Shown here one piece after another: positions 1 to 64,000 of a stretch of 64,000 nt of DNA. Both the position numbers and the translations under genes were made by a program. The notes beneath the pieces were generated by a model. That model was not told the DNA's origin, searched no databases, and saw only the letters and a program-made list of their open reading frames with translations. The DNA lies in contig NZ_JAOTIK010000001.1 of assembly GCF_030116705.1 (NCBI RefSeq), positions 6,352,501 through 6,416,500 of the forward strand, written 5' to 3'. The DNA comes from Streptomyces sp. ML-6 (GTDB taxonomy: Bacteria; Actinomycetota; Actinomycetes; Streptomycetales; Streptomycetaceae). Positions within the stretch are counted from its first letter, which is position 1; every line of letters starts with the position of its first letter.

Positions 1-99
1 GTCGTCGAAGATGTCCCAGAGGAGGGCGGACTGCTTGTCCGCCGGGACGGTTCCGAGCCGTTCCCAGTCCACGATCAGGACCTCGATGCATACTCCCAT
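1..99 (-). CDS. Unidentified protein, N-terminal fragment cut by the window edge
   Basis: A minus-strand frame stays open from the ATG at 99 to the left edge. It reads MGVCIEVLIVDWERLGTV and continues to a WDIFDD stretch, with typical Streptomyces codon use. The start is uncertain because no good ribosome-binding site lies before the ATG; an in-frame GTG about nine codons further in (VDWERLG) is an alternative. It diverges from acnA, so the region 100-441 probably holds promoters for both. I do not recognise the family from 33 residues. Confidence 0.5.
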   Translation of the reverse strand, partial: MGVCIEVLIVDWERLGTVPADKQSALLWDIFDD

Positions 100-271
100 C
101 GCACGGAGGCTAGCCCCCGCCGGCCCGGCGCACCGGCGATTATCTCCCGCCGGCTCCCGCGCCGGGGCCACCGGGTGACGAGGACCGGACCCGGTCCGTG
201 ACCCACATGGCCGCAGGCGGGCGCCGGGGGGCCCGGCCGGGCATGACCGCGCCACGGTGATGTACTAGAGT

Positions 272-289
272 TATCTCGACATCGAGATA
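272..289. promoter_or_regulatory. Palindromic operator-like site upstream of acnA
   Basis: TATCTCGA and TCGAGATA are perfect 8-bp inverted arms with a two-base CA spacer. This is the geometry of a MarR-family operator. In S. coelicolor the MarR-type regulator TamR is reported to control aconitase (from memory), so a TamR-like factor is the leading guess. The palindrome is seen directly; the regulator is inference. Confidence 0.5.
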
Positions 290-324
290 TATGCCGAAGG
301 CGCACGCGTCAGCCAGTTGGTAAG

Positions 325-350
325 GGTTACCTAACCAAGCCTTACCTTAG
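325..350. promoter_or_regulatory. Iron-box-like sequence upstream of acnA
   Basis: Read on the minus strand, the block contains TAAGGTAAGGCT followed by GGTTAGG. The first part matches about 10 of 12 positions of a DtxR/DmdR iron-box half (TTAGGTTAGGCT). On the plus strand GGTTA and TAACC form arms around CC at 325-336. Iron control of an Fe-S aconitase would make sense, but the second half-site is in the wrong orientation for a canonical box. Confidence 0.3.
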
Positions 351-369
351 CGGATGGCCGGGGCCATAG

Positions 370-3159
<2,790 letters not shown>

Positions 3160-3179
3160 CCGATCCGGCAGGAGACAAC

Positions 3180-3219
3180 GGGCCGCCCCCCTTCGCAGGA
3201 CGAAGGGGGGCGGCCCTTT
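3180..3219 (+). terminator. Rho-independent terminator of acnA
   Basis: A perfect 16-bp stem (GGGCCGCCCCCCTTCG, 3180-3195, pairing with 3201-3216) has a five-base CAGGA loop and is followed by TTT. It begins 20 bases after the acnA stop. Confidence 0.9.
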
Positions 3220-3329
3220 CCCGTGCCTGCCCCCCGGACCCGGACGGCCCGTCACCGCTCGTACGCCCGAGGGCGAGCCGCACCCGCCTTCGGCCCGGCG
3301 GGAATGCGATCGTGGGCCTGCGGGTTCTC

Positions 3330-3420
<91 letters not shown>

Positions 3421-3466
3421 GTACGGAAACAGCGGTACGGCAACAGAAGGAAAGAGCGGAAACATC

Positions 3467-4120
3467 ATGGGCGAGCTGATCCTGATCCGGCACGGCGAGA
3501 CGGAGTGGTCGCGGTCCGGACAGCACACGAGTCACACCGATCTGCCCCTGACCCCCCTCGGCGAACGCCAGGCCCACGCCCTGGCACCCCTGCTCGCCGA
3601 CCGGCCGATCACACTCACCCTGGTCAGCCCCGCGGTACGCGCCCGGCGCACCGCGGAACTCGCCGGGCTCGCCGCTCCCCGCATCACGCCGGAACTGCGC
3701 GAGTGGGACTACGGCGGCTACGAGGGGCTCACCACCGACGAGATCCACCGCACCCGCCCCGGCTGGAACCTGTGGACCGACGGGGTCGCCCCCGGCCCCG
3801 AGGCGCACCCCGGGGAGACGCCCGCCGAGGTCGGGGCCCGCGCCGACCGGGTGCTGGCCGAGGTCATGAGGGCCGCGGCCCGGGACGAGAGCGAGGACGT
3901 CGCGCTCGTCGCCCACTCCCACTTCCTGCGGGTGCTCACCGCCCGCTACCTCGGACTGACCCCGGCCGATGGCACGTTGTTCCAGCTCGCCACGGGAGCC
4001 GTCTCGCGGCTGGGCACCGAACACGGCCAGCCGGTGATCACGGCGTGGAACGTGACCCTGCCCGAGAGCCTGTTCTCCCGGGCCGTCCCGGAGAGCCCGG
4101 AGCAGGACCGGGCCCTATGA
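3467..4120 (+). CDS. Histidine phosphatase family protein (phosphoglycerate-mutase-like)
   Basis: A 217-residue branch-1 histidine phosphatase. The catalytic RHGET motif is at residues 8-12, with His9 as the phospho-acceptor. The second histidine lies in LVAHSH at about residue 150, and a mid-protein [10 protein letters not shown] segment is typical of cobalamin phosphatase/PGM-like enzymes. It probably hydrolyses a small phosphorylated metabolite rather than interconverting phosphoglycerates; the true substrate cannot be read from sequence. The ATG at 3467 has a purine-rich GAAGGAAAG stretch 14-22 bases upstream. The gene is alone between acnA and the ngc operon. The hexamer repeat in its leader is unusual and could make expression variable. 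Confidence 0.9.
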
Positions 4121-4263
4121 GCGTACCGGCGCCCGGGCCCGGTGGACGGAGCGGCACCGGGCCCTGTGAGTGGGCCGGCGGTCGACGTGCTGTGAACGGG
4201 CCGACGGCGGGCGTTCTGTGAACGGGCCGCATGCCGCGCCCTGCCTCCCCGGGGCACATACAG

Positions 4264-4277
4264 GGAAAACGTTGTCA
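4264..4277. promoter_or_regulatory. AACGTT-centred operator-like site upstream of ngcE
   Basis: GGAAAACGTTGTCA resembles the operators of LacI-family sugar repressors, which centre on AACGTT or a similar CG step. A second copy of the GGAAAACGTT half lies at 4366-4375, 102 bases downstream. The repeat is seen directly; the binding protein is unknown. Confidence 0.35.
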
Positions 4278-4495
4278 ATAGGTACGCAAGGTTCAGTAGG
4301 GAGTCAAGTGCCATGGTGTGTCAAGGGAGTTGGGAGGTAATGGCTGACAGTATCGACCGTAATGCGGAAAACGTTACAGCCGGATCAGGAGGTGGGGGTT
4401 CCGGATATCCGCGAGGTCTCAACTCGGGAAAGACTGCTGTTCAACCTTGTGTTCGATCTTGCTCAGTTGACCGTGAGTGGACTATACCTGTCGGC

Positions 4496-4524
4496 GTCCG
4501 CACCGATGTTTCATCGGTGCGGAC
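4496..4524. terminator. Hairpin in the ngcE leader
   Basis: GTCCGCACCGATG (4496-4508) and CATCGGTGCGGAC (4512-4524) pair perfectly around TTT. No T-run follows, but Streptomyces terminators often lack one. It could end read-through from the phosphatase gene or act in the ngc leader. Confidence 0.55.
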
Positions 4525-4731
4525 GAGGGGGACGCGGGGGGAACGGACGGGAGTGGTGCGAAAAATGCACCCGATGTCCGGCTTTCTCCACCCCTGATGC
4601 ACGTGGATAGCTTTGAACTCAGCACTACCCAAGCGCAACTGACCGCGGTGGCGGGGCCCTTCGCCTGAGGCGAATTTCGACGGGCGACCGGTACACACCG
4701 CCTGAGTCCTGGAGAAGGCGAGGACTTGAGC

Positions 4732-6180
4732 ATGGGATCCACCTCCGCCCACAAGAATGAGGGCCCCGGCCGTCGCGATGTGATCAAGCGATCTGCCGCA
4801 CTCGGCCTGATCAGCGTTCCGGCGATGGGCTTCCTGTCGGCGTGCGCGAGCAGCGACGGCGGCAGCGACAAGAAGGTCGAGAAGGGCAAGGTCACCAAGG
4901 ACAACCCGCTCGGCGTCAACGAGACGGCCCCGCTCGAAGTCGTCATCTTCAACGGCGGCTTCGGCGAGCAGTACGCGATCGACGCGGAGAAGAAGTACAA
5001 CGAGGCGTTCCCGAAGGCCCCGAAGGTCAAGCACGCCGCGACCCAGAAGATCCAGTCGCAGCTGCAGCCGCGCTTCAACGGGGGCACCCCGCCGGACCTG
5101 ATCGACAACTCCGGTGCCGAGCAGATGGACATGGGTGTCCTGGTCGGCAAGAAGCAGCTGATGGACCTGACGCCGCTGATGGACGCCCCCTCCATCGACG
5201 ACCCGAGCAAGAAGGTCCGCGACACGCTGCGCCCCGGCGTCCTGGAGATGGGCCAGTTCGACGGCGACCCGGTCTGGATCATGTACTACGCGTACACGGT
5301 CTACGGCGTCTGGTACTCGCAGACCGCGCTCGAGAAGCTCGACGCGGAGTACCCGGAGACCTGGGACGACATGCTCGCCCTCTGCAAGAAGGCGAAGAAG
5401 CAGGGCATCGCCGGCTGGACGTACCCCGGCAAGTACCCCTACTACCTGCCGTTCTCGCTCTACCCGTTCATCGCCAAGATCGGCGGCCGGGAGGTTCTCG
5501 ACAAGATCGACAACCTGGAGCCGAACGCCTGGAAGGACCCCGCGGTCAAGACGGCGTTCGAGGCGTACTACGAGCTGTACAAGAAGGGGTACATCCTCGA
5601 CGGCACGCCCGCCCTCACCCACATCCAGTCGCAGACCGAGTGGACCAAGGGCAAGGCGCTCTTCATCCCCAACGGCTCGTGGGTGGAGAACGAGGCCGCG
5701 GCGACCACGCCCGACGACTTCAAAATGATGGTCGCGGCCCCGTCCGGCCTGGACTCGTCCGACAAGATGCCGTTCGGCACCATCTGGGCATCCGGCGGTG
5801 AGCCCTTCATCGTCCCGGCCAAGGCGAACAACCCCGAGGGCGGCATGGAGCAGCTGCGCATCATGCTCTCCGAGGAGTCCTCGAAGAACTTCACCAAGCA
5901 GGTCAAGTCGCTCAGTGCCTTCAACGGCGGCACCGACGGCCTGACCCTGTCGACCGCGCTGCAGTCCGGCGTCGACGCGCTGAAGAAGGCCGGCGACAAC
6001 GTGGTGAACCCGCGCATGCAGGACTGGTACGTGAAGCTCCAGAAGGAGCAGATCGGCACCGCGGGCATCGGCGAGATGATGGCCGGCCGCCTGACCCCCG
6101 CCGAGGCCATCAAGAAGATCCAGGCCTTCGCCGACGCGGCGGCCAAGGACCAGTCCATCAAGCACTACAAGCACCAGTGA
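4732..6180 (+). CDS. ngcE: Sugar ABC transporter substrate-binding lipoprotein (chitin-sugar type)
   Basis: Extracellular solute-binding protein for import of N-acetylglucosamine or chito-oligosaccharides. After an RR-containing signal peptide (RRDVIKRSAALGLISVPAMG) it has a lipobox LSAC at about residues 37-40, so it should be lipid-anchored outside the membrane. The 482-residue chain is the usual size for the family. The ATG at 4732 is chosen because GCGAGG lies eight bases upstream; the TTG two codons earlier is badly spaced. Two permease genes follow, but there is no ATPase here; Streptomyces importers of this class commonly share MsiK, encoded elsewhere. The assignment rests on sequence character plus synteny with ngcEFG-rok7B7. 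The exact sugar preference differs among reported NgcE proteins. Confidence 0.88.
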   Translation: MGSTSAHKNEGPGRRDVIKRSAALGLISVPAMGFLSACASSDGGSDKKVEKGKVTKDNPLGVNETAPLEVVIFNGGFGEQYAIDAEKKYNEAFPKAPKVKHAATQKIQSQLQPRFNGGTPPDLIDNSGAEQMDMGVLVGKKQLMDLTPLMDAPSIDDPSKKVRDTLRPGVLEMGQFDGDPVWIMYYAYTVYGVWYSQTALEKLDAEYPETWDDMLALCKKAKKQGIAGWTYPGKYPYYLPFSLYPFIAKIGGREVLDKIDNLEPNAWKDPAVKTAFEAYYELYKKGYILDGTPALTHIQSQTEWTKGKALFIPNGSWVENEAAATTPDDFKMMVAAPSGLDSSDKMPFGTIWASGGEPFIVPAKANNPEGGMEQLRIMLSEESSKNFTKQVKSLSAFNGGTDGLTLSTALQSGVDALKKAGDNVVNPRMQDWYVKLQKEQIGTAGIGEMMAGRLTPAEAIKKIQAFADAAAKDQSIKHYKHQ

Positions 6181-6230
6181 GCAACCGTCACCAGCGGCGG
6201 CACCCGCGGAAAGATCGGGGTCGGTAAACG

Positions 6231-7154
6231 ATGCAGCACGGCAGGTACCGTTTCATCGTGGGGTTCTTGGTGGCCCCACTGGCGTTGTACGCGGTCTTCG
6301 TCATCTGGCCGTTCATCCAGTCCATCTACTACTCGTTCACGGACTGGACGGGTCTGAGTCCGGACTTCAAGATGGTCGGGTTCGACAACTACACGAGGAT
6401 GTTCAAGGACGACATCTTCTGGAAGTCGCTGCAGCACAGTGTGCTGCTCGTGCTGCTGCTGCCGCTGGTGACGTTGGGTCTGGCGCTGTTCTTCGCCTTC
6501 ATGCTCAATGTCGGGGGCCGACGGCGGAAGAACGCCACGGTCTCCGGTGTGCGCGGGTCGGGTTTCTACAAGATCGCCTACTTCTTCCCGCAGGTGCTCT
6601 CGATCGTCATCGTCGCCCTGCTCTTCCAGTTCGCGTTCAATCCGCGCGGCGGGATGATCAACTCGACGCTGGAGGGAATCGGTCTGGATTCCTTCCAGCC
6701 CGAATGGCTCGGCGATCCGAACCTGGCGCTCATCTGCGTCATGACGGTACTGGTCTGGTCGACGGTCGGATTCTTCGTCGTCCTCTTCTCGGCCGGAATG
6801 GCGTCCATCCCCAAGGACTTCTACGAGGCGGCGCTCCTCGACGGGGCCAACCGGTTCACCACGTTCTTCAAGATCACGCTGCCGCTGCTCTGGGACACGG
6901 TGCAGTCGGGCTGGGTGTACATGGGCATCCTGGCCCTCGGCGTGGAGGCGTTCACCGCCGTACAGGTCATGACCGTGGGCCCCGGCGGCCCCGACTACTC
7001 GACCACGGTCCTGCCGCTGTACGTCTACCAGACGGCCTTCCGCGACGGGCAGGCCGGCTACGCGACGACGATCGGTGTCGGACTGCTGATCGTCACCATG
7101 CTCTTCGCCGCCGTCGTGATGCGACTGGGCCGGCGCGAACGGCTGGAGTTCTGA
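6231..7154 (+). CDS. ngcF: Sugar ABC transporter permease, MalF-like
   Basis: Inner-membrane permease with six predicted hydrophobic segments. The first is at residues 9-30 (FIVGFLVAPLALYAVFVIWPF). The EAA loop that contacts the ATPase is visible as EAALLDGANRFTTFFKITLP near residue 200. It lies 50 bases after ngcE and 91 before ngcG in the same orientation, so one operon is likely. The ATG at 6231 has only a weak GGGG-type ribosome-binding site. At 307 residues it is typical of the carbohydrate CUT1 family. It should pair with NgcG to pass the sugar presented by NgcE. Confidence 0.88.
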   Translation: MQHGRYRFIVGFLVAPLALYAVFVIWPFIQSIYYSFTDWTGLSPDFKMVGFDNYTRMFKDDIFWKSLQHSVLLVLLLPLVTLGLALFFAFMLNVGGRRRKNATVSGVRGSGFYKIAYFFPQVLSIVIVALLFQFAFNPRGGMINSTLEGIGLDSFQPEWLGDPNLALICVMTVLVWSTVGFFVVLFSAGMASIPKDFYEAALLDGANRFTTFFKITLPLLWDTVQSGWVYMGILALGVEAFTAVQVMTVGPGGPDYSTTVLPLYVYQTAFRDGQAGYATTIGVGLLIVTMLFAAVVMRLGRRERLEF

Positions 7155-7245
7155 TGCCGCGAATGAGGGGCGACGGCCCCCGGACCCCCAGCAGGTACCA
7201 CAGGTCGGCCTCCGTCTCCGGCTCGACAGTACGAGGTGAGTACAC

Positions 7246-8163
7246 GTGAAGACGACTGACACCCCGCCCGCGCCCCCGGCGGCGGGCCCGGCCCCCGCGG
7301 CCAAGCGCCCCGCCCCGGCCGTCGAGGAGAAGAGCAGCGAGGGCAAGGTCCTCAACGTCTTCTCGCACGGTGTGCTGATCATCTGGGCGATCCTGGTCGT
7401 CATGCCGCTGCTCTGGGCGGTGATGTCGTCGTTCAAGACGGACGACTCGATCCTGTCGACGCCGTGGGAGCTGCCCGACAAGCTGCACTTCGAGAACTGG
7501 TCGCGCGCCTGGAACCAGGCGCACATGAGCGACTACTTCTTCAACACGATCGTGGTGGTGGGCGGCTCGCTCGTCGGTACGCTGCTGCTGGGGTCGATGG
7601 CGGCCTACGTGCTGGCGCGGTTCGACTTCCCGGGCAACCGCTTCCTGTACTTCCTGTTCATCGGCGGGATGAGCTTCCCGATCATTCTGGCGCTGGTCCC
7701 GCTGTTCTTCGTGATGAACAACATGTCCCTGCTGAACACGCAGCACGGACTGATCCTGGTGTACATCGCGTACTCGTTGCCGTTCACCGTCTTCTTCCTC
7801 ACCTCGTTCTTCCGGACGCTGCCGACCTCGGTGGCGGAGGCGGCGATGCTCGACGGGGCCTCGCACACCCGGACGTTCTTCCAGGTGATGCTGCCCATGG
7901 CGAAGCCCGGCCTGATCAGCGTCGGCATCTTCAACTTCCTCGGGCAGTGGAACCAGTACATGCTGCCGACGGTGCTCAACACCGACCCGAACCAGCGGGT
8001 GCTCTCCCAGGGGCTGGTCGAACTGGCCAACAGCCAGGGGTACAAGGGTGACTGGTCGGGTCTGTTCGCCGGTCTGGTGATGGCGATGCTGCCGGTCCTC
8101 GGGGCCTACATCGTCTTCCAGCGCCAGGTCGTCGCGGGACTCACCGCGGGCGCCGTGAAGTAA
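7246..8163 (+). CDS. ngcG: Sugar ABC transporter permease, MalG-like
   Basis: Second permease of the importer, 305 residues. A Pro/Ala-rich cytoplasmic N-terminus of about 35 residues precedes the first membrane segment (VLIIWAILVVMPLLWAVMSS). The EAA loop reads EAAMLDGASHTRTFFQVMLP. The GTG at 7246 follows GAGGTGAG at suitable spacing. A hairpin at 8225-8261 closes the ngcEFG unit before the regulator rok7B7. No ATP-binding subunit is encoded, in line with CUT1 systems energised by the shared ATPase MsiK. Confidence 0.88.
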   Translation: MKTTDTPPAPPAAGPAPAAKRPAPAVEEKSSEGKVLNVFSHGVLIIWAILVVMPLLWAVMSSFKTDDSILSTPWELPDKLHFENWSRAWNQAHMSDYFFNTIVVVGGSLVGTLLLGSMAAYVLARFDFPGNRFLYFLFIGGMSFPIILALVPLFFVMNNMSLLNTQHGLILVYIAYSLPFTVFFLTSFFRTLPTSVAEAAMLDGASHTRTFFQVMLPMAKPGLISVGIFNFLGQWNQYMLPTVLNTDPNQRVLSQGLVELANSQGYKGDWSGLFAGLVMAMLPVLGAYIVFQRQVVAGLTAGAVK

Positions 8164-8224
8164 CGGTCCGCCCCTCGGCCCCCGCTCCCTCGCCCGTACG
8201 CACCCTCCATACGCACCACCCGTA

Positions 8225-8261
8225 CGAACCGCCCGCCGGCTTCCCGCCGGCGGGCGGTTCG
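8225..8261 (+). terminator. Hairpin terminator after ngcG
   Basis: CGAACCGCCCGCCGG (8225-8239) pairs perfectly with CCGGCGGGCGGTTCG (8247-8261) across a seven-base loop. It lies 62 bases after the ngcG stop. There is no U-tract, as is common in Streptomyces. Confidence 0.8.
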
Positions 8262-8409
8262 CGTTCGCGTGCGCGGGCGGCGGGTGGCCGCCCGGGGGCG
8301 GACGGGGCGCTCATCCGGGGCTTCGATCGCTCAAGGTCTTGACGGGGACCGCCTCAAAACGCTCAGCTTGGAGTTCACATGTTGGAGAGAACGCTAGGAG
8401 TGAGAGTCA

Positions 8410-9609
8410 ATGGAGACTCCGGGGTCGCAGACGTCGCTGCATCGCGCCAACCTGGAGCGGGTCGTGCGGGCGGTGCGCATGGCGGGTTCGCTCACCCAGG
8501 CCGAGATCGCCCGGAGCACCGGCTTGTCGGCGGCCACCGTCTCCAACATCGTTCGTGAACTGAAGGAAGGCGGCACGGTCGAGGTGACCCCCACCTCGGC
8601 GGGCGGCCGCCGGGCCCGCAGCGTCTCGCTCAGCGGCGATGCGGGCGTCGTGATCGGCGTCGACTTCGGGCACACGCACCTGCGGGTGGCGGTCGGCAAC
8701 CTCGCCCACCAGGTACTGGCAGAGGAGGCCGAGCCGCTGGACGTGGACGCCTCGTCCGCGCAGGGGTTCGGGCGGGCGGAACGACTCGTGAAGCGGCTGA
8801 TCGAAACGACCGGGATCAGCCGGGACAAGGTGATCGGGGTGGGCCTCGGCGTTCCCGGCCCGATCGACGTGGAGTCCGGCACGCTGGGCTCCACGTCGAT
8901 CCTGCCGGGCTGGACGGGCATCAACCCCGGCAAGGAGCTCGCGGGCCGGCTCGGCGTGCCGGTGCACGTCGACAACGACGCCAACCTCGGGGCGCTCGGC
9001 GAGCTGGTCTGGGGGAGCGGCCGCGGCGTCAAGGACCTCGCCTACATCAAGGTCGCCGACGGCGTCGGCGCCGGCCTGGTGATCGACGGACGGATCTACC
9101 GGGGACCGGGCGGCACGGCCGGCGAGATCGGGCACATCACGCTCGACGAGTCGGGGCCGGTGTGCCGCTGCGGGAACCGGGGGTGCCTGGAGACCTTCGC
9201 GGCGGCCCGGTACGTCCTGCCGCTGCTCACGCCCGGCCACGGCCCCGATCTCACCATGGAGCGGGTGGTCCAGCTGGCCCGCGGGGGCGACCCGGGCTGC
9301 CGCCGGGTGATCGGGGACGTCGGGCGGCACATCGGCAGCGGGGTGGCCAGCCTCTGCAACCTGCTCAACCCCAGCCGGGTGGTCCTCGGGGGCTCGCTCG
9401 CCGAGGCGGGCGAGCTGGTGCTCGCGCCGATCCGCGACTCGGTCTCCCGGTACGCCATTCCCAGCGCGGCCCGTCAACTGTCGGTGCTGCCGGGCGCGTT
9501 GGGCGGCCGGGCCGAGGTGCTGGGCGCACTGGCCCTGGTGCTCAGCGAGATGGGGGATTCACCCCTTTTGGAGAGCGCCCTGTCGGCGGGCGCTCCTGCC
9601 TTCACTTAG
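8410..9609 (+). CDS. rok7B7: ROK-family transcriptional regulator Rok7B7
   Basis: A 399-residue ROK repressor. The N-terminal winged helix is at about residues 15-75 (GSLTQAEIARSTGLSAATVSNIV), followed by a sugar-kinase-like domain. The ROK zinc signature is intact as CRCGNRGCLE near residue 257, with the accompanying GEIGHI histidine just before it. The DNA-binding domain and its place between ngcEFG and xylFGH match S. coelicolor Rok7B7 (SCO6008), reported to influence carbon catabolite repression, xylose uptake and antibiotic onset. The ATG at 8410 has GGAG about 11 bases upstream. An AACGTT palindrome before xylF is a plausible target. Confidence 0.93.
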   Translation: METPGSQTSLHRANLERVVRAVRMAGSLTQAEIARSTGLSAATVSNIVRELKEGGTVEVTPTSAGGRRARSVSLSGDAGVVIGVDFGHTHLRVAVGNLAHQVLAEEAEPLDVDASSAQGFGRAERLVKRLIETTGISRDKVIGVGLGVPGPIDVESGTLGSTSILPGWTGINPGKELAGRLGVPVHVDNDANLGALGELVWGSGRGVKDLAYIKVADGVGAGLVIDGRIYRGPGGTAGEIGHITLDESGPVCRCGNRGCLETFAAARYVLPLLTPGHGPDLTMERVVQLARGGDPGCRRVIGDVGRHIGSGVASLCNLLNPSRVVLGGSLAEAGELVLAPIRDSVSRYAIPSAARQLSVLPGALGGRAEVLGALALVLSEMGDSPLLESALSAGAPAFT

Positions 9610-9692
9610 ATAATGAATGGCACCGTTGTCATCTCGTTAAGGATTTACTCCTTGACGCTGACGTGACAGCCGAGTTGACTGCCAGCCACCTC

Positions 9693-9710
9693 GGCCGCAA
9701 CGTTGCGGCC
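9693..9710. promoter_or_regulatory. Perfect 18-bp palindrome upstream of xylF
   Basis: GGCCGCAACGTTGCGGCC is fully self-complementary and centred on AACGTT. It lies 22 bases before the xylF ATG, overlapping the leader. Its position suits a repressor operator of the ROK or LacI type. The palindrome is certain; the regulator is inferred from the adjacent rok7B7. Confidence 0.6.
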
Positions 9711-9731
9711 TCGTCAGGGAGGCAACCCGTA

Positions 9732-10829
9732 ATGAACGCAACGACGCGACGCCTGGTCATGGGAACGGCTGCGATCTCGATGGCCCTCTCCCTCACCGCC
9801 TGCGGCAAGGCGGGTGACGACAAGGACTCCGGCAGCGGTGGCGACGGCAGGACCATCGGTCTGCTCCTGCCGGAGAACAAGACCACGCGTTACGAGACGT
9901 TCGACCGCCCGATCATCGAGGACAAGATCAAGTCGCTGTGCGGCGACTGCGAGATCAAGTACAACAACGCCGCGCAGGACACCGAGACCCAGAAGAAGCA
10001 GTTCGACGCGCTCGTCACGCAGGGTGTGAAGGTCATCATCCTGGACACCGTCGACTACAAGGCCGCCAAGTCCTGGGTCCAGCAGGCCGCGAAGAAGGAC
10101 GTCAAGGTCGTCGCGTACGACCGTCTCGCCGAGGGCCCGATCTCCGCCTACGTGTCGTACGACAACGAGAAGATCGGTCAACTCCAGGGCGAGGCGCTGG
10201 TGAAGGCGCTGGGCGCCAAGGCCGAGGACAGCAATGTCGTCATGATCAACGGTTCGCCGACCGACCCCAACGCCCCCTTCTTCAAGAAGGGCGCGCACAG
10301 CGTCCTCGACAAGCAGGTCAAGAAGGTCGTCTACGAGCAGGACATCCCGGACTGGTCGGCGGACGAGGCCAACAAGAAGATGGGCGCGGCCATCGACTCC
10401 CTGGGCAAGGACGGCTTCCAGGCCGTCTACTCGGCCAACGACGGCATGGCCGGCGGCATCATCACCGCCCTGAAGAAGCAGGCCGTGAAGGTCCCGGTCG
10501 GCGGCCAGGACTCCGAACTCGCCGGTCTGCAGCGCATCATCGCGGGCGAGCAGGCCTTCTCGATCTACAAGCAGATCAAGCCGGAGGCCGAGACCACCGC
10601 CGAGATCGCCGTCAGGCTCCTCAAGGGCGAGAAGATCGACGACCTGGCCCCGGTCGAGGTCGACAGCCTCTCCGGCGAGTTCAAGGGCATCCCCTCGAAG
10701 CTGTACGACGCCTCGGTGGTGACCAAGGAGAACATCGCCTCCACGATCATCGCGGACAAGGTGTACAAGGTCGAGGAGATCTGCACCGCCCAGTACAAGG
10801 CGGCCTGCGACGCCGCCGGCATCAAGTAA
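9732..10829 (+). CDS. xylF: D-xylose ABC transporter substrate-binding lipoprotein
   Basis: Periplasmic-binding-protein-like lipoprotein of the ribose/xylose class, 365 residues. A short signal peptide ends in the lipobox LTAC at about residues 20-23. The mature part has two Rossmann-like lobes, with sugar-contact segments such as AYDRLAEG, SANDGMAGG and GGQDSELAG typical of XylF/ChvE-type proteins. The ATG at 9732 follows GGAGG with a nine-base gap. It is first in xylFGH, but 348 bases separate it from xylG, so the two may be expressed at different levels. A palindromic site precedes it. Confidence 0.92.
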   Translation: MNATTRRLVMGTAAISMALSLTACGKAGDDKDSGSGGDGRTIGLLLPENKTTRYETFDRPIIEDKIKSLCGDCEIKYNNAAQDTETQKKQFDALVTQGVKVIILDTVDYKAAKSWVQQAAKKDVKVVAYDRLAEGPISAYVSYDNEKIGQLQGEALVKALGAKAEDSNVVMINGSPTDPNAPFFKKGAHSVLDKQVKKVVYEQDIPDWSADEANKKMGAAIDSLGKDGFQAVYSANDGMAGGIITALKKQAVKVPVGGQDSELAGLQRIIAGEQAFSIYKQIKPEAETTAEIAVRLLKGEKIDDLAPVEVDSLSGEFKGIPSKLYDASVVTKENIASTIIADKVYKVEEICTAQYKAACDAAGIK

Positions 10830-11177
10830 CACCCGCCGGCAAGCGTTCCCCGGTCCGGTCCGGCACCCGCCCCGTCACATGCCCCGCAGCAGGGGCGGGC
10901 GCCGGACTTCCCACCGGTTCCGGTCACCCGCGTGCGGCCCTCCTCCGGGGCGCACCACGGGCCCGGCCGGGCGGGGCCTCCCCACCGGGTCCGGCCCTCG
11001 GCGCGTGGTCGTCCCCCGGCGACGACGTTCCGAGGCGGACCCTTCCGGAGCCCGTCCGGAGTCCTTCCGGCCCCGTGCCCGAAGACCTCCCGGCCGCCCC
11101 CGCGGTCCGGTGACCGGCACCGTCCCCTCGAACTCAGCACCGTTCCCGCCGGTCAGGCGGTGAAGGAGATGATTCAC
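10830..11177 (+). other. GC-rich gap between xylF and xylG
   Basis: These 348 bases contain no gene I can support; the open frames here are compositional. CCCGCCCC (10866-10873) can pair with GGGGCGGG (10892-10899), with a competing inner GCCCC/GGGGC stem. Such a structure may trim or attenuate transcripts so that xylF is made in excess over xylGH, as is common for binding proteins. AAGGAG at 11163-11168 serves xylG. Confidence 0.5.
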
Positions 11178-11963
11178 GTGTCCGCTGCGCCCGTGCTGGC
11201 GTTGCGCGGAATCTCCAAGCGGTTCGGCGCCGTCCAGGCGCTCACCGATGTGGACCTGGAGATTCGTGCCGGCGAAGTGGTCGCCCTGGTCGGCGACAAC
11301 GGCGCCGGCAAGTCGACCCTCGTCAAGACCATTTCGGGGGTCCACCCGATCGACGAAGGCGCCATCGAGTGGAAGGGCGGGACGGTCCGGATCAACCGGC
11401 CCCACGACGCCCAGGAGCTCGGAGTCGCCACCGTCTACCAGGACTTGGCCCTCTGCGACAACCTCGACGTGGTCGCCAACCTCTTCCTCGGCCGCGAACT
11501 GCGCAGGGCCTCGGTCCTCGACGAGATCGCGATGGAGAAGCGCGCCAAGGAACTGCTGGACACCCTGTCCATCCGGATCCCCAGCGTCCGTATCCCGGTC
11601 GCCTCGCTCTCCGGCGGTCAGCGCCAGGTCGTGGCCATTGCCCGCGCCCTGATCGGTGATCCCGAGGTCGTCATCCTCGACGAGCCGACCGCCGCCCTCG
11701 GCGTCGAGCAGACCGCCCAGGTCCTCGACCTCGTCGAGCGACTGCGCGAGCGCGGTCACGGCGTCATCCTCATCAGCCACAACATGGCCGACGTGCGCGC
11801 GGTCGCCGACAAGGTGGCGGTGCTGCGGCTGGGCCGCAACAACGGAGTCTTCGACGTGGCGACCACGTCCCACGAGGAGATCATCTCCGCGATCACCGGC
11901 GCCACGGACAACGCCGTCACGCGCCGCCAGGCACGCACCGCCACGAAGGAGGGAGCGAAGTGA
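11178..11963 (+). CDS. xylG: Xylose ABC transporter ATP-binding protein (single-domain)
   Basis: Cytoplasmic ATPase energising xylose import. Walker A GDNGAGKS is at about residues 38-45, the signature LSGGQRQ near 140, Walker B VVILDEPTAALG near 160, and the H-loop in LISHN. At 261 residues it has one nucleotide-binding domain, whereas E. coli XylG has two fused domains, so it presumably acts as a homodimer. The GTG at 11178 is preferred because AAGGAG ends nine bases before it; the ATG at 11169 abuts the ribosome-binding site. Its stop overlaps the xylH start by four bases, indicating translational coupling. Confidence 0.93.
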   Translation: MSAAPVLALRGISKRFGAVQALTDVDLEIRAGEVVALVGDNGAGKSTLVKTISGVHPIDEGAIEWKGGTVRINRPHDAQELGVATVYQDLALCDNLDVVANLFLGRELRRASVLDEIAMEKRAKELLDTLSIRIPSVRIPVASLSGGQRQVVAIARALIGDPEVVILDEPTAALGVEQTAQVLDLVERLRERGHGVILISHNMADVRAVADKVAVLRLGRNNGVFDVATTSHEEIISAITGATDNAVTRRQARTATKEGAK

Positions 11964-13327
11964 GCGACCTCGCCAAGACCCCCGGGACCTCTGCCGGGAC
12001 TCCCGAGACCTCCGGGACTTCTGCCAAGACCCCCGGGGCCTCTGCCGAAACTCCCCAAGTCTCCACCGGGAAGACCGCCGAGGCCCCGGCGGCCCCCCTT
12101 CCCGCGGTGGACCCGCGCCTGCTGGTCCGCGAGGAGGGACTCAAGGGCTACTGGTCCGAGTTCACCCGCAAGGTGCGCGGCGGCGAACTCGGCTCCCTGC
12201 CGGTCCTCGTCGGACTGATCGTCATCGCGATCGTCTTCCAGCTCCAGAACAGCAACTTCCTCTCCGCCAGTTCCGTCGCCAACATCGCCGTCTACAGCTC
12301 CGGCCTCGGCATCATGGCGGTCGGCATCGTCTTCGTGCTGCTGCTCGGCGAGATCGACCTGTCCGTCGGCTCGCTCGCCGGCGTCGGCGCGGCCGTCTGC
12401 GTCGTGCTCAACGTGCGCCACGGCTGGAACGACTGGGCGGCGGTGCTCGCCGCGGTGTTCTGCGGCATGGTGATCGGCGCACTGCACGGCTTCTTTTTCG
12501 CCAAGATCGGGATGCCGGCCTTCGTCGTCACCCTGGCCGGCTTCCTCGGCTGGAGCGGTCTGCAGGAGTGGGTGATCGGTGGTGAGGGCTCGATCAACAC
12601 GCCGTCCGGTGGCATCGTCGAGAACCTCACCAACTACTTCTTCGAGGACAAGGCTGTCGCGTACGGTGTTGCCCTGGTCGCCGTCCTCGCGTACGCCTTC
12701 TCGCTCCTGGTGGACAGCCGGCGCCGCGGGGCCGCGGGCCTGCCGGCCCGTCCGACCAGCGAGATCCTGCTCCGTACGGGCGTCATCGCCGTCCTGTGCT
12801 TCGCCGTCGCGTACGTGCTGAACGAGCCCTCCGGCGCCCGCGGAATGCCGCTGGCCCTGGTGCTCTTCCTCGCCGTGCTGGTCCTCGCGGACTTCGTGGC
12901 CCGCCGGACCGCCTTCGGCCGCCAGGTCTTCGCGGTGGGCGGCAACCCGGAGGCGGCCCGCCGCGCCGGCATCGGCGTCGACCGCATCCGGATCACCGTC
13001 TTCGCGCTCTCCGGCATGCTGGGCGCCTTCGGCGGCCTCTTCATCGCCAGCCTCTCCGGCGGCGCCACCAAGGGCCTCGGCGGCGGCAACACGCTGATGC
13101 TGGTCATCGCGGCGACCGTCATCGGCGGCACCAGCCTCTTCGGCGGCCGGGGCAAGGTCTGGTCCGCGCTGCTCGGCATGATCGTGATCCAGTCGATCCA
13201 GCAGGGCCTGAACATGATCGGTATGGCCAACGCCATCCAGTACATGATCACGGGCGCCGTCCTGCTGGCCGCCGTGGTCATCGACTCGGTCTCGCGCCGC
13301 ACCCAGAAGACGGCGGGCCGCGCGTAA
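11960..13327 (+). CDS. xylH: Xylose ABC transporter permease
   Basis: Inner-membrane permease of the CUT2 class, 455 residues, with about ten hydrophobic segments starting near residue 75 (SLPVLVGLIVIAIVFQLQ). The conserved family loop GGNPEAARRAGI is visible near residue 330. The N-terminal 55 residues are an odd Thr/Ser/Pro/Ala-rich low-complexity stretch with repeated KTPGxSA-type units, probably a disordered cytoplasmic tail. The GTG start overlaps the xylG stop (GTGA) and is preceded by AAGGAGGGAG. Just after the stop, a roughly 30-bp imperfect duplication of the 3' end occurs before the terminator. Confidence 0.92.
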   Translation: MSDLAKTPGTSAGTPETSGTSAKTPGASAETPQVSTGKTAEAPAAPLPAVDPRLLVREEGLKGYWSEFTRKVRGGELGSLPVLVGLIVIAIVFQLQNSNFLSASSVANIAVYSSGLGIMAVGIVFVLLLGEIDLSVGSLAGVGAAVCVVLNVRHGWNDWAAVLAAVFCGMVIGALHGFFFAKIGMPAFVVTLAGFLGWSGLQEWVIGGEGSINTPSGGIVENLTNYFFEDKAVAYGVALVAVLAYAFSLLVDSRRRGAAGLPARPTSEILLRTGVIAVLCFAVAYVLNEPSGARGMPLALVLFLAVLVLADFVARRTAFGRQVFAVGGNPEAARRAGIGVDRIRITVFALSGMLGAFGGLFIASLSGGATKGLGGGNTLMLVIAATVIGGTSLFGGRGKVWSALLGMIVIQSIQQGLNMIGMANAIQYMITGAVLLAAVVIDSVSRRTQKTAGRA

Positions 13328-13384
13328 CGCAACGATGAGGACAGCGGGCGGCGCGTAACGCCATGACGAGGCCCGCCCGGCCCG

Positions 13385-13416
13385 GTGCCCGGCGTCCCCG
13401 CACGGACGCCGGGCAC
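13385..13416 (+). terminator. Terminator of xylFGH
   Basis: GTGCCCGGCGTCC (13385-13397) pairs perfectly with GGACGCCGGGCAC (13404-13416) across a six-base loop. It is 57 bases downstream of the xylH stop and upstream of the dxs promoter region. Confidence 0.8.
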
Positions 13417-13596
13417 AGCCGTGTCCCCGCCCCGGCGGTGCGGGATGTGACCGACAGGACACGGTCATGTGCACGGGGCGCGACCACGTGTACGGAATAC
13501 GTCCCGAACACACCGCCCGATGACCCCGCGCGCGACCGGAACATTAGACTCGTCGGATCGGCATGCTCGACCAGCTCAAAACGCAAGGAGGCACGG

Positions 13597-15522
13597 GTGG
13601 CCCTGCTGACCCGCATCGGTGGACCGCGTGACCTGGACCGGCTCACACCCGAGCAGCTGGACCGGCTCGCCGGGGAGATCCGGACCTTCCTCGTCGAGGC
13701 CGTGTCGAAGACCGGTGGCCACCTCGGCCCCAACCTGGGCGTGGTCGAGCTGACCATCGCCCTGCACCGGGTCTTCGACTCGCCGAAGGACAAGGTGCTG
13801 TTCGACACCGGCCACCAGAGCTACGTGCACAAGCTGCTCACCGGCCGGCAGGACTTCTCGAAGCTCAAGAGCAAGGGCGGCCTCTCCGGCTACCCCTCCC
13901 GCGCGGAGTCCGAGCACGACGTCATCGAGAATTCGCACGCCTCCACGGTGCTCGGCTGGGCCGACGGCCTCGCCAAGGCCAACGAGGTGCTGGGCAAGGA
14001 CGACCACGTCGTCGCGGTCATCGGTGACGGAGCTCTCACCGGCGGCATGGCCTGGGAAGCGCTGAACAACATCGCCGCCGCCAAGGACCGCCCGCTCGTC
14101 ATCGTCGTCAACGACAACGAGCGCTCCTACGCGCCGACCATCGGCGGTCTCGCCAACCACCTCGCCACGCTGCGCACCACCGACGGCTACGAGCGCTTCC
14201 TGGCCCGCGGCAAGGACATCCTGGAGCGCACCCCCGTCGTCGGCCGGCCGCTGTACGAGACGCTGCACGGCGCCAAGAAGGGGCTGAAGGACTTCATCGC
14301 CCCGCAGGGCATGTTCGAGGACCTCGGCCTGAAGTACGTCGGACCGATCGACGGCCACGACATCGAGGCCCTGGAGTCGGCGCTCCAGCGCGCCAAGCGC
14401 TTCGGCGGCCCCGTCATCGTGCACTGCATCACGGAGAAGGGCCGCGGCTACACCCCGGCCCTCCAGGACGAGGCGGACCGCTTCCACGCCGTCGGCAAGA
14501 TCCACCCGGACACCGGGCTGCCCATCGCCACCTCCGGCCTGGACTGGACCTCGGTCTTCGGCGAGGAGATGGTCAAGCTCGGCAAGGAGCGCGAGGACAT
14601 CGTCGCGATCACCGCGGCCATGCTCCAGCCGGTCGGCCTGGCCGGGTTCGAGAAGGAGTTCCCGGACCGGATCTACGACGTCGGCATCGCCGAGCAGCAC
14701 GGCGCGGTCTCCGCGGCCGGGCTCGCCACCGGCGGACTGCACCCGGTCTTCGCGGTGTACGCCACCTTCCTCAACCGTGCCTTCGACCAGGTCCTGATGG
14801 ACGTCGCACTGCACAAGTGCGGTGTGACCTTCGTCCTGGACCGGGCCGGGATCACCGGCACGGACGGCGCCTCGCACAACGGCATGTGGGACATGTCGAT
14901 CCTGCAGTGCGTGCCCACGCTGCGGATCGCCGCCCCGCGCGACGCCGACCAGGTCCGCGCCCAGCTGCGCGAGGCCGTCGAGGTCGACGACGCCCCGACC
15001 GTGGTCCGCTTCTCCAAGGGCGCGGTCGGCCCGGCGGTCAAGGCCGTCGGGAAGGCCGGCGGCATGGACGTGCTGCGCGAGCCCGGCACCGACCGGCCGG
15101 ACGTCCTGCTGGTCTCGGTCGGCGCGCTGGCCCCGATGTGCCTGGAGATCGCGGACCTGCTGGAGGCCCAGGGCATTTCGACGACCGTGGTCGACCCGCG
15201 CTGGGTCAAGCCGGTCGACGAGGCGATGGCCCCGCTCGCCGAGCGGCACCGGGTCGTCGTCACCGTCGAGGACAACAGCAGGGCCGGCGGTGTCGGCTCG
15301 GCCGTCTCCCAGGCGCTGCGCGACGCCGGGGTCGACGTACCGCTGCGCGACTTCGGCATCCCGCCGCGCTTCCTCGACCACGCCTCCCGCAAGGAGGTCC
15401 TGGCCGAGATCGGGCTGACCGCGCCGGACATCGCCCGCCAGGTCACCGGCCTGGTCGCCAGGCTGGACGGCCGCTTCGGGGACGCCGACCCCCGCTCCGT
15501 GATCGAGCCCGTCCGCGACTGA
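13597..15522 (+). CDS. dxs: 1-Deoxy-D-xylulose-5-phosphate synthase
   Basis: Thiamine-diphosphate enzyme joining pyruvate and glyceraldehyde-3-phosphate, the first step of the MEP isoprenoid pathway. The 641-residue length is standard. Visible landmarks are [14 protein letters not shown] near the N-terminus, the ThDP/Mg motif [16 protein letters not shown], and the transketolase-like pyrimidine domain with DVGIAEQHG (catalytic Glu) and [10 protein letters not shown]. The GTG at 13597 has GGAGG five bases upstream. A TAGACT -10-like element lies about 55 bases before it. Two strong hairpins follow the gene. From memory, S. coelicolor carries a second dxs elsewhere. Confidence 0.96.
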
Positions 15523-15551
15523 CACCCCGCGGCCGGCAGTTCGCACCACCT

Positions 15552-15593
15552 GGGCCTCTCGTTCGGATCCGGCCCGATCCGGACGAGAGGCCC
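15552..15593 (+). terminator. Terminator of dxs (first of two hairpins)
   Basis: An 18-base arm beginning GGGCCTCTCG (15552-15569) pairs with 15576-15593 with one G-U-type mismatch and a six-base loop. A second long hairpin follows within six bases. Confidence 0.85.
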
Positions 15594-15598
15594 TACGG

Positions 15599-15649
15599 CG
15601 AATGGGCCGGGCGGGCCACTCCGCACGAGTGGTCGGCCCGGCCCATTCG
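15599..15649 (+). terminator. Second hairpin after dxs
   Basis: A 23-base arm beginning CGAATGGGCCGG (15599-15621) pairs with 15627-15649 with one C/T variation. It gives a tandem terminator that insulates the permease gene. Confidence 0.75.
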
Positions 15650-15742
15650 CGTGAAATCACCTGCGGTGGAACCCCGTGGAACCCTTCGGGGCCGGGGCGG
15701 TCCTGAACATGGCGTACACGACGAGTGCGTGGAGGTACGCCG

Positions 15743-17257
15743 GTGACGGCCCAGCAGGACACACCACCCAGCAGCGACGGACTGTTCCGGACCAAGACGG
15801 TCGAGCAGTCCATCCGCGACACCGAGGAGCCGGAGCACGCGCTCAGGAAGTCCCTCTCCGCCCTGGACCTCACGGTTTTCGGCGTGGGGGTCATCATCGG
15901 CACCGGCATCTTCGTGCTCACCGGCAAGGTGGCCAAGGAGACGGCCGGCCCCGCCACCGCCCTCGCCTTCGTGGCCGCGGGCATCGTCTGCGCCCTGGCG
16001 GCGCTCTGCTACGCCGAGTTCGCCTCCACCGTGCCGGTCGCCGGGTCCGCGTACACGTTCGCCTACGCCTCCCTCGGCGAGCTGGTCGCCTGGATCATCG
16101 GCTGGGACCTGGTGCTGGAGTTCGCGCTGGGCACGGCGGTGGTGGCGGTCGGCTGGTCCGGCTATGTGCGCTCGCTGATGGACAACTTCGGCTGGCACAT
16201 GCCCGAAGTGCTCTCGGGACCGGACGTGGCGGAAGGTTTCGGCTTCGACATCCTGGCCTTCGCGCTGGTGCTCGTCCTGACCGTGGTGCTGGTGCTCGGG
16301 ATGAAGCTCTCGGCCCGGGTCACGAGCGTGGTGGTCGCCATCAAGCTCGCGGTGGTCCTGATCGTGATCGTCGCGGGGCTGTTCTTCGTGAAGGCCGCCA
16401 ACTACTCGCCCTTCATCCCGGAGGCGGAGCCGCAGGAATCGGGCACCGGGCTGACCGCGCCGCTGGTCCAGCTGATGTTCGGTTACGCCCCCACCAACTT
16501 CGGCGTCATGGGCATCTTCACCGCCGCCTCCATCGTCTTCTTCGCCTTCATCGGATTCGACGTGGTGGCCACCGCGGCCGAGGAGACGAAGCTCCCGCAG
16601 CGGGACATGCCGCGCGGCATCCTCGCCTCGCTCTTCATCTGCACCGTGCTCTACGTCGCCGTGTCCCTGGTGGTCACCGGCATGGAGCACTACAGCGAAC
16701 TGTCGGTCGAGGCGCCGCTGGCCGACGCCTTCAAGTCCGTCGGCCATCCCGTCTACGCCGGACTCATCAGCTTCGGCGCCGCGATCGGTCTCACCACGGT
16801 CTGTCTGATCCTGCTGCTGGGGCAGACCCGGGTGTTCTTCGCGATGAGCCGCGACGGGCTGCTTCCGCGGTTCTTCTCCAAGACGCACCCCAAGTTCGGC
16901 ACCCCGTACCGCCCGACCGTCCTGCTCGGTGTGGTCATCGCGATCGTCGCCGGTTTCACCAGCATCAACGAGCTGGCGACCCTGGTGAACATCGGCACGC
17001 TCTTCGCGTTCGTCGTCGTCGCGCTGGGCGTCCTGGTGCTGCGCCGCACCCGCCCCGATCTGCACCGCGCCTTCCGCACCCCGTGGGTGCCGCTGGTCCC
17101 GCTGCTCTCGGTGGCCGCCTCGGTGTGGCTGATGCTCAATCTGCCGGCGGAGACCTGGCTGCGGTTCGCGGTCTGGATGGCCCTCGGCGTGATCATCTAC
17201 TTCGCGTACGGGCGCGGGCGCAGCCGCCTCAACGCCCGGCCGACCGCCGAGAGGTGA
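15743..17257 (+). CDS. APC-superfamily cationic amino-acid permease
   Basis: Integral membrane transporter of 504 residues with about 12 to 14 membrane segments. The first carries the substrate-binding unwound motif GVIIGTGIFVLTG of APC carriers. Further APC-type features are WDLVLEFALGTAVVAVGWSGY and the FFAFIGFDVVATAAEE segment, which point to the CAT (cationic amino-acid) branch. The GTG at 15743 is chosen because GGAGG ends seven bases before it; an earlier in-frame GTG at 15725 lies upstream of that site. It converges with the NYN gene, the stops being only seven bases apart. Confidence 0.88.
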   Translation: MTAQQDTPPSSDGLFRTKTVEQSIRDTEEPEHALRKSLSALDLTVFGVGVIIGTGIFVLTGKVAKETAGPATALAFVAAGIVCALAALCYAEFASTVPVAGSAYTFAYASLGELVAWIIGWDLVLEFALGTAVVAVGWSGYVRSLMDNFGWHMPEVLSGPDVAEGFGFDILAFALVLVLTVVLVLGMKLSARVTSVVVAIKLAVVLIVIVAGLFFVKAANYSPFIPEAEPQESGTGLTAPLVQLMFGYAPTNFGVMGIFTAASIVFFAFIGFDVVATAAEETKLPQRDMPRGILASLFICTVLYVAVSLVVTGMEHYSELSVEAPLADAFKSVGHPVYAGLISFGAAIGLTTVCLILLLGQTRVFFAMSRDGLLPRFFSKTHPKFGTPYRPTVLLGVVIAIVAGFTSINELATLVNIGTLFAFVVVALGVLVLRRTRPDLHRAFRTPWVPLVPLLSVAASVWLMLNLPAETWLRFAVWMALGVIIYFAYGRGRSRLNARPTAER

Positions 17258-17264
17258 CGTGTCG

Positions 17265-17663
17265 TCAGGGCGTACCGGCGGGCGGGGCCGGCCGTACCGT
17301 GCGCGGCCCCACGCACCGGGCCCCGTGTTCCTCGACCCGCCGCCTCAGCTCCCGGTCGGCGGTGACCACCACGCAGACCCGGTCCGCCGCCGCCCCGGCG
17401 AGTTCGGCGATCCGGTCGTCGCCGCCGGCCGGCGCCGGGTCCACCAGGACGCCGGGCACCGACGCGACGCCGCGGGCCCGGCCCTCGACGACCAGCACCA
17501 GCTCGACGGGGCCGGGGTGTCCCGGCAGCCCCGCCGAGGCCAGCGGGACCAGGGCGTCCCGGAGCCGCTCGGTGGCGGCGCGACGGTCCCGCCACCACCC
17601 GTCGGGCACGGAGCCGACCACGTTGGCCGCGTCCACGATCACCAGGGTCCGTTCGCTCGGCAT
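17265..17663 (-). CDS. NYN/PIN-like domain protein
   Basis: A 132-residue protein starting MPSERTLVIVDAANVVGSVPDGWW. The V-DAANV strand-turn with an early Asp, and a late VVVTADRELRRRV segment with Asp, are hallmarks of NYN/PIN-like ribonuclease folds, which hold metal with several acidic residues. Such proteins cleave or process RNA. The natural target here is unknown. It is convergent with the permease gene and 37 bases downstream of the LCP gene on the same strand, so it may be read as its second cistron. Confidence 0.75.
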   Translation of the reverse strand: MPSERTLVIVDAANVVGSVPDGWWRDRRAATERLRDALVPLASAGLPGHPGPVELVLVVEGRARGVASVPGVLVDPAPAGGDDRIAELAGAAADRVCVVVTADRELRRRVEEHGARCVGPRTVRPAPPAGTP

Positions 17664-17700
17664 GCCGAAAGGGTGTCACGGGGCCGCGCCCCGCGTCGCG

Positions 17701-18795
17701 TCAGCCGCCGGTCGCGGGGGACTTCTTGGCGGACTCGGGGATCGCGCCGTCCTCCCGGACGGCCTTCCAGAGCTGGTCGGCCTGCGGCCGGGCCGCCACC
17801 ACCCGGTTGGGGTCCTGTTTGTCGTACGCCACCGGAAGCATGATCGTCTCCATGGTGTCCGGGTCCACGCCGTTCATCGACCGGGCGAACTCGGCGAGGG
17901 ACTTCAGCGAGGCGAGCCCCGAGTCGGTGGTCAGCGAGCGGGTGGCCGAACTGGCGATCTTGTACGACTTGGCCGGGCTGCCCAGCAGGTCCTGCGACTT
18001 CACCTCGCTCAGCAGCGCGAGCAGGAACTGCTGCTGGAGCCCGATCCGGCCGAGGTCGCTGCCGTCGCCGATGCCGTGCCGGGTGCGGACGTACGCCAGG
18101 GACTGGGTACCGTCGAGCTTGTGCCGGCCCGCCGTGAGGTCGAGGCCGGAGGACTTGTCGTGGATGTCCTTCGGGACGTCGATCGTGACGCCGCCGATGG
18201 CGTCCACCAGGTCCTTGAACCCGGCGAAGTTGATCTCGAGGTAGTGGTCCATGCGGACCCCGGACATCTTCTCGACGGTCTTGACCACGCAGGCCGGTCC
18301 GACCTGCGAGTAGACGGAGTTGAACATCACACGGTCCGCCGAGGGCACCGACGTGCCGTCGGTTTTGGTGCACTCGGGCCGGGTGACCAGGGTGTCGCGC
18401 GGTATGGAGACCGCGACGGCCTTCGCCCGGCCCTCGGGTATGTGCACCACCAGCGCGGTGTCCGAGCGGGCGCCGCCGACGTCGCCGCCCCCGCCCAGCT
18501 CTTTGTTCTCCGCGCCGGCCCGTGAGTCGGAGCCCAGGACCAGCAGGTTCTGGCCGCTGGTGGGCAGCTTCTCGGGGCGGTCCTCGCCGAGGGCCTTGTC
18601 GATGTCGACGCCCTTGATGTTCCCGTCCAGACGGCTGTACAGCCAGTACAGGGTGCCGCCGGCGGCGAGCAGCAGGACGAGCACCGAGACGAGCGCGATC
18701 CGCAGGCCGCGGCGGCGTTTGCGGGGGGCGCCCCTGCGCTTCCGGCCGCCGTCCTGGGGGGCCGAGCGGCCCGGGGGCGTGGCGTCGTGGCTCAT
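17701..18795 (-). CDS. LytR-CpsA-Psr (LCP) family cell-wall glycopolymer ligase
   Basis: A 364-residue membrane protein. A basic N-terminus (RRGAPRKRRRGLR) is followed by one transmembrane helix at about residues 31-51 (IALVSVLVLLLAAGGTLYW), and the catalytic domain faces outward. LCP landmarks are NLLVLGSDSRAG, the RSDTALVVHIP segment, SIPRDTLV and the late LAYVRTRHG with its two arginines. LCP enzymes move undecaprenyl-phosphate-linked glycopolymers onto peptidoglycan. Its position beside galE and the Stealth cluster suggests it attaches that polymer. A Pro/Gly-rich tail closes the protein. Confidence 0.92.
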   Translation of the reverse strand: MSHDATPPGRSAPQDGGRKRRGAPRKRRRGLRIALVSVLVLLLAAGGTLYWLYSRLDGNIKGVDIDKALGEDRPEKLPTSGQNLLVLGSDSRAGAENKELGGGGDVGGARSDTALVVHIPEGRAKAVAVSIPRDTLVTRPECTKTDGTSVPSADRVMFNSVYSQVGPACVVKTVEKMSGVRMDHYLEINFAGFKDLVDAIGGVTIDVPKDIHDKSSGLDLTAGRHKLDGTQSLAYVRTRHGIGDGSDLGRIGLQQQFLLALLSEVKSQDLLGSPAKSYKIASSATRSLTTDSGLASLKSLAEFARSMNGVDPDTMETIMLPVAYDKQDPNRVVAARPQADQLWKAVREDGAIPESAKKSPATGG

Positions 18796-18976
18796 CGTGG
18801 TCGAGTCCTCAAATCTCAGTGCCCGGAGCGGACGGTGAAGTGCGTGGGACTCGGGTGGGGGGTGTGGCCGGTCCGTGCGTGCATGACTGACCGTGCACTA
18901 TAGAACAGAGGATCGTGCGAATAGGTGTTTTGGTCCCCGGAATCGTGATGTGTGCACCTCGAACTACTATTCGCCC

Positions 18977-19963
18977 ATGACTTGGTTGATCACGGGCGGA
19001 GCGGGTTTCATCGGGGCGCACGTCGTCCGCGCCATGCGGGCGGCCGGCGAGCGGGTCGCGGTGTACGACGACCTCTCCACCGGTGACCCCGCGCGCGTGC
19101 CCCGGGACGTGCCGTTCGTCCGGGGATCGACGCTCGACGCGGAGCTGCTGCGGCGCACCCTGGCCGAGCTGTCGGTGCGCGGGGTGGTCCACCTCGCGGC
19201 GAAGAAGCAGGTGGGGGAGTCCGTCGAGCGCCCGCTGCACTACTACCGGGAGAACGTGCAGGGCCTGCAGACGCTGCTGGAGGCGGCGGCCGGGGGAGAG
19301 GTGCGGGCGTTCCTCTTCTCGTCCTCGGCGGCCGTCTACGGCATGCCGGACGTGCGGCTGGTGACGGAGAACACCCCGTGCGCCCCGATCAACCCCTACG
19401 GCGAGACGAAGCTGGCCGGCGAGTGGATGGTGCGCGCCGCCGGGAGGGCGCACGGCATCGCCACCGCCTCGCTGCGGTACTTCAACGTTGCCGGCGCCGC
19501 CGCCCCGGACCTCGCCGACACCGGTGTGTCCAACCTGGTGCCCATGGTCTTCGAGCGGCTGACGCGGGGGGAGGCCCCGGTGGTCTTCGGCGACGACTAC
19601 GACACCGACGACGGCACCTGCGTCCGTGACTTCATCCACGTCGACGACATCGCCTCGGCGCACCTCGCCGCGGCCCGCGCGCTGCTCGACCGCGGCCCGG
19701 GCACGGACCTGACTCTCAACATCGGCCGCGGCGAGGGCGTCTCGGTGCGCGAGATGATCGGGCTGATCGGCGACGTGACGGGGTACGGGGCCGCCGCCGA
19801 GCCGGTGAGCGCCCCGCGCCGGGCGGGCGACCCGGCCAGGGTCGTCGCCTCGGCGGACCGGATCCGCTCCGAGCTGGGCTGGTCCGCCCGGCACGACGCC
19901 CGCGCGATGGTCGTCTCGGCGTGGGAGGGATGGTGTCTGAGGAATCCCGGAGCGCGTCGCTGA
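18977..19963 (+). CDS. galE: UDP-glucose 4-epimerase
   Basis: Extended short-chain dehydrogenase of 328 residues. The NAD-binding motif is TGGAGFIG at residues 6-13 and the catalytic YGETK tyrosine/lysine pair is near residue 148. RYFNVAGA and the VRDFIHVDD segment near 220 are diagnostic of GalE-type nucleotide-sugar epimerases. The ATG at 18977 gives the family's expected MTWLITGG start. It diverges from the LCP gene across 181 bases and precedes the surface glycan cluster, where it would supply UDP-galactose or a related sugar nucleotide. Exact specificity is not provable from motifs. Confidence 0.9.
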   Translation: MTWLITGGAGFIGAHVVRAMRAAGERVAVYDDLSTGDPARVPRDVPFVRGSTLDAELLRRTLAELSVRGVVHLAAKKQVGESVERPLHYYRENVQGLQTLLEAAAGGEVRAFLFSSSAAVYGMPDVRLVTENTPCAPINPYGETKLAGEWMVRAAGRAHGIATASLRYFNVAGAAAPDLADTGVSNLVPMVFERLTRGEAPVVFGDDYDTDDGTCVRDFIHVDDIASAHLAAARALLDRGPGTDLTLNIGRGEGVSVREMIGLIGDVTGYGAAAEPVSAPRRAGDPARVVASADRIRSELGWSARHDARAMVVSAWEGWCLRNPGARR

Positions 19964-20069
19964 ACCGGGTGCGGCCGGTCCGCAGGGCGGATGGGTGCCG
20001 AGCATATGATGTGTCGGCCCCGTGTGGGCGGGATGAAGAACCGGTGAAACGGAGAGGGTGTTGCGGGTC

Positions 20070-21179
20070 ATGCGGAGAAGAGGACCGGACTCCGCGAGCA
20101 GCGCCCGCGCCTCCGCCCCGCCGTCCGGGCGCCACCGGGTCTCCGGGACGCCGCGCGGTCGCTGGATGACGCTCGGCAAGGACGGCAGGCTCACGCTCTA
20201 CACCCGCACGGACGGCGGTCTGCTGCGCTGGACGCAGCGCGGTGCGGGCGGGGACCGGTGGGACGGGCCGGAGTTCATGCCGGTCGCGAACCTGACGGAC
20301 CTGACCGTCGTGCAGGGGGCCGACGCGTACGTGCACTTCCTCGGGCGGCGCGAGCGCCCTGGTGCCGACGGGCCGCGCGTGGACATCGTGCACGCCGTCC
20401 AGTACCAGACCGGTCGTCCCCTCACCGCGTGGCGCTCCCTCGGCAACTTCTACCGCGACCCGGAAACGGGCCGGAGGATCGGTGCGCCGGCCGGGGCCGT
20501 CGACGCGCAGGGGACCGTCTTCGTCTTCGTGCGCAACGCGGGCCACGGACTGCAGCTCCGCCGCGAGGGCAAGGGGGGCAGGTGGGAGGCCTGGCGGGAT
20601 CTCGAAGGGGCCGGGCTCGCCGCCGAACTCGTGGCGTCGGCGACGTCGGGCGGGCTCGTGGAGGTCTTCGCGCCCAGTGACCGCGGGGTGCAGCAGTGGG
20701 GCCAGGAGCGTCCGGACGGCCCGTTGCGGAGCCTGCCGCCCCTCCAGTTCCACGCGACGGCGGGAACCGTCACGGCGCTGGAGACGGCGCCGGACCGCCT
20801 CACCCACTACTGGGTCGACGCGAACACGGCGGGGGTCGTCGCCCATCGGGCGGGCGCCTGGCCGGTGCCGGTGGGCGGGGAGCCGGGGGACGGTGCCGTC
20901 GTGGCGCTGCGCGCCCCGCTGGACGGCTACGACTGCACGGTCCTCGCGCAGCGCGGGGCGGGCGGCACCCTGCTGATCGGGGTCTGCGGCACCGAGGGGG
21001 AGCAGCACGGCGTCTGGTGGTCGGACACCGCCGAGCAGTGCGTCGGCGACCCCGCCCTCGCCCTCGACGGGCACGGCCGCGTCGTCGTCGCGGTCTGCGG
21101 GCGGGACGGGGGCGTGTCCGTCGTCCGCCAGGAGACGGGGCCCGGGCTCACGCTCTCGCCGCACTGGAACCGGCTGTGA
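20070..21179 (+). CDS. Predicted beta-propeller protein (PLL-like)
   Basis: About 369 residues without a clear signal peptide. The sequence is built of repeated blades such as DGRLTLYTRTDGGLLRWTQ, GTVFVFVRNAGHGLQLR and GRVVVAVCGRDGGVSVVRQ. These Gly/Asp turns and aromatic strands are typical of PLL/tectonin-like lectin propellers. The C-terminal half of the PIG-L gene at 27301 has the same style of repeats, linking the two. A role in binding glycan is inferred. The start is uncertain: GTG 20058, TTG 20061 and ATG 20070 all follow GGAGAGGG, and spacing favours the last. Confidence 0.6.
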   Translation: MRRRGPDSASSARASAPPSGRHRVSGTPRGRWMTLGKDGRLTLYTRTDGGLLRWTQRGAGGDRWDGPEFMPVANLTDLTVVQGADAYVHFLGRRERPGADGPRVDIVHAVQYQTGRPLTAWRSLGNFYRDPETGRRIGAPAGAVDAQGTVFVFVRNAGHGLQLRREGKGGRWEAWRDLEGAGLAAELVASATSGGLVEVFAPSDRGVQQWGQERPDGPLRSLPPLQFHATAGTVTALETAPDRLTHYWVDANTAGVVAHRAGAWPVPVGGEPGDGAVVALRAPLDGYDCTVLAQRGAGGTLLIGVCGTEGEQHGVWWSDTAEQCVGDPALALDGHGRVVVAVCGRDGGVSVVRQETGPGLTLSPHWNRL

Positions 21180-21561
21180 CCCGATGAGGAGGCGCCCCGG
21201 ACGGCTTCCGGGGCGCGGGCGGCACCGGCGTGCGGCAACACCGGTGCGCCACCTGTGCGTTACCGGTGCGTCACCTCGATTCCATGTGACCTTCCCGTGA
21301 AGTTGTAAAAGGTTGTACGAGTGTTTGGTGGGATTCCTCACGACCATATGTCGTATATGTCCACCTTTTTGGTTGGACGTTGATCGGTTCTTTATGTGAA
21401 AGTTCTGTGACTTGCTCGTCGGTGAGCAGGGCGGACCCCCGGCGGGGCGGTCCGCATGGCGAATGACAGGTTTCGGTCTCATACCGCTCGATGTCCGGGC
21501 ACGAAGTGGTGTCCGGACGGGATAGGCGCTGGACCGCAGTGGCGTGGGTGGTGGATGCCTC
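21180..21561 (+). other. AT-enriched promoter region of the Stealth cluster
   Basis: This 382-base gap holds a terminator at 21192-21216 and then a strikingly A+T-rich stretch at about 21280-21420 for this genome. That stretch contains CATATGTCGTATATG-like partial symmetry near 21343 and two TGTGA/GTGAA elements near 21285. No gene is supported. It most likely carries the promoter and regulatory sites of the downstream glycan genes. Confidence 0.55.
21192..21216 (+). terminator. Hairpin terminator after the propeller gene
   Basis: GCGCCCCGGA (21192-21201) pairs perfectly with TCCGGGGCGC (21207-21216) with a five-base loop, 13 bases after the stop. Confidence 0.75.
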
Positions 21562-23418
21562 GTGGTCGGTTCCGACAATCCGGAGGCGGGATCGCTGGTC
21601 TCGGCCTACCGGTCCGTGGTGCCCGCGGGTGCGCGACGGGGCATCGTCCGCAAGGTGCCGCTGCCGCTGCGTTCCGCCGTCAAGTCCTCGCTCACCTCCG
21701 TCGAGGCCGTGCGGTCGGCGACCGTCGTCTGGGCGATGGGCGGCCGCCGCAAGGTGCCCCGGCACAGCGCCGCCGCCACGCACCGGGTGGTCCGGGTCAA
21801 GGGCCGGCACATGCGCGCCCTGCTCGTGGACGGCGCCACGGCGTGGGCGGCCCGCGCCCGCAACCTGCACATCCTCGTCTCCGCACTGGAGGCCGGGGGC
21901 ATCGAGTACTTCTGCGTCCGCGGCACCACGAAGGACGTACCCACGGTCGCGGTGCCCGCCGCGCTGCGCGAAGCGGCGGAGGAGATGCTCCAGATCGCCT
22001 TCGAACAGACCCCCGGCTACATCGGCACGGCCACCGCCGCGGAGTCGGACATGCGACCGGGCGAGGACGGCAGGTCCTGGCGCCAGCTGCGCAAGCACGA
22101 CGCCCTCCGGGTCGCCTGGTACGTCACCGACCCCACGCAGAGCCTCGTCTTCGGCGCCGACCAGGGATGCGACCTGGAGTTCTGGACGGAACGGGACGGC
22201 CAGTACGAGGCCCCCCGCCCCAACCGCGTGGTCGACCTGGTCCCCGCCGACACCCCCCGGCCGACCGCCCCGCAGGCCCTGTTCGCCCTGGTGCCCGGCG
22301 CCTACGCCACCGGCGTCACCCGCACCCTGCCGGAGTTCACCCAGCCCCTGCCGGACGACCACCTCTTCCCCATCGACGTCGTCTACACCTGGGTCGACGA
22401 CTCGGATCCGGTATGGGCCGCGGAACGGGACGCCGCCCGCTCCGGGCGCCCCGGCTCGCCCGCCCCGGCCCTGCACGCCCAGGCCGCCAACGACGCCCGG
22501 TTCACCAGCCGCGACGAACTGCGCTACTCGCTGCGCTCCCTGCACCAGTACGCGCCCTGGGTGCGCAACATCTACCTGGTCACCGCCGGCCAGGTGCCCG
22601 CCTGGCTCGACACCGACGTACCGGGCCTGCAGGTCGTCGACCACCACGAGATCTTCTCCGACCCCACGGCCCTGCCGACCTTCAACTCGCACGCCATCGA
22701 GAGCCAGCTGCACCGGATAGACGGGCTGTCCGAGCACTTCCTGTACCTCAACGACGACGTGTTCCTCGGCCGCCCGCTCACCCCCGGACACTTCTTCCAC
22801 GCCAACGGGCTGAGCAAGTTCTTCCAGTCCAAGGCGCTCGTGCCGACCGGCTCCTCGCTCCGGGACGACCTGCCGGTGAACGCCGCGGGCAAGAACAGCA
22901 GGGCCCTGATCGAGCGCTCCTTCGGCACCCGGATCGCGCAGAAGATGAAGCACACCCCGCACGCCCTGCGCCGCAGCGTCCTCGCCGACATCGAGTCGGT
23001 GTACGACGAGGAGCACCACCGCACCCAGCACTCGCGCTTCCGCTCACCCGACGACGTACCGATCACCTCGTCCCTGCACCACTACTACGGCTTCCACACC
23101 GGCCGCGCGACCGTCGGCAACCTGCGCTACGTCTACGTGGACCTCGCCGCCGAACAGGCCCAGCACCGCCTGAACTCGCTGCTCGCCCGCCGCGACTTCG
23201 ACACGTTCTGCCTCAACGACACGGTCGTGCACCCCGACCCCGAGGCGCAGGACCGCATGGTCCGGTCGTTCCTGGAGAGCTACTTCCCCGTCCCCAGCCG
23301 GTACGAGCTGCCCGACGGGATCACCGGCCCCACCCGGCTCAACGATCGCCGCGTCCTGCCCCTGGGCCTGGACGCGGTTCCCACCCACCACGGTCCCGCC
23401 GACGGAGCCCCCCGATGA
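21562..23418 (+). CDS. Stealth-family sugar-phosphotransferase
   Basis: About 618 residues. The C-terminal half carries all four Stealth regions: CR1 IDVVYTWVDDSDP near residue 271, CR2 RDELRYSLRSLHQYAPWVRNI near 317, CR3 FNSHAIESQLHRIDGLSEHF and NDDVF near 374-400, and CR4 LHHYYGFHTGR near 505. Stealth proteins transfer hexose-1-phosphate from a nucleotide sugar, as in bacterial capsules and the lysosomal GlcNAc-1-phosphotransferase. The N-terminal 250 residues are unassigned. GTG 21562 is chosen over GTG 21544 because GGTGG/GGA lies just upstream; this is uncertain. Its stop overlaps the next gene's ATG. A 64-bp block is identical to the second Stealth gene. Confidence 0.9.
   Translation: MVGSDNPEAGSLVSAYRSVVPAGARRGIVRKVPLPLRSAVKSSLTSVEAVRSATVVWAMGGRRKVPRHSAAATHRVVRVKGRHMRALLVDGATAWAARARNLHILVSALEAGGIEYFCVRGTTKDVPTVAVPAALREAAEEMLQIAFEQTPGYIGTATAAESDMRPGEDGRSWRQLRKHDALRVAWYVTDPTQSLVFGADQGCDLEFWTERDGQYEAPRPNRVVDLVPADTPRPTAPQALFALVPGAYATGVTRTLPEFTQPLPDDHLFPIDVVYTWVDDSDPVWAAERDAARSGRPGSPAPALHAQAANDARFTSRDELRYSLRSLHQYAPWVRNIYLVTAGQVPAWLDTDVPGLQVVDHHEIFSDPTALPTFNSHAIESQLHRIDGLSEHFLYLNDDVFLGRPLTPGHFFHANGLSKFFQSKALVPTGSSLRDDLPVNAAGKNSRALIERSFGTRIAQKMKHTPHALRRSVLADIESVYDEEHHRTQHSRFRSPDDVPITSSLHHYYGFHTGRATVGNLRYVYVDLAAEQAQHRLNSLLARRDFDTFCLNDTVVHPDPEAQDRMVRSFLESYFPVPSRYELPDGITGPTRLNDRRVLPLGLDAVPTHHGPADGAPR
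22683..22746 (+). repeat. 64-bp block identical to 26555-26618
   Basis: The CR3-coding block of the first Stealth gene is identical base for base, over 64 positions, to 26555-26618 in the GT4-Stealth fusion, including a rare ATA isoleucine codon. After one mismatch another 17 bases match. The rest of the two genes is much more diverged. Confidence 0.95.
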
Positions 23419-24359
23419 AACGCCGACGACCTCTGCGCGCCCTGCGCCGCAGGACGCGCCGTCAGACCACCCGCGTCCGATCCGTCCTGCTGCGCCGGTT
23501 CTTCCTGCCCCGGCGCAAGGGCCGGGCGGCCGTACTCCGCTACGCCGCCGTGCTCGACGGGCAGACCGTCAACCTGCACGCCCGGATGCCGCACTGGGTC
23601 CGGCCGGACGAGGACGCCCGGATCGAGCTGAGGCGCCGGGGCCGCCGGCTCGCCACGGCCGCCAGGGTCTACACCGACCACGACGGAAGCGTCGCGATGG
23701 ACGCCGCGATCCTCCTCGGGCAGGACGTGAACGGCCTGCCCCTGACCCCCGGCCGCTGGAAGATCCGGCTGCGCCTGTCCCGGGGACTGCGCCGCCGCAC
23801 GCTGCCCCTGCTCCTCGTGGACCTCCCCGTGCCGTACGGCGGCCCCACGCGGCCCATGGAGGCGTCCGCGGCGACCGGGGCCCGCTACCGGCTGGGCCGC
23901 AGCGTCACCGGAAACGCCCGGGTGACGTTCAGCCCGTCCCAGCCCTCGGTGGAGGTCGTACGGGTGCACGTGACCCACAGCCAGGCCGAGGTCGCCTTCC
24001 GCGTGGTCGGGGGCGAGGAGCCCGAGGCCCCCCGGGTCGAGTTCGTCGCCTCCGGACGCCGCCTGAAGGCCGAGGCCGCCCGGCTGGACGAGGGGCTGTG
24101 GCAGGTGTCCGCACCCCTGCACCTCATGGCGCCGCGCCGCGACCGCGCCGAGCAGTGGGACCTGGTCCTGTGCTCGGACAACCTGCGCGACATGCGCCTG
24201 GGACGGCGCCTGCACGACGTCCGCAACCCCGGCCGGGTCTTCGCCGTCCGGCAGACCACCGTGACACCGGTCGGCGGATCCCCCATGCTCGTACTGCCCC
24301 GCTACACGCCCGCGGGTAACTTCCGCATCCAGTGCAGCCCGATGACGGAAGCCGCGTAA
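23415..24359 (+). CDS. Unknown protein of the Stealth cluster
   Basis: A 314-residue protein with a very basic start (MKRRRPLRALRRRTRRQTTR). It then seems to be built of two beta-rich repeats: LRYAAVLDGQTVNLHARM and, later, VEVVRVHVTHSQAEVAFRV. This suggests two immunoglobulin-like or similar sandwich domains. There is no membrane helix and I recognise no catalytic motif. The ATG overlaps the preceding Stealth stop (ATGA), and the next gene starts nine bases after its end, so it is tightly coupled to two glycosyl/phospho-transferases. An accessory or scaffolding role in polymer assembly is inference only. Confidence 0.75.
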   Translation: MKRRRPLRALRRRTRRQTTRVRSVLLRRFFLPRRKGRAAVLRYAAVLDGQTVNLHARMPHWVRPDEDARIELRRRGRRLATAARVYTDHDGSVAMDAAILLGQDVNGLPLTPGRWKIRLRLSRGLRRRTLPLLLVDLPVPYGGPTRPMEASAATGARYRLGRSVTGNARVTFSPSQPSVEVVRVHVTHSQAEVAFRVVGGEEPEAPRVEFVASGRRLKAEAARLDEGLWQVSAPLHLMAPRRDRAEQWDLVLCSDNLRDMRLGRRLHDVRNPGRVFAVRQTTVTPVGGSPMLVLPRYTPAGNFRIQCSPMTEAA

Positions 24360-24368
24360 CCGCACACC

Positions 24369-27242
24369 ATGAAGATCACCTTTCTCCTGCTCACCGCGGA
24401 CGCCGTCGGAGGCACCGAACGAGCGGTGTTCAACCAGGCCGCCGAACTCGTGGGCAACCACGACGTCCGCGTGCTGAGCATCCTCAAGACCCAGCCGCAG
24501 CTGTTCTTCCCGATCGACGAGCGCATCCGCGTCGACTACCTGATCGACCGGACCGGCCCCGCCCCCGTCCCGATCCGCCGCACCGGCCTGGCCGCCGAGG
24601 CATGGGCCCAGGTGGCCGACCGGCCGAGCGCCCTGGTGGACCCTTCCTGGGAAGCGGCGTTCAACCGGCTGACCGACCTGGAACTGGAGTACGCCCTCCA
24701 GCACACCGACACGGACCTGCTGATCACCACCACACCGGCGCTCATGGCCCTGGCGGTCCAGCTGGCGCCCCCGCACGTGATGACGCTCCACCAGGAGCAC
24801 CGCGTCTCCGAACTGCGCGGCCCCAGCGCCGAACCGCTGCTGCGCTACGCCTCCCGCCTGGACGCGCTCGCCGTGCTCAGCAACCGCACGCGCGACTGGT
24901 TCGCCGAGACCCTCGGCCACAGCGCACCGCGCATCGACGTCGTCCCCAACGCCCTGCCGCGCGGATTCCGGCCCCGCTCCACCCTGGAGACCCGCACCGT
25001 CGTCATCGCCGGCCGCCTGGTCGGCGAGAAGCAGATCGACCACGCCATCACGATCTGGGACACCGTGGTCCGCCGACACCCCACGTGGACCCTGCGCGTC
25101 TTCGGCGACGGACCGCTCTCCGGCGCCCTGCGGCGGCAGATCGACGTGCTCGGCCTGCACGACAGCGTCCAGCTCAACGGCAACTCCCCCCACCTGGCCG
25201 AGGAATGGGCCAAGGCCAGCATCGCCCTCATGACCTCCCGCAACGAGGCCTTCCCCCTGGTACTGACCGAGGCCCAGGCCGCCGGCGTGCCCGTGGTCTC
25301 CTACGACTGCCCCAACGGCCCGCGCGAGGTCATCCTGGACGGGCGGACCGGCATCCTCGTCCCGGCGAACGACACCGACGCCGCGGCCCGGGCACTCATC
25401 CGGCTCATCGAGGACGCCCCCCTGCGCCACGACATGGGCCGCGCGGCCGCCGAGTCGGTCTCCCGGCTCGCCCCGCCCGTGGTGACCGCGATGTGGGAGA
25501 ACGTCTTCGCCGAGCTGGCAAACGAGCGGGCGTCGGGGCAGCGCGAGGCTCGCAAGGCGGAGCGGCAGGCCCTGCACTCCCTGATGAGCGGCCAGGAGGG
25601 AATCCTCCGCCCGGCCGCCCCCGCCCCCGCCACCTCCGTCGACACCAAGGAACAGCGGGCCCTGGAGGAACGGCTGCTCCGCTCCGACCGCGGTCTCGTG
25701 CGCGACGGCGGACAACTGTGCCGCCGGCTGGGGAGCGAATCCCCCTGGGACGTGGTCCAGAACAACCTGGCCCTGGTCGCCACGGCCCTGGAGCACGCAC
25801 AGATCCCGTACTTCGTCACCCGGGACACCAACGTCCGGCACGCGGTCGCCGTCCACACCTCCAACCGGGAGGCCGTGCTCAAGGCGCTCACCGCCGCGCA
25901 CGGCGGCAGCGCGGTCTACGTGGCGCTGCTCAACGAACGCCAGAGCCCCACCGCCACCGTCCTCGCCGCCTTCGCCGAGAAGTACGCCCGGACCGCCTGC
26001 CCGGCCGTGCGCGTCTACCAGAACGCCGTCACACCCGCCCGCACCCTCCGCCTCGCCGGCGTCTACGGCTGCACCATCAACTTCTGGGAGGAGGACGCGG
26101 AGGACCCGTACATGATGGTCTCCCCGGTCCGCACCGTGGTGGGCGACCGGGTCCCCACCCGGACCATGCAGATGCACGAGACCGTGCTCGGCGGACGCGC
26201 CTACCCCACCATCGAGCCGTACGCCCACCCCGTCCACGGGGACATCGGCTTCCCCGTCGACGCCGTGTACACCTGGGTCAACGGCGGTGACATCTCCTGG
26301 CTGGAGCGGAAGAACGCGGTGATGCACGCCCTCGGCATGCAGACCGAGGACTCCGCGAGCAGCGCCGCCCGCTTCCGCAACCGGGACGAGCTGCGCTACT
26401 CGCTGCGCTCCATCGACATGTACACCCCGTGGATCCGCACCATCTACCTGGTCACCGACCAACAGGTGCCGGAATGGCTCGATCTGAGCCACCCCCGGGT
26501 CAGGGTGGTCGACCACCGGGAGATCTTCGCCGACCCGTCGGTGCTGCCGACGTACAACTCGCACGCCATCGAGAGCCAGCTGCACCGGATAGACGGGCTG
26601 TCCGAGCACTTCCTGTACTTCAACGACGACGTGTTCATCGGCCGGGTGCTCCAGCCGGGCATGTTCTTCCACAGCAACGGCGTCGCCAAGCACTTCATGT
26701 CCCCGACGACCGTGCCCATGGGACCGGCCACCACCGGCGACGAGTTCAACGTCAGCGCGGCCAAGAACAACCGCGCCCTGATAGCCGACACCTTCGGACA
26801 GGTTCTCGCCCACTCGTTCCTGCACGCACCGCACCCGCTGCGGCGCAGCGTCCTCGCGGACATCGAACGCCACTACCCGGACGCGGTCGCGGCGACCGCC
26901 GCCAGCCGCTTCCGCAGCCACTCCGACCTCGCGATCGCCTCGTCGCTGCACCACTACTTCGGCTTCCACACCCAGCGCTCGGCCCCGGGCAGCATCAACT
27001 GCGGTTTCGTCAACGTGGGACTGAGCGAGCACAAGCAGCGGCTCTCCCGCCTCCAGCTCAACCGCCCGCACGACGTCTTCTGCCTGAACGACTACCACGA
27101 CGGCGATGTCACCGAGGACGAGCAGGACGCCGTCCTGGCGGCCTTCCTGCCCTCGTACTTCCCGGTGGCCAGCCAGTTCGAGGCGGGTTCCCCGCGCAAC
27201 CAGCGCTTCCACGCCGGACAACTGCCGCAGTGGCCGCTGTGA
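24369..27242 (+). CDS. GT4 glycosyltransferase fused to a Stealth phosphotransferase
   Basis: A 957-residue bifunctional protein. Residues 1-390 are a GT4 (GT-B) glycosyltransferase, with TADAVGGTERAVFNQA at the N-terminus, VIAGRLVGEKQ near 213, and the EX7E motif in NEAFPLVLTEAQAAGVP near 295. A linker of about 100 residues follows. The C-terminal part is Stealth: CR1 VDAVYTWVNGG near 630, CR2 RDELRYSLRSIDMYTPW near 672, CR3 NSHAIESQLHRIDGLSEHF near 729 and CR4 LHHYFGFHTQR near 860. One chain could thus add a sugar and then a sugar-phosphate, matching a repeat unit of the type hexose-hexose-phosphate. CR1 has Asn-Gly-Gly-Asp where the paralogue has Asp-Asp-Ser-Asp. Confidence 0.9.
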   Translation: MKITFLLLTADAVGGTERAVFNQAAELVGNHDVRVLSILKTQPQLFFPIDERIRVDYLIDRTGPAPVPIRRTGLAAEAWAQVADRPSALVDPSWEAAFNRLTDLELEYALQHTDTDLLITTTPALMALAVQLAPPHVMTLHQEHRVSELRGPSAEPLLRYASRLDALAVLSNRTRDWFAETLGHSAPRIDVVPNALPRGFRPRSTLETRTVVIAGRLVGEKQIDHAITIWDTVVRRHPTWTLRVFGDGPLSGALRRQIDVLGLHDSVQLNGNSPHLAEEWAKASIALMTSRNEAFPLVLTEAQAAGVPVVSYDCPNGPREVILDGRTGILVPANDTDAAARALIRLIEDAPLRHDMGRAAAESVSRLAPPVVTAMWENVFAELANERASGQREARKAERQALHSLMSGQEGILRPAAPAPATSVDTKEQRALEERLLRSDRGLVRDGGQLCRRLGSESPWDVVQNNLALVATALEHAQIPYFVTRDTNVRHAVAVHTSNREAVLKALTAAHGGSAVYVALLNERQSPTATVLAAFAEKYARTACPAVRVYQNAVTPARTLRLAGVYGCTINFWEEDAEDPYMMVSPVRTVVGDRVPTRTMQMHETVLGGRAYPTIEPYAHPVHGDIGFPVDAVYTWVNGGDISWLERKNAVMHALGMQTEDSASSAARFRNRDELRYSLRSIDMYTPWIRTIYLVTDQQVPEWLDLSHPRVRVVDHREIFADPSVLPTYNSHAIESQLHRIDGLSEHFLYFNDDVFIGRVLQPGMFFHSNGVAKHFMSPTTVPMGPATTGDEFNVSAAKNNRALIADTFGQVLAHSFLHAPHPLRRSVLADIERHYPDAVAATAASRFRSHSDLAIASSLHHYFGFHTQRSAPGSINCGFVNVGLSEHKQRLSRLQLNRPHDVFCLNDYHDGDVTEDEQDAVLAAFLPSYFPVASQFEAGSPRNQRFHAGQLPQWPL
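26555..26618 (+). repeat. 64-bp block identical to 22683-22746
   Basis: Second copy of the shared CR3 block, in the same orientation about 3.9 kb downstream. Recent gene conversion is more likely than selection on protein alone, because synonymous positions also agree. Confidence 0.95.
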
Positions 27243-27300
27243 GCACCTCCCGCGCCGTCCGCCGTTCGCCCGCCGTGCCCGATCGGAGCATCCACCGCCC

Positions 27301-29304
27301 ATGACCCAGCCCGCCGGGGCGAACACCACCTCGCTGTTCCAGGTGTTCGCCCACGCCGACGACGACCTCTACTTCGTCAACCCCGACCTGTACCGGCTGC
27401 TGACCGCGGGCCACCGCGTCACCAGCGTCTACCTCACCGCCGGTGAGGCCGACGGGCGCAACGTGGACACCCGCGACCCGCTGCGGGACCAGGCCCCGGT
27501 CGACTTCGCCGGATACATGGAGGCACGCCAGAACGGCCTGTGCGCCGCCTACGCCACCATGGTCCTCGGCGACCGGGAGGCCCCCTGGACCCGGGAGCCG
27601 GTCGAACTCGTCCCCGGCGTGGCCGCGGAGCGGTTCTACCTGGAACAGGCACCGCACGTGCAGCTCTTCTTCCTGGGCCTGCGGATGGCGGACGCCGCGC
27701 ACGGCTTCCCCGCGGATCAGCCGCAGGCCCGGCTGACCAGCCTGTGGGACGGCCGCGCCGCCCGCCAGCCCACCCTGCTGGCCGCCGGGTCCGAGCTGCA
27801 CCGGCCGCAGGCCCTGGGCCGCGAGGACGTCATCACCGCCCTCGTGCAACTGCTCTCCTACGCGCAGCCCACGGCGCTGTGGACCATGGACCCCGATCCG
27901 CTGCACGAGTCGTACGACGAGGCACGCGGCATCACCTCCAGCGACCACGCCGACCACACCGCCACCGCCCAGTTCGCCCGCGAGGCGCTCCGCCGCCACC
28001 TGCGCGCCGGAGGCCGCCCGCCGCTGGTCGAGCACTTCACCGGCTACGGCAACAAGAGCTGGCCGAGCAATCTGAGCGAACGCTCCCACGCGCTGAAGAA
28101 GTCCCTGGTCGACGTGTACGCGGGGGCCGACGGCCACGCCTGCGCCCACCGCCACTGCGGCGACCTCCAGCTCGGCGACGGCGCCGACATCCGCCGCTAC
28201 GGCTGGAGCACCCGCAGCCGCTACCCGCAGGGCACCCGGTGGCTGCACCGGCAGGCCGACGGCCGGCTCGCCGCCTACGCGGTCCTCGGCGACCAGGCCG
28301 CGGTGTGGACGGAGACCGAAGCCGGCGCCGGACGCTTCGAGGGACCGCTCCTGCTGCCCGGCGGCGACCTCCTGCCGTACCTCGACGTCGCCCCCGACCG
28401 CACCGGCGGCGTCCACCTGGTCGGGCTGCGCCGTCTCCAGGGCGCCGAGGGCCGGGCCGACGTCGAAGTGGTGCGCATGTGGCGCCAGGCGCACACCGGC
28501 TCCGTGCTGCCCTGGGAGTCCCTCGGCAACCCCGACGAGGCCACCCGCGACTGGCGGCGCTGCCGCGAGGTCGGGGTGCCCGCGGCGGTGGTGGACCCGG
28601 CCGGCCACCTCCACGTCTTCGTGCGGAACTTCTCGGTGGGCGTCAGCACGCGGCGCGAGACGCCGGAGGGGTTCACCGCCTGGGAGGCGCTCGGCGGGCG
28701 CTGGATGCAGGACTCCCTGACCACCGTGCTGCGCTCCACGGGCCGCATCGACATGTACGCCACGAACCGCACCGGCGGGGTGCGGTGGCGGCAGGAAGCC
28801 GTGTACGGGCCGTTCAAGCTGGAGGACCAGCTGGTCACCGGCGTCCCGGAGAGCTGGCGGCCGGCCTCCGGCCTCACCCCCGTGCAGGTGGGCCGCAACC
28901 GCATGGCGCTGTTCTACCGGGAGGAGGACTCCGGGGCGGTGATGTGCCACCGGCAGCGCCCCAACGGAACGTGGGAACAGCGGGTGGAACGGCTCAGCGA
29001 CGACGGCGGCACCGGGGCGGTCGCCGCGCTCCGGCTGCTCGCACCCGACCACGACCTCCTGGTCCTCGCCCGCAGGGACGAGCGGAGCAGGCCCGCGGTG
29101 ACCGTGCTGTCCGCGGACGGCCACGACGCGGCGCGGCCCGACTGGGCACGCCACGAGATCCAGATGGCCGGGGCCCCGGCCATCGCCGCCGACGCCCGCG
29201 GCCGGGCGGTCGTCGCCGCCCTCGGCACGGACGGCCGGCTGCACTGGGCACGGCAGGAAGAAGCCCGGCCGGGCGCCGCCCTCGGCCCCTGGCAGGCGTG
29301 CTGA
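27301..29304 (+). CDS. PIG-L family deacetylase with C-terminal beta-propeller
   Basis: A 667-residue two-part protein. Residues 10-260 are a PIG-L/LmbE-type zinc N-deacetylase. The AHPDDE motif is present as AHADDD, with His18 and Asp21 as likely zinc ligands and Asp20 as base, and the distal histidine motif reads SSDHADHT near residue 220. Residues 280-667 show propeller blades such as GHLHVFVRNFSVGVSTRR and GRIDMYATNRTGGVRWRQ, like the protein at 20070. Family members remove N-acetyl groups from GlcNAc conjugates (MshB, PIG-L). Beside Stealth genes it may de-N-acetylate an amino sugar in the polymer. No signal peptide is seen, so it probably acts in the cytosol. Confidence 0.85.
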   Translation: MTQPAGANTTSLFQVFAHADDDLYFVNPDLYRLLTAGHRVTSVYLTAGEADGRNVDTRDPLRDQAPVDFAGYMEARQNGLCAAYATMVLGDREAPWTREPVELVPGVAAERFYLEQAPHVQLFFLGLRMADAAHGFPADQPQARLTSLWDGRAARQPTLLAAGSELHRPQALGREDVITALVQLLSYAQPTALWTMDPDPLHESYDEARGITSSDHADHTATAQFAREALRRHLRAGGRPPLVEHFTGYGNKSWPSNLSERSHALKKSLVDVYAGADGHACAHRHCGDLQLGDGADIRRYGWSTRSRYPQGTRWLHRQADGRLAAYAVLGDQAAVWTETEAGAGRFEGPLLLPGGDLLPYLDVAPDRTGGVHLVGLRRLQGAEGRADVEVVRMWRQAHTGSVLPWESLGNPDEATRDWRRCREVGVPAAVVDPAGHLHVFVRNFSVGVSTRRETPEGFTAWEALGGRWMQDSLTTVLRSTGRIDMYATNRTGGVRWRQEAVYGPFKLEDQLVTGVPESWRPASGLTPVQVGRNRMALFYREEDSGAVMCHRQRPNGTWEQRVERLSDDGGTGAVAALRLLAPDHDLLVLARRDERSRPAVTVLSADGHDAARPDWARHEIQMAGAPAIAADARGRAVVAALGTDGRLHWARQEEARPGAALGPWQAC

Positions 29305-29347
29305 CCCCCGAGCCGGGGCCACGCGACAACGGAGACGAGAAGAAGAC

Positions 29348-30736
29348 ATGCGAAAGATCTGCGTCATCGGCAACTCGGTGGCCGCCTCCCGCACCGAGGC
29401 GGAGGCGCCGCTCGCGGGCTGGGGCCAGTACCTGGAGGAGTTCCTGGGGCCCGACTGCGACGTGCGCAACTACGCGCGCGACGCCATGACGCTGCGGGAC
29501 TACTACACGGGGCGGTTCGCGGCGCTGCTCACCCTCGTCGGTCCCGGCGACCTCGTGCTCATCGCCTTCGGCCACGTCGAGCAGCGCATCAACCAGCTCA
29601 ACCGGTACCACGGCCCGCGGGAGTACAAGGAGTACCTGCGGCTGTACGTCGAGGCGCTCCGGGCCGAGGGCGCCGTGCCGGTCCTCGTGACCCCGGCGGC
29701 CCGCTGCGTCTTCGACACCTCGGGAAACCCGGTGAACACCCATGACGAATACCCGCGGCTGACCCTGGAGGCCGCCGCGGAACTCGGCTGCCCGGTCGTC
29801 GACATGAACGCCTCCACCACCCGGCTCCTCGCCGAGCTGGGCCCCATGCGCGCCCGCGGCCTCTTCCGGTGGCTGGATCCGGGCGAGCACCCGGCGCACC
29901 CGCAGGGCATCGTCGACGCCTCCCACTTCAACCACGCCGGGGCCCGGGAAGCGGCGCGGCTGGTGGCGAGCGGCCTGGCCGGCGTACCGGGACTGCCGCC
30001 CGGGCTGGTGGACGTCCAGCGGCTGGTGCCGGGACAGGCGCCGCCGGTGCAGACCGAGTTCACCGTGCAGCAGCCGCAGCTCGCGCTGACCACGCCGCCC
30101 GAGGTGGCCGTCGCCCCGACCGTGACGTCGCCCGCCTTCGCCGAACCGGTCGGCGCCGGACGCAAACTGACGGGAACGGCGCCGGCGGGCGCCGATTACG
30201 TGATCTTCTTCGAGGAGGGGGAGTACCTCGGCGGGACCCGCACCGCCGAGGACGGGACGTGGCAGTGGCGGCGCGCCGTGCAGTGGCCCGGGGGCCGGCA
30301 CAAGGTGACCGCGGTCGCCCTCGCGGGCAACACGGTGTCCACGGCGACGGAGACGGAGTTCGAGGTACTCGACCGGCTGGAGGCGCCCGAGGTGATCGGG
30401 CCGCGCAAGGGGGCGTGGAGCGGCCCCCGCCCCCGGTTCTCGGGCACCGCCGGGCGCGGCGTCCGGAAGGTCATGGTGCTGGAGCAGGGCCGGCTGATCG
30501 CCGAGGCCCCGGTCCAGGACGACGGGAGCTGGCGGGTCACCCACCCCCACGACTGGCGGCCGGGCACCTGCACGGTGGAGTTCGTCGCGGTGTTCAGCGC
30601 CATCCACTCGCCCCCGACCCGGCTGGAGCTGAAGGTGCACGGGGTTCCCGAGGACAGCTGGCTGCACACGTCGATGTCCGCACGGGTGCCCTGCGGCCCG
30701 GGCTGCGAACACTACCCGGCACTGCCCGCCTGGTGA
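29348..30736 (+). CDS. SGNH/GDSL-type esterase-like protein with Ig-like repeats
   Basis: A 462-residue protein. Residues 1-215 look like an SGNH hydrolase: CVIGNSVA at the start places the nucleophile at Ser10 (GNS instead of GDS), and DASHFNHAGA near 190-199 supplies Asp190 and His193. This most resembles the acetylesterase branch acting on polysaccharides. The oxyanion Gly/Asn blocks are less clear (AFGHVEQR). Residues 255-435 contain two Ig-like units (TAPAGADYVIFFEEGEYLGG and TAGRGVRKVMVLEQGR, each followed by a DGSW/DGTW turn). There is no signal peptide. It is last in the cluster; editing of O-acetyl groups is inferred. Confidence 0.75.
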   Translation: MRKICVIGNSVAASRTEAEAPLAGWGQYLEEFLGPDCDVRNYARDAMTLRDYYTGRFAALLTLVGPGDLVLIAFGHVEQRINQLNRYHGPREYKEYLRLYVEALRAEGAVPVLVTPAARCVFDTSGNPVNTHDEYPRLTLEAAAELGCPVVDMNASTTRLLAELGPMRARGLFRWLDPGEHPAHPQGIVDASHFNHAGAREAARLVASGLAGVPGLPPGLVDVQRLVPGQAPPVQTEFTVQQPQLALTTPPEVAVAPTVTSPAFAEPVGAGRKLTGTAPAGADYVIFFEEGEYLGGTRTAEDGTWQWRRAVQWPGGRHKVTAVALAGNTVSTATETEFEVLDRLEAPEVIGPRKGAWSGPRPRFSGTAGRGVRKVMVLEQGRLIAEAPVQDDGSWRVTHPHDWRPGTCTVEFVAVFSAIHSPPTRLELKVHGVPEDSWLHTSMSARVPCGPGCEHYPALPAW

Positions 30737-30840
30737 CGGCACGGCGGGGCACCCGCCCCGCCGCACCGCCCCGGAACGCGGAACGGACCCGTCCCCGGCC
30801 GTCCGTGAGGACCGGGCGCCGCCGCCCCCGGAACGCGGAA

Positions 30841-30872
30841 CGGGCCGTACGGAGTGGTCTCCGTACGGCCCG
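30841..30872. terminator. Bidirectional terminator between the SGNH gene and fadB
   Basis: CGGGCCGTACGGAG (30841-30854) pairs perfectly with CTCCGTACGGCCCG (30859-30872) around TGGT. It lies between two convergent genes and can serve both strands. Confidence 0.85.
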
Positions 30873-30894
30873 CCGTCGCGTCGGCGAAGGGGCG

Positions 30895-33024
30895 TTACGC
30901 CGGAACGCTCGCCACGCCCTGCGCGAGGAACCTCTTGCCGTTCACCCGCTCCGAGACGCCCTCACGGTCCAGGTACGGCGTGATGCCGCCCAGGTGGAAG
31001 GGCCAGCCCGCGCCGGTGATCAGGCAGAGGTCGATGTCCTGGGCCTCGGCGACGACGCCCTCGTCCAGCATCAGACCGATCTCCTGCGCCACCGCGTCCA
31101 GGACCCGGTCGCGGACCTGCTCCTCGGTCAGGACGACGTCGCCCTGCTTCAGGAGCGCGGCGACCTCCGGGTCCAGCTCCGGCTTGCCGGAGTCGTAAAC
31201 ATAGAAGCCGCGCTTGCCGGCCTTCACGACCGCGGCCAGGTTCTCCGAGACGGTGAACCGGTCCGGGAAGGCGCGGTTCAGGGTCTCGGAGACGTGCAGA
31301 CCGATCGCCGGGCCGACCAGCTCCAGCAGCACCAGCGGCGACATCGGCAGACCGAGCGGCTCGACGGCCCGCTCGGCGACGTCGACCGGGGTGCCCTCGT
31401 CGATGACGTTCTGGATCTCGCCCATGAAGCGGGTGAGGATGCGGTTGACGACGAACGCCGGGGCGTCCTTCACCAGCACCGCGGTCTTCTTCAGCTTCCG
31501 CGCCACACCGAACGCCGTGGCCAGCGAGGCGTCGTCGGTCCGCTCGCCGCGGACGATCTCCAGCAGCGGCAGGATCGCGACCGGGTTGAAGAAGTGGAAG
31601 CCGACGACCCGTTCGGGGTGCTTCAGCTTCGACGCCATCTCGGTGACCGAGAGGGACGAGGTGTTGGTGGCGAGGATCGCGTGCGCCGGGGCGACCGCCT
31701 CGACCTCCGCGAACACCTGCTGCTTGACGCCGATCTCCTCGAAGACGGCCTCGATGACGAAGTCGGCGTCGGAGAAGCCCTCGGCCTTGTCCAGCACACC
31801 GGAGACCAGGGCCTTGAGGCGGTTGGCCTTGTCCTGGTTGATCCGGCCCTTGCCGAGCAGCTTCTCGATCTCGGCGTGGACGTAGCCCACACCCTTGTCG
31901 ACCCGCTCCTGGTCGATGTCGGTCAGCACGACCGGCACCTCCAGGCGGCGCAGGAACAGCAGCGCCAGCTGCGAGGCCATCAGACCGGCGCCCACCACAC
32001 CGACCTTGGTGACCGGACGGGCCAGGTTCTTGTCCGGGGCACCGGCCGGGCGCTTGGCGCGCTTCTGGACCAGGTTGAAGGAGTAGATGCCCGAGCGCAG
32101 CTCGCCACCCATGATCAGGTCCGCGAGGGCCTGGTCCTCGGCGTCGAAGCCGGCACCCAGGTCGCCGTCCTTCGCCGCGGCGATGATCTCCAGCGCGCGG
32201 TACGCGGCCGGGGCCGCCCCGTGCACCTTGGAGTCGGCGACGGCCCGGCCGCGCGCGACGGCCTGGTCCCAGGCCTCCCCGCGGTCGACCTCGGGACGCT
32301 CCACCGCGACCGTGCCGTTCAGCACGTTCGCCGTCCAGACCAGCGACTGCTCCAGGAAGTCGGCGCCCTCGAAGATCGCGTCGGCGATGCCGAGCTCGAA
32401 GACCTGCTCGCCCTTGAGCTGGCGGTTCTGGTTCAGCGAGTTCTCGATGATGACGGAGACCGCGCGGTCGGCACCGATCAGGTTGGGCAGCAGCGCGCAG
32501 CCGCCCCAGCCCGGGACCAGACCGAGGAAGACCTCGGGCAGCGAGAACGCGGGCACCGCCTTGGAGACGGTGCGGTACGAGCAGTGCAGACCGACCTCGA
32601 CGCCGCCGCCCATCGCCGCGCCGTTGTAGTACGCGAACGTCGGGACCGCGAGGCCGGACAGCCGGCGGAAGACGTCGTGGCCGCCCTTGCCGATGGCCAG
32701 CGCGTCGTCGTGGCTCTTCAGCAGCTCGACGCCCTTGAGGTCGGCGCCGACCGCGAAGATGAACGGCTTGCCGGTGATGCCGACGCCGGTGATCGCCCCC
32801 TCGGCGGCCTCCTTCTCGACCTGGTCGATCGCGGCGTTCAGATTCGCCAGCGACTGCGGTCCGAAGGTGGTCGGCTTGGTGTGGTCCAGGCCGTTGTCCA
32901 GGGTGATGAGGGCGAAGCGGCCCGCACCGGCCGGGAGGTCGAGGTGGCGTACGTGCGCCTGGGTGACGACCTCGTCGGGGAACAGCTCGGCCGCACCCTT
33001 CAGAAGCTCGGTGGTGGTGCTCAC
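30895..33024 (-). CDS. fadB: 3-Hydroxyacyl-CoA dehydrogenase/enoyl-CoA hydratase (FadB-type)
   Basis: A 709-residue multifunctional beta-oxidation enzyme. The N-terminal crotonase domain (about residues 15-290) has GKPFIFAVGADLKG and NGAAMGGGVEVGLHCSYR. The NAD-binding 3-hydroxyacyl-CoA dehydrogenase domain begins near 340 with VGVVGAGLMASQLALLF and contains the catalytic region GFHFFNPV. The GTG at 33024 overlaps the thiolase stop (GTGA), so it is coupled to fadA. Together they degrade fatty acyl-CoA to acetyl-CoA. Compared with E. coli FadB the subunit order (fadA first) follows actinobacterial practice. Confidence 0.95.
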   Translation of the reverse strand: MSTTTELLKGAAELFPDEVVTQAHVRHLDLPAGAGRFALITLDNGLDHTKPTTFGPQSLANLNAAIDQVEKEAAEGAITGVGITGKPFIFAVGADLKGVELLKSHDDALAIGKGGHDVFRRLSGLAVPTFAYYNGAAMGGGVEVGLHCSYRTVSKAVPAFSLPEVFLGLVPGWGGCALLPNLIGADRAVSVIIENSLNQNRQLKGEQVFELGIADAIFEGADFLEQSLVWTANVLNGTVAVERPEVDRGEAWDQAVARGRAVADSKVHGAAPAAYRALEIIAAAKDGDLGAGFDAEDQALADLIMGGELRSGIYSFNLVQKRAKRPAGAPDKNLARPVTKVGVVGAGLMASQLALLFLRRLEVPVVLTDIDQERVDKGVGYVHAEIEKLLGKGRINQDKANRLKALVSGVLDKAEGFSDADFVIEAVFEEIGVKQQVFAEVEAVAPAHAILATNTSSLSVTEMASKLKHPERVVGFHFFNPVAILPLLEIVRGERTDDASLATAFGVARKLKKTAVLVKDAPAFVVNRILTRFMGEIQNVIDEGTPVDVAERAVEPLGLPMSPLVLLELVGPAIGLHVSETLNRAFPDRFTVSENLAAVVKAGKRGFYVYDSGKPELDPEVAALLKQGDVVLTEEQVRDRVLDAVAQEIGLMLDEGVVAEAQDIDLCLITGAGWPFHLGGITPYLDREGVSERVNGKRFLAQGVASVPA

Positions 33025-34247
33025 TTGTTGCCTCCGGCGTCCTTGTGGTGCGGGTTCTCCCAGATGACCGTGGCGCCCATGCCGAAGCCGACGCACATGG
33101 TGGTGAGGCCGTAGCGGACCTGCGGCTGCTCCTCGAACTGGCGGGCCAGCTGCGTCATCAGACGCACGCCGGAGGAGGCCAGCGGGTGGCCGTAGGCGAT
33201 GGCGCCGCCGTACTGGTTGACCCGGGCGTCGTCGTCGGCGATGCCGTAGTGGTCGAGGAAGGCCAGTACCTGGACGGCGAAGGCCTCGTTGATCTCGAAC
33301 AGGCCGATGTCGCCGATCGTCAGCCCGGCCTTGGCCAGGGCCTTCTCGGTCGCCGGGATCGGACCGTAGCCCATGACCTCCGGCTCCACGCCCGCGAAGG
33401 CGTAGGAGACCAGGCGCATCCTGACCGGGAGGCCGTTCTCGCGGGCGAAGTCCTCGGAGGCGATGATCGAGGCCGTCGCGCCGTCGTTGAGACCGGCGGC
33501 GTTGCCGGCGGTGACCCGGCCGTGCGCGCGGAACGGGGTCTTCAGACCCGCCAGCGACTCCAGGGTCGTGCCCGGCCGCATCGGCTCGTCGGCGGTGACC
33601 AGGCCCCAGCCGGTCTCGCCGCCCTCCGGGTTGGTGCGGCGCACGGAGATCGGCACCAGGTCCTGCTGGATCTTGCCGTCGGCGTACGCCTTGGCGGCCT
33701 TCTCCTGCGAGCGGACCGCGTACTCGTCGGCGCGGACCTTGGTGATCTGCGGGTACCGGTCGTGCAGGTTCTCCGCGGTCATGCCCATGAACAGGGCGGA
33801 CTCGTCGACCAGCTTCTCCGAGACGAAGCGCGGGTTCGGGTCCACGCCCTCGCCCATCGGGTGACGGCCCATGTGCTCGACGCCACCGGCGATGACGGCG
33901 TCGTACGCGCCGAAGGCGATGGAACCGGCCGTCGAGGTGACGGCGGTCAGGGCGCCCGCGCACATGCGGTCGATGGAGTAACCGGGGACGGACTGCGGCA
34001 GACCGGCCAGGATTCCGGCGGTGCGGCCCAGCGTCAGCCCCTGGTCGCCGATCTGGGTCGTCGCGGCGATGGCGACCTCGTCGATCTTCGCGGGGTCCAG
34101 GGCCGGGTTGCGGCGCAGCAGCTCCCGGATGGCCTTCACGACGAGATCGTCGGCGCGGGTCTCGTGGTAGATGCCCTTCGGGCCCGCTTTGCCGAACGGG
34201 GTGCGGACGCCGTCGACGAAGACGACGTCCCGGATGGTACGAGGCAC
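33021..34247 (-). CDS. fadA: Acetyl-CoA acyltransferase (thiolase)
   Basis: A 408-residue degradative thiolase forming the beta-oxidation complex with FadB. Visible landmarks are the active-site Cys region SIDRMCAGALTAV near residue 92, NGHP-equivalent QYGGAIAYGHPLASSG near 350, and the terminal cysteine motif TTMCVGFGMGATVIWE. The GTG at 34247 follows a GGAGAG-type site; longer open frames upstream do not show family character. An inverted TACNNGCNNGTA element lies about 70 bases upstream of the start. Its four-base stop/start overlap with fadB marks a two-gene operon. Confidence 0.95.
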   Translation of the reverse strand: MPRTIRDVVFVDGVRTPFGKAGPKGIYHETRADDLVVKAIRELLRRNPALDPAKIDEVAIAATTQIGDQGLTLGRTAGILAGLPQSVPGYSIDRMCAGALTAVTSTAGSIAFGAYDAVIAGGVEHMGRHPMGEGVDPNPRFVSEKLVDESALFMGMTAENLHDRYPQITKVRADEYAVRSQEKAAKAYADGKIQQDLVPISVRRTNPEGGETGWGLVTADEPMRPGTTLESLAGLKTPFRAHGRVTAGNAAGLNDGATASIIASEDFARENGLPVRMRLVSYAFAGVEPEVMGYGPIPATEKALAKAGLTIGDIGLFEINEAFAVQVLAFLDHYGIADDDARVNQYGGAIAYGHPLASSGVRLMTQLARQFEEQPQVRYGLTTMCVGFGMGATVIWENPHHKDAGGNK

Positions 34248-34598
34248 GGTGGCTCTCCTCCAGGGTGCGGGATGGCACTGCTGCGGGCGCGCCCGAGCGC
34301 GCCGCACCCTCATGCTACTTGCGGGTAACCAGACTGCCCACCCCTGACACCGGGAGCGGTGAAGGTCACATGCGGGAAAGGCGCCCGTCCGGCCCGTTCC
34401 GGCCAGTGGCCGCGCGACCCCGTACGGCCGTGCGCGCGGAACGGGTCGCGGAGGCGGAGGAGGCGCGGATACGACGACAAGCGCCGAACGGGGCGGAATC
34501 AGCCCGTCCGGCGCTCGTGGCACGGCGGATGCGCCGCCGTGGAACCTGGCGCGAATACGACCCCGGTACGCGTCCGGCGGGGCCCCGGTGACGGCTCG
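34248..34598. other. Gap between fadA and rnd
   Basis: These 351 bases include the fadA promoter side (34248-34340) with an operator-like element at 34316, then a very GC-rich stretch with no gene I can support. A short plus-strand frame rich in Arg is compositional. Confidence 0.55.
34316..34327. promoter_or_regulatory. TetR-type operator-like site before fadA
   Basis: TACTTGCGGGTA fits the palindromic pattern TAC-NN-GC-NN-GTA, a form seen in TetR/FadR-like operators of fatty-acid degradation genes in actinobacteria. It is 69 bases upstream of the thiolase start. Only the pattern is observed. Confidence 0.35.
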
Positions 34599-35873
34599 TC
34601 AGGCCGTGGCGGCCAGCGCGCGGACCAACAGCGGGGCCACCTGCTCGATCTGCCAGTGCCGCGCCCCGTACTCGGCGAGCGCGGTCCCGACCGTGTCCGG
34701 CGTCGGGTGCTGGGGCGGCTCCCAGCAGACCCGGCGCACCGTGTCGGGGGTGATCAGGTTCTCCTGCGGCATGTTCAGCCGCGCGGCGAGCTCCGACACC
34801 GCGGCGCGCGCGGCCGAGAGCCGGGCCGCCGCGGCCGGGTCCTTGTCCGCCCAGGCGCGGGGCGGCGGCGGACCGGCGAGGGCCTGGCCGGGCTGGGGGA
34901 GCTCGGAGTCGGGCAGCGCCTTGGCGCGGTCGACGGCGGCCTGCCACTGCTCCAGCTGACGCCGTCCCATGCGGTGGCCGAAGCCGGGCAGCGCGGTCAG
35001 GGCCTGCGTGTTCGGCGGGAGCGCGAGCGCCGCCTCGACGATCGCGGCGTCGCTCAGCACCTTGCCCGGCGAGATGTCGCGGCGCCGGGCGACCTGGTCG
35101 CGGGTGGTCCACAGCTCCCGGACCACGGCCATCTGCCGGCGGCGGCGGACCTTGTGCATGCCGGACGTGCGGCGCCAGGGGTCCTTGCGCGGCGGGGCGG
35201 GCGGCGCGGAGGCGATCGCGTCGAACTCCTCGCGGGCCCACTCCAGCTTGCCCTGCCGGTCGAGCTCCTCCTCCAGGGCGTTGCGCAGGTCGATCAGCAG
35301 CTCGACGTCGAGCGCCGCGTAGCGCAGCCAGGGGTCGGGCAGCGGGCGGGTGGACCAGTCGACGGCGGAGTGGCCCTTCTCCAGGGAGTACCCGAGCACG
35401 TTCTCGACCATGGCGCCGAGGCCGACGCGCGGGAAGCCCGCGAGCCGTCCGGCCAGCTCCGTGTCGAAGAGGCCGGTGGGGGTCATCCCTATCTCGCGCA
35501 GGCAGGGCAGGTCCTGGGTGGCGGCGTGCAGAATCCACTCGCTGCCGCTCAGGGCGCTCCCGAGCCCCGACAGGTCGGGGCAGCCGACCGGGTCGATCAG
35601 CGCGCTGCCCGCGCCGTCCCGGCGCAGCTGCACGAGGTAGGCGCGCTGGCCGTAGCGGTAGCCGGAGGCGCGCTCGGCGTCCACGGCCACCGGGCCGGAG
35701 CCGGCGGCGAAGGCGGAGATCACCCGGGCGAGGGCGTCGTCGGATGCCACCACCGGGGGGATGCCCTCGCGAGGTTCGAGCAAGGGGATCGGCGCCGGGG
35801 CGACGTCGTCCGGGGGAGCGCCCCCGGTGGTTCGCAGTGATGTGTCTGCTGCGGTCTCTTGGGCGTCGGTCAC
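34599..35873 (-). CDS. rnd: Ribonuclease D-like 3'-5' exonuclease
   Basis: A 424-residue RNase D-family protein. The DEDD exonuclease domain (about residues 45-215) has VAVDAERASG (first Asp and Glu), the middle Asp region WILHAATQDLPCL, and RYAALDVELL with the final Asp. An HRDC domain follows near 250-330 (LPGFGHRMGRRQLEQWQ), used for RNA binding. It trims 3' ends of structured RNAs. The GTG at 35873 starts MTDAQET. It lies downstream of whiI on the same strand, but a long perfect palindrome separates them, so they are probably separate units. Confidence 0.93.
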   Translation of the reverse strand: MTDAQETAADTSLRTTGGAPPDDVAPAPIPLLEPREGIPPVVASDDALARVISAFAAGSGPVAVDAERASGYRYGQRAYLVQLRRDGAGSALIDPVGCPDLSGLGSALSGSEWILHAATQDLPCLREIGMTPTGLFDTELAGRLAGFPRVGLGAMVENVLGYSLEKGHSAVDWSTRPLPDPWLRYAALDVELLIDLRNALEEELDRQGKLEWAREEFDAIASAPPAPPRKDPWRRTSGMHKVRRRRQMAVVRELWTTRDQVARRRDISPGKVLSDAAIVEAALALPPNTQALTALPGFGHRMGRRQLEQWQAAVDRAKALPDSELPQPGQALAGPPPPRAWADKDPAAAARLSAARAAVSELAARLNMPQENLITPDTVRRVCWEPPQHPTPDTVGTALAEYGARHWQIEQVAPLLVRALAATA

Positions 35874-35898
35874 GTGTCAAGGGTATCCGTGTATGTGC

Positions 35899-35934
35899 GG
35901 CGCCCGTCGACGGAACGTTCCGTCGACGGGCGCC
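35899..35934. terminator. 36-bp perfect palindrome between whiI and rnd
   Basis: The sequence from GGCGCCCGTCGACGGAAC to its exact complement is continuous with no spacer, centred on AACGTT. It most likely forms an 18-bp-arm hairpin ending whiI transcription, although such a perfect palindrome could also bind a dimeric protein. Confidence 0.8.
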
Positions 35935-35995
35935 GATGCATGCAAACCGGCCGGTCCCCGGGGCGGGGCCGCGCGGACCTGCCGGGTCGGGGGCG

Positions 35996-36658
35996 TCAGT
36001 GGATGATTCCCGTGCGCAGGGCGACGGCGACCATTCCGGCGCGGTCCCCGGTGCCGAGCTTGCGGGCGATGCGGGCGAGGTGGCTCTTGACGGTCAGGGC
36101 GGACAGGCCCATGGAGACGCCGATGGCCTTGTTGGACTGGCCCTCGGCGACCAGCCGGAGGACCTCGACCTCGCGGCCGGACAGTTCGCGGTAGCCGCCC
36201 GGATGGCTCGGGGTGCCGGGGGGCCGGCGGTGCATACGGGCGGCGTTGGCGCCGATGGGGGCGACGCCGGGGCGGGCGGGATGGCCGATATTGGTTCGGG
36301 TGCCGGTGACGACATAGCCCTTCACACCGCCCGCGAGGGCGTTGCGCACGGCGCCGATGTCGTCGGCGGCGGAGAGGGCGAGACCGTTCGGCCAGCCGGC
36401 CGCCCGGGTCTCGGACAACAGGGTCAGCCCGGAACCGTCGGGCAGGTGGACGTCGGCAACGCAGATGTCGCGCGGGTTGCCGACGCGGGGACGAGCCTCC
36501 GCGATGGACGACGCCTCGATGACGTCACGTACTCCGAGAGCCCACAGATGGCGGGTAACGGTGGAACGGACGCGCGGGTCGGCCACGACGACCATGGCCG
36601 TCGGCTTGTTCGGGCGGTAGGCGACCAGGCTTGCGGGCTGCTCTAGGAGAACGGACAC
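35996..36658 (-). CDS. whiI: WhiI, atypical response regulator for sporulation
   Basis: An orphan LuxR/NarL-type regulator of 220 residues. The receiver domain (about 20-120) is degenerate: the usual Asp-Asp pair is Ala26-Asp27, the acceptor Asp69 is kept in VADVHLPDG, and the late lysine is lost (YVVTG). The C-terminal helix-turn-helix reads LSGREVEVLRLVAEGQSNKAIGVSMGLSALTVKSHL. These traits, the size and the neighbours match S. coelicolor WhiI (SCO6029), needed for sporulation septation and reported to act with BldM. The GTG at 36658 follows AGGAGG. A sigma-WhiG-type promoter lies 80 bases upstream, as expected for whiI. Confidence 0.92.
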   Translation of the reverse strand: MSVLLEQPASLVAYRPNKPTAMVVVADPRVRSTVTRHLWALGVRDVIEASSIAEARPRVGNPRDICVADVHLPDGSGLTLLSETRAAGWPNGLALSAADDIGAVRNALAGGVKGYVVTGTRTNIGHPARPGVAPIGANAARMHRRPPGTPSHPGGYRELSGREVEVLRLVAEGQSNKAIGVSMGLSALTVKSHLARIARKLGTGDRAGMVAVALRTGIIH

Positions 36659-36737
36659 CAGGCCTCCTGGGGGAGTGGCGGGACGGGCCGGCTCGGGGAT
36701 GAAGCCGGGGCGAACCGTGCTTGAAGGGTCATTGACC

Positions 36738-36765
36738 TCTTCGGCAGGGGGCCCGTCCTCCTTTA
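36738..36765 (-). promoter_or_regulatory. Sigma-WhiG-type promoter of whiI
   Basis: On the minus strand TAAA (36765-36762) and GCCGAAGA (36745-36738) are separated by 16 bases. This fits the FliA/WhiG consensus TAAA-N15/16-GCCGATAA with two changes. It is correctly oriented and about 80 bases before the whiI start, and whiI is a known WhiG target. Confidence 0.7.
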
Positions 36766-36834
36766 GGGGAAGATCGCGATTTAGTGGGTAACAATTCCTG
36801 GCAAACCGGACATTCGATTGATTGTACGAAAAGA

Positions 36835-36878
36835 ATGCCGGTAACGGGGCATCTTATGTGACGCACGGTTACCGGCAT
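36835..36878. repeat. 11-bp inverted repeat upstream of whiI
   Basis: ATGCCGGTAAC (36835-36845) is exactly complementary to GTTACCGGCAT (36868-36878), with 22 bases between the arms. It may be a pair of binding sites two helical turns apart or a stem-loop ending a transcript from the right. Confidence 0.7.
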
Positions 36879-36964
36879 GAGAATGGTTTTCGGCCAGAAA
36901 TGGATTCAGTGACCCCGGCCGCGAAGCCCCGGCGGACGCCGCGACGCCGCAGCGGGCCCGACGG

Positions 36965-37063
36965 CTCAGCGGGGCTGGGAACCCAGCGGGTCCGGTGCCT
37001 CAGTGGGGCTGGGAGCTCGGCGGGTCCCGCGCCTCAGTGGGGCTGGGGGCCGCGGCGCTGAGG
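36965..37063. repeat. 34-bp tandem repeat across the DUF3000 gene end
   Basis: A unit beginning CTCAGYGGGGCTGGGA repeats at 36965, 36999 and 37033. The first two are full 34-bp units with a few differences and the third is partial. The third copy includes the stop codon of the DUF3000 gene, so the duplication seems to have copied the gene's 3' end outward. Confidence 0.8.
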
Positions 37064-37693
37064 AAGCGTCACCACCGTCGCGTCCACCGGGTCCGACGGC
37101 GGCAGACCGGCGACCTGGCACAGCAGGTCGCCCCACGCCATGAGATGCGCCGAGGCGTCCGGGACCCCGCCGCGCCCCTCGCGCGGCGTCCAGGACGCCC
37201 GGATCTCGATCTGGGTCGCCGGCCGTCTCGCGCCCAGCGCCCCGAAGTAGTGCGACCCCGCCCGGGTCACCGTGCCGCCCGCCTCCCCGTACGACAGGCC
37301 GCGCGCCTCCAGCGCGCCGGTCAGCCAGGACCAGCACACCTCCGGCAGCAGCGGATCGGACGCCATCTCCGGCTCCAGCTCGGCCCGCACCAGCGTCACC
37401 AGGCGGAAGGTGCCCCGCCAGGCGTCCTGCCCGGCCGGGTCGTGGAGCAGCACGAGACGGCCGTCGGCGAGATCCTCCTCGCCGTCGACGACCGCGGCCT
37501 CCAGGGCGTACGCGTGCGGGGCGAGCCGCCTGGGCGGCCGTGTCGGCTCCACCTCCAGCTCGGGTCGGAGCCGCGCCGAGCGCAACGCGTCCACCGCCGA
37601 ACGGAACGCGGGCGGGACGAAACCGCCCTCCTCGCCGTCACTGGTGTCGGCGCCATCGGTCTGATCGGAGAACTGTCCCTGAGCCGGAGCCAT
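37034..37693 (-). CDS. DUF3000 domain protein
   Basis: A 219-residue protein of the actinobacterial DUF3000 family, regularly found beside hemE. The N-terminal 25 residues are acidic and Gln/Gly-rich. The conserved core runs from [21 protein letters not shown] through [22 protein letters not shown] to [23 protein letters not shown]. There are no membrane segments or catalytic motifs that I recognise. The ATG at 37693 (MAPAQGQ) is the likeliest start. It diverges from hemE over 91 bases. Function unknown. Confidence 0.85.
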
Positions 37694-37784
37694 GCGGGGA
37701 AGAGTAGGCGGAACCGGGGCTTCGCGCAGGGAGGGACACCCGGGCGGGCCCGGCTGCTTGCGGCTTCGTGCGAAGATTCCTGGT

Positions 37785-38858
37785 GTGAGTGCCAACGATC
37801 GCCCCATGGGCCAGCAGACGAAGACCTCCGCCACCCATGAGTCGGCGTTCCTGAAGGCGTGCCGCCGGGAGCCCGTGCCGCACACCCCGGTCTGGTTCAT
37901 GCGCCAGGCCGGACGTTCGCTGCCCGAGTACCTGAAGGTCCGCGAGGGCATCCCGATGCTCGACTCCTGCATGATGCCGGAGCTGGTCGCGGAGATCACG
38001 ATGCAGCCCGTCCGCCGCCACGAGGTCGACGCCGCGATCTACTTCAGCGACATCGTCGTACCGCTCAAGGCCATCGGGATCGACCTCGACATCAAGCCCG
38101 GCGTGGGCCCGGTCATCGCCGAGCCCGTCCGCACCCGCGCCGACCTGGCCCGGCTGCGCGACCTCACGCCCGAGGACGTCTCCTACGTCACCGAGGCGAT
38201 CGGCCTGCTCACCGCCGAGCTGGGCGCCACCCCGCTCATCGGCTTCGCCGGGGCGCCCTTCACCCTCGCCAGCTACCTCGTGGAGGGCGGCCCGTCCCGC
38301 AACCACGAACACACCAAGGCCCTGATGCACGGCGACCCGGAGCTCTGGGCGGACCTGCTCGACCGGCTCGCCGAGATCACCGGCGCCTTCCTCAAGGTGC
38401 AGATCGAGGCCGGGGCCTCGGCCGTCCAGCTCTTCGACTCCTGGGTGGGCGCCCTCGCCCCCGCCGACTACCGGCGTTCGGTGCTCCCCGCGTCGTCGAA
38501 GGTCTTCGAGGCCGTCGCCCCCTACGGCGTCCCGCGCATCCACTTCGGCGTCGGCACCGGCGAACTCCTCGGCCTGATGGGCGAGGCCGGCGCGGACGTC
38601 GTCGGCGTCGACTGGCGCGTCCCGCTGGACGAGGCCGCCCGCCGGGTCGGCCCCGGCAAGGCGCTCCAGGGCAACCTCGACCCCGCGGTGCTGTTCGCGC
38701 CGACGGCCACGGTCGAGGAGAAGGCCCAGGAAGTGCTGGACGCCGCCGCCGGCCTGGAGGGCCACGTCTTCAACCTGGGCCACGGCGTGATGCCGTCGAT
38801 GGACCCGGACGCGCTGACCCGGCTCGTCGAGTACGTGCACACCAGCACCGAGCGCTGA
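37785..38858 (+). CDS. hemE: Uroporphyrinogen decarboxylase
   Basis: Cytosolic enzyme removing four carboxyls from uroporphyrinogen III to give coproporphyrinogen III. The N-terminal signature [15 protein letters not shown] is near residues 26-40, and the substrate-contact segment [13 protein letters not shown] near residue 150 is also diagnostic. The 357-residue length is standard. The GTG at 37785 (VSANDRPMG) is used; an internal ATG at 37806 lacks a better ribosome-binding site. It converges with the CoA-disulfide-reductase-like gene, with a shared hairpin between. Together with hemY and hemQ downstream it forms a local haem block. Confidence 0.96.
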
Positions 38859-38887
38859 GCACGGCGCGGGCGGGCACCACGCGCGGA

Positions 38888-38919
38888 GCCTGCCGGGCGG
38901 CCCCCGGCCCCCGGCAGGC
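38888..38919. terminator. Bidirectional terminator after hemE
   Basis: GCCTGCCGGG (38888-38897) pairs with CCCGGCAGGC (38910-38919). The stem sits between the hemE stop and the stop of the convergent gene at 38922. Confidence 0.75.
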
Positions 38920-38921
38920 CC

Positions 38922-40304
38922 TCAGGCGGTACCCGCCCGCAGCACCGCCGCCACCGCCTTGCGGGCCGCCACCAGGACCGGGTCCCAGACCGGTGAGAAC
39001 GGCGGGGCGTACCCGAGGTCCAGGGCGGTCATCTGCTCCACCGTCATCCCCGCCGTGAGCGCCACGGCCGCGACGTCCACCCGCTTGGCGGCCCCGTCCC
39101 GGCCCACGATCTGCACCCCCAGCAGCCGGCCCGTGCGGTACTCCGCCAGCATCTTCACCGTCATGGGCAGCGCCCCCGGGTAGTAGCCCGCCCGCCCCGT
39201 CGACTCGATCGTCGCCGTGACGAACCGCAGGCCCGCCGCACGGGCGTCCTTCTCGCGCAGGCCGGTGCGGGCGATCTCCAGGTCGCACACCTTGCTCACC
39301 GCCGTCCCCACCACCCCCGGGAACGTCCCGTAGCCCCCGCCGACGTTGGACCCGATGACCTGGCCGTGCTTGTTGGCGTGGGTGCCCAGCGCGACGTGCC
39401 GGGTCCGGCCCGCCACCAGGTCGAGCACCTCCACGCAGTCGCCGCCCGCCCAGATGTTGTCGTGCCCGACGACCCGCATCGACAGATCGGTCAGCAGACC
39501 GCCGTGCGGGCCCAGCGGCAGGCCCGCGGCGCGCGCCAGCGTCGTCTCCGGCTCCACCCCGATGCCGAGCACCACCACGTCCGCCGGGTAGGAGGTGTCG
39601 CCCGCCGCGACCGCCCGGACCCGGCCGTCCGGGCCGGTGAGGATCGCGGTGACCTCGGCCCGGCCGACCGTGGTGATGCCCAGGCCGTCCATCGCCTCGT
39701 GCACCAGCCGGCCCATGTCGGGGTCGAGCGTCGCCATCGGCTGCTCGCCGCGGTTGAGGACGGTCACCTCGAAGCCGCGCTTCAGCAGCGCCTCCGCCAT
39801 CTCCACGCCGATGTAGCCCGCCCCGACGACCACCGCCCGCCGCCCCGGCGCCCGGTCCAGCGAGTCCAGCAGCGCCTGCCCGTCGTCCAGCGTCTGCACC
39901 CCGTGCACCCCGGGCGCGTCCATGCCGGGCAGCGCCGGACGCACCGGACGGGCCCCCGTCGCGATCACCAGCTTGTCGAAGCCCGTCCAGTACGACTCGC
40001 CGGTCCCCAGGTCCTGGGCCCGCACCCGCCGCCCGGCCACATCGATCTCCGTGACCTCGGTGCGCGTCCTGAGGTCGATGTCGCGGGCCCGGTGCTCCTC
40101 GGGCGTACGGGCCACGAGGTCGTCCCGCTCCGCCACGTCACCGCCGACCCAGTACGGGATCCCGCACGCGGAGTAGGAGGTGAAGCGGCCCCGCTCGAAG
40201 GCGACGATCTCCAGTTCGCCGGGGCCCCTCAGCCGACGGGCCCGGGACGCGGCGGACATGCCCGCCGCGTCACCGCCGATGACCACCAGTCGCTCCGCCG
40301 CCAT
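38922..40304 (-). CDS. FAD-dependent CoA-disulfide reductase/NADH oxidase-like protein
   Basis: A 460-residue member of the single-cysteine pyridine-nucleotide-disulfide oxidoreductases. The N-terminal FAD motif VVIGGDAAGMSAASRAR is followed by SYSACGIPYWVGG, whose cysteine (about residue 45) is the redox centre in CoA-disulfide reductases and Nox enzymes. The NAD(P)H motif VVVGAGYIGVEMAEALLKRG is near 165, and the FAD-distal motif IWAGGDCVE near 290. A C-terminal dimerisation domain is complete. It likely reduces a low-molecular-weight disulfide or a persulfide, or oxygen; substrate cannot be settled. It is divergent from hemY. Confidence 0.9.
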   Translation of the reverse strand: MAAERLVVIGGDAAGMSAASRARRLRGPGELEIVAFERGRFTSYSACGIPYWVGGDVAERDDLVARTPEEHRARDIDLRTRTEVTEIDVAGRRVRAQDLGTGESYWTGFDKLVIATGARPVRPALPGMDAPGVHGVQTLDDGQALLDSLDRAPGRRAVVVGAGYIGVEMAEALLKRGFEVTVLNRGEQPMATLDPDMGRLVHEAMDGLGITTVGRAEVTAILTGPDGRVRAVAAGDTSYPADVVVLGIGVEPETTLARAAGLPLGPHGGLLTDLSMRVVGHDNIWAGGDCVEVLDLVAGRTRHVALGTHANKHGQVIGSNVGGGYGTFPGVVGTAVSKVCDLEIARTGLREKDARAAGLRFVTATIESTGRAGYYPGALPMTVKMLAEYRTGRLLGVQIVGRDGAAKRVDVAAVALTAGMTVEQMTALDLGYAPPFSPVWDPVLVAARKAVAAVLRAGTA

Positions 40305-40437
40305 GCCCGTCCTTCCGACGCCCGGGACACCCGTCCGGATCCGGCACGACCCCGACGGAAAATCCTGGTCCGAGGGGCCCACGCTACGACGTGGGGGAAG
40401 CGGACGGGCGCCCGGACGGGTTTGAGAGAGTAGGGGC

Positions 40438-41925
40438 ATGCAGCGTTCAAGCAACAGCGCGGACACCGGCCCGGGACACGTCGTCGTCATCGGCGGCGGC
40501 ATCGCCGGGCTCACCGCCGCACACCGGCTCCTCGGCGCCGGCCTCCGGGTCACCCTGCTGGAGGCCACCGAGCGGCTCGGCGGCAAGCTCATGACCGGCG
40601 AGATCGCCGGCACCCGGGTCGACCTGGGCGCCGAGTCGATGCTCGCCCGTCGGCCGGAGGCCGTCGACCTGGCCCGCGCCGTCGGGCTCGGCGACCGCCT
40701 GCAGCCGCCCGCCACCACCGCCGCGTCCGTCTGGACCCGCGACGCCCTGCGGCCCATGCCCAAGGGCCACGTGATGGGCGTGCCGGGCGATCCGGCGGCG
40801 CTCGCCGAGGTCCTCTCCCCGGAGGGCCTCGCCCGCATCGCGCAGGAGCGCGACCTCACCCCGACCACCGTCGGCGACGACGTCGCCGTCGGCGCGTACG
40901 TCGCCGACCGGCTGGGCCGGGAGGTCGTCGACCGGCTCGTGGAACCGCTGCTCGGCGGCGTGTACGCGGGCGACGCGTACCGGATCTCGATGCGCGCCGC
41001 CGTGCCCCAGCTCTTCGAGGCGGTGCGGGAGGGCGGCCCGCTCCTCGACGCCGTCCGCCGCGTCCAGGACCGCGCCGCGACCCTGCAGCGGACCGGCCCC
41101 GTCTTCCAGGGCATCGACGGAGGCATCGGCACCCTGCCCGGAGCGGTCGCCGACGCGGTGCGCGCGGCCGGCGGGGAGATCCTGACCGGCACCCCCGTCC
41201 TCGGCCTGACCCGCACCACCACCGGCTGGGACGTCCGCACCGACGCCCGGGTGATCCCCGCCGACGGCATCGTGCTGGCCGCACCCGCCTGGTCCGCCTC
41301 CACCCTGCTCGCCGCCGAGTCCCCGGCGGCCTCCGCCGAGCTGGCCGGGGTCGAGTACGCGTCGATGGCCCTGGTCACGATGGCGTTCCGCCGCTCCGAC
41401 ACGGACGCCACGACCGCGCTCGCCGGACGCTCCGGCTTCCTCGTCCCCCCGGTCGACGGCCGCACCATCAAGGCGTCCACCTTCTCCACCCACAAGTGGG
41501 ACTGGGTCGCCGGATCCGCCCCCGACCTCTTCGTCCTGCGCACCTCCGTCGGCCGCTACGGCGAGGAGGACCACATCCACCGCGAGGACACCGAACTCGT
41601 CGACGTGTCGCTGCGCGACCTCGCCGAGGCCACGGGGCTGACCGCGAAGCCCGTGGACACCGAGGTCACCCGGTGGCTCGGCGGGCTGCCCCAGTACCCC
41701 GTGGGCCACCTCCCGCGGGTCGAGCGGATCCGGGCCGAGGTCGCCAAACTGCCCGCGCTGCGGGTCTGCGGGGCGGTCTACGACGGCGTCGGCATCCCCG
41801 CCTGCGTCGCGAGCGCCCACCGCGCGGCGGACGAGATCGTCCACGACCTCACGGGCCGCCCGGCGGAAGAGATCATCGCCACGCCGACCCTGGTTCAGGG
41901 CACTCGGAGCGAGGCGGGACAATAG
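40438..41925 (+). CDS. hemY: Coproporphyrinogen III/protoporphyrinogen oxidase
   Basis: FAD-dependent oxidase of 495 residues. The dinucleotide motif [18 protein letters not shown] starts near residue 15, followed by [17 protein letters not shown], and the C-terminal [24 protein letters not shown] closes the FAD site. In actinobacteria this enzyme (CgoX, often named HemG or HemY) oxidises coproporphyrinogen III to coproporphyrin III, feeding HemQ. It sits four bases upstream of hemQ, so they are co-translated. No membrane anchor is apparent. Confidence 0.94.
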
Positions 41926-41929
41926 CCGT

Positions 41930-42658
41930 ATGAGTGCGCCTGAGACTGTGAAATCAAGCAAGGGTCCCAACGCGGGCAAGAAGGCCAAGGACCTCAACGA
42001 GGTCATCCGCTACACGCTGTGGTCCGTCTTCAAGCTGCGCGACGTCCTGCCCGCCGACCGGGCCGGTTACGCCGACGAGGTCCAGGAGCTGTTCGACCAG
42101 CTCGAAGCCAAGGACATCACCATCCGCGGCACCTACGACCTCTCCGGTCTGCGTGCCGACGCCGACATCATGATCTGGTGGCACGCCGAGACCGCGGACG
42201 AGCTGCAGGAGGCGTACAACCTCTTCCGGCGCACCAAGCTGGGCCTGGCGCTCGAACCGGTCTGGTCGAACATGGCGCTGCACCGCCCCGCCGAGTTCAA
42301 CAAGTCGCACATCCCGGCCTTCCTGGCCGACGAGACGCCGCGCAACTACATCAGCGTCTACCCCTTCGTGCGCTCCTACGACTGGTACCTGCTGCCCGAC
42401 GAGGACCGTCGCCGCATGCTCGCGGACCACGGCAAGATGGCCCGCGGCTACCCCGACGTCCGCGCCAACACCGTCGCCTCGTTCTCGCTCGGCGACTACG
42501 AGTGGATCCTCGCCTTCGAGGCCGACGAGCTGCACCGCATCGTCGACCTGATGCGTCACCTGCGGGGCTCCGAGGCGCGACTGCACGTCCGTGAGGAGAT
42601 CCCGTTCTTCACCGGGCGCAGGAAGTCCGTCGCAGACCTGGTGGCCGGGCTCGCGTAG
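41930..42658 (+). CDS. hemQ: Coproheme decarboxylase HemQ (ChdC)
   Basis: A 242-residue member of the chlorite-dismutase fold family that decarboxylates coproheme to haem b, the last step of the coproporphyrin-dependent route. The proximal haem ligand is probably His167 in MLADHGKMA. The catalytic tyrosine is in [13 protein letters not shown] near residue 145. The chlorite-dismutase distal arginine is not evident, in keeping with a decarboxylase. The ATG starts four bases after the hemY stop. A strong U-tract terminator lies about 95 bases downstream. Confidence 0.95.
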
Positions 42659-42753
42659 CGAGCGGGTTCCGACCACCCCAGCCCGGAAGATCAGAGGGCG
42701 GGCAACGGCGCGTTCTGCGCCGCCCGTCGTTCCAGCGACACCGGGTTCGGCTT

Positions 42754-42796
42754 CCGGTGCGGCGCGCGTCCCGCGCGCCGCACCGGTGTTTTTTTT
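42754..42796 (+). terminator. Strong intrinsic terminator after hemQ
   Basis: CCGGTGCGGCGCGCG (42754-42768) pairs perfectly with 42772-42786 across three bases, followed by TG and eight Ts. It is the only textbook U-tract terminator in the window. Confidence 0.95.
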
Positions 42797-42822
42797 ACCC
42801 CGTGCCGACGGCCCCCGCCGCG

Positions 42823-43638
42823 CTACCGGTCGTGCCCCGCCGGACCGCCACCACCGCTGCCGCCGCCGAGCGCGGACCGCAGCGCCGGATCGTCCACGGC
42901 GCTCACCCCCCGTACCGCGAGCGCCGACAGGACGTCGTGGTCCGCCGCCGCCCCGGACGGCACCCCGTTCGCGGCCAGCAGCCGCTGACCGGCGGGCGAG
43001 GCCCAGGAACTGTACGGGTGGACCTCCAGCCGGGCGATCGCCAGGCAGCCCAGCGTCAGCGCGAGCGGCAGCCCGAACCAGGCGAGCAGCGCCACCACCG
43101 GACCACCGGGGCCGTGATCCTGGCCGGGAACCAGTAGCACGACGGCCGCCATCGCGACCACCAGCAGCGCCGCGCCGCGCACCCCGCGCACCGCGGCGGC
43201 CACGTCGCTCCCGGCGCCGACCGGGCGCGCCAGCCCGGCGGCGACGAGCCGGTCGGCCAGGGCGCGCACACTGTCGGCGGCAGCCGCCGCGGCCCGCACC
43301 GGCGGTATCGGCGACTGGCCGTGCGGCCCTATGGCACGGATCACCGTGCGTTCCACCTCGTCCCGGCCCTCCGGATCGACCACCGTCGCCCAGCCGGTGT
43401 GGGCGAGCAGCAGCCGTCGGCGCAGATGCATGGTGACCAGCGCCAGATCTATCACCCGGTGCGGGCCACCGGCCAGGAACGCGGTCTCGTACAGGGTCAG
43501 TTCATGACCGGTACCGAGGTCCCGCGCGGCCTCGTCGGAGTCCGGCAACAGTCCCGTACGGGCCGCGACAAGACAGAGCCGGATGCACGAGAAGGCTGCC
43601 GCCCCCCAGGCGACCAGCAGGAACAGTACCCAGAACAT
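42823..43638 (-). CDS. TIGR04222-family membrane protein without Cys tail
   Basis: A 271-residue membrane protein. An N-terminal helix (MFWVLFLLVAWGAAAFS) leads into the family core ETAFLAGGPHRVIDLALVTMHLRRRL and a later pair of helices (ALLVVAMAAVVLLVP, VVALLAWFGLPLALTLG). The C-terminus is Gly-rich (LGGGSGGGGPAGHDR) but has no cysteine. It is the last gene of an operon with a DUF692 enzyme and a Cys-tailed paralogue (89 bases upstream). It may be a partner subunit, a second substrate, or a decayed substrate that lost its cysteines. Confidence 0.85.
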   Translation of the reverse strand: MFWVLFLLVAWGAAAFSCIRLCLVAARTGLLPDSDEAARDLGTGHELTLYETAFLAGGPHRVIDLALVTMHLRRRLLLAHTGWATVVDPEGRDEVERTVIRAIGPHGQSPIPPVRAAAAAADSVRALADRLVAAGLARPVGAGSDVAAAVRGVRGAALLVVAMAAVVLLVPGQDHGPGGPVVALLAWFGLPLALTLGCLAIARLEVHPYSSWASPAGQRLLAANGVPSGAAADHDVLSALAVRGVSAVDDPALRSALGGGSGGGGPAGHDR

Positions 43639-43727
43639 GGCAGATTCCTATGCGAGGCGGACGTGGATGACCATGGCCTGTTCACCATGCGGACGATTCG
43701 GCGGCGCCGGCGGGGCGCCGCCCGGGC

Positions 43728-44741
43728 TCAGGAACCGCCGCCGCAACTGGACCCGCCCCCGCAACTGGACCCGCCCCCGCAGCTGGAACCCCCGCCGGAG
43801 CAACTGGAGCCGCTCGACCCGCCACAGCTCGACCCGGACGCCGAACCGCAACCGCCGCCCCCGCCGCTCCCGTCCCCGGCGCTTCCGCAACTGCCGTGCC
43901 CCGGATCCGTACCGGCGCACCACACCACCAGCGTGAGGGACGGCGCGGAGGAGTCCCGGGACGACGACGGCACCGGGCTCGCCGACCGCCCGGCCGGGCG
44001 CACCCGCGCCGCCGCGACCAGCTGCGCGTGGAAGTCGGCGTCGGGCAGGTACCGCAGCCCGCGCGTGGCCACCAGATGAGCCGGGTGCGTTTCCTGGGAC
44101 CGGTCGGGTCCGTACGCCGCGGCGGCCAGCCGCCCGGCCCCGGTGACGCGTCGCCGGGCGACGCGGGCGCAGACGAAACCGACGAGGACGCCGACGAGCA
44201 GGACCAGGAGCACCTTCAGGACGAAGGGCTCGGGGGACTCGACGGCCGGATCGGCGGACACGTACTGGGAGACCGTCACCGCGATGGAGACCGGGACGGC
44301 CAGCACGCAGACCAGCCCCTGGGCGATGCCCCAGCGGCGCCACGTCCGGCCGGCGGCGGGTGGGGTCAGCAGGCCGCGGGCGGCGAGTCCGTCGCCGATC
44401 TCCTGCACGACGGGGTGCCGCATCACCGCCTCGCGCAGGGTGTGCAGCGCGCCGCTGGAGGCGGCGGCGTGTTCCTGGAGCACCGCGCGTTCCACCGGGT
44501 CATGGGCCTCGGCCCGGTGGACGGCGACGATCCCGGGGCCGCCGACGGCGATCCGTCCGTCCGCGTGCATCGCGGTGAGCGCGGTGTCCACCACCCTGCC
44601 GGGGCCGCCGTTCAGGAAGGCGACCTCGTGGAGGTCGTGGACGGGGCCGCCGGGGCCGCGGCGGGCGCGCGTGAGCCCCACGATCAAGAGGACCGAGGAG
44701 ACCACGACCGAGAGGTCGATCAGACCCGCGACGACGTTCAT
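43728..44741 (-). CDS. TIGR04222-family membrane protein with Cys/Gly-repeat tail
   Basis: A 337-residue membrane protein. An N-terminal helix (LIDLSVVVSSVLLIVGLT) precedes the core HEVAFLNGGPGRVVDTALTAMHADGR, with two central helices near 135-155 and 175-200. The last 70 residues are low complexity with eight cysteines in Gly/Ser, ending in three periodic SSCGGG units. TIGR04222 domains are known for lying next to such tails. The ATG at 44741 is five bases after the DUF692 stop and follows GGAAGGTG. The tail is a plausible substrate for the adjacent iron enzyme, with the rest of the protein holding it at the membrane. Confidence 0.88.
   Translation of the reverse strand: MNVVAGLIDLSVVVSSVLLIVGLTRARRGPGGPVHDLHEVAFLNGGPGRVVDTALTAMHADGRIAVGGPGIVAVHRAEAHDPVERAVLQEHAAASSGALHTLREAVMRHPVVQEIGDGLAARGLLTPPAAGRTWRRWGIAQGLVCVLAVPVSIAVTVSQYVSADPAVESPEPFVLKVLLVLLVGVLVGFVCARVARRRVTGAGRLAAAAYGPDRSQETHPAHLVATRGLRYLPDADFHAQLVAAARVRPAGRSASPVPSSSRDSSAPSLTLVVWCAGTDPGHGSCGSAGDGSGGGGGCGSASGSSCGGSSGSSCSGGGSSCGGGSSCGGGSSCGGGS
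43741..43812. repeat. 18-bp tandem repeat coding the SSCGGG tail
   Basis: CCGCAACTGGACCCGCCC occurs twice exactly (43741-43758, 43759-43776), followed by diverged copies at 43777 and 43795. On the coding strand each unit encodes one Gly/Ser/Cys hexapeptide, so copy number sets the number of tail cysteines. Confidence 0.9.
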
Positions 44742-44746
44742 GCCGG

Positions 44747-46051
44747 TCACCTTCCGATCAGGGCCGCGCGGGCCGCTCGTATCAGCCGGGTGGCGCGGCG
44801 CGGCGGTCGCGCGGCGGCCCGGTCCTGCCACCAGTGGGTCAGTTCGCGCCGGGCCGCGTCGTCGGCGGGTCGCCCCGCGATCAGCAGCGACTCGGCGAAG
44901 TCCAGCGCGTCGCGCCGGTAACCGGCGGACATGGGACGGTTCCCGGCGTACGCGAGGAAGGCGGGCCGGTAACCGGCGCCCAGGATCTCCGGCAGCTCGG
45001 GTGCCACCTTGGCGACGACCCCGGCCCGTTTGGCGGCCAGGGCGCGGCTCTGGACGCCGAGCCGGTGCGCGTCGAAGCCGGGCGGGGCGGGGGCCCCGGC
45101 GACGAGCGCGCGGAGCAACGCGGCCTGGGCGCCCGCGATCCGGTCCCGCACGCCGTCCGCGACGGCGGTGGTGCCGGAGGGCGGCCGGTGCACGGTGCCG
45201 GTGGCCGCTGCCGGGGGTGTCGCCCCGGGCGCCGCCCGGTCCAGCGTGGTGCGGATCGTGGCCAGTTCGGCCGCCAGCTCGCCGGCCGGCGGGAAGTCGT
45301 CGTCGCGCTCCAGCAGGACGCCCGGCGGGTCGACCCGGGAGCGGAGTTCGGCGAGGACGTCGAGGACCGGCGGGGTGACCGGGTGGGCGTGGGTGTCGTG
45401 CCAGACGCCGTCCTTCTCGATCCCGCCCGCCACATGGACGTACGCGATCGCCTCCACCGGCAGCTCGTCGAGCGCGGTGGCCGGGTCCTCGCCCCGGTTG
45501 ACGTGGTTGGTGTGCAGATTGGCGACGTCGATCAGCAGCCGGACCCCGGTGCGTTCGACCAGCTCGGCGAGGAACTGCCCCTCGGTCAGCTCCTCGTCGG
45601 GCCAGGAGATCAGCGCCGCGATGTTCTCCAGGGCCAGCGGCACCGGCAGCGAGTCCTGCGCGATGCGCACGTTCTCGCACAGCACGTCCAGGGCGTCCCG
45701 GGTGCGCGGCACGGGCAGCAGGTGGCCGGCCTCCAGGGCGGTTGAAGCGGTGCGCGGCCCCCCGGCCCGTACGAACGCGATGTGCTCGGTCACCAGCGGG
45801 GCGGCGAGCAGTTCGGCCCTGGCGGCGAGAGCGGCGAGCCGGTCCGGGGCGGGGCGGTCGGCCCCGCCGAGCCCCAGCGAGACGCCGTGCGGGACGACGG
45901 TGACGCCGCGTTCCCGGAGCCGTACCAGCGAATCGGGCAGGTGGCCGACGCAGATGTTCTCCGCGACCGCCTCCACCCAGTCGATCCCGGGCAGGGCCTC
46001 GACGGCGTCCGCGATCTCCGGCCGCCATCCGATGCCGATCCCCAGCCTCAT
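44747..46051 (-). CDS. DUF692 (MNIO-type) iron oxidase with C-terminal partner-like domain
   Basis: A 434-residue protein. Residues 1-280 form a DUF692 TIM barrel with a full set of candidate iron ligands: His55 ([10 protein letters not shown]), His90 (TEHIAF), Glu142 (LALEN), Asp175 (LLIDVANLH), His206 (YVHVAGG), Asp219 and His221 (WHDTHAH) and Glu248 (LLERDDD). DUF692 enzymes (MbnB, TglH) are multinuclear non-haem iron oxidases that modify cysteines in ribosomal peptides. Residues 305-415 ([20 protein letters not shown] onward) resemble the DUF2063-type partner proteins normally encoded separately. It leads the operon with two TIGR04222 genes, the first holding a Cys-rich tail. Confidence 0.9.
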
Positions 46052-46235
46052 GTCGTCCCCCTCCTCCGCTCCGTGCAGGGCTGATGGCCCTCGCGGGCGG
46101 TGGTGAATCCGGAAAGGAGGACGTTCAGAGGATGATTTGAGGTTCCGGACCGGCGGGCCCGGGACCACCGCCGGGGCGCTGCTGCGGCCGTGCGGTGCGG
46201 GACGGCCGAAGCCCGCCGCGTACACCCCGGACCGC

Positions 46236-46769
46236 CTACCGGACTTCGGGGGCCGGCCGGAGGGTGATCCAGTAGTGCCGTGCGGGGCCGTACCCGGTGT
46301 CCCGCACGCCTTCGAGGACGCCGCCGTGGCGCTCGATGGTCCTCGCCGACGCCAGGTTGTCGGCCGCGCAGACGATCAGCAGCCGGTCCCGGCCCAGCGC
46401 CCGCGCCTCGTCGAGCATCCGCCCCAGCGCCCAGGTCGCCAGCCCGCGCCGCCGCGCGGACGGCCGGATGCCGTACCCGATGTGCCCGAACCGCGGTACG
46501 AGGCCGTCGTGTCCGTGCCGCAGCGCGATCCCGCCGAGCACCCGGCCGTCCTCGACGATCCACCGGTACGTGCACCCCGCCCGGCCCGTCCCCGCCGGGT
46601 CCGATTCCCCGGTCAGCCGCGCCACCCAGGCCGCGAACCCGGCCGGTGAGCCGACCTCGTCGGACGGCGCCAGCCCGAACCCGTCCTCGTGGGAACCCGG
46701 ACCCCATTCCTCATGTGCCTCGATCCAGGCGGAGCGCAGGAGGACGGTGGGCGCGATCAGTTCGGGCAT
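46236..46769 (-). CDS. GNAT-family N-acetyltransferase
   Basis: A 177-residue acetyl-CoA-dependent acetyltransferase of the RimJ/RimL-like branch. The acetyl-CoA loop reads [19 protein letters not shown] near residue 105, and the late [20 protein letters not shown] is the usual motif B region. Its substrate (a protein N-terminus or a small amine) is unknown. The ATG at 46769 gives [15 protein letters not shown]. It lies 37 bases downstream of the unknown gene at 46807, same strand. Confidence 0.9.
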
Positions 46770-46806
46770 GCGGCCGGACGCTACCGGCCGCCCGGCCCGG
46801 CCGGGC

Positions 46807-47271
46807 TCAGGTGTCGTAGTAACCGTCCCAGGGGGCGAAGAATCCCAGGGAGTCGGGGAGGAACTCCGCCCGTGCGGCCTCCGTCCCGTCGCCCTCCTCG
46901 ACGACCAGGCCGAACAGGATGCCCTCGGACCGGACGGCGAAGGGGGCGATCGCGATGTCCTCGTGGCGTCGCTCCGGCAGCTCCTCCAGCCACTCGTCGA
47001 GCAGGAGCCGGGCGGCGGCGATCGCCTCCCGCTCGCCGCCCGCCGCGGTGCCGGTGACCCGGATCCGCGAATCCAGGTGCCGGCCGGCCGCGTCGAACCG
47101 ATGGAGCACGGCACACCAGCGCTTCTGCGCCTGCCAGTCGTCGCCGCCGCTCCAGCCCTCGGGGAAGGCCCCGGTGACGGAGGCGAAGAACTGGCCGTCC
47201 CGCCACCGCCCGATGGTGTCCGTGCGGTAGTCGGCCTCGTGCTTGATCGGAATGATCCCGGGAACGGTCAT
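46807..47271 (-). CDS. Conserved protein of unknown function
   Basis: A 154-residue soluble protein beginning MTVPGIIPIKHEADYRTDTIGRW. The sequence is a mix of strands (GQFFASVTGAFPEGW, GILFGLVVEEGDG) and one helix-rich stretch (EREAIAAARLLLDEWLEELPER), ending FFAPWDGYYDT. I recognise no motif. An ATG four codons upstream (47283) is an alternative start. It may be co-transcribed with the GNAT gene. Confidence 0.75.
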   Translation of the reverse strand: MTVPGIIPIKHEADYRTDTIGRWRDGQFFASVTGAFPEGWSGGDDWQAQKRWCAVLHRFDAAGRHLDSRIRVTGTAAGGEREAIAAARLLLDEWLEELPERRHEDIAIAPFAVRSEGILFGLVVEEGDGTEAARAEFLPDSLGFFAPWDGYYDT

Positions 47272-47311
47272 GCGCGGAACCATAGGCGCCGCCTGTGACA
47301 ACGGGCGGCGC

Positions 47312-48058
47312 TCAGCCGCGCAGGGCGGGGTGCTCGGCGACCACCGTGCACGACCCCGGGGCGATCTCGGTGAACCCGGCGTCGCGCACCACCGGCAGCC
47401 CGCCCGCCGTCAGTTCGCGCCAGCGGTCCCGGTCCGCGGCGGCCACGGAGAGCGGGAAGCCCGCCTCGCGCCACGCCTTGCGGTCCGTCTCCGAGAGCTC
47501 CCACCAGGCGAGCTGTGCGCCGTGCCCGGCCTGCGCCATCGCCTTGCCCGCCGACATGTCCAGCTCCGGGTTCAGCCACAGCACCGGCTCCCCGGGGACG
47601 GGCGCGGGCGGCGGTCCGGGGTCGTCCAGCTCCGTGCCCGACACCTGGAGCTTCGCCAGCTCCTTCGGCCAGCCGTCCAGGGGCACCGGCGGGAAGACCC
47701 GCACCTCGGCGCTCTCGCCGGTCACCGTGATGCCCGGCAGCCCGGACGCCCTGCGCCACTCCGCACCGCGCGCCCGCCGCACCACCTTGCGGATCCGGGC
47801 GTCCTGCCAGTCCCGCATCGCCCGCGCCCACTCGCCCTCGCCGGTCGAACGCTCGTCGGAGAGCATCACGAGCACCGCGCGGGCGGCGGTCCGCAGCGCG
47901 TCGGTACGGGCCGGGGGAGCCGCCTTCTCGATGCGCACGACCAGCGGCAGGACGTACTGCGGGGCCTCGTCGCGGTCCGTCCGCCGCGACCCGAACGGGC
48001 CGTCCGCCGCGGACGGCCGGGAAACGGCCGGGGACTCGGAGATGTCTTCGCTGCTCAC
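47312..48058 (-). CDS. Peptidyl-tRNA hydrolase, Pth2-like
   Basis: A 248-residue protein. The C-terminal 110 residues match the Pth2 fold: LNPELDMSAGKAMAQAGHGAQLAWWEL carries the lysine and histidine expected for the active site and resembles the archaeal KMSxGKxAAQxxHA motif, and TEIAPGSCTVVAEHP is the end strand. Pth2 cleaves peptidyl-tRNA. The N-terminal 120 residues are an extra domain (VARRARGAEWRRASG-type), so the physiological substrate may differ from that of housekeeping Pth. GTG start at 48058. It is divergent from the AIM24 gene. Confidence 0.75.
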   Translation of the reverse strand: MSSEDISESPAVSRPSAADGPFGSRRTDRDEAPQYVLPLVVRIEKAAPPARTDALRTAARAVLVMLSDERSTGEGEWARAMRDWQDARIRKVVRRARGAEWRRASGLPGITVTGESAEVRVFPPVPLDGWPKELAKLQVSGTELDDPGPPPAPVPGEPVLWLNPELDMSAGKAMAQAGHGAQLAWWELSETDRKAWREAGFPLSVAAADRDRWRELTAGGLPVVRDAGFTEIAPGSCTVVAEHPALRG

Positions 48059-48129
48059 CCGCCCAGTCTGCCAGCCGCCGGGGCCGCGTTTCTTGGCAGA
48101 ACGGGATACTCCGGGTGAGGATGCACCCC

Positions 48130-48807
48130 ATGAAGAGCGATCTCTTTTCCAGCGAGCACCTGGCGCAGCAGGCGACGGTCCCCGGAATGACCCTGCAGAA
48201 CGCCAAATCCATCAAGTACGCCGTCAACGGCGAGATGCACGCCCGGCAGGGAGCGATGATCGCCTTCCGCGGCGAGCTGCAGTTCGAGCGCAAGGGCCAG
48301 GGCATAGGAGGCATGCTGAAGCGCGCCGTCACCGGCGAGGGGCTGCCGCTGATGGCGGTCCGCGGCCAGGGCGAGGCGTGGTTCGCGCACGAGGCCGCCA
48401 ACTGCTTCATCGTGGAGCTGGAGCACGGCGACGTCCTCACGATCAACGGCCGCAACGTGCTCTGCTTCGACCCCACGATCTCCTACGAGATAAAGACCGT
48501 GAAGGGCGCCGGGATGACCGGCGGCGGCCTCTTCAACAGCGTCTTCACCGGCTACGGCAAGCTCGGCCTGATGTGTGAGGGCCACCCCATCGTGATCCCC
48601 GTGACGCCGCATCAGCCGGTGTTCGTCGACACGGACGCGGTGGTCGGCTGGAGCGCCAACCTGACCACCTCGCTGAACCGGTCGCAGAGCTTCGGCTCGA
48701 TGATCCGCGGCGGTTCCGGCGAGGCCGTCCAGCTGCGGCTGGACGGCGAGGGATTCGTGATCGTGCGGCCCAGCGAGGCCAAGCCCGAGAAGGCGACGGC
48801 CAACTGA
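48130..48807 (+). CDS. AIM24/TIGR00266-family protein
   Basis: A 225-residue beta-rich protein with the repeated triple-barrel pattern of AIM24: MTLQNAKSIKYAVNGEMHARQGAMIAF near the start, GLPLMAVRGQGEAWFAHEA in the middle and GHPIVIPVTPHQPVFVDTDAVVGWS late. The molecular role is unknown, though such proteins are often membrane-associated in bacteria. The ATG at 48130 is chosen because GTGAGG lies nine bases upstream; earlier ATG and GTG codons abut it. Its stop overlaps the proposed CTG start of the ABC ATPase gene. Confidence 0.88.
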   Translation: MKSDLFSSEHLAQQATVPGMTLQNAKSIKYAVNGEMHARQGAMIAFRGELQFERKGQGIGGMLKRAVTGEGLPLMAVRGQGEAWFAHEAANCFIVELEHGDVLTINGRNVLCFDPTISYEIKTVKGAGMTGGGLFNSVFTGYGKLGLMCEGHPIVIPVTPHQPVFVDTDAVVGWSANLTTSLNRSQSFGSMIRGGSGEAVQLRLDGEGFVIVRPSEAKPEKATAN

Positions 48808-49760
48808 GGCTGAACGCGGTCGGTCGTCGCTACGGCCTTCGCGGTTCCTGGGTACTGCGCGGGATCGAACTCGATCTGCCACCACACACCCTGATCCGGA
48901 TCGAGGGGGCCAACGGCACCGGCAAGTCGACCCTGTTACGGCTGGTCGCCGGGATCGACACCCCGACGGAGGGCCGGATCACCGGCCGCCGGCCCCGTAC
49001 GGCATACGTGCCCGAGCGCTTCTCGGTGGCGCTGCCGTTCACCGCGGCCGGATACCTCGTCCACCTCGGCCGCGTCCACGGCCTGCGGTCGGCCGAGGCC
49101 GCGGACCGGGCAGGGGCGTGGCTCGACCGCTTCGGGGCCGCCGGCCACGCCCGTACCCCGCTTCCGGAACTCTCCAAGGGCACCAGTCAGAAGATTGCCG
49201 TCGCCCAGGCGTTCCTGGCCGATCCGGAGCTGCTGGTCCTGGACGAGGCGTGGACCGGACTGGACGCGGCGGCCCGCGAGGAGCTGGACCGGGCCGTGGC
49301 CGAGCGGGTCGCGGCGGGTGCCACCGTTGTCCACGTCGACCACGACCCGCTCAGGCTCGCCGGATCGGTCGACGCCGGCTACCGGGTGGAGGGGCGGGGC
49401 CTCTTCCCCGTACCCGTGGCGGGAGCGGCGCGGACGGGGCCACGGGTACGGATCGAGGCCTCGGGCCCGGCGGGGGCCGCACTGCCCGCCGGGCTGCCGG
49501 GCGCACCGGAACAGGACCCCCTGGCCGACGGCGTACGGCTCACCGTCGCGGCGGCCCACTCCGACGCGCTGCTGCGTGCCCTGCTCACGGCCCGCCCGCC
49601 CTGGCACATCCGCCGGGTGGCCACCGCCCCCACCCCCGCCGGGCCCGACGACACAGCCCCCGGCCCGGACACCTCCGGCACCGCCCCGGCGCCCGGCATT
49701 GCACCGGCCTCCGGCACCGGACCGCGCACCCGGGACCGTTCGACCTCCGAGGCATCATGA
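48804..49760 (+). CDS. ABC transporter ATP-binding protein with probable CTG start
   Basis: A 318-residue ATPase. Walker A EGANGTGKST lies near residue 37, the signature LSKGTSQK near 125, Walker B LLVLDEAWTGLD near 148 and the H-loop in VVHVDHD. The first ATG/GTG/TTG in frame (49008) lies after Walker A, so it cannot be the true start. The frame is open back into the AIM24 gene, with CTG at 48804 overlapping that gene's stop (CTGA) and GAGAAGG ten bases before it. A CTG initiation codon is therefore the best explanation. The last 90 residues are a Pro/Thr/Ala-rich tail. It couples to the permease gene by an ATGA overlap. Confidence 0.8.
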   Translation: MRLNAVGRRYGLRGSWVLRGIELDLPPHTLIRIEGANGTGKSTLLRLVAGIDTPTEGRITGRRPRTAYVPERFSVALPFTAAGYLVHLGRVHGLRSAEAADRAGAWLDRFGAAGHARTPLPELSKGTSQKIAVAQAFLADPELLVLDEAWTGLDAAAREELDRAVAERVAAGATVVHVDHDPLRLAGSVDAGYRVEGRGLFPVPVAGAARTGPRVRIEASGPAGAALPAGLPGAPEQDPLADGVRLTVAAAHSDALLRALLTARPPWHIRRVATAPTPAGPDDTAPGPDTSGTAPAPGIAPASGTGPRTRDRSTSEAS

Positions 49761-50425
49761 CCGCGCTCCTGCGCTACCAGACCGCGCTGCTGGTCCGTTC
49801 CCAGCACTGGCTCGCCCCCGTGCTGCTGTACGCGGCCTTCCTCGCCGTCGGCGTGCAGTGGGGGCAGCCCGTCCTGGACTCGCTCGGCTACGCCGCCGCC
49901 GGGCTCCTGCCCGTCACCGCCTGGCTCGTGCGGCTCTGCGTCAACCAGGAACCGCCCGCCGCCCGGACCGTCACCGCCGCCGCGGCCGGACCGGCGCGGG
50001 CCCATCTGGCGGCGCTGCTCGCCGCGCTCGGCTGCGCCGGACTGCTCGGCACGGCCGGCACCGTGATCGTGCTGGTGATCAGCAGGCCGACCGGTGCCGA
50101 CCACGCCGTCCGGGTGCCGCTGCTGCCCGCCGGGATCGCCGGACTGCTCGCCGCCGCCTGCTGCGTACTGCTGGGCGCGGCCGTCGGCGCGCTGTGCACC
50201 CGGCCGCTGCTGCACCGGCGCGGCTGGTCCCTCGCCGCCACCGTCTCGGCCGTGCTGCCGGCCCTGGTGGTCGACGGCTCGCCCGCGAACTCCGCAGTGG
50301 CGGGCCTGGTCACCGGCTCGCGGACGGGCACGGTGCAGATGCCGGTCCTGGCGGTCGTCCTCGCCCTCGCCCTCGCCGCCGCGACGGCGGCGCTCACGTG
50401 CCGGCTCGTCCCGCTGCGCGGCTGA
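49757..50425 (+). CDS. ABC transporter permease
   Basis: A 222-residue membrane protein with about six hydrophobic segments, for example HWLAPVLLYAAFLAVGVQW and AGIAGLLAAACCVLLGAAVGALC. It lacks the EAA loop of importers, as expected for an ABC-2-type exporter or a small permease. The ATG overlaps the ATPase stop (ATGA), so the two form a transporter. Substrate unknown. The neighbours give no clue beyond the small zinc-ribbon gene that follows. Confidence 0.82.
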   Translation: MTALLRYQTALLVRSQHWLAPVLLYAAFLAVGVQWGQPVLDSLGYAAAGLLPVTAWLVRLCVNQEPPAARTVTAAAAGPARAHLAALLAALGCAGLLGTAGTVIVLVISRPTGADHAVRVPLLPAGIAGLLAAACCVLLGAAVGALCTRPLLHRRGWSLAATVSAVLPALVVDGSPANSAVAGLVTGSRTGTVQMPVLAVVLALALAAATAALTCRLVPLRG

Positions 50426-50439
50426 GTAGGCTCGTACGC

Positions 50440-50664
50440 ATGGACGAGCGTGTGGAAGAGGGCGTCGGCGGGATTCCGGACGGGGCGTATTGCGGTGCGC
50501 CGCCCACGCCTCCCGTGTCCGACGGTACGGAGCCCGCCGGACCCCCGTACGCCGCGTGCGTGCTCTGCCGGAAGCCGACCGAGTACCCGGAGTCCGTCAA
50601 GGGCATCACGCTCTGCCCGGTCTGCGAGTGGCAGGAGGCCCAGCGCACGGCGTGCTCGGGCTGA
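50440..50664 (+). CDS. Small zinc-ribbon protein
   Basis: A 74-residue acidic protein. The N-terminal 35 residues are Gly/Pro-rich. The C-terminal half has two CxxC knuckles (CVLCRKPTEYPESVKGITLCPVCEW) spaced like a zinc ribbon. It starts 14 bases after the permease stop and may be in the same operon. Function unknown; nucleic-acid or protein binding is possible. Confidence 0.8.
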   Translation: MDERVEEGVGGIPDGAYCGAPPTPPVSDGTEPAGPPYAACVLCRKPTEYPESVKGITLCPVCEWQEAQRTACSG

Positions 50665-50710
50665 GCCTCCGTCGGAAGGGGCGGGCCGGGCCGTCAGAAG
50701 GGCCGGGCCG

Positions 50711-51625
50711 TCAGGAGGGCCGGGCCCGCATCAGGTCGGAGACCTTGACGAAGCGGTAGCCGCGCTCGCGGAGTTCGGGGATCACCCGGCGCACCGCCTC
50801 GGCCGTGACCGGCGCCGCGCTGCGGGTGCAGTGCATGACGACCAGCGACCCCGGCTCCACCCCGGCCAGCACCTGCTCGGCCACCGCGTCCGCGTCCGTC
50901 GCGAAGGCGTCGCCGCTGACCACGTCCCACTGCACCGCCGTCACCCCCGCGGGGGCGAGGGCGCGCAGCGACACGTCGTCGTGGCAGCCGCCGGGGAAGC
51001 GGAAGTACGGCACCGTGTTGCGCACCCCGGCCCGCCGGAACGCGGCGAAGGCCCGCTCCACGTCGGCGCGCATGTCGTCCTCCGCCACGGTCGGCAGCCC
51101 GTAGCAGGGGGACGCGAAGGCGTAGTGACTGTACGAGTGGTTGGCGACCTCGAACAGCGGATCGGTGCCGATCGACCTGGCCTGCTCCGGGTACTGGTCG
51201 GCCCATCGCCCCGTCATGAACACGGTCGAGGGCACCTTCAGCCTGCGCAGCAGCGCGATCAGCCCGGGATTGTCGAAGTGCTCGCCCGCCTCCGCGCGGG
51301 GGCCCTCGTCGGCCGTCATGTCGGCGTCGAAGGTGAGGGCCACCACCTTGTCCGCAGTCCTCGGGCCCCGTTCGAAGACCGGCATCGGACCGGCCGGCCC
51401 CGGGGCCGGGACGGGCGGCTTCGGCGGGGCCGGGGTCGGGGCCGCCTTCACGGGCGGGGACGGTGACGGCGTGACCGGGAGAGAGGCGCGCTGCGGGGCA
51501 TGGGCTCCGGCCTCCGCCGCACCGCTTCCCGGCGCGGCACCGTTCATTCCACAACCGGTCAGAACAGTGCCCAGTACGGCCCCCAGAACCGCCGTCACCG
51601 TAAGTCTTCGTGCAGAGTTGGTCAC
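50711..51625 (-). CDS. Polysaccharide deacetylase (NodB-like) lipoprotein
   Basis: A secreted enzyme of about 304 residues. The signal peptide ends in lipobox VLTGC near residues 22-26, followed by a Pro/Ala linker (KAAPTPAPPKPPVPAPGPAG). NodB motifs are TFDADMTADEG (a variant of TFDDG with the metal Asp), NHSYSH, RFPGGCHD, WDVVSGD and VVMHCT. It should remove N- or O-acetyl groups from cell-wall or extracellular polysaccharide. The GTG at 51625 gives a compact signal peptide; a GTG seven codons upstream is also possible and neither has a strong ribosome-binding site. Confidence 0.88.
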   Translation of the reverse strand: MTNSARRLTVTAVLGAVLGTVLTGCGMNGAAPGSGAAEAGAHAPQRASLPVTPSPSPPVKAAPTPAPPKPPVPAPGPAGPMPVFERGPRTADKVVALTFDADMTADEGPRAEAGEHFDNPGLIALLRRLKVPSTVFMTGRWADQYPEQARSIGTDPLFEVANHSYSHYAFASPCYGLPTVAEDDMRADVERAFAAFRRAGVRNTVPYFRFPGGCHDDVSLRALAPAGVTAVQWDVVSGDAFATDADAVAEQVLAGVEPGSLVVMHCTRSAAPVTAEAVRRVIPELRERGYRFVKVSDLMRARPS

Positions 51626-51781
51626 TCGCGGAACGTAGACGATCACCCGGGGCGTGATCGCGGACGGCGCTCCGGCCGGGGGCGGACGGACGTACCGCTA
51701 CCCCCGACCGGCCCAGTGCCTGCCGGGCCGCGCTCCGGGCGGGCCCGGCGGCCCGCCCGGTCCGTCAGTCCGCGGGGCCCC

Positions 51782-53182
51782 TCAGCGCCAGGGCCCCGTC
51801 ACCGCGAACGTCGTCCCCGGCGTGTAGCAGTTCACGAACATCGTCCCGCCGTCCGGGGAGAACGTGACCCCGGCGAACTCGCCCCACTCGGGCTCCTCCG
51901 GCGTCCCGATGTTCTGCCGGCCCCGCGCCATGGCGTACACCTCGCCGCGCCGGGTCAGTCCGAACACGTGCTGGGCGCCGTCGCCGTCCTCGCACACCAT
52001 CAGACCGCCGTCGGCGGCGAGACAGATGTTGTCGGGGGACTCGCCGGGCAGCTGGACGTCCTTGCCGGGGCCGAAGACGATCACCAGCGTGAGGCGGCGC
52101 CGCTTCGGCTCGTACCGCCACACCTGGCCGTGGTGGTCGGCGGCCGCCCCCTCCGCGCTGCGCGCGAAACTGGAGACGAAGTAGACCGAGGACCCGCCCC
52201 AGTAGCAGCCCTCCAGCTTCTGCGCGTGCGTGATGCCCTTCGGGCCGAAGTCCTGGAACCGGATCGGCGTTTCGGCCGCCAGCGGGTCCGGTACGGGCAC
52301 CCACTCCACGCCCTCGAAGCGCGCGCCGGTCTCCTGGATCGCCGAGAGGTCGGGGACGCCCGGCACGCGCATGGCCTCCAGCCGGCCGCCTGCCCGCAGC
52401 GAGCCGGTACCGCCGAGCGGCCTTTCCGGCAGGAAGCGGTAGAAGAGCCCGAACGGCTTCTCGAACGCGTCCTCGGTCTCGTAGACGATCCCGTTCCTCG
52501 GATCGATCGCGATGGCCTCGTGCTGGAAGCGGCCCATCGCGGTGAGCGGCACGGCCCCGGTGCGGCGCGGGTCGGCGCCGTCCACCTCGAAGATGAAGCC
52601 GTGGTCCTTGGTGTAGCCGTTGGTGCCGGCCTTGTCCTCGGTCTCCTCGCAGGTCAGCCAGGTGTTCCAGGGGGTGCGGCCACCCGCGCAGTTCACCGCG
52701 GTACCGGCGATGGCGACACGCTCGCCGAGGACGTTGTTGCGGCCGTCCAGTTCCAGGGCGGTACAGCCGCCCTTGCCCGTCGGGTCGTAGGTGAGGCCCT
52801 CGACGACCGGCACCGGGATTCTCCCCGTGGCCCGGTTCTCGTGGTTGCGCACCAGGTGGACGCGGCCGCGGCGGCCCGCGAAGGCGGCCATGCCGTCGTG
52901 GTTGCTGGGCACCCGGCCCTCGCCGGAACGGAGCTGCTCGCCCTCCCGGGACAGGACCCGGTAGCGGAAGCCCCTCGGCAGGTCGAGCAGGCCGTCGGGG
53001 TCGGGCACGAGCGGGCCGTAGCCGCTGTGTCCCCGGGCGGCGGCGGTGCCCGCGAAGAGTTCGGAGAAGGCCCCCGTGAAGGCGATGGAGGCGACGGCCG
53101 CGCCGCTGCCGGCCAGGACCTGGCGACGGGTGGCGGTCGGACGCGACGTCTCGTCGGTCGGACGTGAGGTTTCTGATGACAT
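51782..53182 (-). CDS. PhoX-family phosphatase/DUF839 protein, Tat-exported
   Basis: A 466-residue exported protein. The leader has a twin-arginine motif (TATRRQVLAGSGAAVASIAF). The mature chain is a PhoX-like propeller: RVPSNHDGMAAFAG, HLVRNHENR, the cysteine segment TWLTCEETED, GRFQHEAIAIDP, VYETEDAFEKPFGLFYRFLP and GVTFSPDGGTMFVNCYTPGTTFAVTGPW. PhoX enzymes are calcium/iron alkaline phosphatases active outside the cell. The ATG at 53182 has GGGAG seven bases upstream. No Pho-box could be identified with confidence in the 189-base upstream gap. Confidence 0.9.
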   Translation of the reverse strand: MSSETSRPTDETSRPTATRRQVLAGSGAAVASIAFTGAFSELFAGTAAARGHSGYGPLVPDPDGLLDLPRGFRYRVLSREGEQLRSGEGRVPSNHDGMAAFAGRRGRVHLVRNHENRATGRIPVPVVEGLTYDPTGKGGCTALELDGRNNVLGERVAIAGTAVNCAGGRTPWNTWLTCEETEDKAGTNGYTKDHGFIFEVDGADPRRTGAVPLTAMGRFQHEAIAIDPRNGIVYETEDAFEKPFGLFYRFLPERPLGGTGSLRAGGRLEAMRVPGVPDLSAIQETGARFEGVEWVPVPDPLAAETPIRFQDFGPKGITHAQKLEGCYWGGSSVYFVSSFARSAEGAAADHHGQVWRYEPKRRRLTLVIVFGPGKDVQLPGESPDNICLAADGGLMVCEDGDGAQHVFGLTRRGEVYAMARGRQNIGTPEEPEWGEFAGVTFSPDGGTMFVNCYTPGTTFAVTGPWR

Positions 53183-53329
53183 GAGGCAACTCCCTGCTGG
53201 CGGACAGGAGAAGTGACCCGCATGTGTGTACCACGCGCATCGCCGCGCGGGAACCATGCGGGCCACTGAGCCCCGTGCGTGTCCCGTGGCCTCTCGGGCC
53301 GGGAGCGGCCCCTGTGCATCAGATGCACA

Positions 53330-53375
53330 TCAGAGGATCTGCCTCGGAGGACGTGCCTCGGAAGACGTGCCTCAG
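53330..53375. repeat. 14-bp tandem repeat beside the OsmC gene end
   Basis: Three adjacent copies of a unit like GACGTGCCTCGGAA (first copy GATCTG...) span the downstream side of the OsmC-like gene. The last copy includes its stop codon. Confidence 0.6.
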
Positions 53376-53797
53376 ACCAGCGAGGCGGAGAGGGTGATCG
53401 TCGTCCCGGTCAGTGCCTGGCTGACCGGGCAGTTCGTCTTGGCGTTCTCGGCGGCGGCGACGAAGCCCGCCTCGTCGAGCCCGGGGACCGTGCCCTGGAC
53501 GGTGAGGTGGATGCCGGTGATGCCGGTGCCGGGCTGGAAGGTGACGTCGGCCGTGGTGGTCAGCTGGGTCGACGGGGTGCCCGCCGAGGCCAGACCGTGC
53601 GCCAGCGCCATCGAGAAGCAGCTGGAGTGGGCCGCCGCGATGAGCTCCTCGGGAGAGGTCTTGCCGTTCGCCTTCTCGGCGCGCGACGGCCAGGAGACGT
53701 CGAAATCGCCGATGCCGGAGGAGTCGAAGGTGACGACCCCCTTGCCCTCGATCAGGTTGCCGTCCCAGACCGTGTGCGCCTGACGCGTGGTTGCCAT
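53372..53797 (-). CDS. OsmC/Ohr-family peroxiredoxin-like protein
   Basis: A 141-residue protein of the OsmC branch (osmotically inducible hydroperoxide peroxidase). The two redox cysteines are in AAAHSSCFSMALAHGL near residue 60 and in KTNCPVSQALTG near 125. It reduces organic hydroperoxides using a dithiol. The start MATTRQAHTVWDGNLIEGKG is typical. A 14-bp tandem repeat abuts the 3' end. It lies 82 bases downstream of zapE on the same strand. Confidence 0.93.
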   Translation of the reverse strand: MATTRQAHTVWDGNLIEGKGVVTFDSSGIGDFDVSWPSRAEKANGKTSPEELIAAAHSSCFSMALAHGLASAGTPSTQLTTTADVTFQPGTGITGIHLTVQGTVPGLDEAGFVAAAENAKTNCPVSQALTGTTITLSASLV

Positions 53798-53879
53798 GCC
53801 GAATCCCTTCGAGCGGTGTGCGCGGTTGATACGGGAGAACCGGGGCGCACTCGAACGCCCCGGGTGGTACGCCCCGAAC

Positions 53880-54971
53880 CTACTTCGCCACCAGTCCCTT
53901 CGCGTCGCGCGCCAGCGCGGTCAGCCGTGAGATCGCCCGGAAGTACTTCTTCCGGTACCCGCCGTTCAGCATCTCCTCACTGAACAGCCGGTCGAACGGC
54001 AGCCCCGAGGCGAGCACCGGGACCTCCCGGTCGTACAGCCGGTCCGCGAGGACGACGAGCCGCAGCGCGGTCGACTGGTCGGGCACCGGCCGGACCTCGG
54101 TGAGGCAGACCGCCCGCAGGCCGTCCGTCAGCGCGCCGTAACGGCTCGGATGGACGCGGGCCAGATGGTCGAGCAGCGAGGAGAAGTCGTCCAGGCTGGC
54201 CCCCTCGGTGGCGTACGCGGCCCGGGTGACCTGCTCGTCGGAGTACGGGGGAGGCGCCTCGGGCAGCCCCCGGTGGCGGTAGTCCTCGCCGTCGATCCGC
54301 AGTGGGCGGAAGTGCGAGGACAGCCCCTGGATCTCCCGCAGGAAGTCGGCGGCGGCGAACCGGCCCTCGCCGAGCTTGCCGGGCAGCGTGTTGGAGGTGG
54401 CGGCGAGCGCGACCCCCGCCTCCACCAGCCTGCTGAGCAGCGACGACACCAGCACGGTGTCGCCCGGGTCGTCCAGTTCGAACTCGTCGATGCACAGGAG
54501 CCGGTGCCCGCTCAGCGTCTTCACGGTCTGCTGGAAGCCCAGCGCGCCCACCAGGTTCGTCAGCTCGACGAAGGTGCCGAACGCCTTCAGCGAGGGCTCG
54601 GCGGGCGTGGCGTGCCAGAGGGAAGCCAGCAGGTGGGTCTTGCCGACCCCGTAACCGCCGTCCAGGTAGACCCCCAGCGGGGCCGAGGGCGCCGACGGCT
54701 TCCTTCCGAACCACTTGCGCCTGCCCGAACCGCTGGCGTGCGCCCCGCCGAGCCCGGCCGCGAAGTCGCCCAGGACCTTGACCGCCTCCATCTGGCTGCG
54801 CTGATGGGGGTCCGGCACATAGGTATCGAAGCGTACGGAGTCGAAGCGCGGCGGCGGCACCATCTCGGCGACCAGCCGCTCGGCCGGTACGTGGGGCTCG
54901 CGTGCGCACAGGGACAGGGGAGCCGTTTCGGCTATGGGGCTCTGCCCCGAGGGGGCTGTGGAGGACGACAC
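53880..54971 (-). CDS. zapE: AFG1-like ATPase, ZapE
   Basis: A 363-residue AAA+-like ATPase. Walker A is GGYGVGKTHLL near residue 106, Walker B LLCIDEFELDDPGD near 155, and sensor region ATSNTLPGKL near 193. ZapE/AFG1 proteins modulate division-ring constriction in E. coli and help protein quality control in mitochondria; the role in Streptomyces is not established. The GTG at 54971 follows GGAGAG. Only 37 bases separate this start from that of the divergent reductase gene. Confidence 0.9.
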   Translation of the reverse strand: MSSSTAPSGQSPIAETAPLSLCAREPHVPAERLVAEMVPPPRFDSVRFDTYVPDPHQRSQMEAVKVLGDFAAGLGGAHASGSGRRKWFGRKPSAPSAPLGVYLDGGYGVGKTHLLASLWHATPAEPSLKAFGTFVELTNLVGALGFQQTVKTLSGHRLLCIDEFELDDPGDTVLVSSLLSRLVEAGVALAATSNTLPGKLGEGRFAAADFLREIQGLSSHFRPLRIDGEDYRHRGLPEAPPPYSDEQVTRAAYATEGASLDDFSSLLDHLARVHPSRYGALTDGLRAVCLTEVRPVPDQSTALRLVVLADRLYDREVPVLASGLPFDRLFSEEMLNGGYRKKYFRAISRLTALARDAKGLVAK

Positions 54972-55008
54972 AACTCTCCACCTTAAGCGCCGTGCCAGAC
55001 TGCAGGAC

Positions 55009-55773
55009 ATGCGACGCCTCTTCCCTGTGACCGACCTGACACCGGCCGACGACGAGGGGGAGTGGTCCCTGGACGCCCTGGCCGACGCCTACGCCTACCC
55101 CGAACAGGACGGCCCCTGGCTCCGCGCCAACATGGTCTCGACCCTCGACGGGGCCGCCCAGCACGACGGCCGTTCGCAGCCGATCTCCTGCGAGAACGAC
55201 ATGCGGATCTTCGGCACCCTGCGCGCACTGGCCGATGTGATCGTGGTGGGGGCGGAGACGGTGCGGATGGAGGGCTACCGGCCCGCCCGGGCGCGTGAGG
55301 CGTTCGCCGCCCGCCGGGCCGCGGCCGGGCAGGCGCCCGCACCGGCGATCGCCGTGGTGAGCGGCAGCCTGGATCTCGACTTCTCGCTCCCGCTGTTCAC
55401 CGCACCGCTCGTGCCGACCCTCGTGCTGACCGGCGCCGGGGCCCCGCCCGGCCGGATCACGGAGGCGTGCGCGGTCGGCGCCCAGGTGGTGATCGCGGGG
55501 GAGGGGTCCCGGGTGGACCCGCCCAGGGCCGTGCGGGAACTGGCGGCCCGCGGGTTCCGGCGACTGCTGACCGAGGGCGGTCCGAGGCTGCTGGGCCAGT
55601 TCGTGGCGGCCGGGGTGCTGGACGAGATCTGCCTGACCCTCTCGCCGATGCTGACCGCCGGGGACGCCCAGCGGATCGCCGGGGGCCCCTCGGTGGCCGT
55701 GCCGGAACGATTCGTCCTGGCTTCCCTGCTGGAGGAGGCAGGGTTTCTCTTCACTCGGTACCGTCAGGGCTGA
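55009..55773 (+). CDS. Pyrimidine/RibD-C-like reductase family protein
   Basis: A 254-residue protein of the RibD C-terminal (DHFR-like) fold. The N-terminal WLRANMVSTLDGAAQHDGRS is the substrate/NADPH region, VIVVGAETVRMEGYRPAR the nucleotide-contact segment, and RRLLTEGGPRLLGQFVAAGVLDE the conserved helix before the C-terminal strand. Such enzymes reduce the ribosyl group of riboflavin precursors or related pyrimidines. It stands alone here, not in a rib operon. The ATG at 55009 is 37 bases from the divergent zapE start. Confidence 0.88.
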   Translation: MRRLFPVTDLTPADDEGEWSLDALADAYAYPEQDGPWLRANMVSTLDGAAQHDGRSQPISCENDMRIFGTLRALADVIVVGAETVRMEGYRPARAREAFAARRAAAGQAPAPAIAVVSGSLDLDFSLPLFTAPLVPTLVLTGAGAPPGRITEACAVGAQVVIAGEGSRVDPPRAVRELAARGFRRLLTEGGPRLLGQFVAAGVLDEICLTLSPMLTAGDAQRIAGGPSVAVPERFVLASLLEEAGFLFTRYRQG

Positions 55774-55830
55774 AAAGAGCGGAATTCCCCGTTCCGGTTA
55801 GCTTCGGGTGGGCACAATGACTCTCGCAGA

Positions 55831-55848
55831 CCCCGTGCGAGCACGGGG
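55831..55848 (+). promoter_or_regulatory. Small hairpin in the leader of the gene at 55900
   Basis: CCCCGTG (55831-55837) and CACGGGG (55842-55848) pair around CGAG, 51 bases before the start. It could terminate read-through from the reductase gene or lie in a structured leader. Confidence 0.4.
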
Positions 55849-55899
55849 AAGGATGGTTTCAGCAGAGACCGGTGAGGTTACTGAAGCAGAAGGGCACCT

Positions 55900-56373
55900 G
55901 TGGTGTTCACCAGCGTTTTGATGATCGAGAAGCCCCTCACTTCCGAGGACGTCGATTTCGTCACCACCCTGCACGGCGAGGAGCGGACCTCCTTCGTCGT
56001 GCTCATGCAGCCCCGCGGTGACCAGGCCGATGTGCTGCTGCGGGCGATCGACGACCTGGCGATGGGCGAACTGAAGGAAGCCATCCGCGAGGCCGGGGAG
56101 CCCGAGGGCAAGAACGCCAGACAGTCCGCCGAACTCGCGCTCGAGGTGTCGCTGGAGGCGTTGCGCCAGGCAGGTTCCGAAGCGGTGGGACAGGTGATCG
56201 AGGACCACCCCCTGGACAAGTTGAAGTCCGTGGTCGACGAGGCGGGGGCGGACGAGGTCATCGTGCTGACCGCACCGCACTACGTGGAGGAGTTCTTCCA
56301 CCGGGACTGGGCGTCCCGGGCCCGTCACAAGGTCGGCGTACCGGTGCTCAAACTCTTCGCGCACAGCGAATAG
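55900..56373 (+). CDS. Conserved protein often mislabelled indole-3-glycerol-phosphate synthase
   Basis: A 157-residue protein: MVFTSVLMIEKPLTSEDVDFVTTLHGEERTS, a helix-rich middle (IDDLAMGELKEAIREAGEPEG), and a terminal ADEVIVLTAPHYVEEFFHRDWASRAR. The alternation of strands and helices, with a C-terminal strand-Thr-Ala-Pro, recalls universal-stress-type alpha/beta folds. It has none of the TIM-barrel motifs of TrpC, although Streptomyces relatives are often labelled so. GTG start at 55900 after AAGGG. It lies upstream of murC on the same strand with a 69-base gap. Function unknown. Confidence 0.75.
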   Translation: MVFTSVLMIEKPLTSEDVDFVTTLHGEERTSFVVLMQPRGDQADVLLRAIDDLAMGELKEAIREAGEPEGKNARQSAELALEVSLEALRQAGSEAVGQVIEDHPLDKLKSVVDEAGADEVIVLTAPHYVEEFFHRDWASRARHKVGVPVLKLFAHSE

Positions 56374-56442
56374 GCTGGGCGGGCGGCCGGGCGTGGCACC
56401 CGTCCGCGACCGAAAGCACGCCCAGCCCCCGGAGGACCCCAC

Positions 56443-57837
56443 ATGACACCCGGTATTCCTGCCGCCATGGAACGGCCGCACTTCATCGGCATCGGCGGCG
56501 CCGGAATGTCGGGCATCGCGAAGATCCTCGCCCAGCGCGGTGCCAAGGTCGCGGGCAGTGACGCCAAGGAGTCGGACACCGCCGAGGCGCTGCGGGCGCT
56601 GGGGGCGACCGTCCACATCGGGCACGCCGCCGGGAACCTGGCGGACGACGCCTCGTGCGTGGTCGTCTCCAGCGCCATCCGCCCCGACAACCCGGAGCTG
56701 GTGCGCGCCGCCGAACTGTCGGTCCCCGTGGTGCACCGCTCCGACGCCCTGGCCTCCCTCATGGGCGGCCTGCGCGCCATCGCGGTGGCCGGTACGCACG
56801 GCAAGACGACCACCACCTCGATGCTGGCCGTCGCCCTGACCGAGCTGAACCTCGACCCCTCGTACGCCATCGGCGGCGACCTCGCCGGTCCCGGCACCAA
56901 CGCCACGCACGGCGAGGGCGAGATCTTCGTCGCCGAGGCGGACGAGAGCGACCGCAGCTTCCAGAAGTACGACCCCGAGGTCGCGATCGTCCTCAACGTC
57001 GAACTCGACCACCACGCGAACTACGCCTCGATGGACGAGATCCACGAGTCCTTCGAGGCCTTCACGGACAAGATCGTCCCCGGCGGCACGCTGGTGATCT
57101 CCGCCGACCAGGCGGGTGCCGTCGAGCTGACCGCCCGCGTGCGCGAGCGCGCGGGGGCGAACGTGGTCACCTACGGCGAGGCCGACTCCGCCGACGTGCG
57201 CGTCCACCGGATCACCCCGCGCGGCCTGACCAGCGAGGTCACGGTCCTCCTGGGCGGGAAGTACCTCACCTTCACCGTCTCCGTGCCCGGCCGGCACTAC
57301 GCGCTCAACGCGGTCGCGGCCCTCGCCGCCGGCGTCGCCCTCGGCATCCCGGCCCACAACCTGGCCTCCGCCCTCGGCAAGTACACCGGGGTCAAGCGCC
57401 GCCTCCAGCTCAAGGGCGAGGCGGCGGGCGTCCAGGTCATCGACTCCTACGCGCACCACCCCACCGAGATGACCGCCGACCTGGAGGCGATGCGCGGAGC
57501 CGCGGCCGACGCCCGGATCCTGGTCGTCTTCCAGCCCCACCTCTTCTCCCGCACCCAGGAACTCGGCACCGAGATGGGGCAGGCCCTCGCGCTGGCCGAC
57601 GCCTCCGTGGTCCTGGACATCTACCCGGCCCGCGAGGACCCGGTCCCCGGCGTCACCAGCGAGCTGATCATCGACGCCGCACGGGCCGCGGGCGCCGACG
57701 TCACCCCCCTCAGCGACAAGACGGCCGTCCCCGGCGTCATCGCGGGAATGGCGAAGCCCGGCGACCTCGTTCTCACCATGGGGGCGGGCGACGTCACGGA
57801 CCTCGGCCCGCAGATCCTGGACCACCTGTCGAGCTGA
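56443..57837 (+). CDS. murC: UDP-N-acetylmuramate-L-alanine ligase
   Basis: A 464-residue Mur ligase adding L-alanine to UDP-MurNAc in peptidoglycan synthesis. The UDP-binding N-terminus has HFIGIGGAGMSGIAKILAQRG, the ATP loop GTHGKTTTTSM is near residue 118, EADESDRSF and VLNVELDHHANY are in the central domain, and DSYAHHPTEM is in the C-terminal domain. The ATG at 56443 follows GGAGGACC. It is separated from the usual dcw cluster here, as in S. coelicolor. msrB follows after nine bases, so they are probably co-transcribed. Confidence 0.97.
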   Translation: MTPGIPAAMERPHFIGIGGAGMSGIAKILAQRGAKVAGSDAKESDTAEALRALGATVHIGHAAGNLADDASCVVVSSAIRPDNPELVRAAELSVPVVHRSDALASLMGGLRAIAVAGTHGKTTTTSMLAVALTELNLDPSYAIGGDLAGPGTNATHGEGEIFVAEADESDRSFQKYDPEVAIVLNVELDHHANYASMDEIHESFEAFTDKIVPGGTLVISADQAGAVELTARVRERAGANVVTYGEADSADVRVHRITPRGLTSEVTVLLGGKYLTFTVSVPGRHYALNAVAALAAGVALGIPAHNLASALGKYTGVKRRLQLKGEAAGVQVIDSYAHHPTEMTADLEAMRGAAADARILVVFQPHLFSRTQELGTEMGQALALADASVVLDIYPAREDPVPGVTSELIIDAARAAGADVTPLSDKTAVPGVIAGMAKPGDLVLTMGAGDVTDLGPQILDHLSS

Positions 57838-57846
57838 GGGAGCGAC

Positions 57847-58254
57847 GTGTCGTACGACATCGAGAAGCCGGACGAGCAATGGCGCGAGGAGCTGACCCCG
57901 GCCGAGTACGCGGTCCTGCGCCAGGCCGGCACCGAGCCCGCCTTCGTCGGTGAATACACCGACACCAGGACCGAGGGCGTCTACTCCTGCCGCGCCTGTG
58001 GCGCCGAGCTGTTCCGCTCGGACACCAAGTTCGAGTCGCACTGCGGCTGGCCGTCCTTCTACGACCCGAAGGACACGGACGCGGTCGAGCTGGTCCAGGA
58101 CCGCAGTCACGGCATGGTCCGCACCGAGGTCCGCTGCGCCCGCTGCGGATCGCACCTCGGTCACGTCTTCGAGGGTGAGGGCTACCCCACCCCGACGGAC
58201 CAGCGGTACTGCATCAACTCGATCTCGCTGCGCCTGACGCCCACCGGGGACTGA
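57847..58254 (+). CDS. msrB: Peptide-methionine (R)-S-oxide reductase
   Basis: A 135-residue repair enzyme for methionine-R-sulfoxide. Two zinc-binding CxxC pairs are visible (YSCRACGAELF and VRCARCGSHLGHVF), the substrate histidines are in HCGWPSF and LGHVF, and the catalytic cysteine is in QRYCINSISL near residue 124. The GTG at 57847 follows GAGGGAG. It starts nine bases after murC. Confidence 0.96.
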   Translation: MSYDIEKPDEQWREELTPAEYAVLRQAGTEPAFVGEYTDTRTEGVYSCRACGAELFRSDTKFESHCGWPSFYDPKDTDAVELVQDRSHGMVRTEVRCARCGSHLGHVFEGEGYPTPTDQRYCINSISLRLTPTGD

Positions 58255-58285
58255 CGGCCGCCACGCCCCGGGCGGGGCCGGGCGG

Positions 58286-58765
58286 TCAGCCCTCGCCCCC
58301 GTTCGGGTCCTCGTCCCCGGTGGCCACCGGCCGCAGCAGCGGATGGGCGACGCCGGGGAAGACCACGGCCCGCGCGGCCCGCTCCCCGGGCCCGGCCGGG
58401 GCCGCCCCGGGAATGCCCCACGGGCGGCCCGGCAGCACCACGGTCAGGACGTACGAGGACGCGCAGCCCGTGCAGTCGTAACGGTCCGCCCAGGTCTCCA
58501 CGTCGGTGACGCTGCCGGGATACCGCGCGACGTGCCGGTGCAGGGCGTGGCAGCGCCCGCACCGCTCCCCGGGCTCGCAGGTGCTGCCGCAGGGGCACGG
58601 CAGGTCCGGCGATTCGGCGGGGTGCCAGCGCTGGGTGAGGACGGCCTCACGGGTGGCGCCCATGTCCTTCATCGCCTTCAGATGCCGTGCGGCGACGTTG
58701 TACGACTCGCCGGTCGCGGCCATCCGGTCGCGGATGACGTCCTTGCGTCCGCGGTTCGTCGTCAT
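58286..58765 (-). CDS. Unknown protein with Cys/His zinc-binding segment
   Basis: A 159-residue protein. The N-terminal 45 residues are helical and basic (GRKDVIRDRMAATGESYNVAARHL), reminiscent of short DNA-linked modules in Streptomyces proteins. The middle segment has a Cys/His-rich run (CPCGSTCEPGERCGRCHALHRH) and a later YDCTGCASSY, sufficient for one or two zinc sites. The C-terminus is Gly/Pro/Ala-rich. ATG 58765 follows AGGAGG with five bases between; an upstream ATG at 58783 is less likely. Function unknown. Confidence 0.7.
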   Translation of the reverse strand: MTTNRGRKDVIRDRMAATGESYNVAARHLKAMKDMGATREAVLTQRWHPAESPDLPCPCGSTCEPGERCGRCHALHRHVARYPGSVTDVETWADRYDCTGCASSYVLTVVLPGRPWGIPGAAPAGPGERAARAVVFPGVAHPLLRPVATGDEDPNGGEG

Positions 58766-58940
58766 CTGCTCCTCCTGAGGCATGTCACGCAGCCCGCCAG
58801 GAGCACACGAGATCGGTACGCCCCACGGTACCGGCAACTCCGGACCACCCCTCCCGGGCATCCGGCGGACTCCCGGGGGAGCCCCGGGGACCCGCCGGGG
58901 AACGGCCCCGGAGCGTGGCCGCGCACTGCTCCAGGAGCCG

Positions 58941-59021
58941 CTACGAATGCCGCACCCGGCGGGAACGGCCCCGGCCCGCCGCGCATACCGCTACGAACGA
59001 CGCTACGAACGCCGCACCCGG
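58941..59021. repeat. 19-bp direct repeat at the GAP1 gene end
   Basis: CTACGAAYGCCGCACCCGG occurs at 58941-58959 and 59003-59021, the latter including the gene's stop codon. A further CTACGAACG lies at 58991. It looks like outward duplication of the coding end. Confidence 0.7.
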
Positions 59022-61462
59022 GCCGTCAGCCGGCTGCCGAGCCGCCTGCCGAAACCCCCCGGCCGGCTCCACGCCCGGAACGCCTCCGCCGTACGGCTGC
59101 TGCCGATGCGCCCGGCCGCCTCCTCGGCCGCCGCGGCCCCGTCGGCGGGCAGCGCGCGGACCACCGGGCGCAGCACCTCCTCCAGCAGCGCCGTCCGGAC
59201 CTCGCCCCAGGCGGGGCCCGCGTGCGGATGGGCGCTCCAGACCGCGAAGCAGTCGGCGACGTAGGCAGGCTCCGAACGCAGCCGGGCGAGCACCGCGTCC
59301 TGCCGGGCGGCCCTGCCGTAGGCCGCGAGGAGATCCGCGTCGTCGCTGTGGACGAACGCGTACAGCTCCGCCTCCGGGCGGTCCGGGGACAGCAGCCGCT
59401 GCGCCAGCGCCCCCAGCGCCTGCTCGCGGACGCCCGGCTCCACCGGCTCGGCCGCCGCGCACAGCCGCCGGGCCCGTTGTGCCCAGTCCGGCTCCGCCGC
59501 GCCCGACCGCAGCTCCCGCGCGAACTCCAGGAGCAACAGGGCGCCGCGCCCCCGAGCGTCGATCTCCCCGGGGAAACCGCGCAACAGGTCATGGGCCAGC
59601 TCGGCGGCCTCCACGTCGTCACCGGGCGCACCGAGCGCCGCCGCGACGAGCACGGACCACGTACCGGCCGCCCGGTGCGCGTCGGAGGTGCTCGCGGCCA
59701 GCAGTTGCCGGGCCTCGCCCGCCGTGGGCGTGCCGTCGCCCCAGACCAGCCCCATCGCCGTACGCAGCACCAGCGGCTCGGTGAAGGGCGACATCCCGCC
59801 GGCCCGCAGCACCGCGTGCAGCGCCCCCACCCGGTCGTCACCGCCGCCCGCCTTGGCGTCCGGGGCCGCCGCGCACATCCGCAGGTGCGGCAGCGCCTGC
59901 GCCCCGGTGAACGGCAGCGCCACCCCGGACAGCAGCCGCTCCGTCCCCGACGGGTCGTACGGGGCGAGCCGGTCCAGCTCGCCGAGCAGTGCCGTCCGCA
60001 CGTCGAACTGCTCGTCCAGGAGGTCGAGCAGCACCGGACCGAAGTCGCCCGCCCCCTCCTCCAGCAGGGACCGGGCCATCCGGCCCACGACGGCGGGTAG
60101 CAGGTCCGCGCAGTCCACGTCGAGCAGCCGCGCGATGCGCAGCAGCTGAACGGTGCGCCCCACGCTCCGGCCGGGGGCGGCGTCCGGGACGGCCGCCGGC
60201 CCGCCGGTGGCCAGTTCGGTGCGCAGATCGCCGCCGACGGCCCCGACCAGCGCCGCGGCGACGCGTTCCCCGCCCGGACCGGCGAAGACCGAGCGCCCCG
60301 GGGGAGTCACGAGGACGTCGCCCCCGTAGACCGCCTCCGTCACCAGCAGGGCACCGAGGGAACCCGTCACGGCGGCCGGGGCCCGTCCGTCGAGCGCGGT
60401 CAACAGGCGTGCCACGGCGGCGAGTTCGCGGGGCGTGCGGTCGATGTCCGGGTCGCTCAGCGCGTCGGTGAGCCGGTGCGTGTGCTCCTCGTCCAGGGCG
60501 TACGGCCGCTCGGCGGCCCACTCGGCCGCCGCGGCCCGCTCCCCGGGCCCGAGCGGAACGTCCGCGCAGAGCGCCGTCACGGCGAGCGGACCGGCGGCGA
60601 ACGGCCCGCCGGGCAGTTCGGCCGCCGCCCGGAACAGCTCGGGGGACCGGTTCCGCCAGATCCGGGCGCAGGTCTCGGCCCAGGCGTCGTCCACCGGCTC
60701 CCCGGGCCGGGCGCCCGTGCAGTCGTGCACCCGCAGCGCGTCGGGGCCGTCCGCCGGCGGGGCGTCCTGCGGGAGCACACCGACGATCCGGTACGGGGAA
60801 CGCGCCGGACGGCGGGTGTACGTCGTGAACGTCAGCCGGTGCGCGTCGTCCGGCGGGAGCACCGCCGAGGCGAGGGCGATCCACCTGGCCACATCGGCGC
60901 TGTGCCGCTCCACCAGCACCAGGCGTCCCGCCGCCGGGTCCTCGCACACCCGGCGCAGATCGGCGAAGACCGCCGCCAGCCAGGGGCTCCGGGAGACCGC
61001 GAAGTCGTTCAGCGCCTCGGGACCGGAGGCGGCGGAGGCGGGCAGCGCGGATATCCGGTCGGGGGTGCCGCCCTCCGGCGGGGTGGAGGCCCAGCTCGGC
61101 GACCGCCAGGCGGTGATCGGCAGAACGCCGCCCGGCAGCCGCGCACCGGCCGGCAGGTGCACCGCGTGCGCGTGGAACCCGAGGGCGCCGTGCCCGGCGA
61201 ACGCCACCGCGCGGGACAACAGGTGCCCGCCGTCCGGCAGGTCCCCGAAGCTGAACGCCTCGGGCAGCGAACGGAGTTGGTCGGGCGTCGGCCGGTGCGG
61301 GGCGTCGGCGGGCGGCTCGTAGCGAAGGAGCTGCTCGGCCTCGGCCAGCACCTGCGTGGGCAGCCCGGCACTGACCGCGGTGAAACGCGCGCCGCTGCCG
61401 CCCCCGTCGTCGTCCGCGGAGGTGGCAGCGGCAGAGGTGTAGTGCAACTGCGCGAAACTCAT
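59003..61462 (-). CDS. GTPase-associated protein 1 (GAP1)-like protein
   Basis: An 819-residue cytosolic protein. The N-terminal 150 residues (MSFAQLHYTSAA ... AEAEQLLRYEPP ... FSFGDLPDGGHLLSRAVAFAG) look like a GAP1-N domain, and the middle (about 160-330: SPWLAAVFADLRRVCEDPAAGRLVLVERHSADVARWIALASAVLPP) like GAP1-M. The rest is a long alpha-helical Ala/Leu-rich repeat region. As I recall, GAP1 proteins occur in NTP-dependent conflict systems of multicellular actinobacteria with a TRAFAC GTPase and other parts; none of those genes lies in this window. ATG 61462 is used. Function unproven. Confidence 0.7.
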   Translation of the reverse strand: MSFAQLHYTSAAATSADDDGGGSGARFTAVSAGLPTQVLAEAEQLLRYEPPADAPHRPTPDQLRSLPEAFSFGDLPDGGHLLSRAVAFAGHGALGFHAHAVHLPAGARLPGGVLPITAWRSPSWASTPPEGGTPDRISALPASAASGPEALNDFAVSRSPWLAAVFADLRRVCEDPAAGRLVLVERHSADVARWIALASAVLPPDDAHRLTFTTYTRRPARSPYRIVGVLPQDAPPADGPDALRVHDCTGARPGEPVDDAWAETCARIWRNRSPELFRAAAELPGGPFAAGPLAVTALCADVPLGPGERAAAAEWAAERPYALDEEHTHRLTDALSDPDIDRTPRELAAVARLLTALDGRAPAAVTGSLGALLVTEAVYGGDVLVTPPGRSVFAGPGGERVAAALVGAVGGDLRTELATGGPAAVPDAAPGRSVGRTVQLLRIARLLDVDCADLLPAVVGRMARSLLEEGAGDFGPVLLDLLDEQFDVRTALLGELDRLAPYDPSGTERLLSGVALPFTGAQALPHLRMCAAAPDAKAGGGDDRVGALHAVLRAGGMSPFTEPLVLRTAMGLVWGDGTPTAGEARQLLAASTSDAHRAAGTWSVLVAAALGAPGDDVEAAELAHDLLRGFPGEIDARGRGALLLLEFARELRSGAAEPDWAQRARRLCAAAEPVEPGVREQALGALAQRLLSPDRPEAELYAFVHSDDADLLAAYGRAARQDAVLARLRSEPAYVADCFAVWSAHPHAGPAWGEVRTALLEEVLRPVVRALPADGAAAAEEAAGRIGSSRTAEAFRAWSRPGGFGRRLGSRLTARVRRS

Positions 61463-61621
61463 GCGTCGGGCCCTCTTCGTCCTTGCCGCGGAACTCCCCG
61501 TGCCCCTCGGGGCGGGCCGCACGACGCACGGCGACGACCCCGGCGGGAGGCGGGAACCGCGATCGCGGGAGCGACGCTATCAAGGCGCGCGCCTCCCCGC
61601 GCGCCCTGCCGAACGGCCGTA

Positions 61622-61650
61622 CCGCGTACCGGAATCGCTCCGGTACGCGG
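61622..61650 (-). terminator. Terminator after the DUF397 gene
   Basis: CCGCGTACCGGA (61622-61633) pairs perfectly with TCCGGTACGCGG (61639-61650) with a five-base loop. It is just downstream of the DUF397 stop on the minus strand. Confidence 0.75.
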
Positions 61651-61659
61651 CACGGTGCG

Positions 61660-61917
61660 TCAGACGTGCGCGGTGCCCACCGCGTACGTGACGAAGCCGG
61701 TCCAGGCGGTGGGGGAGAGGGCGAGCTGCGGGCCCTGCTCGACCTTGGAGTCCCGGACGTGGACGGTGGTGGGGCAGGTGGCGACCTCCACGCAGTCGTC
61801 GCCGGACCCACTGCTGTAGCTGGATTTGTGCCAGGAGAGGGCGACTTCGACGCAGGAGTCGCCGTCGCCGCCGCTGTAGCTGCTCTTGAACCAGGTCAGG
61901 TCTGTTGTGGTGTTCAT
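61660..61917 (-). CDS. DUF397 protein with two copies of the motif
   Basis: An 85-residue protein with the DUF397 core twice: WFKSSYSGGDGDSCVEVA and WHKSSYSSGSGDDCVEVA, ending HVRDSKVEQGPQLALSPTAWTGFV. Streptomyces genomes carry many DUF397 genes coupled to XRE/DUF5753 regulators, and the pair often works with a HATPase. The ATG overlaps the regulator's stop (ATGA). The internal repeat is unusual, since most members have one core. Confidence 0.92.
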   Translation of the reverse strand: MNTTTDLTWFKSSYSGGDGDSCVEVALSWHKSSYSSGSGDDCVEVATCPTTVHVRDSKVEQGPQLALSPTAWTGFVTYAVGTAHV

Positions 61918-62768
61918 AGCGCTCCTCGCATCCGCTGCAACAGGCCCACGGAGTCCTCGGGGGTGTGAGCCTGCGAACGCATCCTGGCATACCGCATCTG
62001 GAGCACACTGACCACAGCCGGGTCGACTTGGAGCTGGCCGGACTTCTGCCCCTCGCTGTAGCCGAGCCATTTGTGCTCCGGTGTCTCCAACAACTGGATC
62101 GGGCCGTCCAGCCCGGCGTGGTTCTCGCGGACCTGCGGCATGATTTGAAGCTCGACGTTGCGGAGCTCGGCGAGTTCGAGAACGCGGTCGATGGCCTCCC
62201 GGGTGATCCGGGTGCCGCCGGTGCGCCGCAGAAAGAGATGTTCTTCGAGGATGAAGCTGTAGTTGGTGTGGGTCCGCTCCCGCAGCAGTTGCTGGCGGTC
62301 CATCCGGGCCGTGAGCTGCTTCTCGATCTGCTCGTCCTCGAGCATCGGGAGCTGGTTGAGGAACAGCGTCCGCGCGTACGCCTCCGACTGCAACAGCCCC
62401 GGGACCAACCGGCACTCGTACGTGAACAGGCTGATCGCCTCGGTTTCCAGCTTCGCCCACTGCTGGAACCAGCTCGCGATGCCCGGCCGCCGGGACAGGT
62501 GCTTCGCCGCCGCCCTGATGGCCCCGAACGCGTCCAGCACGGTCTCGGAGCGCTCGACGAAGGGCAACGGCGGGAACCTGCGGCCCTGTTCGATCGAGGC
62601 GACGGTCGGCACCGAGTACTGCACCAGCGGCGCGAACTGCTCCTGCGTCAGCAGCGCCCGTTTGCGGAAGACCTTGACGATCTCCCCGAACGTCCTCAGG
62701 CTCTCCGTGGGTTCGGGCTCCCCGCCCGACCTCACCGCCCCGCCCGTCGTGCCCACGCCGTCCGTCAT
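61914..62768 (-). CDS. XRE-family regulator with DUF5753-type C-terminus
   Basis: A 284-residue transcription factor. The helix-turn-helix is at about residues 28-80 (FGEIVKVFRKRALLTQEQFAPLVQYSVPTVASIEQGRRFPP), followed by the DUF5753 domain (FTYECRLVPGLLQSEAYARTL ... HTNYSFILEEHLFLRRTGG ... LEHKW-type segment). Such regulators pair with a small DUF397 protein, which probably acts as their antagonist. ATG at 62768. It diverges from the HATPase gene across a region containing an 11-bp inverted repeat. Confidence 0.92.
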   Translation of the reverse strand: MTDGVGTTGGAVRSGGEPEPTESLRTFGEIVKVFRKRALLTQEQFAPLVQYSVPTVASIEQGRRFPPLPFVERSETVLDAFGAIRAAAKHLSRRPGIASWFQQWAKLETEAISLFTYECRLVPGLLQSEAYARTLFLNQLPMLEDEQIEKQLTARMDRQQLLRERTHTNYSFILEEHLFLRRTGGTRITREAIDRVLELAELRNVELQIMPQVRENHAGLDGPIQLLETPEHKWLGYSEGQKSGQLQVDPAVVSVLQMRYARMRSQAHTPEDSVGLLQRMRGAL

Positions 62769-62863
62769 GTCCGGCCACCTCCGTACTCGCCGCGCTCCGT
62801 GCCTCTACCGGCAGACAACGCGTCCATCGTCACGGACCGTTACCCCTACTGTCCACCGTCCGT

Positions 62864-62890
62864 ACCCGTACGCTGACCGAGCGTACGGGT
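62864..62890. promoter_or_regulatory. Inverted repeat between XRE and HATPase genes
   Basis: ACCCGTACGCT (62864-62874) pairs exactly with AGCGTACGGGT (62880-62890) across GACCG. It lies in the divergent promoter region, where a regulator site is expected; the XRE protein is the obvious candidate. Confidence 0.5.
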
Positions 62891-62933
62891 TCTGCTGCTG
62901 GTCCAGGGGGGCTCCGGTCGTCATGGTGAGGGC

Positions 62934-63398
62934 ATGGAAGCACCCGCTACCCCTCAACCGCCGGTCACCGTACGTGTGTTCGTGCAGCGCTTCAGCTCCA
63001 CACCGCGCGGCGCCAGGCTCGCCCGCCATCTCGCCCTGCACGTGCTGCACGACTGGGGCATCCCGTACGGCAGTGACGCTTCGGAGACGGCGGAGCTGAT
63101 TGTCGCCGAGCTGGTCACCAACGCGGCGACGCACGGCCTGGTGCCGGGGCGGGACTTCGAGCTGCGGCTCGGCCACTCGCCGGGCGTCGGAGGCGCCCGG
63201 GGCGTACTGCGGATCGAGGTCAGCGACACCCGGGGCGAGCGGCGGCCCCCGGGTCCGGGAGAGCTGGTGGTGCCGCCGCCCGGCTCGGACGGTGGGCGCG
63301 GACTCGTCCTGGTCGACGCGCTGGCCGACCGATGGGCGGTGCTGGACCGGAATCCCCCGGGCAAGACGGTCCGGGCCGAGTTGGACGTGTCGTACTGA
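62934..63398 (+). CDS. Small HATPase-domain protein (RsbW-like)
   Basis: A 154-residue histidine-kinase-like ATPase domain. The N-box is ETAELIVAELVTNAATHG near residue 60, and the ATP-lid glycines are in GGRGLVLVDALADRWAV near 125. Such proteins are anti-sigma-factor kinases or orphan HATPases paired with XRE/DUF397 sets. No cognate sigma factor or anti-anti-sigma factor is adjacent. The ATG at 62934 is the best start. Its 3' end is partly duplicated downstream (63412). Confidence 0.9.
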   Translation: MEAPATPQPPVTVRVFVQRFSSTPRGARLARHLALHVLHDWGIPYGSDASETAELIVAELVTNAATHGLVPGRDFELRLGHSPGVGGARGVLRIEVSDTRGERRPPGPGELVVPPPGSDGGRGLVLVDALADRWAVLDRNPPGKTVRAELDVSY

Positions 63399-63430
63399 CG
63401 CCGTGTGGTGCTGGACGTGTCGCACTGACG
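63382..63430 (+). repeat. Duplicated 3' end of the HATPase gene
   Basis: TGGACGTGTCGTACTGACG (63382-63400) recurs as TGGACGTGTCGCACTGACG at 63412-63430, one base different. The first copy contains the stop codon. Confidence 0.8.
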
Positions 63431-63765
63431 CTACGTTTCCGCGGCCCCGTGAGCGGGGCGAGGTCGTAGCCGTGTCGGACAAGGATCTGGGCGAGTTGCT
63501 TTGCGGTGCAGCCCAACAGTGTCGCCAGGACCGCCGATGGATGCGGCCGATATCCGGCGGTTCGGTGACGAGGTTGTCGCTCCGTGGATTCCGGACGGGC
63601 ATGTAGCACAAGAATGGGGATGCCCACATCGTTGAGCAGCGCCCGGGGTTGGGGGCCGCAGCAGATGTGGGCGGACAGAAGTCCTTGCCCCTACAGGTGG
63701 ACGAACGGGGTGCTCGCGCTGCCGGCACGGGCGTGGGCTTGATGTCTGGCGGCAGGCTCTGTCGG
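63399..63765. other. Gap with possible gene remnants
   Basis: These 367 bases contain the short duplication and no intact gene. A minus-strand stretch at about 63460-63560 translates to an AVLATLLGCTAKQLAQILVR-like helix that has no proper start or family match and could be the relic of a coding sequence. Codon bias here is weaker than in neighbouring genes. Confidence 0.4.
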
Positions 63766-64000
63766 TTAGATGACGCTGCCGGTCCAGTGCTTGGCCGGTG
63801 CCTTGATGTCGGTGCCGGTACTGGTGAAGGTGAACAGGGAGTCGATCCGGCGGCCGTCGGCAGTGGTTCCGGCGCGGTAGAGGACGCCGATGTCGTCCTT
63901 GCCGTCCTTGTCGTAGTCGCCGGATGTCAGTCCGCTGTTGTTCCAGTTGAACGCGCCGGTGCTGGCCCAGACTTCGCGGGGGGCGGCGAGGTCGGTGCCG
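63766..64000 (-). CDS. FG-GAP/VCBS-repeat protein, C-terminal fragment
   Basis: The window ends inside a minus-strand gene whose last 78 codons end at TAA (63766-63768). The text contains SGDYDKDGKDDIGVLYR, the calcium-binding DxDxDGxxD pattern of FG-GAP/VCBS repeats, followed by IDSLFTFTSTG and a terminal HWTGSVI. Streptomyces proteins with such repeats are usually secreted. Only the terminal repeat is visible, so the catalytic part, if any, is unknown. Confidence 0.8.
   Translation of the reverse strand, partial: GTDLAAPREVWASTGAFNWNNSGLTSGDYDKDGKDDIGVLYRAGTTADGRRIDSLFTFTSTGTDIKAPAKHWTGSVI

Follow-up and report, generated by a model that had tools for sequence, protein, structure and literature searches.

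A Streptomyces MNIO (DUF692) enzyme carries its putative partner as a fused C-terminal domain. We put at roughly 55% the probability that this enzyme-partner fusion oxidises cysteines in the cytosol-facing tail of the membrane protein encoded beside it (here tigA), and probably also, in trans, those of a small unlinked protein (here mini). The locus lies in the window, the whole stretch of 64,000 nucleotides of Streptomyces sp. ML-6 that was analysed. As in the original prediction, three minus-strand reading frames (46051-44747, 44741-43728 and 43638-42823) follow each other in tight order, with five bases between the stop of the MNIO gene and the start of tigA. The features are:

44747..46051, minus strand: MNIO (DUF692) enzyme with a fused C-terminal domain, 434 aa, PF05114 match
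45242..46051, minus strand: catalytic TIM barrel, residues 1-270 of the MNIO enzyme, ligands H55, H90, E142, D175, H206, D219, H221 and E248
44759..45157, minus strand: all-helical partner-like domain, residues 299-431 of the MNIO enzyme, PF26136, "SCO6045-like C-terminal domain"
43728..44741, minus strand: tigA, TIGR04222 membrane protein with a Cys tail, 337 aa, TIGR04222 142.4 bits (cut-off 43)
43731..43919, minus strand: Gly/Ser/Cys tail of tigA, residues 275-337, eight Cys, conserved WCAG motif at its start
42823..43638, minus strand: tigB, second TIGR04222 protein, no Cys tail, 271 aa, TIGR04222 125.6 bits (cut-off 43)
47312..48058, minus strand: upstream neighbour with a PTH2 (peptidyl-tRNA hydrolase) domain, PF01981 E 1.3e-9, kept in 71/93 Streptomyces loci

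An MNIO enzyme with a fused partner-like domain

In a profile search, PF05114 matched the 434-aa protein with 261.6 bits (E 8.9e-78, curated cut-off 25), and structure comparison found in it the TIM-barrel fold of TglH and MbnB, which places it in the family. The complete DUF692 ligand set claimed from the sequence was confirmed: the eight residues stand where they had been placed, and are invariant in an alignment of 14 diverse actinobacterial MNIOs. Across 100 Streptomyces MNIOs, too, no aligned letter departs from them; a single row has a gap at three ligand columns. The family is known for enzymes that modify cysteines. We infer that the protein is an oxidative iron enzyme acting on a ribosomally made substrate. 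Its best NCBIfam match was BufB (NF050167), at 179.8 bits, under the equivalog cut-off of 310. MNIO was detected in 96/101 Streptomyces genomes.

Beyond the barrel, the enzyme has about 160 extra C-terminal residues, absent from the original prediction, which hold the second domain. Pfam annotates PF26136 on this protein and on its listed homologues, and the structure model shows six helices. Antoine et al. describe many MNIO-TIGR04222 clusters as apparently devoid of a partner protein (PMC12452194). Judging from sequence, the partner of the Streptomyces TIGR04222-linked MNIO is probably not missing but fused to the enzyme, because the PF26136 domain found on it is, in other genera, a stand-alone gene adjoining MNIO. 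The domain was present at 103 of 104 MNIO-TIGR04222 loci, fused at 85 and separate at 18. It is thus encoded with MNIO or fused to it, as PME-type 2 partners are. These are described as short, mostly helical proteins that adjoin MNIOs, with examples including Micromonospora and Saccharothrix (PMC12452194). The PF26136 domain differs from them in being mostly fused, and the likeness is one of description rather than of sequence-based DUF2063 homology, the DUF2063 match being weak (one of 14 sequences, E 0.067). A PDB profile search with the partner domain gave no match. In VIA-align, the rows of the MNIO spanned residues 1-282, outside the helical domain, and TglI, MbnC and 3dee were not among them.

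Cysteine tails and their co-occurrence with MNIO

The scores given above bear out the TIGR04222 identity of both membrane proteins. tigA has ten cysteines, eight of them in the tail (275, 285, 298, 306, 314, 321, 327 and 333). The original prediction had described eight regularly spaced cysteines; the number holds, whereas the spacing (10, 13, 8, 8, 7, 6, 6) is regular only in its last part. The tail is not a chance feature, because 118 of the 120 listed homologues have 6-11 cysteines in their last 90 residues (the remaining two have 2), and W274-C275 is invariant across 49 aligned relatives. In an AlphaFold2 model, residues 251-332 are disordered (pLDDT <50). A fold search with the TIGR04222 model returned nothing convincing (best E 0.55). 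tigB, which the original prediction did not characterise in this respect, has conserved cysteines in its membrane helices and none in its tail: of 63 relatives from Streptomyces, 58 retain Cys 13, 57 Cys 17 and 61 Cys 193 (positions counted within the matched stretch). It was present at 64/93 Streptomyces MNIO loci in a first count.

Outside Streptomyces, at least three cysteines in the last 60 residues were found in 16 of 17 MNIO-adjacent TIGR04222 proteins versus 3 of 21 non-adjacent ones (Fisher 1.3e-6). This comparison used 38 of 50 TIGR04222 proteins, the 12 Streptomyces rows being set aside, as were 15 rows under the cut-off during sampling. At the level of genomes having TIGR04222, the Cys tail was present in 18/19 with MNIO versus 0/14 without (1.8e-8); one genome (G079), absent from one of the MNIO listings, is entered as MNIO-bearing from a partial reading frame at a contig end, and counted otherwise the figures become 17/18 versus 1/15. 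The link between DUF692 and TIGR04222 thus survived the co-occurrence comparison set beforehand as its refutation test. The same figures support a Cys tail borne by a protein as MNIO substrate, an idea already published by Antoine et al. in 2025 for TIGR04222 tails (PMC12452194).

Within Streptomyces the association is looser. Among 93 loci (100 minus 7 with <2.5 kb downstream), a Cys-tailed TIGR04222 neighbour was found at 53, two loci (L132 and L138) being labelled differently in the two Streptomyces counts. The MNIO-tail link is not one-to-one, because the other 40 have a complete enzyme and no such neighbour, and constant presence of this neighbour was rejected as a general rule. Conversely, 6 of 20 unlinked Streptomyces TIGR04222 proteins have 3-5 tail cysteines and no adjoining MNIO. 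At 7 of 9 no-tail loci read in detail, a DUF4142 gene (confirmed by Pfam in three) stands where tigA could be. We rejected DUF4142 as a clean replacement, because a related frame occurs at 20/53 tailed loci as well as at 26/40 loci without tail.

An unlinked Cys-tailed mini protein

Streptomyces genomes encode, at a conserved locus distant from MNIO, a protein of 80-120 residues, the mini, consisting of a single TM, a basic stretch, WW[A/V] and then an array such as CGGGSSCGGG. Its array is similar to the tail of tigA, and it apparently constitutes an undescribed family. NCBIfam and Pfam searches on eight minis gave no convincing family: one member matched CtaJ (NCBIfam) at 17.3 bits (cut-off 43), and three Pfam families matched one member each, the best being YxzE (E 1.9e-5). 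A tRNA scan of 28 mini loci found none. The genome studied here has a mini too (L373), unlinked to MNIO, and single-TM Cys-tailed proteins adjoin MNIO in three genomes from other genera (L032, L034, L060).

Co-occurrence alone ties the mini to MNIO. Accepting matches up to E 0.01, it was encoded in 37 of the 40 Streptomyces genomes whose MNIO locus has no Cys-tailed neighbour, and for 90 of the 93 loci the genome has a tigA-type tail, a mini or both; of the three genomes lacking both in this tally, one (G180) gave a weak mini match in another search. In a Streptomycetaceae draw, each of the 36 genomes that matched the mini at E <=1e-6 has an MNIO, against a base rate of 115/150 (P 2.1e-5). In a genus draw, the mini was found in 69/96 MNIO genomes versus 1/5 without MNIO (P 0.03). 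One genome (G165) had a strong mini match and no MNIO detected, and two others without MNIO (G267 and G318) had weak matches. Absences of TIGR04222 and of the mini are soft, because the searches scored only part of the first-look candidates (16 or 25 per genome for TIGR04222, 31 to 49 for the mini). One sequence-pattern search was noisy, its reversed control matching too in most listed genomes.

The mini was more frequent at no-tail than at tailed loci (37/40 versus 32/53, P 6e-4 before kinship is counted). This complementarity was not significant once kinship was included, as the tail changes five times on a tree of 92 rows, giving 3-5 independent pairs. An evolutionary trade-off between tail and mini was rejected as significant on this analysis.

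Tail orientation, competing readings and proposed mechanism

tigA has three hydropathy peaks, and its charge pattern fits an N-out, tail-in orientation. Mean Lys/Arg counts were 3.2 after TM1, 3.4 before TM2 and 3.6 after TM3, whereas the N-terminus has 0 and the TM2-TM3 loop 0.25. The pattern was found in 121/121 close relatives and in 33 of 37 diverse three-peak TIGR04222 proteins; in three of the four exceptions the peaks were misassigned. The tail thus probably faces the cytoplasm, where the enzyme should be, and the "surface-displayed" tail of the original prediction is probably wrong, because positive-inside charge argues against it. We rejected it on this ground. Modification as proposed of a tail exposed outside the membrane, as in the original prediction, would agree with the periplasmic location predicted by Antoine et al., with the periplasmic activity of bufferins (both PMC12452194) and with the four proteins that do not fit. 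The distribution of charges on the two sides, and its constancy among relatives, make this rather improbable.

The two other readings concern the substrate and the chemistry. The main Streptomyces substrate could be tigB, through its membrane cysteines, or some other protein, the Cys-tailed TIGR04222 being optional or unrelated. MNIO is indeed nearly constant in Streptomyces while its tailed neighbour is present at little more than half of the loci, and the tigB cysteines are well conserved. However, the tail tracks MNIO closely outside Streptomyces, minis are found in most no-tail genomes, and tigB is itself variable, so that we regard this reading as unlikely. Metal binding without modification is possible for free Cys-Gly-Gly arrays that also have His, and the tails could be metallothionein-like binders with plain thiols, MNIO adjoining them for another reason. 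The genome with a strong mini match and no MNIO detected (G165) speaks for this, but none of the 14 MNIO-less non-Streptomyces genomes with TIGR04222 has a Cys tail, and we hold it to be quite improbable.

In the model that we prefer, modification of cytosol-facing tails by the fusion, the operon would encode both the substrate and an oxidative iron enzyme to which the partner domain is fused. With the partner domain gripping the substrate, the barrel would oxidise cysteines of membrane-anchored tigA in its Gly/Ser/Cys tail, by thiooxazole- or oxazolone/thioamide-like chemistry. If the tail faces the cytoplasm, it is within reach of a cytoplasmic enzyme, and export would be unnecessary. The fusion would probably act in trans on the mini as well. 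The product may be a modified Cys array at the inner membrane leaflet, binding metal (copper is a first guess, by analogy with bufferins) or taking part in an oxidant response. The wider picture, in which two inner-leaflet tails are modified to give a membrane-tethered, never-exported counterpart of bufferins, perhaps an oxidant-induced redox or copper device, is more tentative, and we would rate it somewhat short of even. Every MNIO product so far characterised is, to our knowledge, either a peptide or an exported protein. If the model is true, MNIOs decorate inner-leaflet membrane proteins as well, in most Streptomyces, and the fused partner would explain how, in these bacteria, TIGR04222-linked MNIOs act without a partner gene. 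The mini would provide a short, easily expressed test substrate.

The bufferin system BufA/BufB/BufC likewise combines an MNIO and a helical (DUF2063) partner with Cys-rich ribosomal products. Here, by contrast, the BufB score falls below its cut-off, and the substrate would be a three-TM protein with no recognised Sec-type precursor form. At 337 aa, tigA is far above bufferin size, and its N-terminal helix is flanked by charges fitting an N-out TM. TglHI (3-thiaglutamate) and MbnBC (methanobactin) have the barrel fold and metal ligands in common with the enzyme, but their partner is a chain of its own and their substrates are small peptides, in place of the fused domain and proposed protein-borne tail here. 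The pairs of Antoine et al. are closest, with the same enzyme and protein families and the same tail-modification proposal; they differ in the periplasmic tail and in the many clusters without partner, whereas here the tail is predicted to be cytoplasmic and the putative partner is fused in most Streptomyces (PMC12452194). The accessible text of that article contains no mention that we found of an unlinked mini, and in the open literature (exclusive of subscription journals and supplementary files) no description was found of the mini or of an MNIO-partner fusion. The built-in partner, the probably cytoplasmic tail and the unlinked Cys-tailed mini look like new leads.

The name of PF26136 is what connects SCO6045 to the enzyme studied here. 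According to a study of S. coelicolor, SCO6045 rose 3.01-fold with H2O2 in the wild type, alongside cysteine-synthesis genes, and this rise was not seen in an hsr deletion (PMC4991794). We counted this induction in favour of the cysteine-tail modification model. Finally, the PTH2-domain upstream neighbour resembles "adjamnio-II", cluster II of Antoine et al. (PMC12452194).

Operon and published proposal

The window belongs to a Streptomyces-type genome, and nearly all named homologues listed are Streptomyces proteins.

Genes of the operon and its surroundings
46051-44747, minus strand: DUF692 (PF05114) iron enzyme, MNIO, 434 residues
44741-43728, minus strand: tigA, TIGR04222 membrane protein with a Cys tail, 337 residues, 5 bases after MNIO
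43638-42823, minus strand: tigB, TIGR04222 protein lacking a Cys tail, 271 residues
40438-42658, plus strand: HemY-like oxidase and HemQ-type (chlorite dismutase family, PF06778) gene, convergent, adjoining the operon
47312-48058, minus strand: PTH2-domain protein, upstream of the operon
48115-48807, plus strand: AIM24-family gene, PF01987

The arrangement described in the original prediction, a DUF692 enzyme with a Cys-tailed TIGR04222 protein, is sound, the open reading frames, the short gap and the eight tail cysteines being present. The genome's only MNIO and its only two TIGR04222 proteins are all encoded within the operon. In the TigA tail the cysteines are set in Gly/Ser, and it begins with a WCAG motif, of which W274 and C275 are invariant (49 aligned rows); 118 of the 120 TigA homologues listed have 6–11 cysteines within the final 90 residues. 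Three membrane cysteines are near-invariant in TigB, a TM1 pair four residues apart and a single one in TM3; they may form a metal or disulfide site.

The prediction's main idea, that the tail is the enzyme's substrate, is already in print, because Antoine et al. (2025, PMC12452194) list TIGR04222 proteins with C-terminal Cys-rich segments as putative MNIO substrates. According to that paper, the MNIO-TIGR04222 linkage is frequent, not constant, C-proximal cysteines are absent from more than a quarter of TIGR04222 proteins, a PME-type 2 partner is encoded in at least 10% of TIGR04222 clusters, and a partner gene is apparently absent from many MNIO-TIGR04222 clusters. No MNIO-partner fusion is described at its 11 occurrences of "fusion" or "fused". 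Our sequence comparisons make the published idea more likely; they supply a candidate for the missing partner, the C-terminal PF26136 domain fused to the Streptomyces MNIO, and add a second candidate substrate, a separate small protein (mini).

Co-occurrence of enzyme and tail

The expected co-occurrence of DUF692 with the TIGR04222 Cys tail was found outside Streptomyces. The comparison set was 38 TIGR04222 proteins from 158 evenly drawn Actinomycetes genomes, Streptomyces removed. At least 3 cysteines in the last 60 residues were present in 16/17 MNIO-adjacent versus 3/21 other proteins (Fisher 1.3×10−6), and by genome the tail was present in 18/19 with MNIO versus 0/14 without (1.8×10−8), both P values being optimistic because related genomes were counted separately, six MNIO-less ones coming from one genus. 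The three non-adjacent tailed proteins belong to genomes encoding MNIO at another place. G079 was scored MNIO-bearing from a partial frame at a contig end; scored otherwise, the genome count is 17/18 versus 1/15.

MNIO is present in 96 of 101 Streptomyces genomes. We read 100 loci and counted the 93 with at least 2.5 kb downstream: a Cys-tailed neighbour occurs at 53 and none at 40, and the MNIO ligands are all kept in both groups alike. Many no-tail loci have tigB as the only TIGR04222 gene, often behind a DUF4142 gene. Among 20 unlinked Streptomyces TIGR04222 proteins, six have 3–5 tail cysteines, a seventh (L232) has 5 spread across a 413-residue frame, and the rest have 0–2. Some Streptomyces also carry a second MNIO class (L064-L066, L211-L213; 358–371 bits to PF05114), and TIGR04222 and the partner domain were absent beside it in the stretches read.

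The mini protein

Searching the 101 Streptomyces genomes for three CGG codon groups, a noisy pattern, led to the mini, which is encoded away from the operon; the copy in the window's own genome (L373) lies at G000:C1:3598991-3599257. Its plan (start, one TM, basic stretch, WW[A/V], then Gly/Ser/His with Cys repeats) was found in 29 of 30 loci of the first profile search, the exception being L375. All 29 full sequences (80–120 residues) have WW[A/V] and 3–6 cysteines, 25 have WW[A/V]G and 23 CGGGSSCGG. The 20 wide loci, selected for having a match, all hold the mini and share an aminotransferase frame; aldolase, phosphoribosyltransferase and aldose epimerase accompany it at 19, the twentieth being a 3.8 kb contig. 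In other genera, three genomes encode a protein of similar plan next to an MNIO (L032, L034, L060).

With an improved profile (E up to 0.01), the mini is present in 70/101 Streptomyces; in the Actinomycetes draw it is in 10/12 Streptomyces, one further match, with two stops, being non-credible. The 93 loci divide into tail and mini (32), tail only (21), mini only (37) and neither (3). Mapped on the 92-row MNIO tree, the tail shows 5 changes and the mini 14; a tail-mini trade-off was not significant by independent pairs. Of the five MNIO-less Streptomyces genomes, only G165 yielded a mini; the other four had no match. In 150 Streptomycetaceae, MNIO is present in 36/36 genomes with a mini at E up to 1×10−6 (base 115/150, P 2.1×10−5; P 0.03 for the 11 non-Streptomyces genomes among them), and two of 11 weaker matches are in MNIO-less genomes (G267, G318).

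Tail topology and neighbouring genes

The original prediction placed the tail at the surface, which the charge pattern, assessed with hydropathy, argues against. In 121/121 close relatives, Lys/Arg flank the C-terminal side of TM1, the N-terminal side of TM2 and the C-terminal side of TM3, with means of 0 in the N-terminus and 0.25 in the TM2-TM3 loop. From this placement and the positive-inside rule, the TigA N-terminus is predicted outside and its soluble domain and tail cytoplasmic, at the inner membrane face, whereas PMC12452194 considers TIGR04222 tails likely periplasmic. Three hydropathy peaks were found in 37/50 TIGR04222 proteins of the Actinomycetes draw, 33 with the same charge pattern; of the four that disagree, three have misassigned peaks (loops 95, 111 and 119 residues long), and L007 is a true exception.

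Of the HemQ-type and HemY-like heme genes beside the operon, the HemQ frame is kept at 82/93 Streptomyces loci. PF26136 is named after SCO6045, which rises 3.01-fold with H2O2 in wild-type S. coelicolor and not in an hsr deletion, one of 28 such genes, along with cysteine-synthesis genes (PMC4991794). This response and the heme neighbours offer at most a hint of redox or metal handling. The PTH2-domain frame accompanies 38/53 tailed and 33/40 no-tail loci; a neighbour resembling peptidyl-tRNA hydrolase (adjamnio-II) is also listed by Antoine et al. (PMC12452194). Four PF26136-only fragments (P0282, P0319, P0356, P0360) bear the public name "endonuclease, partial", a misleading one that probably derives from the old AP-endonuclease match of the barrel.
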